This document shows positions 1 to 28,785 of a stretch of DNA of 28,785 bases, in pieces. The position numbers and the translations under genes are program-made. This DNA is from a virus. The stretch covers positions 1 through 28,785 of the IMG/VR virus record IMGVR_UViG_3300031972_001235. One strand, given 5' to 3'. Within the stretch, counting starts at the first letter, position 1; each line of letters starts with the position of its first letter. The notes beneath the pieces are model-generated. The model worked only from the letters and a program-made list of their open reading frames with translations, had not been told where the DNA came from and ran no database searches.

Positions 1-413
1 TCCGTTTGTACATCGATATTGTTGCCAAGTTGCATTTGACCGGGTGCTACGTAAGCACCATCTGCTGCTTCAATTACGTCATCTTCTTTTGCATCTTCCA
101 TTTTTTCTTTTAGCTCATCTGGAGATACAACTTCAATATCATCAATAGTAAAAGGCATGCCCCTATTAAATAGCGTATCGTCTGGCATAGCAGCATCTTC
201 ACTATTACCTAGCTGACCCATCTTATTCATCACCTCGTAGCCCATCTTTGCCTTATCACGTAAGTCCATAAAGTACTGTACGCCAAAGTAACGAACTACG
301 TCAGCAGGAATTACAAACTCCCCCTCACTTAGCATTGCAGGCTGATCGTCTCGTACCTCTTCTGCGGTGCTTCCAAGAGGTATTTCGTTCCCTGATACGG
401 GGTCTTTTGCCAT
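1..413 (-). CDS. putative virion structural protein, N-terminal part (cut by window edge)
   Basis: The frame starts with ATG at 413 and is open to the left edge, so only the first ~137 residues are visible. The segment PAMLSEGEFVIPADVVRYFG (about residues 25-44) is a motif I recognise from conserved uncharacterised virion-region proteins of marine podoviruses; the rest is acidic with no visible catalytic signature. It lies directly after the small gene at 416-631 and the portal gene, all on the minus strand, so a role in the virion is inferred from position. No function can be assigned beyond that. The C-terminus is outside the window. Confidence 0.7.
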   Translation of the reverse strand, partial: MAKDPVSGNEIPLGSTAEEVRDDQPAMLSEGEFVIPADVVRYFGVQYFMDLRDKAKMGYEVMNKMGQLGNSEDAAMPDDTLFNRGMPFTIDDIEVVSPDELKEKMEDAKEDDVIEAADGAYVAPGQMQLGNNIDVQT

Positions 414-415
414 AG

Positions 416-631
416 TTATGTCCTTTGCATTATTTTCTCAAGGTTAATTAGCTTATTAAGAGCTTCTAAGGAACCTTGCGCCCTATAAATATCTTGTATC
501 TCTACTGATTGTTCTAGTACTCTATGTTGTTGTTCTTTGAGTTCGGCTAAGTAATATGTAAAATTACGCCACTGGCTGCTCGCCACCAGCGCCTTCAGTT
601 GGTCCGCCTGCTTCTGCGGGTCTTTGCTCAT
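416..631 (-). CDS. small conserved helical protein following the portal
   Basis: This is a 71-aa, charged, probably all-helical protein (residues ~18-66 look like one long amphipathic helix or coiled coil). Its first 68 bp overlap the end of the portal gene in another frame, and it ends 3 bp before the next ATG at 413, which fits a translationally coupled structural operon. Small helical genes behind the portal are common in podoviruses. I do not recognise a named family. Possible roles are scaffold, head-tail joining or virion accessory protein; none is shown by the sequence. Confidence 0.6.
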   Translation of the reverse strand: MSKDPQKQADQLKALVASSQWRNFTYYLAELKEQQHRVLEQSVEIQDIYRAQGSLEALNKLINLEKIMQRT

Positions 632-2693
632 TACCAGTAAATCCTTGTTCTTGTGGTCCGGGTGCCATACCTATACCTATAGTACCACCACCGGCCCCTG
701 TTGGGTCAGCGGCATCAGCCCCCGCTACAGGCTGTTCAGGTTGTGGCTGAGTAGCTTGAAATGCTTTGAGTAGCTCAGCTTGAATAGCAGCTTCTTCTGC
801 TGTATTAACAACTTTATCAGGATCAAGATCCATAGTGCGAGCAATCTCTGACATAATATAGCTGAACTTTGGAAAGGGTGCAAGAGCCGGGTTACTTGCA
901 ACACCAAGAAACTGCATAAGTCTTTGACTACGTACTTCATTAGCCATAAGACTTTCTGTACCCCTAGCTTTAACCTCAAGATCACCTTTTATAGTATTGT
1001 CATAGTCAAACTGCATGTTAAAGTTAAACATGCCGTCACCTAATGGTTTTAACAGATAATCATCTACGTTCTTAATAACATTTTTAATACCACCAGCAGC
1101 CGCACCCATAAGCATACTAATACCGCTAGCAGTTCTGCCTACACCGGACACACCAGTTTGGCCATGAGCAAACGAAGGAAAGCCTGTGCTTTCATCTGCT
1201 AGCTGCCTAGCCTTATCAAATAACTGTAGGTTTTCACCCGCTACGTTAGGAAATGATGTGCCAAAAATTGACTGGCCGGGTGCACCACCCTGACGCCTAA
1301 ATACTTTACCCGGATACAAGGACAAGTCTTGACCCGGTACCAAATTCGTTTCGTCTACTTCAATAAGTAAATTACCTGAAAGAACAGCGTTATCTACAGC
1401 CATTCTCATAAACCCGTTCATTAGCGTTTGAGTGTCATCCATGTTTTCGGCAATGCCAACACCAAAGAAAGAATAAGGGTTAAGCTCATATGGTGCAGCC
1501 ATGTACGGAATACGTACAGGTTTAAAGGGATTAAGCACTAGCCTAATAACATTACCGTTAACAACCCAAATATTAACCTGAACTTGATCTACATTTTCTA
1601 ATTCTTCTGGAATATCAATGTCTTCATCTTCAAGCATTTCAGCATCCATAATGCCCCAATACTCTAAGACTTCAAACCTATCAATGTTATGCTGCTGTTC
1701 GTAATCAGTTAAATCGTCTTCCCACCATTCTTTTATATATGATTCACCCATGTTAATGCACTGGTCAATAACATTGTGTCTAAAGAAAGGACGCTTCTTC
1801 AATGCTCTAAGCTGACTCTTGCTAAGTTTATGTCGTTCAATAACGTACTCAGCCTCTTCCATGTTATTTGCGTCAGGGTCAGGATATAAATTCCAAAGGC
1901 TGACGTGGCTAACTTGAGGAACTGTTTTAATAACTGGTGAATATTCTCCGTTTACCCAATTTGCATATTCTTTATTTACAGCAAACGGCCCTTTAAGCAT
2001 ACCCGTGCCAAATAAAGCCATTTCAAAAGCGGTACTACGCAAGTGCTTAGAAGCATGGCATTCTTCTAGCTGGTCTAATATTTTCTTTTGCATCCTTTTA
2101 GCTGCAACCATTGCAGGGTAAACAGTTACAGAAGACGGCGTGAGGCCCTTACCTTCTTTAACACCACTAACACCTTTTAGTTTTTCTTCATATACTCCCA
2201 GCATTAATGATTGTTCAGTAGCACCCGGAGTTAAATCAGCGCCATCTCCAGCAAAACCATACGGCGTATTTGTAGTCTCTGCCCCCTCACGTAATTCGTC
2301 GGGTAAAGCTGGGTCAAAGTGGGCAGCCTCCGTCACGCCTTCAGGAAGAATTGTAGGATCAATTACAATTGGAAACTTTTGATTCCCAAACAGTACATCT
2401 ACAATCTGTCCATAGGCAGCTAAAGTTTTAGTTTTGGTAATTTTAATAAATACGCGAGACTTTTCAGCCTCACTAAATTGAACGTCAGGGCCATACAAAC
2501 CTCTGTAATTACGATAGGCTCTTAACCAGCGCTGCTCTTCTGTTAGACGATATGATTTGGCTTTACTATAAAGAGATTGAATGTGACTTACTACTGAACT
2601 AAACTGTTCAATAGGTGCGTCTTCTGTATTATCTATATCCTCAACATAAGTTGAGACTGCTTCAATCATATTTTCTTCGTTATTAATAGCCAT
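564..2693 (-). CDS. portal protein (head-tail connector)
   Basis: This 709-aa protein would form the dodecameric portal at one capsid vertex, through which terminase pumps DNA. Residues ~40-110 (IQSLYSKAKSYRLTEEQRWL, then the YGPDVQF region) and the central region with LWNLYPDPDANN, PFKPVRIPYMAAPYELNPYS and the GISMLMGAAAGG loop match the large portal type of marine podoviruses. The last ~70 residues are a Pro/Gly/Ala/Gln-rich low-complexity tail, expected to be flexible. The gene sits 11 bp downstream of the large terminase, the usual terminase-portal order. The start at 2693 follows a purine-rich AAAAGGAATT element. Confidence 0.88.
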   Translation of the reverse strand: MAINNEENMIEAVSTYVEDIDNTEDAPIEQFSSVVSHIQSLYSKAKSYRLTEEQRWLRAYRNYRGLYGPDVQFSEAEKSRVFIKITKTKTLAAYGQIVDVLFGNQKFPIVIDPTILPEGVTEAAHFDPALPDELREGAETTNTPYGFAGDGADLTPGATEQSLMLGVYEEKLKGVSGVKEGKGLTPSSVTVYPAMVAAKRMQKKILDQLEECHASKHLRSTAFEMALFGTGMLKGPFAVNKEYANWVNGEYSPVIKTVPQVSHVSLWNLYPDPDANNMEEAEYVIERHKLSKSQLRALKKRPFFRHNVIDQCINMGESYIKEWWEDDLTDYEQQHNIDRFEVLEYWGIMDAEMLEDEDIDIPEELENVDQVQVNIWVVNGNVIRLVLNPFKPVRIPYMAAPYELNPYSFFGVGIAENMDDTQTLMNGFMRMAVDNAVLSGNLLIEVDETNLVPGQDLSLYPGKVFRRQGGAPGQSIFGTSFPNVAGENLQLFDKARQLADESTGFPSFAHGQTGVSGVGRTASGISMLMGAAAGGIKNVIKNVDDYLLKPLGDGMFNFNMQFDYDNTIKGDLEVKARGTESLMANEVRSQRLMQFLGVASNPALAPFPKFSYIMSEIARTMDLDPDKVVNTAEEAAIQAELLKAFQATQPQPEQPVAGADAADPTGAGGGTIGIGMAPGPQEQGFTGNEQRPAEAGGPTEGAGGEQPVA

Positions 2694-2704
2694 TACAATT
2701 CCTT

Positions 2705-4279
2705 TTAATAACCAAAGACTGCATCAGCAGGTTCTGGTCTATTACGGGGTGTCATAGGGTCATAGTCAAAAGCACTAAAACGTGGCCTCGACATAATTCC
2801 GTATCGCAGTGCGTCATACAAGTGGTCTTCTGACCCTGTGTCAATGTCTTCAGGGTTTTTCTTATCAATAGGCAAGGCGGGTAACTGAGAAATAATATTA
2901 GTACAGTTATTAAAAAATACTAGGCGTGGTTCTTCTGTAAACTCGTCTATCTGTAACCTTCTATGTACTTCGTTTTTACCTGATACGCGACTGCCTCTAC
3001 TTCTATCTGAAGGTCGCCAACGACACCCTCGCATAATCATTTGCTCAGCAAGGCTAGGTCCAGTATCTCCCCTTTTATGCCACAGGGAACTATCTAGTAC
3101 CCCATATTTCATATTACCGTCACCTGCCTCAAGTTCTAAAACCATACCCGCTAAATCAGTAGCTAACACCTTTGACACATAAAGCTCTCTGTACACAATT
3201 AATTGTTCGTCAGGTGAAACTGCGAACCACAGTACGCCAGAATAAGAGCCGTAACCATAATCACATGCACGAAACTTAACCCAATTATTAGGAATATCAA
3301 AGGGATCAACAGTGTGTACTCTACGATCAAATTCCGTAAAGGCCGCGCCCTCTTTAATATCCCAGTCACCGTCAAGTAATTGCCTTCTCTGTTGTTCAGG
3401 TAGAGACAAAAGCATTGCTTCGTAGTCACCACCGTCAGATAAATACGGATTATCACTTAGTCTAGCAGGTATAAAACGCCTATTAAATAAAGGTCTACCT
3501 GCTTTTTCGTGTCCAATAGGGTACCTTAAAGTTTCACCCGTTTCAATATCTGTTGCATCAAACCTAGTGTCTGGGGCAACAGGATCAATAAACATTTTTT
3601 TAACCCAATGATGCCCTCTACCACCGGGGTTTGTAGTAGCTCTCATATATACAGGTAAGTCAGATGCGGTAGAACGTAAACGAGACCGCATGTAGTTCCA
3701 AGCGTAAGGCGTTCCCCACTGCGTTAACTCATCAAAACCAATCCAACTAAACGCTAAACCCTGATACCTTAAAACATCATCATCTTTATCTAAGTAAGAC
3801 ATCCACAATCTAGCACCTGATGGTGCAGTCCATTGCATCTTTCTTTCTGACCACTTAATACCCGGCCAAACTTTAGGGTACAACTCTTGTGACTTAAATA
3901 TAAGTTCTCTTAACTCTTCCGTTGTGTGCCGCAGTAGTAGTCCACTGAAGGCTGGGTGCCCCATGTATCTAAGGGGATCAACTAGCATAGCAAAACTTTT
4001 ACCCCCGCCTGCTGCACCGCCGTACAAAACTTCTCTTTCTGGGGCAACTAAAAAAGCAGTCTGTGGACCCGGATTAGGCTTAAAAATTATATTGTGTTTT
4101 TCTTCGAGCGGTATTTCGTCAACAGGTACTACACTTAGTTTTACTTCTGCAATAGGAGCCTCAACCTGCTTTATGATCGAGTCTTTCTTTTTCAAGGGCT
4201 TCCGCTTCGGCGAGCGCCTTTTCGACATAAGCTGCCCAGTTGCGGAGGCTTTTAGCTTTATTTTTACGTCTTCGCTCAT
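2705..4279 (-). CDS. terminase large subunit (packaging ATPase and nuclease)
   Basis: This 524-aa packaging motor shows Walker A GGAAGGGKS at residues 87-95 (Lys94), Walker B WIGFDE at 179-184 (Asp183, catalytic Glu184) and the coupling motif ATTNPGG at ~214-220. The RNase H-like nuclease domain has acidic residues D340 (FRACDYGYG), D396 (YGVLDSS) and a late Asp in DHLYDALRYG. It is followed by the portal gene and preceded by the small terminase. The ATG at 4279 makes the Lys/Arg-rich N-terminus overlap the upstream gene by 119 bp. The only other in-frame ATG before the ATPase domain, at 4228, still overlaps by 68 bp, so some overprinting is unavoidable unless a rare start codon is used. Confidence 0.93.
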   Translation of the reverse strand: MSEDVKIKLKASATGQLMSKRRSPKRKPLKKKDSIIKQVEAPIAEVKLSVVPVDEIPLEEKHNIIFKPNPGPQTAFLVAPEREVLYGGAAGGGKSFAMLVDPLRYMGHPAFSGLLLRHTTEELRELIFKSQELYPKVWPGIKWSERKMQWTAPSGARLWMSYLDKDDDVLRYQGLAFSWIGFDELTQWGTPYAWNYMRSRLRSTASDLPVYMRATTNPGGRGHHWVKKMFIDPVAPDTRFDATDIETGETLRYPIGHEKAGRPLFNRRFIPARLSDNPYLSDGGDYEAMLLSLPEQQRRQLLDGDWDIKEGAAFTEFDRRVHTVDPFDIPNNWVKFRACDYGYGSYSGVLWFAVSPDEQLIVYRELYVSKVLATDLAGMVLELEAGDGNMKYGVLDSSLWHKRGDTGPSLAEQMIMRGCRWRPSDRSRGSRVSGKNEVHRRLQIDEFTEEPRLVFFNNCTNIISQLPALPIDKKNPEDIDTGSEDHLYDALRYGIMSRPRFSAFDYDPMTPRNRPEPADAVFGY

Positions 4280-4562
4280 CTTTAACTCGTTTCATTAAAC
4301 CAACATGAGAAATATATCTAGCACTTTGGGTGCTTAACCAATTAGCTACTTCTCTATACGAATATACTTTAAGGTGCTTTTTAGCTTTTTCCAGTAAGTC
4401 TAATTCAAGTTTTATTGGTCTAAGAACTCTATCATTATTTTTATCTAATTCATACCCAAAAGGTACAGTACGCCCAATTCGTGGTAGAGCTATCCACTCA
4501 TTGTCCTCTTGAACGTCTAAGGGTTGAGGTAGAACCCATGTGCCTGTGCTTTTAACTGTCAT
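4161..4562 (-). CDS. terminase-linked helical protein, HTH/resolvase-like
   Basis: This 133-aa basic protein lies between the small and large terminase genes, overlapping the first by 11 bp and the second by 119 bp. The central part (VPFGYELDKNNDRVLRPI, then LDLLEKAKKHLKVYSYREVA near residues 53-72) resembles the linker and C-terminal helix-turn-helix of resolvase/recombinase-type proteins (a YSYREVANWL recognition-helix look). The C-terminus is a highly charged helix. Genes of this type between TerS and TerL occur in marine podoviruses. A DNA-binding or packaging accessory role is inferred; the recombinase catalytic domain is absent. Confidence 0.6.
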   Translation of the reverse strand: MTVKSTGTWVLPQPLDVQEDNEWIALPRIGRTVPFGYELDKNNDRVLRPIKLELDLLEKAKKHLKVYSYREVANWLSTQSARYISHVGLMKRVKDERRRKNKAKSLRNWAAYVEKALAEAEALEKERLDHKAG

Positions 4563-4932
4563 CTTCCTCTTCTAACTGTTCTTTGGGCGGCAAAATCATT
4601 ACACCTCCCGAAGATTGAACCTGTATTTTCTCGCTTTTAATAATACCGCTTCTATCTAGTAGGTCTTTTGCTGCGTTAAGTTTTTCTTTAATGCCCAGTT
4701 GAGTTGGGTCCACAATACCAGACACAACAGCTATTGCTGCTTGTGGTGCATTACGTGCCATGTAAAGTTTAGTAGCATCGACAATTTCATCTTTAATGCC
4801 ACTAATAACGGAAGATGCGGAACTCCCCTGTGAATAGCCTGCTAAGTTTTTAGCTAGGTGGATGTCACCATTAGCCTCTTCAAATAAAACATCTAAAAAT
4901 TTCTGTTGTTTTTCTGTTAACGGTTTAGCCAT
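4552..4932 (-). CDS. terminase small subunit
   Basis: From the ATG at 4932 the protein is 126 aa. It begins MAKPLTEKQQKFLDVLFEEA and continues through a helix-turn-helix-like NLAGYSQGSSASSVI region, the usual N-terminal DNA-recognition part of small terminases. A helical stretch (AIAVVSGIVDPTQLGIKEKL) follows for oligomerisation, and the C-terminus is acidic. An upstream in-frame ATG at 4992 would add 20 residues unlike the family, so 4932 is preferred. Position two genes before the large terminase supports the call. Its role would be to bind the concatemer at the packaging site and hand it to the large subunit. Confidence 0.8.
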   Translation of the reverse strand: MAKPLTEKQQKFLDVLFEEANGDIHLAKNLAGYSQGSSASSVISGIKDEIVDATKLYMARNAPQAAIAVVSGIVDPTQLGIKEKLNAAKDLLDRSGIIKSEKIQVQSSGGVMILPPKEQLEEEDDS

Positions 4933-4997
4933 TAGTACACTCGCATTTGTCTTTGCCTGCACACGCGCACCCTCTGCGGCTACAGAAAGCACAGACT

Positions 4998-5327
4998 TTA
5001 AGCGCCTTTCTTATGTTTCTGACTTTTAGGTGGATCTTTCTTACTCCCCGAAGGACCGGACCAAAACATCTTGTCAGCCCAGTAAGCAGCAGACGTTTTG
5101 CCTTTTTTAATATTCTTACCGTGCCTCGCTTTAAACGACTTGCGAGCTTCAGGGGAGTAGTTATGACCCATCTTTTGATCGCCGAAGCGAATGACTTTAA
5201 TACTTTCATCATCACGTATTGCTACTATCCCTTTCTTAGTTTTATGATTGGGGGTTCTCTTAGGCTTATTCAAACCCGCAAGCCCATATCGTTTTAGTTT
5301 ATCTTTTTCAGCGTCGGTTAATGCCAT
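4998..5327 (-). CDS. conserved basic phage protein of unknown function
   Basis: From ATG 5327 this is a 109-aa, Lys/Arg-rich protein. The segment SPEARKSFKARHGKNIKKGK followed by TSAAYWADKMFW is a conserved motif I have seen in uncharacterised proteins of marine phages. An ATG at 5342 is also in frame, but 5327 leaves the normal 1-bp gap to the preceding stop (5329-5331) rather than an overlap. It lies between a holin-like gene and the small terminase. The charge suggests nucleic-acid contact or a virion-associated role; function is unknown. Confidence 0.65.
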   Translation of the reverse strand: MALTDAEKDKLKRYGLAGLNKPKRTPNHKTKKGIVAIRDDESIKVIRFGDQKMGHNYSPEARKSFKARHGKNIKKGKTSAAYWADKMFWSGPSGSKKDPPKSQKHKKGA

Positions 5328-5328
5328 A

Positions 5329-5712
5329 CTACTTACTACCAAAAAACTTAGTTGCGCCTCTAATACCGAAACTGGCAGCTATTACTGCTCCTAAACTAAG
5401 CTGGTACCACTCAGGCATAGCCTCAAGTTGTGCAAAGCCATTATGGACAATAGTGTCTAAGCCGGGAATGAAGGCCATAATTATTGGGATTGAGAGTACT
5501 ATGGTAAGATACTCATCTTTCCACGAGTTTTTTGATGCGTCAGCCATAATGCGCTCCCACCCACTTTCGTGTGTGGCGGCTTCGATCATTACAGTAGCTT
5601 TGGCTTGAGCATGGGCTACCTTCATAGCGGTCTTAGCTTTTTTCTCTTCGACGGAGCCTTGCAACCAAGTCCCGACAAGACCAGCTATTGGACCTATAAG
5701 AGCACCAATCAT
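5329..5712 (-). CDS. 3TM holin of the GTA type
   Basis: This 127-aa membrane protein has a glycine-rich hydrophobic N-terminus (residues 1-17), a charged helix (EEKKAKTAMKVAHAQAKATV), the segment SWKDEYLTIVLSIPIIMAFI (about 62-81) and a C-terminal hydrophobic stretch ending near GIRGATKF. This matches the three-TM holin family first described for gene-transfer-agent release. Its role would be to perforate the inner membrane so the endolysin (here the M15 peptidase at 18264) can reach peptidoglycan. It overlaps the next upstream gene by 4 bp (ATGA) and belongs to a small cluster of membrane proteins at 5329-6126. Confidence 0.75.
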   Translation of the reverse strand: MIGALIGPIAGLVGTWLQGSVEEKKAKTAMKVAHAQAKATVMIEAATHESGWERIMADASKNSWKDEYLTIVLSIPIIMAFIPGLDTIVHNGFAQLEAMPEWYQLSLGAVIAASFGIRGATKFFGSK

Positions 5713-5918
5713 GCGGGGTTTCCTACAGGATCACGCATATTAAAGGGGGTACAGTAAGCCCAATAACCTAAAATTCTACCGTCCATAACTTTTTCTTTTA
5801 GCGCAGGGACTACCAAATTTTTAGGTGGGCACTTTTCAACTACAGTAACATCTTGCGCTATATTACCAGCCGGATTAACTGTAATTAAAATAAAAATTAG
5901 AATAGTTTTAATAGCCAT
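5709..5918 (-). CDS. small exported or membrane-anchored protein, possible lysis accessory
   Basis: This 69-aa protein has a hydrophobic N-terminus (MAIKTILIFILITVNPAG, residues 1-18) that looks like a signal peptide or anchor, followed by a short soluble part with two cysteines (Cys30, Cys57). It sits between two holin-like genes and overlaps the 3TM holin start by 4 bp. By position it could be a spanin-like or antiholin component, but there is no clear lipobox and no coiled coil, so this is only inference from context. Confidence 0.5.
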   Translation of the reverse strand: MAIKTILIFILITVNPAGNIAQDVTVVEKCPPKNLVVPALKEKVMDGRILGYWAYCTPFNMRDPVGNPA

Positions 5919-5925
5919 ACTATGC

Positions 5926-6126
5926 TTATTCCTTTTTGCCGCTGCCTAAAAATAAACCAAAAGCACCCGTTAAGGCTCCCGTCATTACACTAACTAAACC
6001 CGCTTGTTCTAAAGTAGGTTCAGGTAGAGTCATAAACCACTCAACTACTCTAAAGGTCATTACAATAAAAGCAATGATTAGCAGTCTTGGTACTATTCTC
6101 CAAGCGTTTAATCGTGCAGGTGTCAT
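5926..6126 (-). CDS. two-TM holin-like protein
   Basis: This 66-aa protein has two hydrophobic segments (about residues 11-31 around RLLIIAFIVMTFRVVEW and 42-61 around LVSVMTGALTGAFGLFLG) and a short basic C-terminus (SGKKE), a class II holin-like topology. The opening pattern (RLNAWRIVPRL) and the E/Q-A-G turn before the second helix resemble small membrane proteins common in marine phages, usually left as holin-like or hypothetical. It lies next to the 3TM holin and probably takes part in lysis timing or export. Confidence 0.6.
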   Translation of the reverse strand: MTPARLNAWRIVPRLLIIAFIVMTFRVVEWFMTLPEPTLEQAGLVSVMTGALTGAFGLFLGSGKKE

Positions 6127-6153
6127 AGTTATACACTACTCTCTACTTAAATG

Positions 6154-6528
6154 CTAGGCTCTATACTTAGCGGTCTTCTTAGCAATTGCTTTAGGTTGTT
6201 TAGAAACTTGCTTACCTTTTGCAGTGTCTGCTCTTTTTTTACGTGTTGTAGCAGCATACTCTTTAGAGGTAAGTGCCTTTCTAGCCTTTTCAGGCAAGTA
6301 ACGCTCTCCTGTTTTGCTAGCGGGTTTACCGCTTTTGGTATCCCATTTTTGCTTAGTCCACTTAGAGAGCGACTTTTGTCCTGACGACTTACCACCACTA
6401 TAACCCCCGCCGGAGTCTTTGTAGTATTTACCAGCTAATTGCATAGCCCTAGCTGAGTGTTTGCCACCCATCTTAGCTTTTGCTTTAGCCTTAGACTTTT
6501 CCCATAGCTTAGGGTTGGTGCGCGCCAT
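6154..6528 (-). CDS. DUF5872-like basic protein
   Basis: This 124-aa protein is extremely Lys-rich. Residues ~50-100 contain SLSKWTKQKWDTKSGKP, then TGERYLPEKARKAL and AATTRKKRADTAKGKQ. The W-T-x-x-K-W pattern followed by RYLP and a TxRKK(R) tail is that of DUF5872, found in giant viruses, algae and phages with unknown function. Its charge suggests it binds DNA or condenses it in the virion. The start at 6528 lies inside the end of the 228-aa frame (20-bp overlap) and 7 bp after the stop of the 48-aa MRGGG protein, so it may be coupled to either. Confidence 0.65.
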   Translation of the reverse strand: MARTNPKLWEKSKAKAKAKMGGKHSARAMQLAGKYYKDSGGGYSGGKSSGQKSLSKWTKQKWDTKSGKPASKTGERYLPEKARKALTSKEYAATTRKKRADTAKGKQVSKQPKAIAKKTAKYRA

Positions 6529-7195
6529 CAGTTATTACTTTTTCTTTTTTACGGCTCCGCCGCCGCGCATTGGCATCTTCTTTGCCATCCCGCCGCCCCG
6601 CATTGGCATCTTTTTCGATACTGCCATTCCGCCGCCCCGCATCGGGGTTTTCTTTTTCATTGCTCTTGGTTTCATCGCCATAGCGTTTAGCCCTTCGTTT
6701 GATTACTAATTCCTGATACTCAGGTTCAGGATAGATCTTGTAGTAGTCTAGTTGTTCTAGCTTCTGGCTTGCGTCATCGACTTGAGATAACGATTGAATA
6801 AATACCATACAGTATTCATCCTGTACTGAACTCTCCCACTCATGATCATACAGAAAATCTAACTCAGCATCTTCTGCACCATATTCAGGATGAAAGCCCA
6901 TAATGTGCAAATCATCTTTTGCTAATAGGTTGTTCTTAAGTTCAACCCAGTCATTAAAGTGTTCGAATATTGGAACACCAAAAGATGCACATATTACTAA
7001 ATCATGTTTATTATTGTCAAAGTCACCACACTGTTTAAGGGCTTCCCTGAATATATTTTTAGTTTCTACTATCTTCACTCTATTATTATACCATGCTGCC
7101 TTAGCGTAAGGACAGGCTGGTAAACCTCCTAAGTATGGGTTTGGTACTTCGAGTACGGACTCTGACCATTCCTTTATGTCTTGTGTAATACTCAT
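6509..7195 (-). CDS. conserved phage protein with low-complexity Arg/Asp tail
   Basis: This 228-aa protein has a folded-looking N-terminal ~165 residues with LPACPYAKAAWYNNRVKIVE near residues 25-44, DLVICASFGVPIF, MGFHPEYGAEDAELDF and a YYKIYPEPEYQELV segment. The CPYA motif and a later hydrophobic strand recall DUF1415-type proteins, but the match is weak and I assign no function. The last ~55 residues (NPDAGRRNGS, DANAGRRDGK, EDANARRRSR) are repeats that exist because the same DNA encodes a repetitive protein in another frame (6535-6681). The conserved body probably ends near residue 172. Confidence 0.6.
   Translation of the reverse strand: MSITQDIKEWSESVLEVPNPYLGGLPACPYAKAAWYNNRVKIVETKNIFREALKQCGDFDNNKHDLVICASFGVPIFEHFNDWVELKNNLLAKDDLHIMGFHPEYGAEDAELDFLYDHEWESSVQDEYCMVFIQSLSQVDDASQKLEQLDYYKIYPEPEYQELVIKRRAKRYGDETKSNEKENPDAGRRNGSIEKDANAGRRDGKEDANARRRSRKKEKVITDGAHQP
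6535..6681 (-). CDS. 48-aa MRGGG-repeat basic protein, nested in the neighbouring gene
   Basis: A complete frame starting ATG at 6681 encodes a 48-aa protein with three copies of a (K)-x-P-M-R-G-G-G-[MA]-[AV] unit and Lys-rich linkers (the end is GGGAVKKKK). It has a good Shine-Dalgarno, AAGGG nine bases upstream of the ATG, better than that of its neighbours. It is wholly contained, in another frame, within the C-terminal coding part of the 6509-7195 gene. Short Lys/Met/Gly-repeat proteins with RGGG units occur among small virion genes of marine phages. The sequence suggests DNA or membrane binding; the role is unknown. Confidence 0.6.
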   Translation of the reverse strand: MAMKPRAMKKKTPMRGGGMAVSKKMPMRGGGMAKKMPMRGGGAVKKKK

Positions 7196-7209
7196 TTACA
7201 GAACGTATC

Positions 7210-7587
7210 TTAAATCAAATTGGATGAAGTAAAGTACTCTTCACAAGATATGGTAATATCAAACTTATTAGCTGAACTTCCAAACGCTACAATCTTATCA
7301 CCCGGCTGTAAGAAAAAATACCCACCATTAACTAGATGACCGTTTGTATTAGCAGCTACCGCTAAAGTCTTAGCTATACTTTTGTACTCAGCGTCTTTAG
7401 CGTGGTAAAACTCAACTGTTAAATTACGAGACGATGAATCTGAATTACTAAAATGTAGATACCTAACAACAGCAGTAAAGTTAGCTGGTACTGTATAAAC
7501 TACAGTAGCATCGTCCCCTGTTGCTGTCGCTGCAATCGTAACTGACTGCGTATGAAACTTAGGATCACCATTATTCAGTAAGGGCAT
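7210..7587 (-). CDS. small beta-rich virion-associated protein
   Basis: This 125-aa protein reads as alternating beta-strands: FHTQSVTIAATATGD, then VVYTVPANFTAVVRYLHFSN, a NLTVEFYHA strand and a C-terminal PGDKIVAFGSS/FDITISCEEYF part. The pattern, with a VPANFTAVVRYLHFSN-like core, is typical of small structural or tail-decorating proteins in podoviruses. It abuts the upstream gene exactly (start 7587, previous stop 7588-7590), which indicates one operon. Assignment as a virion protein is inference from fold-like pattern and neighbours. Confidence 0.6.
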   Translation of the reverse strand: MPLLNNGDPKFHTQSVTIAATATGDDATVVYTVPANFTAVVRYLHFSNSDSSSRNLTVEFYHAKDAEYKSIAKTLAVAANTNGHLVNGGYFFLQPGDKIVAFGSSANKFDITISCEEYFTSSNLI

Positions 7588-8238
7588 TTACTTAAATAAG
7601 CCGCCTTTACGCATGTCTGAGTGTGACTTAATAGATTTTCTTTTAGTTAGACCACCCTTAGAGAACTTGTCACCCGGATAGTCTGTGTTAGTATCTACCT
7701 TTTTTTGTTCAGGTTTTTTTCGGGGCTTTGGTACAGGCTGCGTATTATTTGGCTCAGAGACTTTTTCTCTTGGAATAGGCGTTTTTTTCTTACCCGCTTT
7801 TCCTAGCTCCCTATCTGTACTAATGTCTAAGCCAATTTTTTTAAACGCTGCATTGATATCCGAAAGAGACAGGTCTGAGGGGTCTATCTCTTTGTCTTCT
7901 AGCAGTTTAGTAACGTCGTCTACAGCATCACTTCTAAACATAGTTAAGGCTTTAGTCCCAAGAATACCTCCTGTCACGCCAGCACCCGTGCCGATAGCCC
8001 CATATTCAAAGGCTTTTATAATTGCTGGGATATTTTTTCTAGCTGCGGGGGTAACCCTTTTACGATTAACTAAATCCTTTGTAGCTTTTTCTACCTCAGC
8101 AGAAAGGGCAGCTCCATCTCCATCTTTAAGCGCCTTATTAACTACACCTTGTTGTTTTATATGCTCACCAACACGTTTAGCGTCATCAAAAAAATCTTTC
8201 ATAAAGCCTGTGACGGCTCTCCTAATAACCCTACTCAT
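7588..8238 (-). CDS. hypothetical protein with central glycine-rich helix and basic tail
   Basis: This is a 216-aa protein. Residues ~1-75 are charged helical; residues ~76-100 form a hydrophobic glycine-rich segment (GAIGTGAGVTGGILGTKAL) that could insert in a membrane. A Pro/Lys-rich disordered linker and a basic C-terminus with KGGLTKRKS and MRKGGLFK follow. KGGLxK tails also occur in the neighbour at 8235-8645. It overlaps that neighbour by 4 bp (ATGA). A virion or ejected internal protein is possible (amphipathic, membrane-active segment) but not shown. Confidence 0.55.
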   Translation of the reverse strand: MSRVIRRAVTGFMKDFFDDAKRVGEHIKQQGVVNKALKDGDGAALSAEVEKATKDLVNRKRVTPAARKNIPAIIKAFEYGAIGTGAGVTGGILGTKALTMFRSDAVDDVTKLLEDKEIDPSDLSLSDINAAFKKIGLDISTDRELGKAGKKKTPIPREKVSEPNNTQPVPKPRKKPEQKKVDTNTDYPGDKFSKGGLTKRKSIKSHSDMRKGGLFK

Positions 8239-8645
8239 TTAATAACACCCTTCAGTTTCTTAGCTTGATCAGCATGCAGCTTTGATGCCTTATTTAAACC
8301 TTTAGTAACTTTTTGTACAGTACTTTTTTTAGCTTTGCTAAGCTTGGGTTGTTCTTTTACAAGACCCCCCTTATTAGCCAGCATTCTAAACTTACTCTTA
8401 CCCAAAATTCTTCCAAACTTACCCTCTGAAATGTTAGTAATATCTGCGGCACTAAAAAATGGTTTTAGAGCCTCCCGTGCTTGTCTAGGGGTTACAAGGA
8501 CGTAATTGCCGTCTTTATCTGGATGTCTAAATGGCTTACCACCTGAATTTGCATACGCGGTTACAAGCGTACTATTAACTTGTACAGGTGGCTCTCGTTT
8601 ACCTTTACTGTAGCCCGGAAGAGACGGTCTTTTTTCTTTAGTCAT
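8235..8645 (-). CDS. hypothetical basic virion-region protein
   Basis: This 136-aa protein is rich in Lys, Ser and Gly. Visible segments are SLPGYSKGKREPP at the N-terminus, a central NYVLVTPRQAREALKPFFSA region and a C-terminal KANKGGLVKEQPKLS-like basic part followed by a helical KKSTVQKVTKGLNKASKLHA stretch. I do not recognise a family. It is cotranscribed with the next gene (4-bp overlap) and lies near the promoter-proximal end of the leftward operon. Confidence 0.5.
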   Translation of the reverse strand: MTKEKRPSLPGYSKGKREPPVQVNSTLVTAYANSGGKPFRHPDKDGNYVLVTPRQAREALKPFFSAADITNISEGKFGRILGKSKFRMLANKGGLVKEQPKLSKAKKSTVQKVTKGLNKASKLHADQAKKLKGVIK

Positions 8646-8650
8646 AATTA

Positions 8651-8860
8651 TTATTCTGCCTTAAAAGCATTAACTGCTGATTCAACATAAGCTAAACTAT
8701 ACTTTACACCTGTACGCTCTTCAATGGCTGCACGGATATAATGTATGTCTGAGTGGTATAAATGCAATTTACTAAAAGTATCTGTTTCTAGTGCTTTGTA
8801 GAATACAGACAAGATATCTTTTTCTTGTGATAGTTGTACAGAAGACGGCATAAATGTCAA
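8651..8860 (-). CDS. first gene of the leftward operon, unknown function
   Basis: This is a 69-aa, probably helical protein (SVFYKALETDTFSKLHLYHS and the C-terminal SLAYVESAVNAFKAE). The ATG at 8860 gives 69 aa; an ATG at 8851 three codons later is an alternative. It is the first gene after the consensus leftward promoter at 9066-9093, leaving a leader of about 200 nt that contains the 13-bp repeat arrays. No family recognised. By position a small early regulator or a virion gene is equally possible. Confidence 0.5.
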   Translation of the reverse strand: MTFMPSSVQLSQEKDILSVFYKALETDTFSKLHLYHSDIHYIRAAIEERTGVKYSLAYVESAVNAFKAE

Positions 8861-8931
8861 TGCCTTTGTTTAAAATAACTACAGATACCTATACTAATTT
8901 AAATATACTTAAATCCTTACCCTATTAGTAC

Positions 8932-8970
8932 AGGATAAGTGTATCACTTAAATGTAGCATTTAAATGTAT
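8932..8970 (+). repeat. array A: three contiguous 13-bp repeats
   Basis: Units are AGGATAAGTGTAT (8932-8944), CACTTAAATGTAG (8945-8957) and CATTTAAATGTAT (8958-8970), in perfect 13-bp register. The core CAYTTAARTG is a 10-bp dyad; in the third unit it is a perfect palindrome, CATTTAAATG. Weaker copies lie at 8906-8915 and around 8974-8986. The array lies in the untranslated leader of the leftward operon. Likely binding sites for a dimeric regulator or replication initiator. Confidence 0.65.
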
Positions 8971-9021
8971 ATACTATTTAAGTAATATATTATTTTAGAG
9001 ATTATTTATATATAGGTTAAA

Positions 9022-9060
9022 CATCTTAATGTAACATCTAAGTGAAGCATTTAAGTGTTA
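9022..9060 (+). repeat. array B: three contiguous 13-bp repeats at the leftward start site
   Basis: Units are CATCTTAATGTAA (9022-9034), CATCTAAGTGAAG (9035-9047) and CATTTAAGTGTTA (9048-9060), in 13-bp register and with the same core as array A, 90 bp away. The last unit covers the predicted transcription start of the leftward promoter (-10 at 9066-9071), an operator-like position. With array A it brackets the AT-rich core 8971-9021. Confidence 0.65.
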
Positions 9061-9065
9061 ATACT

Positions 9066-9093
9066 ATTATAGTGATTTTAAAGGCTGTGTCAA
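9066..9093 (-). promoter_or_regulatory. consensus sigma70 promoter for the leftward (virion) operon
   Basis: On the minus strand TTGACA (9093-9088) is followed by a 16-bp spacer and TATAAT (9071-9066), exact matches to both sigma70 hexamers. The predicted start is near 9059, inside repeat array B. It would be read by host RNA polymerase, and no phage RNA polymerase gene is visible here. Confidence 0.85.
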
Positions 9094-9108
9094 CTAAAAA
9101 TATTCATA

Positions 9109-9127
9109 TTGTAACATTCTGTAACAA
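9109..9127. promoter_or_regulatory. 19-bp operator-like dyad
   Basis: The sequence TTGTAACATTCTGTAACAA is a dyad of the form TTGTnACA-n3-TGTnACAA, the size and symmetry of a repressor or activator site. It lies just upstream of the leftward -35 box and overlaps the weak rightward -35 candidate TTGTAA, so one protein could control both directions. The binding protein is not identified. Confidence 0.5.
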
Positions 9128-9181
9128 TAAGTGATAGTAATACATACGCCGTTACCTACATATAGTATGCAACACCCCTTG

Positions 9182-9198
9182 ACACCACATCTTGGTGT
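9182..9198. promoter_or_regulatory. dyad ACACCA-n5-TGGTGT
   Basis: A 6-bp inverted repeat with a 5-nt spacer (ACACCA at 9182-9187, TGGTGT at 9193-9198). It is followed by two further small hairpins, CAGGT/ACCTG (9240-9255) and ATCT/AGAT (from 9256). It could be an operator or the start of a structured leader; no T-run follows, so it is not an intrinsic terminator. Confidence 0.3.
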
Positions 9199-9302
9199 GT
9201 GACGCGTGTTGTGTACAGCATATAGAATGATGTGGTTAACAGGTCTAAAAACCTGATCTGTGTGTTTAGATATGCATATAACGTGGTGACGGGGGGTGGC
9301 CC

Positions 9303-9374
9303 ATGCCCGGCCCCTCGTTCGCTACTCGGCGGCGGAGGCGGTTACTGTTTGCCCAGACTCTGCGGAGAAGGTGA
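9303..9374 (+). CDS. candidate 23-aa Arg-rich micro-protein
   Basis: ATG CCC GGC to TGA encodes 23 aa with RRRRR at residues 9-13 and RRR at the C-terminus; eight of 23 residues are Arg. A G-rich run (GGGGGG, 9291-9296) lies just upstream and could act as a weak ribosome site. It is the first reading frame after the divergent control region, the position where lambdoid phages place the Arg-rich antiterminator N. There is no sequence homology to N to claim, and an Arg run can arise by chance in CGG-rich DNA. Confidence 0.2.
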   Translation: MPGPSFATRRRRRLLFAQTLRRR

Positions 9375-9863
9375 AGCCTTCCTAACCATTCTCGGCGACC
9401 TTATGGCAAATGTCGCGGTAGACATGCATGCCGCCTGCGCGAAGCAATTCAATACGCAGCAAAAGCAGAAAGCGTTAGAGGAATAAGCTATTCATTGACG
9501 CGTTGCCTAGCGGTTCTTGCGGGGTTGTTAACAGCAGGGAAAGAGAACGTGAGGTCGGAGCTTATACCTACGCGATAGCCCCCGCAGCCTAGCCTATGTG
9601 CCCCCTACTAATACCCGTCCCAAATACCCCTACCACCCTCTGCGTGGTGGTGGTGGTCTATACATCTCATATGCTATCACGCCAATTGTGGTTCCTACTG
9701 CTGCCCCTGTACATGTATCAACTGCGTTAGCGTGCCGCACCCTAAACGTAATCACTTCAATCACTTAGCGTTGATTTATGCCAATGCCGTCGTTGTTTGC
9801 TGAATTTAGTTATTGAAGTTTCTGACGTGAGGGGTTAGATTTTATTCATCGAGACAAACAGCA

Positions 9864-10156
9864 GGCCCAAGCCTAGCTACTCGGTAGGCCCACCCAAGAT
9901 TAAATACTTGGGCGAACGGTCTCCCCACCTAAAGGGGTTAATCGTGGACAACGTCTGGCAACCGCCCGGCCTGAGTTTACGGTGACGATTAGGCGACGAA
10001 CTCGCCAACCCAATCGGGCACAAAACAAAACACAAGACAACCAAACCGGGCTTGCTGTGCTATGGCGGGCCAACCCGCACGCCTTAAAGGTGGGCACGGG
10101 AGTTCGGGGCGGTTGCCTGTATATGCTTCCCACGACGGGGGGCATACTAGGCAACC
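9864..10156 (+). ncRNA. candidate structured RNA with many consecutive hairpins
   Basis: Within ~290 nt I can pair: GCCTA/TAGGC (9871-9889); CCCAAG/CTTGGG (9893-9912); CCCC/GGGG (9923-9937); a closing stem TAATCGT (9939-9945) with ACGATTA (9985-9991) enclosing ACCG/CGGT (9961-9983); GGCGA/TCGCC (9992-10006); CCC/GGG (10009-10018); GCGGG/CCCGC with a CCAA loop (10065-10078); and the long hairpin 10111-10156. Nested and consecutive stems of this kind, with no plausible gene on either strand, point to an RNA. I do not recognise a class. A weak promoter (9813-9841) would start transcription just before it. Strand is inferred from the flanking rightward genes. Confidence 0.4.
10111..10156 (+). promoter_or_regulatory. 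long hairpin in the leader of the 49-aa gene
   Basis: GGTTGCCT (10111-10118) pairs with AGGCAACC (10149-10156). After a small internal loop TATGC (10122-10126) pairs with GCATA (10142-10146), and CCC (10129-10131) can pair with the G run at 10137-10141. The hairpin ends just before the Shine-Dalgarno AAAAGGAC of the gene at 10175. It could protect or regulate this mRNA, or be the 3' domain of the candidate RNA upstream. No U-run follows. Confidence 0.5.
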
Positions 10157-10174
10157 ACACAAAAGGACAAAACC

Positions 10175-10324
10175 ATGACAACATACAAAATCATTCGCTT
10201 TCGCATGCAGGGTCGGCCTCGCACAATGCAACGCGGGCTAACGCTGGAGGAAGCACAGGCACACTGTCGCCGCGATGATACGCGAAAACCCGGTGTCTGG
10301 TTTGACGGATACGAAGCCGAATAG
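10175..10324 (+). CDS. 49-aa conserved phage protein ([10 protein letters not shown] / WFDGYE type)
   Basis: The ATG at 10175 has a clear Shine-Dalgarno (AAAAGGAC). The protein starts [17 protein letters not shown], continues with [14 protein letters not shown] and ends VWFDGYEAE. This arrangement (a basic beta-hairpin start, L-T-L-E-E-A-Q-x-H-C, ending W-F-D-G-Y-E) is a small protein family widespread in phages of many hosts, with no known function. It is the first confident gene of the rightward operon. Confidence 0.75.
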
Positions 10325-10367
10325 CTAGATGGCACGCTGCAACAATCCCACAAATAGGACAATCAAA

Positions 10368-10565
10368 ATGAAACTAAGCCACAAACGTGTCGGGGGTATC
10401 CGATTCCTACGGATTGGCCGACTACAACTGTCGTTCTGTGTATGCCGACGCGCACCAAAGGGTCGATATCCGCAGGGGGATGATATGGCGCGGGGGACTG
10501 CGAACGCGGCACTCACACAAATCAGCGCAAGACGCCCTTCGACAATAATGTCTGGATATAGATAA
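10368..10565 (+). CDS. 65-aa conserved basic phage protein
   Basis: An ATG at 10368 preceded by AATAGGACAAT starts a 65-aa protein whose N-terminal half, MKLSHKRVGGIRFLRIGRLQ then LSFCVCRRAP, matches a recurring small phage protein pattern (RVGGIxFxRxGRxxxSF). The C-terminal half is unremarkable. A frame beginning at 10329 would add 13 residues but lacks a ribosome site. Function unknown. Confidence 0.6.
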   Translation: MKLSHKRVGGIRFLRIGRLQLSFCVCRRAPKGRYPQGDDMARGTANAALTQISARRPSTIMSGYR

Positions 10566-10611
10566 CAACTGAATAGGTCCAATGTTGGACCAGCCCACAA
10601 GGAGCTTACAA

Positions 10612-11220
10612 ATGTACAAGCAAGACGTGACAGCCATTGAAGCCCACGTATCCACTGGGCCGCGCGCCCTCATGGATGTAATCGAATTTGTGTTGTGTAC
10701 GATACAAGCAGGGCTTTCGACAGTACGGCTACAGAGAGATGACATAGCTAAGCAGGGTCTCACGTCGCGCTTTCTGTGGGGCAAGAAAGCTGAGGGCCTT
10801 GCCTATGCATATGACAACGCCGAACCCCTATGGGCCAAGCTGTTACAGCTAAAGGAGGGTGGCAGGGCTGACCCGGAGAACATCGCGGAAGCTACGTTGC
10901 TCCTGATGGACGTGCCAAATCTAGGAATGGTGAAGGCCAGCTTTGTCCTACAATGCATTGGCTTTGATACCGCTTGCATTGATTCCCATAATCTGAAGCG
11001 CCTAGGGCTTAAAGAAAGTGCTGTAAAAGTTAACCCCAAACTGTCTGCCCAAACCAAGAAGGTTAAGGTGTTGGATTACGTCAAGCTATGTCAACAGCGC
11101 GGCACAGAGTACTGGTGGGATAGCTGGTGCAAATATGTGGCGGGAAACCGGGCCAACCGCTACTTGACCTCGGCTGAGGCAGTTTCAGCATATCACGTTG
11201 ATTGCATCTTGATGCGCTAG
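10612..11220 (+). CDS. HhH-GPD-like DNA glycosylase-related protein
   Basis: The start at 10612 follows a strong AAGGAG; a frame from 10582 would add ten residues. The 202-aa protein has a helix-hairpin-helix (LMDVPNLGMVKASFVLQCIG, ~99-118) followed by ACIDSHNLKRLG (~121-132). This mirrors the endonuclease III/MutY order LPGVGxxTAxxxL ... VDTHVxR, with Asp124 in the place of the catalytic Asp. The catalytic Lys of bifunctional glycosylases does not align, and no C-terminal iron-sulfur cysteine cluster is evident. It may be a base-excision glycosylase acting on modified or host DNA, or a non-catalytic DNA binder. Confidence in the fold is moderate, in activity low. Confidence 0.55.
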   Translation: MYKQDVTAIEAHVSTGPRALMDVIEFVLCTIQAGLSTVRLQRDDIAKQGLTSRFLWGKKAEGLAYAYDNAEPLWAKLLQLKEGGRADPENIAEATLLLMDVPNLGMVKASFVLQCIGFDTACIDSHNLKRLGLKESAVKVNPKLSAQTKKVKVLDYVKLCQQRGTEYWWDSWCKYVAGNRANRYLTSAEAVSAYHVDCILMR

Positions 11221-11243
11221 GGCTACGTTTGAAAGGTAACGAC

Positions 11244-11522
11244 TTGTCAAATTATGATTACTACCACGATCAGGGCACCATGATCTATGGCAATGGTGAC
11301 AAATACGTTGGGGAATTTAGGGGAGGTATCCCCGACGGGCAGGGCACATATACGTATGCCAGCGGCGAGGAATATATCGGTGAATTTAAGGATGGCAAAT
11401 TCAACGGACGGGGCACCTTTATCTATGGCAATGGTGACAAATACGTCGGTGAATTTAGGGAATGCCGCGAGGGAAAGGCGCAAGTGTTAAGGCTACTAGT
11501 GCAGAGTAAGCCCGCGAGGTAG
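11244..11522 (+). CDS. MORN-repeat protein
   Basis: Three 23-residue MORN units are visible (each G-T-x-x-Y-x-x-G-x-x-Y-x-G-E-F), followed by an abrupt non-MORN tail. I choose the TTG at 11244 because AAAGG lies 7 bp upstream; a TTG at 11202 (overlapping the previous gene) and an ATG at 11280 are alternatives. MORN repeats are beta-hairpin scaffolds that bind lipids or proteins and are more typical of eukaryotes and bacterial surface proteins. Units 1 and 3 are almost identical at DNA level over ~40 bp (from 11283 and 11421, 138 bp apart), pointing to recent duplication. The C-terminus (after ~11462) looks truncated. Confidence 0.65.
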   Translation: MSNYDYYHDQGTMIYGNGDKYVGEFRGGIPDGQGTYTYASGEEYIGEFKDGKFNGRGTFIYGNGDKYVGEFRECREGKAQVLRLLVQSKPAR

Positions 11523-11547
11523 AGCTAAAGTATATTTTATAAAATTA

Positions 11548-11567
11548 GGGAGGGTTTAGGCTCTCCC
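11548..11567 (+). terminator. hairpin between the MORN gene and the next gene (weak terminator candidate)
   Basis: GGGAG (11548-11552) pairs with CTCCC (11563-11567) around a 10-nt loop, directly after an AT-rich stretch (11531-11546). There is no U-run after it, so termination is uncertain; it may instead be a processing or attenuation element ahead of the gene at 11612. Confidence 0.25.
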
Positions 11568-11611
11568 CGTTAGGCAATTTGCCACCTTATCTACAACCAA
11601 AGGACTACGTT

Positions 11612-11812
11612 ATGAACACCCGCGAAATATATGCAACCCTCCCCGTGAAAGTGCCAGCGCAAGGGTACAGAGTAAACCTGTATTATGGCGGAACCTTGTG
11701 GGCGCAGCCTACGCTAAAGACTCGCAAGGAGGCGCTGCGTTTTCGGTCGGCGCACGATAACTGGGAGAAGTTCAGTCAGAGGGAAGGGGACGAACATGCT
11801 GCAACGGCATGA
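11612..11812 (+). CDS. small hypothetical protein
   Basis: The ATG at 11612 follows AAAGGACTACGTT. The 66-aa product has a beta-hairpin-like segment (QGYRVNLYYGGTLWAQPTL) and a charged helix (KTRKEALRFRSAHDNWEKF). Its last 17 bp overlap the next gene. The two-part layout, in which the strand pair carries a modifier pattern and a helix follows, is common among host-takeover proteins, but I recognise no family. Confidence 0.5.
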   Translation: MNTREIYATLPVKVPAQGYRVNLYYGGTLWAQPTLKTRKEALRFRSAHDNWEKFSQREGDEHAATA

Positions 11813-11975
11813 AGTTAGGCTCTCAATAAACGGAACGCCACAGAGGCATACGTATTATGCCCAGCACTGGGAGGTTGCGGCGAAAGCCGCAGTCTACCGA
11901 AAAACCAAGCCTCATGATACAGTGGAGTTTTTGTACGTGGTGACGCGGAGCGACGACGATGATGATCAACCATAA
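11796..11975 (+). CDS. 59-aa hypothetical protein with acidic tail
   Basis: The ATG at 11796 has AAGGGGA seven bases upstream. The product starts MLQRHEVRLSINGTPQ, has a helical QHWEVAAKAAVYRK middle and ends in a run of five Asp (SDDDDDQP). It overlaps the gene before by 17 bp and the one after by 17 bp, a pattern typical of tightly packed phage early genes. Function unknown. Confidence 0.5.
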   Translation: MLQRHEVRLSINGTPQRHTYYAQHWEVAAKAAVYRKTKPHDTVEFLYVVTRSDDDDDQP

Positions 11976-12171
11976 GCAGCAGCAAATCATCCTAACCTGC
12001 CCCAATGGGCGGAAAGTAGCCCTGCTACAGGGTCAGGAGAGCTACGGCAAGGCACCTCTGACTTTGGAGGTGTGGTTACAATCAGAAACTGGTAGCTGGG
12101 AGGAGCCGCGCAGGATGCTCAGTCTCAAAGCGTTAGTACCTGTCTTATCCGAATTGCTGGAGGATACATGA
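11959..12171 (+). CDS. 70-aa hypothetical protein
   Basis: Two tandem ATGs (11959, 11962) follow GGAG. The protein has a beta-rich N-terminus (QQQIILTCPNGRKVALLQG) and a helical C-terminus (LSLKALVPVLSELLED). It ends in an ATGA overlap with the next gene. No recognised family. Confidence 0.5.
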   Translation: MMINHKQQQIILTCPNGRKVALLQGQESYGKAPLTLEVWLQSETGSWEEPRRMLSLKALVPVLSELLEDT

Positions 12172-12302
12172 AATTAACCAAACTTGCCGTCAAGCGACTG
12201 GAGATGCAGTATTTCAACACGCTAGCCCGTTATCTTGACTGGGAAACGGCTACCTACACGGCTAGATACATGGCCAAAGCGAAGGAGGCAGAAATAAAGT
12301 GA
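12168..12302 (+). CDS. 44-aa hypothetical helical protein
   Basis: ATG at 12168 overlaps the previous stop (ATGA) and its own stop overlaps the GTG start of the GcrA gene by 4 bp, so it is coupled on both sides. The product (MKLTKLAVKRLEMQYFNT to AKAKEAEIK) is a basic, all-helical peptide. No function known. Confidence 0.45.
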   Translation: MKLTKLAVKRLEMQYFNTLARYLDWETATYTARYMAKAKEAEIK

Positions 12303-12673
12303 GAATTTCTAACACATGGACGGCGGACAGGACAGAGCAGCTTCGGCTGCTTTGGCCTAGCGCCATGACCGCAGTGCAAATTGCAAGGCGGTTAAACCTA
12401 CCCAGCAAGAATGCTGTCATTGGGAAGGCACACCGGCTGGGTCTGCCACTGAAGGGCAAGGCGTACAAAGTAGTGCCGCCGATGGCGGACAGTCTGTTTG
12501 CTGCGCGAGCAGCGAAGGCAACAGCGTGCGTCTGGCCAATAGGAGACCCCACAAGTGAAGACTTCCACTACTGCGGGGAGAAACCTGTAGAGGGCAAGCC
12601 GTATTGCCAACACCACTGCAACGTGGCTTATAGGCCAGACTCACGTAAGAAGCAAAGGGCGCTTACGTATTGA
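12299..12673 (+). CDS. gcrA: GcrA-family cell-cycle regulator homologue
   Basis: Starting at GTG 12299, the 124-aa protein shows the GcrA layout. The N-terminal helix-turn-helix (residues ~7-49) begins with WTADRTEQLRLLWPSAMTA and contains KNAVIGKAHRLGL. A linker follows, then the C-terminal cysteine/histidine part: CVWPIGDP, FHYCGEKP, GKPYCQHHCNVAY (~83-118). In Caulobacter, GcrA binds sigma70-RNA polymerase and acts at promoters, often with CcrM-methylated GANTC sites. A phage copy could redirect host transcription or time the phage programme to the host cell cycle. It is the strongest host marker in the window (alphaproteobacteria). No CcrM gene is present here. Confidence 0.88.
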   Translation: MRISNTWTADRTEQLRLLWPSAMTAVQIARRLNLPSKNAVIGKAHRLGLPLKGKAYKVVPPMADSLFAARAAKATACVWPIGDPTSEDFHYCGEKPVEGKPYCQHHCNVAYRPDSRKKQRALTY

Positions 12674-12681
12674 TAATACGC

Positions 12682-12767
12682 GCGGGCGTGGTGGAATTGG
12701 TATACACAACAGACTTAAAATCTGTCGCCGAATAGGCATGCGGGTTCAAGTCCCGCCGCCCGCACCA
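12682..12767 (+). tRNA. tRNA-Leu (UAA)
   Basis: This is an 86-nt cloverleaf. The acceptor GCGGGCG pairs with CGCCCGC, the anticodon stem ACAGA/TCTGT encloses loop CTTAAAA (anticodon TAA), the long variable arm (CGCCGAATAGGCATG) is typical of Leu, the T-arm is CGGGTTCAAGTCCCG, and CCA is encoded. It reads UUA codons and sits between gcrA and the zinc-protein gene. Confidence 0.95.
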
Positions 12768-12785
12768 ACATAGGAGTAGTTTATC

Positions 12786-13016
12786 ATGTTACCAAAAGAC
12801 CGGCACAAGGGGGATCATCGCCACCTCTGTGAAAACTGCGAGGTGCATGTACAAGACGTTATCTACAAAGGTAAGGCCATCTGTAGCTACTGCTACATAG
12901 CTAAGGAGTACAACATGGACTTACGCCTAGCACTAAGCAGCGCAGACAAACCCTACTGCACAACACACTGTAACGTCGCATTCGAAAGAAGCAGCAAAAG
13001 GGAAGCAGCAGCATGA
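12786..13016 (+). CDS. zinc-ribbon protein with a GcrA-like C-terminal motif
   Basis: The 76-aa protein starts at ATG 12786 (TAGGAG upstream). Residues ~15-36 carry CENC ... CSYC, a zinc ribbon. The C-terminus ADKPYCTTHCNVAFERSSKR closely matches the end of the GcrA homologue just upstream (GKPYCQHHCNVAYRPDSRKK). It looks like a separate zinc finger fused to the GcrA C-terminal segment without the helix-turn-helix. It may compete with GcrA for its partner or be a partial duplicate. It overlaps the next gene by 4 bp (ATGA). Confidence 0.6.
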   Translation: MLPKDRHKGDHRHLCENCEVHVQDVIYKGKAICSYCYIAKEYNMDLRLALSSADKPYCTTHCNVAFERSSKREAAA

Positions 13017-13525
13017 ATATCTTCTACTTGGATGAGGACCCCCTAAATTGTGCAAAAATGCACTGTGACAAGCATGTGGTCAAGATGATCCTTGAATATG
13101 CCCAGATTCTAAGTACTGCGTGGCATGAGACGAGGGAGAAAAGGTCCTCACCCATTGAGGGACTATACAAATCAACTCACAAGAACCACCCGTCTACTGT
13201 GTGGGCGCGGAAAAGTATAGACCACTACGAGTGGCTGTCCCGCATGTGGGGTTACCTTTTGGATGAATATGAGGAACGCTATAAGAAGGACCACAAAACA
13301 GGGGGCTTGCATTGGAAGCTTATGAATGCCCCACCTCGCCTAATCGTAGACGGATGGGAGCCACCGCCGCAGTGTATGCCGAATATGTATAAGGCAGACT
13401 GCACTGTCTCAGCCTACCGTAGCTACTACAATGGAGACAAGTCAGCCTTCGCTGCGTGGAAATTTAGCCCAACACCCGCTTGGTGGAACCCAAACAATGC
13501 TAGTATCAGAACGGCAGCCACATGA
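13013..13525 (+). CDS. conserved phage protein with CAxxHCDKH motif
   Basis: This 170-aa protein begins MNIFYLDEDPLNCAKMHCDK, with C13, H17, C18 and H21 suggesting metal or nucleotide contacts, followed by HVVKMILEYAQILSTAWH. THKNHPSTVWARKS (~55-68) and a Pro-rich VDGWEPPPQCMP segment lead to a Tyr/Trp-rich end (SPTPAWW). I recognise this as a family recurring in phages of many bacteria, but no experimentally established activity comes to mind. The motif density suggests an enzyme rather than a structural protein. Confidence 0.6.
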   Translation: MNIFYLDEDPLNCAKMHCDKHVVKMILEYAQILSTAWHETREKRSSPIEGLYKSTHKNHPSTVWARKSIDHYEWLSRMWGYLLDEYEERYKKDHKTGGLHWKLMNAPPRLIVDGWEPPPQCMPNMYKADCTVSAYRSYYNGDKSAFAAWKFSPTPAWWNPNNASIRTAAT

Positions 13526-13581
13526 TCGACGTGATCCATGTGAGCAGCGCAGACAAACACAAAGGAGACTACACACCATGA
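13522..13581 (+). CDS. candidate 19-aa coupling peptide
   Basis: ATG 13522 overlaps the previous stop and its TGA (13579-13581) overlaps the next ATG (13578), so ATGA junctions exist at both ends. The peptide is MIDVIHVSSADKHKGDYTP. It may simply allow ribosomes to pass through to the downstream gene, or be a chance frame; AAAGGAG inside it serves the next gene. Confidence 0.25.
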   Translation: MIDVIHVSSADKHKGDYTP

Positions 13582-14000
13582 AGATCAAGATATCCGACCG
13601 AACAAAGATTGATGCGGTCCTCGACCGTGTGAACGGCAAGGCAGTGGCACACACGTACAATGCCCGAAACGTAGCCAACTTAGCCTGCTGGGCTGAGGAA
13701 ACCCTTAAACAGAGGGGTGTGCTCAAGAAGCACCGCAAGGGGGCTGTGTTGCAGGCTTCCGGCGTGGGGGCGTCAGCGAAAGCATACAAATGGGAGATAA
13801 TCACAACGGCAGTCACGCTACTGCGTGGCAACAGCGAATGGTTTCTATGTGAGGCGGAGCGGGACATCGCGCGACCTCTAAATCCCGGCTTAAAGAAGCT
13901 ATTGATTTCACCGCTAGCAGCGAAGGACATTTGCAACCATTCTTTCGCTGATATAAAGATCAGGCAGGGTGGACACGATCTGTCTGTTGAAATAAGATAA
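13578..14000 (+). CDS. hypothetical protein
   Basis: The start at 13578 is chosen because AAAGGAG lies upstream; a longer open frame from 13431 would overlap the preceding gene by 95 bp. The 140-aa product (MKIKISDRTKIDAVLDRVNG, then helical LACWAEETLKQRGV, a basic loop KKHRKGAV and a beta-rich C-terminus) has no recognised domain. It lies directly upstream of the DUF932 gene. Confidence 0.5.
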   Translation: MKIKISDRTKIDAVLDRVNGKAVAHTYNARNVANLACWAEETLKQRGVLKKHRKGAVLQASGVGASAKAYKWEIITTAVTLLRGNSEWFLCEAERDIARPLNPGLKKLLISPLAAKDICNHSFADIKIRQGGHDLSVEIR

Positions 14001-14060
14001 CACCAGTCGCCCAACGGCGTCGCCCTCGACTACCAAGCACTAACACCAGAGGAAAAACCT

Positions 14061-14936
14061 ATGTCTTTAGATACCGTAATAGAAATGTTCCCCAACATCA
14101 GCGCTGACACGTTTGGAGCCATACCAGCGGTAACAGATTTCCCTATCGCCTATGAGCCCACAAAGATGCCAGACAAACGCTATGTGCTCAATGCCAATAC
14201 CGGAACATATCTGGGCATCGTTGGGCGCAACTTTACCTGCGTGGACCACACAGAGTTTTTCACGCGTGTGATGGACACCGTCCGCACAAACCTGACAGTC
14301 CACGATCTCAAAGACGCCCGCGTCCGGTGGCAGTCAGGGCGACACGGGGCCTTTGCTCTTATGGATGTAACCCTGCCGAACGTCACGTACAAAGTAACGA
14401 CCAAGAGGCACCAAGTCGATGTCGCGCAACGCATTGTGGCATTGCACGGTGTGGACGGATTGACATCCAACCAGTCGTATCATGGTGCCATCGATGCTTT
14501 CTGCACTAATGGTATGATATCGGGGGACTGGGAGAGGGTCCGCCGTAAGAACACCTCTGGGTTCCGACTGGATAATTTTATAACTGAGCTTGAGGGCTCC
14601 AAAGCTGAGTTCCATGCACACGGTCGGAAGCTTCAGACGTGGGCAGACAAACAGTTAGACTTCACCTCCGTGAAGGAGGCGCTGCCCAGCATTGTAGGAG
14701 GAGAGCGTAAAGCTGATAAGCTAACTGCCCTGTATCTCAATGAGGCGAGTACGCGTGGGCATAATGTCTTTGCCTTGTACAGTGCGTTTACTAATTACTC
14801 ATCATATGCGGACCACCGCAACGGATTTGAGTTGCGTGCGTCAGACAATGATAACGCGGCTATGACAATGTTCAGTCGAGAGCAGGCTGTAACAAAGTGG
14901 GTTAGCTCCCCAGCCTTCGCCGCACTAGCAGCATAG
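14061..14936 (+). CDS. DUF932 phage/plasmid-like protein
   Basis: This 291-aa protein (Shine-Dalgarno AGAGGAAA) carries the DUF932 features: NTGTYLGIVGRNFTCVDHTE (~45-64), then a beta-rich middle, NQSYHGAIDAFCTNGMISGD (~138-157) and a helical C-terminal half ending with the KWVSSPAFAAL segment. DUF932 proteins occur on phages and plasmids, often near replication or recombination genes; their biochemical role is not established. It is followed 13 bp later by the integrase. Confidence 0.82.
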   Translation: MSLDTVIEMFPNISADTFGAIPAVTDFPIAYEPTKMPDKRYVLNANTGTYLGIVGRNFTCVDHTEFFTRVMDTVRTNLTVHDLKDARVRWQSGRHGAFALMDVTLPNVTYKVTTKRHQVDVAQRIVALHGVDGLTSNQSYHGAIDAFCTNGMISGDWERVRRKNTSGFRLDNFITELEGSKAEFHAHGRKLQTWADKQLDFTSVKEALPSIVGGERKADKLTALYLNEASTRGHNVFALYSAFTNYSSYADHRNGFELRASDNDNAAMTMFSREQAVTKWVSSPAFAALAA

Positions 14937-14949
14937 AGGATAGAATAAC

Positions 14950-16029
14950 ATGAGTACGTTGCCGCGTTACGTTAAAAAGATTACCCGCAAGGACAGGACT
15001 GTACACTACACTTACAATCCACCTAAACGGTTTATTGATCTAGGTCTCGTGGTGCGGCAGCCGCTCGCCTCAGACCTAAGAATAGCTAGACGACTAGCCA
15101 ACGAACTGAACGAAAAGATTGACGCATGGAAAGACGTTTACGATGCACAGAAACGACTGACAGCTACTGCTACGATTGAGCAGTTAATAGTCCACTACAA
15201 GCAGTCCTATTCATATAAGAAGTTGTCAGATAAATCTAAGAAGGAGTATGCGTATATATTTTCTATCTTAGATGTGGACCTGCGTCGGTATCGTATAGGT
15301 AAATTATCTGTGCAGGATGCTCGCCACACATACGACTTGTGGCTCCAGCGGGGTGTGTATCATGCCAACAAAACATCTCGCATAGCAAGCCTCTTGTTTA
15401 ATTTTGCGGTTGACCATGAGTATATACCAATGAACCCGTTTGGTAGGCTACAGAGACAGACGCCAGAACCACGTAAGGTTGTGTGGTCAGACGAAGAGGT
15501 GCGTAAGTTTCTAGAGGTAGCTTATAGTGACTTTAAGTGGCGTAATCTAGGTCTGATAGTTCAGATGACATACGCTTGGGTTCAGCGCGTGGGAGACATA
15601 CGAGTGCTCAAGTGGGATAGCATCGACTGGGATAAACAAACTGTCACGATACAGCAGTCTAAGCGTAGGGCTACAGTCCACATACCCATAGGGGATGACC
15701 TCTTCCACATGCTCAAACAGCAGTGTGCCGATTTTGATTTTCAGGAATACGTCGCCCCCAAAGTCAAACCTAGGCGCGGGGTACACCATCCCTACAGCAT
15801 AGACAATGTTAGCTGTGAGGTTAGGAGGGTTCTTGCAGCGGCAGACTTACCATTAAACTTACGTGTCAGTGACTTACGTAGGACTGGCACTACTCAGATG
15901 GTGGAGGGGGGCGTGTCTATGACCTCGCTCATGCAGGTAACAGGACACGTCAATCCGTCATCCCTAAAACCCTATATGAAGAATACCTTGAGAGGTGCAA
16001 CTGAGGCTCTTAACAAGAGAGTATACTGA
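14950..16029 (+). CDS. int: tyrosine recombinase (integrase) with atypical box II
   Basis: This 359-aa tyrosine recombinase has a core-binding domain (~74-165) and a catalytic domain (~175-350). Visible catalytic residues are R213 (WVQRVGDIRVLKW), K238 (QQSKRR), R310 (SDLRRT), H333 (TGHVNPSS) and nucleophile Y342 (LKPYMKN). The box II His is replaced by Ser307 (SDLRR for HDLRR), as occurs in some podoviral integrases; catalysis may be altered but is not excluded. It abuts the primase (their TGA/ATG share one base at 16029). An integrase implies a potential for lysogeny, but no attP or repressor was found here. Confidence 0.88.
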   Translation: MSTLPRYVKKITRKDRTVHYTYNPPKRFIDLGLVVRQPLASDLRIARRLANELNEKIDAWKDVYDAQKRLTATATIEQLIVHYKQSYSYKKLSDKSKKEYAYIFSILDVDLRRYRIGKLSVQDARHTYDLWLQRGVYHANKTSRIASLLFNFAVDHEYIPMNPFGRLQRQTPEPRKVVWSDEEVRKFLEVAYSDFKWRNLGLIVQMTYAWVQRVGDIRVLKWDSIDWDKQTVTIQQSKRRATVHIPIGDDLFHMLKQQCADFDFQEYVAPKVKPRRGVHHPYSIDNVSCEVRRVLAAADLPLNLRVSDLRRTGTTQMVEGGVSMTSLMQVTGHVNPSSLKPYMKNTLRGATEALNKRVY

Positions 16030-16820
16030 TGTATATAAAAACTTATGTAGAAGACTTAGGTCTCAATAGTGGTGACACGTACAGAGGTACGTGCCCCACA
16101 TGCAGGGGTACAAATACTTTTACAGCGTCTAATGTAGACGGGTTACTCGTATGGAATTGCTATAAAAATTCTTGTAACATAAGAGGAAGATTTCAAGGAA
16201 AGTTATCAGTAAACGACATCCACCTGAAGCTGAATAAAGTTTCAATATCAGATTCTCAGGAGTTTGTCAAACCCACGTTTGTAAGACCACTAGACCCTAA
16301 CCATAGTGCTTATGGTGCGGCATATCAGTGGGGCAAAGGCTGGGGCATTGACATAGAGGGGTATCTGTACGACTATAGGGAACATAGGGTAGTCTTTCCT
16401 ATATATAACAAGGGTTTACTTGTAGATGCAGCAGGACGCACAATTGGCTACAAGACTAACACTAAACCTAAATGGAAGAGGTACGGCAACTCTAAGCTAC
16501 CCTACACGTGTGGTGTGGGTAAGGTCGCAGTAGTTGTTGAAGATTGCATCAGTGCATCTGTGGTCGGGGGTAACGGTAAGGTGGGCGTAGCTATTTTGGG
16601 AACGTCACTAGCCCCTGAACATGTAGCTACACTATCGACCTTTGATAGAATCATCGTAGCCCTAGACCCGGACGCACGCAACAAAACACTAGCGTATACC
16701 AAAGAGCTACGACGCGTAGCCCCAGAAGTTTATGCTCTTAATCTCAAGGACGACCTAAAGTATCGTAACCCCATCGACCTTGAAAAACTGGAGGACTTAG
16801 TATGGAAGAAAAGCTGTTAA
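16029..16820 (+). CDS. DNA primase, zinc-binding and TOPRIM (T7 gp4 primase type)
   Basis: This 263-aa primase makes RNA primers for lagging-strand synthesis. A zinc ribbon C22-x2-C25 ... C44-x4-C49 recognises the template. The TOPRIM domain shows E171 (VVVEDCISAS) and D213/D215 (IIVALDPDARN), which bind Mg2+. In T7 the primase is fused to the helicase. Here it is separate, overlapping the helicase gene by 19 bp, so the two probably assemble after translation. The order integrase-primase-helicase is notable. Confidence 0.88.
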   Translation: MYIKTYVEDLGLNSGDTYRGTCPTCRGTNTFTASNVDGLLVWNCYKNSCNIRGRFQGKLSVNDIHLKLNKVSISDSQEFVKPTFVRPLDPNHSAYGAAYQWGKGWGIDIEGYLYDYREHRVVFPIYNKGLLVDAAGRTIGYKTNTKPKWKRYGNSKLPYTCGVGKVAVVVEDCISASVVGGNGKVGVAILGTSLAPEHVATLSTFDRIIVALDPDARNKTLAYTKELRRVAPEVYALNLKDDLKYRNPIDLEKLEDLVWKKSC

Positions 16821-18025
16821 GATCTTTAATGGATTACTCTTTTCACGAAGAGTTTAATAGCTTCAAATGCCCAGACGTAATCTTCACGAAGGAAGGCAAG
16901 AAGATTAAGCAGGCGATAGAGGCAGCCCATCATCTATATAAGAGATCATTGGAGCCCTCAGAAGTTGAGGCTTTGTATCTGTCACAGAACCCTACGCTCA
17001 CTACCTCACAGCGGGGGGAGGTGTCTGATTTATTTGAGGCAATTCAGGCAGTATCCGTACTAGGTAAGGACGTTGCACAAGACATACTGTCTACTTTATT
17101 CCAGCAATACATAGGAGAGGAGATTGCTAACTTAGGTTTTGAGTACATCAATGGTAACCAGAACTCGTTGGAATCTTTGCACAGTTTGCTAGAGAAGTAT
17201 GACGGTAATTTCTTACCTAAAATTACTGTGGAGTGGGACAACCTCTCTTTTGATGAGATTATAGAGAAGACGTTGGACAAGCCTAAGTGGCAGTTTAACA
17301 TAGCGTCACTCAGCAGGAGGGTCACAGGCATAGATGGAGGCCAACTCATTGAGGTTGGCGCACGCTCTAACGTAGGCAAGACATCTTTCCATGCTAGTAT
17401 TATTGCGGGTCCGGGTGGCTTCGCTGAGCAGGGAGCTAAGGTTCTTATTCTATGTAATGAAGAGCCAACAGATCGGGTTCTACTTCGTTACCTGTTAGCT
17501 GCTGCTGGCTTTGCACCAGAAGATTTAGTAAAGAATTATGCTACTGCGACACGAAACTACGCAAACATCAGTGACAATATCTTTATCAAGGATGTTACAG
17601 AATACCGGATGGATTGGGTTGATTCTGTGTGTCGCACGTACAAGCCCGACATAGTGGTGCTTGACATGGGTGATAAGCTGGCTAATATGCAAGGTCATAG
17701 CCGCGTTGATGAGGCGTTAAAGGCTAACGTAATCTTTGCTAGGCGTATTGCTAAGCGTCACAACTGCGCTATATTCTATATGTCGCAGTTATCTGCTGAA
17801 GCGGAGGGTAAGATCGTTCTAAACCAGTCTATGATGGAGGGCAGCAAGACAGGCAAGGCGGCAGAGGCTGACCTTATGTTACTGCTTGCAAAGAACCCAC
17901 CCCTGTCAGATCAAATGGAGGAAGACAACCAACGACACATAAACATTGTTAAAAATAAGTTGACAGGCTGGCACGGCATCGTGCATTGTGAGTTCGATTA
18001 TCGCACCAGTCGATATACAGCATAA
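16802..18025 (+). CDS. replicative DnaB-type helicase (T7 gp4 helicase-like)
   Basis: This 407-aa RecA-like hexameric helicase has Walker A GARSNVGKTS (186-195, Lys193), Walker B IVVLDMGD (~284-291, Asp288), the conserved IFYMSQLSAEA (~324-334) and an SMMEGSKTGKAAEADL segment. Residues 1-150 form the helical N-terminal domain that in DnaB-type proteins contacts primase. It starts at ATG 16802 inside the end of the primase gene with GGAGGACTT upstream. Confidence 0.9.
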   Translation: MEEKLLRSLMDYSFHEEFNSFKCPDVIFTKEGKKIKQAIEAAHHLYKRSLEPSEVEALYLSQNPTLTTSQRGEVSDLFEAIQAVSVLGKDVAQDILSTLFQQYIGEEIANLGFEYINGNQNSLESLHSLLEKYDGNFLPKITVEWDNLSFDEIIEKTLDKPKWQFNIASLSRRVTGIDGGQLIEVGARSNVGKTSFHASIIAGPGGFAEQGAKVLILCNEEPTDRVLLRYLLAAAGFAPEDLVKNYATATRNYANISDNIFIKDVTEYRMDWVDSVCRTYKPDIVVLDMGDKLANMQGHSRVDEALKANVIFARRIAKRHNCAIFYMSQLSAEAEGKIVLNQSMMEGSKTGKAAEADLMLLLAKNPPLSDQMEEDNQRHINIVKNKLTGWHGIVHCEFDYRTSRYTA

Positions 18026-18037
18026 AAGGAAAGCCAC

Positions 18038-18277
18038 ATGACAACCGCAACAGCACGGACCACTAAACTGCAAACGCAGTTCGAACCACCCACGAAGATT
18101 ACAGTCTTTACAAAGGACACAGACGAACGCGCTAATGTTCTCCTTGTGGAGAAGGTTACCTCAACTATCCACACAGACAATGGCATTCAACTACAAACTG
18201 CAAACCTAGAGACGGTGTTTGTGGCATGGAGCCACGTGAAGTACTTAATTACGAGCACCCCCGATGCCTCAGTTTAA
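18038..18277 (+). CDS. small hypothetical protein
   Basis: This 79-aa, Thr-rich protein starts at ATG 18038 with AAAGGAAA upstream. Beta-strands dominate (KITVFTKDTDERANVLLVEK, VTSTIHTDNGIQLQ, TVFVAWSHVKYLIT), like a small beta-barrel or OB-type fold. It overlaps the M15 gene by 14 bp. No family recognised. Confidence 0.55.
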   Translation: MTTATARTTKLQTQFEPPTKITVFTKDTDERANVLLVEKVTSTIHTDNGIQLQTANLETVFVAWSHVKYLITSTPDASV

Positions 18278-18719
18278 ACTGAGCAGCACCTCACTAGACC
18301 GCATGACGGGTATTGACATGCTACTGTCCTCCGTTATGCGTACTGCTATCAGTCATACCACAATCGACTTTGGTATTTCGGAGGGGTTGCGTTCACAAGA
18401 ACGGCAGGCCCATCTCGTAGACACGGGTAAGTCCCAGACGCTACAGTCTAAGCATATTGACGGGAAGGCCGTTGATGTTTTAGCATATAAGAATGGGAAC
18501 ATCACATGGGATCACGCAGACTTTGATCAAATAGCTGAGGCTGTACGCCACGCTGCTAAGCTACATAATGTAGCCATTCGGTGGGGTGCTGCGTGGACCG
18601 TCCCTGACATTAAAGATTGGGCTGACTCCATGCGTCAGGCAAGAATGTCCTACGTAGAGCAGAGAACCCACGAAGGGCGAAAACCTTTTGTAGACTCTCC
18701 ACACTTTGAGTTGGCATGA
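18264..18719 (+). CDS. endolysin, peptidase M15 family (zinc endopeptidase)
   Basis: This 151-aa zinc peptidase would cut peptide links in peptidoglycan. The arrangement H64-x6-D71 (KHIDGKAVD) and D144-x2-H147 (DSPHFEL) matches the phage T5-type L-alanyl-D-glutamate peptidase (three Zn ligands His-Asp-His, catalytic Asp three residues before the last His). EGLRSQERQAHLV (~40-52) is the usual segment preceding the metal site. No signal peptide is visible, so release depends on a holin (candidates at 5329 and 5926). Placement of the endolysin in the replication operon, away from the holins, is unusual. Confidence 0.85.
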   Translation: MPQFKLSSTSLDRMTGIDMLLSSVMRTAISHTTIDFGISEGLRSQERQAHLVDTGKSQTLQSKHIDGKAVDVLAYKNGNITWDHADFDQIAEAVRHAAKLHNVAIRWGAAWTVPDIKDWADSMRQARMSYVEQRTHEGRKPFVDSPHFELA

Positions 18720-18916
18720 TGTCCCCTGTAGCTGTTTTCGTGTCGGATTATAACCACAGAAAAGCTTTAGTTTATAAGCTGAAGGAAGGTTGTTATGTAG
18801 AATTTTATCTACATGAACAAAAGGTTAGGGAAGAATACTATATGGGCAAGTCACAACAGTACCATGAGACGGCAGCAGAAAACTACGTATTAGGCATAAA
18901 AAACCTAGGCCCTTAA
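18716..18916 (+). CDS. small conserved phage protein of unknown function
   Basis: This 66-aa protein overlaps the endolysin by 4 bp (ATGA). It has VAVFVSDYNHRKALVYKLKE then YVEFYLHEQKVREEYYMGKS and a helical end, an alpha/beta pattern. The stop codon's last A (18916) is the first base of tRNA-Arg. No function known. Confidence 0.55.
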   Translation: MMSPVAVFVSDYNHRKALVYKLKEGCYVEFYLHEQKVREEYYMGKSQQYHETAAENYVLGIKNLGP

Positions 18917-18992
18917 CTTCCGTAGCTCAGTTGGATAGAGCAACAGACTTCTAATCTGTGGGTCGCAGGTTCGAGTCCTGCCGGGAGTACCA
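18916..18992 (+). tRNA. tRNA-Arg (UCU)
   Basis: This is a 77-nt cloverleaf. Acceptor ACTTCCG/CGGGAGT (one T-G wobble), D-arm GCTCAGTTGGATAGAGC, anticodon stem CAGAC/ATCTG with loop reading TCT, and T-arm GCAGGTTCGAGTCCTGC; CCA is encoded. It reads AGA codons. Its first base is the last base of the upstream stop codon, so it lies directly in the operon. Confidence 0.95.
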
Positions 18993-19014
18993 CATACTGT
19001 GATGGAAAAATGTA

Positions 19015-19278
19015 ATGAGTAAAGTAACACCCACCCACACCCCTGACTGGTACGTCAAGTGGGTTGCCACCATACTAATCTTCGTAGCTGTAGCGTGCAG
19101 ATCCGTTGAGGAAGTGCCCAAAATTTACGACATCACACTATCCTTCTTTGGATGTGTGGGGTGGTGGTACGTAGCTTGGGTGTGGGGGGACCGTGCACTT
19201 ATGACGCTAAATACGGCTCTGCTTTCTATGCTGTTTATGGCACTAGTTAGATATGTAACAACCTATACAATGGTGTAG
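19015..19278 (+). CDS. small three-TM membrane protein
   Basis: This 87-aa protein has three hydrophobic segments (around residues 14-30 VKWVATILIFVAVACR, 41-57 LSFFGCVGWWYVAWVW and 62-84). The DWYVKW start, the FxGCVGWWYV pattern and a third helix after D-R-A-L resemble small membrane proteins common in marine phages. Possible roles are lysis inhibition, superinfection exclusion or holin; the sequence does not decide. Confidence 0.6.
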   Translation: MSKVTPTHTPDWYVKWVATILIFVAVACRSVEEVPKIYDITLSFFGCVGWWYVAWVWGDRALMTLNTALLSMLFMALVRYVTTYTMV

Positions 19279-19282
19279 TACT

Positions 19283-19534
19283 ATGTTAACTACAGACCCA
19301 ATCTCTATAACAATATCCGTGCGTGGCTCTACTATAGATGAGCCTATACATGCTGCGCATCTACACAGAGAGGGTGGTAAATATGTAGTATACTTTAAAT
19401 ACAAAGGTACTACATATAGTACCAGAATTTACGAGCATATGTCTCTAGAAGATGTTCAAGGCCACATAGATGAGTGGTCCTACAAACTAAACGAGGTATA
19501 TGAGAGGAGCGTCTATGTTAAACAACACAGCTAA
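19283..19534 (+). CDS. hypothetical beta-rich protein
   Basis: This 83-aa protein looks beta-rich at the N-terminus (DPISITISVRGSTIDEPI, KYVVYFKYKGTTYSTRIY) with a helical end (LEDVQGHIDEWSYKLNEVYE). Its end overlaps the ThyX start by 20 bp. No family recognised. Confidence 0.55.
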   Translation: MLTTDPISITISVRGSTIDEPIHAAHLHREGGKYVVYFKYKGTTYSTRIYEHMSLEDVQGHIDEWSYKLNEVYERSVYVKQHS

Positions 19535-20180
19535 ACTCATGGGTTGGACTTCCTTCCCCACTGTACCCCAGCCCGCTACGTTGACGGATGCTATTGCATA
19601 TGTTGCTAGAGTGTCTAACCCCACGAGTCAGGTAAATAACCTCAAAGGCGACAAGTTGCTGGCCTTTCTCGTGAAAAATAAACATTGGTCGCCCTTCGAG
19701 ATGGCAAATATAGTGTTAGAGGTGGTCACTGCACGTGATATCTCACGTCAGTTGATCCGACATAGATCCTTTAGCTTTCAGGAGCATTCGCAGCGCTATA
19801 GTGCCACAGAGACTGTCGCATTCGAGCGTGAGTGTCGTCTACAGGATTGGAATAATCGACAGAACTCTTTGCCAAATGAGGACGAGGATGTAGATAATAT
19901 TTGGCGCGCGGCTCAGAAGAGTGTTACAGACACTTCATTTGTAGCATATGATAGATCCCTCAAAGCTGGTATAGCTAAGGAGGTGGCAAGAGTGTTGTTA
20001 CCGGAGGGCTTGACACGCACAAAGCTGTATGTTAATGGGTCTGTCCGTAGTTGGATGCACTATATCGAGCTTCGAACTGGTCCTGAAACGCAGAAGGAAC
20101 ACAGGGATTTGGCTTTTAGGTGTTCTGAAGCCATAGAACCTATATTTCCACACATCAAAGACTTTGTACAACTGGCTTAA
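19515..20180 (+). CDS. thyX: flavin-dependent thymidylate synthase
   Basis: This 221-aa enzyme makes dTMP from dUMP using FAD, NADPH and methylene-THF. The ThyX signature RHRxxSxxxxSxR is present as RHRSFSFQEHSQR. The start at 19515 is preferred over ATG 19500 because AGGAG lies six bases before it. ThyX with class II RNR and MazG forms the nucleotide-supply set of the phage. HMO-2011-like and related marine podoviruses often carry it. Confidence 0.93.
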   Translation: MLNNTAKLMGWTSFPTVPQPATLTDAIAYVARVSNPTSQVNNLKGDKLLAFLVKNKHWSPFEMANIVLEVVTARDISRQLIRHRSFSFQEHSQRYSATETVAFERECRLQDWNNRQNSLPNEDEDVDNIWRAAQKSVTDTSFVAYDRSLKAGIAKEVARVLLPEGLTRTKLYVNGSVRSWMHYIELRTGPETQKEHRDLAFRCSEAIEPIFPHIKDFVQLA

Positions 20181-20193
20181 AGGGAGGTTAGTA

Positions 20194-20460
20194 ATGCGAA
20201 AGATCAATATGTCGCTTGAGGTTGACGCTGTCATTAATGATGCTGGAAACATATCCGTATTGATATGGCCGGGAAATGACTACACCGACCCTTATGAGGT
20301 AGAATTTTCTGTTGCAGATATTCTAGATAGTCTATATGAGGACTATGCAGCTAAGGGTGGAAAGATAGATGCGGCTGATATACGCTACCTAAGTTTGATA
20401 GGTGAGGCTTTTGAGAACAATGTACACATTGCAGTAGACGCACTCCGAATGAAACTCTAG
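20194..20460 (+). CDS. hypothetical acidic protein
   Basis: From ATG 20194 (AGGGAGG upstream), 88 aa, acidic. N-terminal beta-strands (INMSLEVDAVINDAGNISVL) are followed by a helical VADILDSLYEDYAAKGG and C-terminal EAFENNVHIAVDAL. It lies between ThyX and DNA polymerase genes; no family recognised. Confidence 0.55.
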   Translation: MRKINMSLEVDAVINDAGNISVLIWPGNDYTDPYEVEFSVADILDSLYEDYAAKGGKIDAADIRYLSLIGEAFENNVHIAVDALRMKL

Positions 20461-20475
20461 TATAGGCTTACGCAT

Positions 20476-20670
20476 ATGAGAGCGATAGAAGGACCTTCAG
20501 CCGAGTGTTACATGCTATTGAGAATCAGTAGCCTACTCCAGAAAAGGATAGACACAGACGAAACTTTTACAGAGGATGACCTGCATGCAATTTGGATATC
20601 CTACCAAAACCTGTTTACCTTTTGGGATATCGTGTTTGAAGCAGGCGGCGGACCCCCACCTATACATTGA
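20476..20670 (+). CDS. small hypothetical protein with GGGPPPIH tail
   Basis: This 64-aa protein is mostly helical (AECYMLLRISSLLQKRIDTD, DLHAIWISYQNLFTF) and ends in the unusual GGGPPPIH. It ends 9 bp before the polymerase start. The final segment could bind a partner such as polymerase, but this is speculation. Confidence 0.45.
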   Translation: MRAIEGPSAECYMLLRISSLLQKRIDTDETFTEDDLHAIWISYQNLFTFWDIVFEAGGGPPPIH

Positions 20671-20679
20671 GAGGTAGTC

Positions 20680-22719
20680 ATGCAAGTTGTTCTAGACGTT
20701 GAGAATACGGTAACAACTAGAGATGGAAAGCTACACCTCGATCCGTATGAAACAACTAACAGTTTAGTAATGGTTGGGGTTAGGGTTTCTGGAAATGAGC
20801 CTGAAATATTCACCTTCAATCACAATGAGTATCCAGAGCAGGACTCTGTAGATAAGCTCAAGAAGATACTAGCATCCTGCACCCTACTTGTAGGACATAA
20901 TCTAGTGCATGATCTAACATGGCTATGGGAAGTAGGCATAACCTATGATGGCCCTATATGGGACACGATGGTTGTTGAATACGTCTTACAAAAGGGATTA
21001 AAGAACCCCCTCTCACTAGCAGTGTGTGCAGAGAGGCGTAATCTAGGCGCGCAGAAACAGGACACCCTCAAGGCGTATCTGAAGGGTGGCTGGAGTGTGG
21101 CTGACATACCACACGAAGAGCTAGTATCATATCTCAAGGATGACTTGCTGGTAACTGAACTATTACTAATGGAGCAGCAAAAAGATCTAGTAGAAGATAT
21201 GAACCATAGCCTTGTACCTACTGTTGACCTGAGCAATAGGGTTACTGTATCGCTAGCTAAGATGAACCAGAATGGATTTAGTGTAGACCTAGCCGTACTG
21301 GATAAAGTTAAACAGGAGTATGTGATTGAAAGGCAACAGCTAGTACATGACTTAGACACAGAAGCAATCAAACTCATGGGGGATTACCCCATCAATCTAA
21401 ACAGCCCTGAACAATTGTCATGGGTTATCTACTCAAGGAGGCCAGTTGATAAAAAAAGCTGGCCTCATTTGTTTAGTGGGCGCATGGATGCTGCACAGTT
21501 TAAGAGCACAATAGATGCCAATACTGACATCATATGCAAGCACAAGGCAAAACTGTGTACACATTGTTATGGTAGCGGTAAGACACGCAAAACTAAAAAG
21601 AATGGTCAGCCCTTTGCCAAGCCCACAAAATGTACAAACTGTGGTGGCGAAGGCTACATATACACACCTACAAGGGAGATTGCTGGGTTAAAGTTTAATC
21701 CCCCCAACGCTAAGTGGGTTACAGCTAACGGGTTTAGCACTAACAAGGGTGACTTAACTAAGCTTGAGGGCACAGCCACTAGTCTTGGCAACGAGGCAGC
21801 GCAGTCTTTTCTTAGTAAAGTTAAACGCTTGAGTGCTGTTGAAACCTACCTATCCTCTTTTGTTGAGGGTATTAATTCATACAGGAAGCAGGATGGTAAG
21901 CTACACGTGCAACTGACACAAGCCGTGACATCTACTGGCCGTTTCTCAGGGCGCAATCCTAACATGCAGAACATGCCACGCGGAGGTACGTTCCCCGTCA
22001 AGCGCTGTTTTGTATCTCGTTGGGAAGGTGGCCGCATACTGGAGGCTGACTTTGCACAGTTAGAGTTCAGGGTAGCAGCGTTCTTGTCTCAAGATGAGAT
22101 AGCTATCAACGAGGTAGCTAACGGCTTTGATGTACACTCGTACACTGCTAAGGTTATCTCTGATGCAGGTCAACCAACCAGCAGGCAAGAAGCTAAAGCA
22201 CATACCTTCGCCCCTCTATATGGGGCTACTGGCTATGGTAGAACGCCTAGTGAAGCACGTTACTACACACACTTCATAGAGAAGTACAAAGGCATAGCTA
22301 AGTGGCATACTAGGTTGGCGAAAGAAGCGTTAACTACTGGTTACATAACCACACCATCGGGCAGGCAATTTGCCTTTCCCCACATAGAAAGGAGAGCCAA
22401 CGGAACCCCTACGTTCTTTACACAGATTAAAAACTACCCCGTGCAATCCTTTGCTACTGCCGACATAGTACCATTGGTTTTAATTTACATAGAGGAGTGG
22501 CTAGAAGGGCTGAACACCTGTATCGTAAATACCGTGCACGATTCGATTGTTCTTGACATACACCCAGAGGAGGTAGACGATGCTCTATTCGTGATACAAG
22601 AGACCAACCACAACCTGAAGCGTATCATCGATAATAGATGGGATATAGACTTTAATGTCCCTCTTTTGCTTGAGGCTAAAATAGGGCCGAATTGGCTTGA
22701 CACAAAAGATGTCGGGTGA
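20680..22719 (+). CDS. family-A DNA polymerase with DnaJ-type zinc insertion
   Basis: This 679-aa replicative polymerase has a 3'-5' exonuclease (D6-x-E8 in LDVEN; N74/D78 in NLVHD; Y151-D155 in YLKDD) and a C-terminal polymerase with motif A DFAQLE (457-462), the O-helix RQEAKAHTFAPLYG (502-515) and motif C VHDS (619-622). Between them, residues ~293-325 hold two CxxCxGxG units (CTHCYGSG, CTNCGGEG) as in the DnaJ zinc domain. This marks HMO-2011-type phages. The residue equivalent to E. coli Pol I Phe762 is Phe510, unchanged. Shine-Dalgarno GAGAGG is upstream. Confidence 0.93.
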   Translation: MQVVLDVENTVTTRDGKLHLDPYETTNSLVMVGVRVSGNEPEIFTFNHNEYPEQDSVDKLKKILASCTLLVGHNLVHDLTWLWEVGITYDGPIWDTMVVEYVLQKGLKNPLSLAVCAERRNLGAQKQDTLKAYLKGGWSVADIPHEELVSYLKDDLLVTELLLMEQQKDLVEDMNHSLVPTVDLSNRVTVSLAKMNQNGFSVDLAVLDKVKQEYVIERQQLVHDLDTEAIKLMGDYPINLNSPEQLSWVIYSRRPVDKKSWPHLFSGRMDAAQFKSTIDANTDIICKHKAKLCTHCYGSGKTRKTKKNGQPFAKPTKCTNCGGEGYIYTPTREIAGLKFNPPNAKWVTANGFSTNKGDLTKLEGTATSLGNEAAQSFLSKVKRLSAVETYLSSFVEGINSYRKQDGKLHVQLTQAVTSTGRFSGRNPNMQNMPRGGTFPVKRCFVSRWEGGRILEADFAQLEFRVAAFLSQDEIAINEVANGFDVHSYTAKVISDAGQPTSRQEAKAHTFAPLYGATGYGRTPSEARYYTHFIEKYKGIAKWHTRLAKEALTTGYITTPSGRQFAFPHIERRANGTPTFFTQIKNYPVQSFATADIVPLVLIYIEEWLEGLNTCIVNTVHDSIVLDIHPEEVDDALFVIQETNHNLKRIIDNRWDIDFNVPLLLEAKIGPNWLDTKDVG

Positions 22720-22750
22720 TATAACACCCAATCTTTTAATGGAGCATGAC

Positions 22751-23653
22751 ATGACAGAATTGACAACGCTAAACAGCACGAACTTCGCCGATATGGCTAA
22801 AGCTGCGGGTATGGACCTATCCATGCCTGCTGTTGAAACTAAAAGCAGCAGCCTTCACAGGCTAGGATTGCAGCAAAAGGCTATCATTGGAAAGCAAGAT
22901 ATCAAGGGTAAAAAAGTTAATGTGGAGATCGTCGAAGGCGGTAGCATTAAACTAGAAGACCCAGACACCCGCGAAACGGTTTATGCACAGTCTGCATCTC
23001 TGCGTCCTTACCTACAGAGGGTTATGTATAAACGCTTTGTACGAGGCAGTGGGGATGAGCCTAACAAGTTTATCAAGACAGGCATGGCCAACGATCTGAA
23101 CGGTGATCTAAAGGACACTGAGGGAGGTTTTAACTGTGGTAAGCCTGCGGGTTACATCAAGGACTGGGATCAGGTTCCTGATAGTATGAAGAGCCTCATC
23201 AAGCAGATTAAGAGGACGCGGGCTATCTTGGGCACTGTAACCCTAGAGGGGGTAGTGAATAAGGATGGCGAACCTGTAGACCTTGAACCAGATATCCCTA
23301 TTATCTGGGAGATTGATAACAGGGATGCCTTTAAAGATAGCAGCATTCCCTTTCGAACCCTCTTCTCTAAGAAGGAACTACCTCTGCATCGTCGTATTGA
23401 TGTGGGGGCAACACAGAGAGACCTACCTAATGGGGAGTTCTTCTATCTACCCAAACTAACACTTGACATGTCTTCAAAGTTGGAGATTACAGATGAAGAC
23501 CAGCAAACCTTTGCTGACTTTATCGAGTGGGTAAATAACTACAACACATATGTTGAACGTCAGTGGAGTGAGAATGCCCTTAAAGAAGATGTAACGGCGG
23601 GGCAATCCGCATTGTTGGACGGCTTCCTAAACGTAGAAGAAGCAGCCGCCTGA
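22751..23653 (+). CDS. conserved replication-module protein, candidate ssDNA-binding protein
   Basis: This 300-aa protein starts at ATG 22751 (GGAG upstream; an earlier ATG at 22739 is possible). There is a hydrophilic N-terminus, a LQRVMYKRFVRGSG segment (about residues 88-101), a middle around KPAGYIKDWDQVPDSMKSLI, and an acidic C-terminus (VEEAAA) of the kind many ssDNA-binding proteins use to recruit partners. Its place between the polymerase and the nuclease genes matches that of ssDNA-binding proteins in related podoviruses. I infer this role from position and acidic tail; no OB-fold motif is certain. Confidence 0.5.
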   Translation: MTELTTLNSTNFADMAKAAGMDLSMPAVETKSSSLHRLGLQQKAIIGKQDIKGKKVNVEIVEGGSIKLEDPDTRETVYAQSASLRPYLQRVMYKRFVRGSGDEPNKFIKTGMANDLNGDLKDTEGGFNCGKPAGYIKDWDQVPDSMKSLIKQIKRTRAILGTVTLEGVVNKDGEPVDLEPDIPIIWEIDNRDAFKDSSIPFRTLFSKKELPLHRRIDVGATQRDLPNGEFFYLPKLTLDMSSKLEITDEDQQTFADFIEWVNNYNTYVERQWSENALKEDVTAGQSALLDGFLNVEEAAA

Positions 23654-24501
23654 TGAACCACGCCTCTGAACTAACTTTGCATATGCTTCTCTCTAAGTTA
23701 GGGGATGGCAGTGCTAAAGTGTCTGAAGATACGATAGAGCAGATTGTCTCCGATGTAAGGGAAGCACTATTTAAGCAGTTCAGAGGTGAAAGTAGGAATG
23801 CCTTCCGTGTTAGAATGTCTAACATCGGGAGGCCCTACTGCCAACTTTGGTATGCTAAGAATAAACCCGACGTAGCTGAAGGTAAATCCTATAACTTCAT
23901 CTTAAACATGATGATGGGTGACATCGTAGAGGCTGTGTTTAAGGGCCTACTTACAGAAGCAGGCGTTAACTACGAAGGTAGTGAGAATGTAACCCTGAAA
24001 CTTTCAGACGGCACACAGATTAATGGTACGACGGACCTTAGTATAAACGGCGCAGTAGACGACATCAAGTCGGCTTCGCCTTACTCCTATACCCATAAGT
24101 TTGACTCCATTCAGTCTGTCACTGACAGTGATCCGTTTGGATATGTCGGCCAGCTTGTAGGTTATGCAAAGGCAGCTAATAAAAAAGTAGGTGGTTGGTG
24201 GGTTATCAACAAGGCGAATGGGCAGTTTAAATATGTGACTGCTAATACACTAGACGTTGATAAAACACTAGCAGAGATTGAGGCTAAGCTAAAAAGACTA
24301 GAGGCTAATGAGTTCGAGAGGGACTTCGAACCTGTTAATGAAACCTTTAGGAGTAAGGCCACAGGCAACAAGATACTAGGAGTTAACTGCCGCTTCTGTG
24401 ACTTTAAGAGAGACTGCTGGCCAGAGTTGCAGACGTTACCCTCCATTCCTTCTTCCGCTAGGAACCCTCCCGATGTTGACTACACTCACGTAGCGGTTTA
24501 A
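23653..24501 (+). CDS. Cas4/RecB-type PD-(D/E)XK exonuclease with FeS cysteines
   Basis: This 282-aa nuclease has D128 (GTTDLSI) and D137-x-K139 (VDDIKS), followed by a QLVGYA motif (Q167, Y171), as in RecB/Cas4 nucleases. Four cysteines fit an iron-sulfur cluster as in Cas4/AddB: C63 (GRPYCQLWY) plus C246, C249 and C255 (CRFCDFKRDC). No cas genes are nearby; it is most likely a phage recombination or DNA-degrading exonuclease. It starts one base from the end of the previous gene (TGATG-type junction at 23653). Confidence 0.85.
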   Translation: MNHASELTLHMLLSKLGDGSAKVSEDTIEQIVSDVREALFKQFRGESRNAFRVRMSNIGRPYCQLWYAKNKPDVAEGKSYNFILNMMMGDIVEAVFKGLLTEAGVNYEGSENVTLKLSDGTQINGTTDLSINGAVDDIKSASPYSYTHKFDSIQSVTDSDPFGYVGQLVGYAKAANKKVGGWWVINKANGQFKYVTANTLDVDKTLAEIEAKLKRLEANEFERDFEPVNETFRSKATGNKILGVNCRFCDFKRDCWPELQTLPSIPSSARNPPDVDYTHVAV

Positions 24502-24511
24502 AGCATGGATC

Positions 24512-24988
24512 ATGGCATCATCTAAAAGACGTACCGCCCAAAAATACGGGTTCAGGTCGGGGCTTGAGCTAGCGATTGCGCAAGAGTTATCGCTAGACAC
24601 CCGGCCCTTCTTATATGAAAAGGTTAAGATTGAATGGGAAGACCTTGCTTACCGCACGTATACTCCCGACTTTGTGCTGCATAACAATATTATCATAGAA
24701 ACTAAGGGACGCTTCGTAACAGCAGATCGACGGAAACATCTCTTCATCCAGAGGCAGCACCCGACCTTAGACATTCGATTTGTTTTTACAAAGAGCAGTG
24801 CTAAACTATCGAAAGGAGCAAAGTCCACGTATGCAGAATGGTGTGACAAGCATGGCTTTCTATATAGCGACACCACTATACCATCCGAATGGTTAGACGA
24901 GCCATCAAAAGAGATTGACTTGATCTTAAAGAAAGAGGTAGTCTCTTCGTTTATCCCCTTCCCTGAAGAGAAGAAGAAAAAGCTATGA
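24512..24988 (+). CDS. T7-type endonuclease I (Holliday junction resolvase)
   Basis: This 158-aa resolvase has the T7 endonuclease I active-site spacing: E19 (SGLEL), D53 (YTPDFVL), E63 and K65 (IIETKG). KKGAKSTYAEW-like residues (~108-118) follow. It resolves branched DNA during replication and packaging and may help degrade host DNA. It directly follows the Cas4-like nuclease and overlaps the next gene by 4 bp (ATGA). Confidence 0.9.
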   Translation: MASSKRRTAQKYGFRSGLELAIAQELSLDTRPFLYEKVKIEWEDLAYRTYTPDFVLHNNIIIETKGRFVTADRRKHLFIQRQHPTLDIRFVFTKSSAKLSKGAKSTYAEWCDKHGFLYSDTTIPSEWLDEPSKEIDLILKKEVVSSFIPFPEEKKKKL

Positions 24989-25320
24989 CAACGGTAAAAG
25001 AAGTTCTCTCTGTAGATTCAATCTACATAAAACTGAAGCCCGTCAACGTCGTCAAAGGTAAATGGGATGGCGACATTGAGGTCACTATGATATGTCCTGA
25101 TCAAGTTGGGTTAGACGAAGAGGGGAAAACAATGCTGTCTAATGTGGGATCAATGATGGCAGCTTCATTGGTTCTGTACGAAGAACATGAGTATATTAAG
25201 GAATTGGCAGAGGATGTTGTCTACGGACAGGAGACTTCAGAGTACATGCTGGAACCCCCAGTTAAACCTACTGTTGAATCCGTCACTGGTAATGTTATAA
25301 AGTTAAACTTTACAAGATAG
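24985..25320 (+). CDS. hypothetical protein
   Basis: This 111-aa protein starts at ATG 24985 in an ATGA overlap. Beta-strands dominate (SVDSIYIKLKPVNVVKG, DIEVTMICPDQVGLD), with a helical middle (MLSNVGSMMAASLVLYEEHE) and a Val-rich C-terminus (PTVESVTGNVIKLNF). No family recognised; the position suggests a replication-module accessory role. Confidence 0.55.
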   Translation: MTTVKEVLSVDSIYIKLKPVNVVKGKWDGDIEVTMICPDQVGLDEEGKTMLSNVGSMMAASLVLYEEHEYIKELAEDVVYGQETSEYMLEPPVKPTVESVTGNVIKLNFTR

Positions 25321-25337
25321 TGGTAGGATACTTAGTT

Positions 25338-25568
25338 ATGAAACTAGATGAAGAAGTCAACAAGCCCCCACACTATAACACGGGAGGCATGGAAACTATT
25401 GATATGATTCGTAACTCCTTGACGGAAGAGGAATACGAAGGCTACCTCAAGGGTAATGTGCTAAAGTACATTGGCCGATATAAGCACAAGCACGCAGATA
25501 TTCCTGTAAAAGATTTACTAAAAGCGCAGTGGTATCTAAATAAACTAGTAGCTAAATTTGAAACATAA
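25338..25568 (+). CDS. DUF3310 protein
   Basis: From ATG 25338 (TAGGA upstream) this 76-aa protein shows the DUF3310 pattern: NKPPHYNTGGMETIDMI near the N-terminus, GYLKGNVLKYIGRYKHK in the middle and a LLKAQWYLNKL C-terminal helix. DUF3310 is common in phages of many hosts, typically near nucleotide-metabolism genes, and has no settled function. A GTG at 25320 is an alternative start. Confidence 0.82.
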   Translation: MKLDEEVNKPPHYNTGGMETIDMIRNSLTEEEYEGYLKGNVLKYIGRYKHKHADIPVKDLLKAQWYLNKLVAKFET

Positions 25569-25591
25569 ATAATGGAAAAGAGAAACGAACA

Positions 25592-27544
25592 ATGACGACA
25601 CTCCCAACAGACTATCAAAATTTTATTGCCCTTTCCCGCTACGCTAGGTGGAAAGAAAATGAGCAGCGTCGTGAGACGTGGGATGAAACGGTGGATAGAT
25701 ACTTTGGCTATCTCGCCCGCTACATTAAAGACAACTTCAGCGTAGATGTCACCAGCAAAGTAGCTGACCTACAGAAGTCTGTTCTTACACTAGACGTTAT
25801 GCCTTCTATGAGAGCTATGATGACGGCTGGCCCAGCATTGGAGCGCTGTCACGTAGGTGCCTATAACTGCTCTTATCTACCAGTAGACTCGCCCCGCTCA
25901 TTTGATGAGGCTATGTACGTGCTAATGTGCGGTACAGGTGTTGGCTTCTCTGTTGAGCGTGAGAGCGTGGACCGACTACCTGTTGTAGAAGAGGACTTGC
26001 ACGATAGTAACACGGTTATTGCAGTAGAAGACAGCAAGGCGGGGTGGTGCAAGGCTCTTAGGGAGCTAATAGCCTGTCTGTATGCAGGTCAGATCCCTCA
26101 GTGGGATGTCTCAAAGGTACGCCCAGCAGGTGCACGACTTAAAACTTTTGGTGGTAGGGCTAGTGGCCCTGAACCACTTGAGGATTTGTTTAATTTTGTG
26201 GTATCTAAGTTTAAGGGTGCAGCAGGCCGTCGCCTACATCCGCTCGAAGCACATGATATTATGTGCAAGATTGGAGAGATTGTTGTTGTCGGGGGTGTTC
26301 GTCGTAGCGCTCTTATCTCTCTGTCTAATCTTAATGATACCTCTATGCGTAAAGCAAAGTCTGGAGAGTGGTGGGTCAACGAAGCGCAACGCTCGCTAGC
26401 TAACAACTCTGTGGCGTATAAAGAAAAACCTTCTATGGATGTATTCTTTTCTGAATGGTACTCTCTCTACGAGAGTAAGTCAGGTGAGCGGGGTATGTTT
26501 AATAGACAAGCAGCAGAAAGACAGGTAGACAAAAATGGTCGCCGGACTAACTATAGTGACGAAGCCCAAACTAAAAAGATACGTTGGGGCACTAATCCTT
26601 GTAGCGAGATCATACTACGCCCATATCAATTTTGTAATTTATCAGAAGTGGTTGTGCGTGCAGAAGACACTATCGAAAGTCTTAAAGGCAAGGTAGCACA
26701 AGCTACTATGCTGGGTACGTTCCAGTCATGTCTAACTGACTTTAAATACCTACGCTCTATCTGGAAAAAGAACACAGAAGAAGAGCGTCTGCTTGGTGTA
26801 AGTTTAACTGGCATCATGGATAATGAGCTAACTAATGGTAAGCTAGGTAAAGAAAAACTAGAAAGTACACTACGGGTGTTGCGGGAGGTAGCCGTTGAGG
26901 TCAACAAAGAAGTGTCACAGATGTTGGGCATTAATCAGAGCGCTGCTATCACGTGTGTTAAACCTAGTGGTACGGTTAGCCAATTGGTTGATAGCGCTAG
27001 TGGTATTCATGCTCGTCACAATCCTTACTACATACGCACAGTAAGGGCTGATAATAAAGATCCAATGACGGAGTTTTTAAAGGATGCTGGGGTTCCTGCT
27101 GAACCTGATTTTATGCGCCCTGAATCTGCTACTGTATTTTCATTTCCTGTAAAGTCGCCTGACAAGGCAGTATGTAGAAATGACATGACAGCGCTAGAGC
27201 ACTTAGAGTTGTGGCTCTCGTATCAGGAACATTGGTGTGAGCATAAACCAAGTATCACTGTTAGTGTACGAGAGGAAGAGTGGCTACAGGTAGGTGATTG
27301 GGTATTTAATAACTTCGATACTATTTCGGGGATTAGTTTTCTGCCACACTCTGACCACTCGTACAAACAAGCGCCCTACCAAGATTGCGACACAGCTAAC
27401 TACCTGCTGCTAGCAGAGGCCATGCCAGAAAACCTTGACTGGTCGCTTCTAAGGGAGTATGAAAGAGAGGACAACACAACTGGATCACAAGAGCTTGCCT
27501 GCACCGCAGGTGTATGCGAAGTTGTGGACATAACGAGTAGATAA
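25592..27544 (+). CDS. nrdJ: class II (adenosylcobalamin-dependent) ribonucleotide reductase
   Basis: This 650-aa enzyme makes deoxynucleotides from ribonucleotides. The core matches the monomeric cobalamin-dependent (Lactobacillus-type) form: C93 (YNCSYL) and C348 (FCNLSEV) are the reducible pair, C337 (NPCSEI) the radical site, with N335 and E339 next to it; the C-terminal C637 and C642 (CTAGVC) shuttle electrons. The host must therefore have or import B12. With ThyX and MazG it provides DNA precursors. Start ATG 25592 with a weak GAGAAA ribosome site. Confidence 0.9.
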   Translation: MTTLPTDYQNFIALSRYARWKENEQRRETWDETVDRYFGYLARYIKDNFSVDVTSKVADLQKSVLTLDVMPSMRAMMTAGPALERCHVGAYNCSYLPVDSPRSFDEAMYVLMCGTGVGFSVERESVDRLPVVEEDLHDSNTVIAVEDSKAGWCKALRELIACLYAGQIPQWDVSKVRPAGARLKTFGGRASGPEPLEDLFNFVVSKFKGAAGRRLHPLEAHDIMCKIGEIVVVGGVRRSALISLSNLNDTSMRKAKSGEWWVNEAQRSLANNSVAYKEKPSMDVFFSEWYSLYESKSGERGMFNRQAAERQVDKNGRRTNYSDEAQTKKIRWGTNPCSEIILRPYQFCNLSEVVVRAEDTIESLKGKVAQATMLGTFQSCLTDFKYLRSIWKKNTEEERLLGVSLTGIMDNELTNGKLGKEKLESTLRVLREVAVEVNKEVSQMLGINQSAAITCVKPSGTVSQLVDSASGIHARHNPYYIRTVRADNKDPMTEFLKDAGVPAEPDFMRPESATVFSFPVKSPDKAVCRNDMTALEHLELWLSYQEHWCEHKPSITVSVREEEWLQVGDWVFNNFDTISGISFLPHSDHSYKQAPYQDCDTANYLLLAEAMPENLDWSLLREYEREDNTTGSQELACTAGVCEVVDITSR

Positions 27545-27545
27545 T

Positions 27546-28046
27546 ATGCAAGAAGTTAAGATATCTCCCCCTATGATGCTCGAAGCTCAAGCCAAATCAC
27601 AAGAGCTAGGTAAATTACGTAACTCTATTGTGAATGGGGAGGGGAACCTTGTTGGCTTTGTAGGTGAGCAAGTTGCACATCGTGTTCTAGGGGGTCAGTG
27701 GAATAACTCATATGATTATGATATTATTCTAGAGGATGGCACTACAGTAGACGTTAAGACAAAACGAACTAGTGTTAAACCTCTCCCAGAATACGACTGT
27801 TCTGTAGCAGCATACAATACTAAACAAAAGTGCGATGCCTATGCTTTTGTGCGTGTACTTAATGACTATTCTGCTGGCTGGTACTTAGGTATTATTAGTA
27901 AGACAGATTACTTTGACGAAGCAGAGTTTATGTTAAAGGGCACTATAGACAGTACAAATGGTTTTCGCATACGGGCCAACTGTTATAACGTAAAAATTAA
28001 TAAGTTAAGGGATACTTTAGGTCTTGAAGAATCAAAGATACACTAA
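27546..28046 (+). CDS. PD-(D/E)XK-like nuclease-fold protein
   Basis: This 166-aa protein has FVGEQVAHRVLGG (E41), DYDIILEDGTTVDVKTKR (D59, D69-V-K71) and a beta-rich remainder (DAYAFVRVLNDYSAGWYLGI). E...D...DxK fits the restriction-endonuclease-like fold. It starts right after the RNR gene (ATG 27546, one base after the TAA). Its substrate is unknown: host DNA breakdown or processing of phage DNA are possible. Confidence 0.6.
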   Translation: MQEVKISPPMMLEAQAKSQELGKLRNSIVNGEGNLVGFVGEQVAHRVLGGQWNNSYDYDIILEDGTTVDVKTKRTSVKPLPEYDCSVAAYNTKQKCDAYAFVRVLNDYSAGWYLGIISKTDYFDEAEFMLKGTIDSTNGFRIRANCYNVKINKLRDTLGLEESKIH

Positions 28047-28269
28047 ACGAAACAACGAATTACCACCTTTAAGAATACAGTTTGAAGCAGGCTACAACGC
28101 TTTCCGACACACAAAACAGTGGACACGAAGGATCAATGACGAAACTATCATCGTTACTAGTTGCCCCTTTAAGCCAAATTCTATGCAGGCTAAGGAGTGG
28201 CATCGGGGCTATAACAAAGCCTACTTTGAGAATCTGGAGAAGGTCAGTGCGTATAGAAGAGGAAGCTAA
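28024..28269 (+). CDS. RMF-like small protein (ribosome modulation factor pattern)
   Basis: This 81-aa basic protein, with a TTG start at 28024 (a weak TAGG upstream; the frame has no earlier ATG), overlaps the previous gene. The pattern FEAGYNAF ... CPFKPNS ... EWHRGYNKAYFENL parallels the RGYQAG ... CPYQ ... WLGGWREA of E. coli ribosome modulation factor (RMF), with ~14 extra residues between the first two blocks. RMF dimerises and silences ribosomes, so a phage relative could alter translation. This is resemblance by eye, not homology established. Confidence 0.4.
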   Translation: MKNQRYTKRNNELPPLRIQFEAGYNAFRHTKQWTRRINDETIIVTSCPFKPNSMQAKEWHRGYNKAYFENLEKVSAYRRGS

Positions 28270-28276
28270 GGCTTAC

Positions 28277-28618
28277 ATGGATAAAAATACTATGACGTTC
28301 AAAGAGTATCAGAACTTCTGTAAGACTACTGCTATCTATAGAGCAGAGGTTAGCCTGCTGTACCCTGCACTAGGGTTGACAGGGGAGGCTGGTGAGGTAG
28401 CTAACAAAGTAAAAAAGCTAGTGAGAGACGGACCAGAGAAACTTCCTGCCGACTGGAAGGAATTAATCGCCGCAGAAATTGGCGATGTTCTTTGGTACTG
28501 CTCTGCACTAGCTTCTGATTTAGGCATCCCGCTTAACACTATAGCTAAGCAGAATATTGAGAAGTTACAATCACGTTTGGAACGTGGTGTAATTAGTGGG
28601 TCAGGAGATAAGCGTTAA
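28277..28618 (+). CDS. mazG: MazG-type nucleotide pyrophosphohydrolase
   Basis: From ATG 28277 (AAGG upstream), 113 aa. The MazG helical core is clear: GLTGEAGEVANKVKK (E-x-x-E) and EIGDVLWYCSALASDLG (E-x-x-D), which bind Mg2+ and hydrolyse (d)NTPs or related nucleotides such as (p)ppGpp. The longer open frame from 28082 overlaps the previous gene in another frame and has no matching residues there. ATG 28292 is an alternative start. It is the last rightward gene. Confidence 0.88.
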   Translation: MDKNTMTFKEYQNFCKTTAIYRAEVSLLYPALGLTGEAGEVANKVKKLVRDGPEKLPADWKELIAAEIGDVLWYCSALASDLGIPLNTIAKQNIEKLQSRLERGVISGSGDKR

Positions 28619-28628
28619 GGCTTTAACG
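28613..28628. terminator. hairpin over the convergent stop codons
   Basis: CGTTAA (28613-28618) pairs with TTAACG (28623-28628) around a 4-nt loop GGCT. Both the mazG stop (28616-28618) and the stop of the leftward gene (28615-28617) lie in the left arm. It could slow or separate the converging operons, but no U-run is present, so intrinsic termination is doubtful. Confidence 0.3.
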
Positions 28629-28785
28629 AACGGGCAAGCTCTTTAGCTAAGATGTGCCCAAGACCATATAACCCAGATGACTCTACGGTAGGTCGCGGGG
28701 CAAGAAGTAGCAGGCGTTCATAGTCTGATAGTTCTTCTCCGCGATTTTGTTTTTGCTGGGCGTTATCAGCAAATGCTTTAAACTG
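28615..28785 (-). CDS. C-terminal end of a leftward gene (virion module expected)
   Basis: On the minus strand an open frame enters from the right edge and ends at TAA (28615-28617); 56 residues are visible, ending HILAKELARSLKP. It contains a helical NAQQKQNRGEELSDYERLL stretch and a TVESSGLYGLGHILAKE segment. It converges with and overlaps mazG by 3 bp. No family can be named from this tail; by analogy with other podoviruses it may be an internal or tail virion protein. It shows that leftward genes continue beyond the window. Confidence 0.6.
   Translation of the reverse strand, partial: QFKAFADNAQQKQNRGEELSDYERLLLLAPRPTVESSGLYGLGHILAKELARSLKP

Follow-up and report, generated by a model that had tools for sequence, protein, structure and literature searches.

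An apparently undescribed three-way junction RNA ahead of the first rightward gene in HMO-2011-type marine phages

The IMG/VR record IMGVR_UViG_3300031972_001235 is a 28.8 kb viral contig, analysed here over its full 28,785 nt and referred to as the window. The DNA polymerase it encodes shares about 60% identity with those of Puniceispirillum phage HMO-2011 and Roseobacter phage CRP-1, so the window is assigned to the HMO-2011-type marine phages, a group reported to dominate and to be widespread in the ocean (PMC9038755). Leftward genes stop near 8860 and rightward genes begin at 10175, with a divergent control region between them (Table 1). In this region, 9255-9312 carries CTGTGTGTTTAGATATGCATATAACG...GGGGGGTGGCCC, like a motif found at the same place in four related loci (L096, L212, L218 and L241), and is likely a shared control element. 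A perfect match to a sigma-70-like promoter (TTGACA, 16 nt, TATAAT) lies on the - strand at 9066-9093, facing the leftward genes, and a 47-nt imperfect direct repeat (8940-8986 and 9030-9076) overlaps an inverted repeat in AT-rich control DNA. A coding explanation for 9849-10174 was rejected, with stops in all six frames and no protein families. ORFs in 9864-10156 had no family match, including a 98-aa ORF (9982-10278) without a Pfam match, in agreement with a sequence-only reading of that segment, which had seen no plausible protein there.

Table 1. Positions of the features discussed in the text (window numbering)
Feature	Position	Strand	Basis or detail
Candidate promoter/start region	9813..9851	+	TTGAAG 9813-9818, 29 nt, ATCG 9848-9851; putative
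Proposed leader RNA, first rightward operon	9847..10174	+	putative limits
Possible pairing of the leader 5' end	9847..9984	+	CATCG 9847-9851 with CGGTG 9980-9984
Possible outer stem P0	10038..10115	+	CAACC 10038-10042 with GGTTG 10111-10115; encloses the module
Conserved three-way junction RNA module	10046..10107	+	covariance models, covariation in relatives
P1 outer stem	10046-10053/10100-10107 and 10055-10061/10093-10099	+	
P2 hairpin	10065-10069/10074-10078	+	CCAA loop 10070-10073
P3 hairpin	10080-10084/10088-10092	+	
Strong hairpin between module and ribosome site	10111..10156	+	-29.0 kcal/mol, pair probability 0.997
First rightward gene, 49 aa	10175..10324	+	AAAAGGA ribosome site 10161-10167, ATG 10175
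Integrase	14950-16029		

The sequence-only reading had described 9864-10156 as unusually densely folded, with at least eight hairpins, and both points are borne out. The segment folds at -124.5 kcal/mol (z = -4.7), none of 200 dinucleotide shuffles was equally good, the z value is the lowest among 59 equal-length segments over both strands of the contig, and more than eight helices appear in the minimum-energy fold. For comparison, 293-nt segments across the contig have a mean z of -0.67 on the + strand (sd 1.46). A low z alone is little proof, because the place had been picked by eye and strong hairpins lower z on both strands. The hairpin noted just before the ribosome site is real (9 + 10 bp) and ends 4 nt before AAAAGGA; as far as seen, it is private to the window phage. 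A nested stem in which TAATCGT/ACGATTA closes over ACCG/CGGT fared less well: the four strings are present (at 9939, 9985, 9961 and 9980, respectively), but the listed pairs have probabilities of at most 0.006, and the fold favours instead the pairing of 9941-9949 with 9975-9983. The G+C rise that had been taken as a sign of selection on an RNA exists, but it sets in near 9250 and extends over coding DNA as far as about 15 kb, and it is therefore not a mark of RNA selection.

At the nucleotide level, a search of 9100-10600 against phage records returned no significant match. Because leader nucleotide matches were absent, relatives were fetched by protein, using the DNA polymerase and the product (202-212 aa) of the gene at 10612. 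The window leader showed no significant local DNA similarity to any fetched locus, so it is the covariance model that carries the homology of its RNA. The relatives L082, L086 and L088 share a plan in the DNA that precedes the first rightward gene, consisting of a long stem, a CCAA-loop hairpin and a second short hairpin, also carried by L097 and L126. A model built from an alignment of six members (R1) found the RNA at the same position, mostly at E = 1e-5 or better, in loci fetched via the first-gene product of L200, a protein unrelated to the earlier queries. Model R2 scored the window at 36.8 bits (E=1.7e-9). The hold-out model R3, from which the window and its closest two relatives (L082 and L115) were withheld, placed the RNA at 10044-10110 on the + strand (24.2 bits, E=1.1e-4; runner-up place in the window, E=0.16) and recovered L082 at 3e-13 and L115 at 5e-10; the short calibration of R3 makes these E-values rough, while place, strand and context are right. 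Scanning with Rfam 15 at gathering and permissive thresholds gave two tRNAs and otherwise chance matches in the window, with none in its control region, and no match in the relatives scanned, where sub-threshold matches in L082, L086 and L096 look like chance or overlap tRNA.

Covariation among relatives upholds the suggestion of an undescribed, conserved phage structured RNA, though not in the stems first listed: comparative support is overwhelming for 10046-10107 and absent for the nested stem, and the best-supported structure, the three-way junction, had not been singled out. In alignment A10 (51 distinct sequences; a counting alignment that, like A5, was partly fitted to the structure), 97.5% of cells are paired, compared with 75.3% in shuffles, which ignore phylogeny, and 30-52% when slid; compensatory double changes occur in 22 of the 24 base pairs. 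The same number of pairs shows compensatory changes in a 27-member alignment, where 96.4% of cells pair as against 67.7% in shuffles; P3 is among the covarying stems, although the model that made this alignment lacked P3. Alignment A9 (MAFFT, 22 members) is blind to the structure and has compensatory changes in 20 of 26 pairs. G-U cells outnumber A-C mismatches by 190 to 4 (101 to 2 in a separate count), and one U-G pair is kept in 50 of 50 sequences. With G-U so far above A-C, the transcribed strand is taken to be the + strand, acting as RNA. The same asymmetry speaks against a DNA element (a replication origin, packaging or attachment site, with hairpins formed as single-stranded DNA or cruciforms), which the divergent control region and its adjoining repeats would suit but which is extremely improbable. 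Comparative sequence evidence thus identifies the + strand of 10046-10107 as an RNA three-way junction of a phage-specific family, kept by selection on base pairing. It is almost certainly a conserved RNA that has not been described before, because no catalogued family matches it and its paired bases change in step across relatives.

The window is the most divergent member of the family, being G+C-rich, with a UUAAA-like P3 loop in place of CUUGA and a start codon 66 nt after the module; the divergence of the P3 loop is partly common to L082. The CUUGA loop is common in the family and not universal, being absent also from L115. The possible outer stem P0, which is also read in the sequences of relatives, forms in the minimum-energy fold of a chain ending at 10115, and it excludes the 10111-10156 hairpin. 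GGTTG at 10111-10115 could pair either in P0 or with the 3' arm of this hairpin, a possible co-transcriptional switch in the modelled folds.

The RNA was found in 51 distinct sequences of HMO-2011-type phages. Two cultured Roseobacter phages carry it unannotated, CRP-9 at 56061-56130 and CRP-207 at 54690-54759, in both cases directly before the record's first rightward gene. The host of CRP-9 is Rhodobacteraceae FZCC0023 and that of CRP-207 is FZCC0040, and because these phages have named hosts, transcription, fold and effect are directly testable. A narrow-pattern search of IMG/VR gave 47 contigs, and the new loci among them pass a rescan with the model (one is cut by the contig end). The model search did not find the module in HMO-2011, CRP-1, CRP-2, CRP-345, CRP-603, HTVC033P or CRP-235. 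Many close relatives are without it, including ones with the same operon plan, so the module is not essential. In 85,000 prokaryote genomes there were two pattern matches, both of which fail the model, and a protein scan gave no relatives. By word search, neither PMC9038755 nor the CRP-9 paper (PMC8528129) mentions noncoding or intergenic sequence or a repressor. Such an RNA, conserved, unannotated and heading their early operon, would add a control element that present annotations do not show. Near the record end of CRP-207 (L314), about 27 nt after the RNA, stands an unannotated 36-aa ORF, MFNVSTKKVGGIRFL..., which resembles both a small window ORF (10369) and the L082 first gene. In L200, the module is directly followed (2420-2500, - strand) by a degenerate, incomplete copy of its own 5' half.

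In relatives, the leader that ends in the module apparently starts at ACATCGAAAGCG or TTCATC, 240-570 nt before it. An alignment of eight sequences shows covariation in upstream stems as well, one case being ACCG/CGGU versus a compensated alternative in three sequences (columns 360-376). The window has CATCG at 9847 and, 29 nt before it, TTGAAG, an arrangement like the ACATCGAAA motif that heads relatives' leaders; a spacing of 28-30 nt, judged by eye, recurs in L141, L243 and L218. Pairing of this CATCG with CGGTG is suggestive only: several relatives that have CATCG at the 5' end also have CGGTGA close to the 3' module, and the A6 consensus fold pairs columns 68-72 with 494-498. The motifs TTGCCTAGCGGT and AACGTGAGGT occur at similar spacing in the window (9503-9514 and 9546-9555) and in its nearest relative L082 (2651-2662 and 2701-2710), in DNA that is otherwise not alignable between the two. 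The window RNA may start further upstream than 9847. A pattern scan for TTGCCTAGCGGT gave a single chance-like match inside a coding stretch.

Our preferred reading, about equally likely to be right or wrong, is that the module forms the 3' part of a structured 5' leader of 300-650 nt. Transcription would start at the first early (rightward) promoter, and the leader would stop just short of the first gene's ribosome site. Such a leader would act in cis, in general control or protection of the early operon, regardless of which gene comes first. Its invariant loops and junction (GCUAA, GCCAAC, CUUGA and AUGGG, of which CUUGA is not universal) could present a surface to a host or phage factor, with RNA polymerase, the ribosome or an RNA-binding protein as candidates, and the stems would drift freely. 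About 37 different first-gene N-termini stand after the RNA, and the start codon lies 21-37 nt behind it in 40 of 47 scorable members, which together favour a general cis leader over a gene-specific switch. Antitermination, mRNA protection, ribosome recruitment and processing into a trans RNA are possible modes of action. Several observations weigh against a cis-acting leader: many close relatives are without the module, and some have a different, complex-looking module in its place; the 66 nt before the window's start codon contain a private hairpin; the short distance to the ribosome site may be due only to genome compactness; and in the single-sequence fold of 9847-10175 as a whole, a different pairing of P1 is favoured by 1.6 kcal/mol.

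The constancy of the RNA in front of varying genes would suit a noncoding RNA acting in trans on host or phage targets, 300-650 nt long, thus in the size class of GOLLD or ROOL, and processed from the leader or separately transcribed, which the first gene merely adjoins. The upstream parts are long and modular, with some covarying stems, and a TTGACA box between RNA and first gene in L192, L200 and L285 is possibly a second promoter. However, the tight spacing to the start codon in most members is not what such an RNA would predict, and no terminator-like U run follows the module in the members read, which leaves this alternative possible but on the unlikely side.

The put RNA of phage HK022 reportedly consists of two stem-loops, with one copy per early operon. 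The present RNA resembles it in being short, structured and located close to where early phage transcripts begin, and its position, its conserved loops and junction beside free stems, and its independence of the first gene would fit a put-like antiterminator, in which the nascent RNA binds RNA polymerase and read-through of terminators along the early operon follows. It differs in being a three-way junction at the 3' end of a long leader. Moreover, one significant copy was found in the window (both strands, filters off) and one each in CRP-9 and CRP-207, rather than one heading every early operon as in HK022. With its absence from many relatives that have the same operon plan, antitermination of this kind is unlikely.

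P4 CI RNA and c4 of P1 and P7 are immunity RNAs that lie in the leader of an early phage operon. A role in superinfection immunity or in a lysis-lysogeny switch would be in keeping with this position, with the integrase of the window, and with the lack of a recognised CI-like repressor among the window proteins tested. However, CRP-9, a complete genome, carries the RNA and has no integrase match (PF00589), so the RNA is not restricted to temperate phages and a lysogeny-only role is disfavoured; integrase-bearing HMO-2011 and CRP-1 are without the module, and the Rfam collection, which includes c4, gave no c4 match in the window or the relatives scanned. An immunity RNA is therefore highly unlikely.

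The purine riboswitch aptamer is likewise a three-way junction, with a conserved junction and loops and variable stems. The likeness extends to the CCAA and CUUGA loops, which could kiss by CAA:UUG in most members. Differences are that the window, L082 and L115 are without this complementarity, that Rfam gave no match, and that the downstream genes share no pathway.

The leader zone is modular, because some relatives are empty there and others carry a different module. In L107 and L141, which are without the RNA, the same ATCATCGAAACAAAC motif is followed within a few dozen bases by the start codon, an arrangement that reads as the empty state of the zone. A different conserved, noncoding-looking module, ACGTTATTTGACAATGGC ... 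GGGTGGCAC..GGCAAA, stands before the first gene in L206 (2240-2630), L208, L220, L226, L231 and a fragment of L228, at the place of the relatives' three-way junction, and is possibly another undescribed RNA. Another recurrent element, GAGCCTCGCATGAGTTT ... GAAACGACAGG ... GAAACCGACTTGACA, precedes the first gene in L087 (250-470), L096 (4620-4850) and more than 12 further loci, and is followed by a long hairpin. Positions 9849-10043 of the window have no detectable homologue among the fetched loci and may be a swapped-in module of this zone; comparison lends its stems no support apart from the suggestive CATCG/CGGTG pairing.

GOLLD and ROOL are large RNAs with ornate structures that occur in phages and yield no protein (PMC12286853). 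The present RNA shares these traits but adjoins the first early gene as a leader, with a 62-nt three-way junction as its conserved core, and cmscan with Rfam found no GOLLD or ROOL match in the window or the relatives scanned. With leaders of 240-570 nt and some covarying stems in relatives, a large ornate RNA is plausible. The broader proposal of a new class of large, multi-domain phage RNAs, with swappable domains and a common 5' head, reprogramming host RNA polymerase, ribosomes or defence, is doubtful. If true, it would mean that, in one of the most common ocean phage groups, an RNA by itself reprograms the host as infection begins.

Elsewhere in the window, 12299-12670 encodes a homologue of the GcrA cell-cycle regulator (PF07750), with small genes on either side. 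Genes for tRNA-Leu(TAA) and tRNA-Arg(TCT) lie at 12682-12767 and 18916-18992, and three 69-nt in-frame repeats at 11266-11460 encode MORN-like GxGxYxGEF units.
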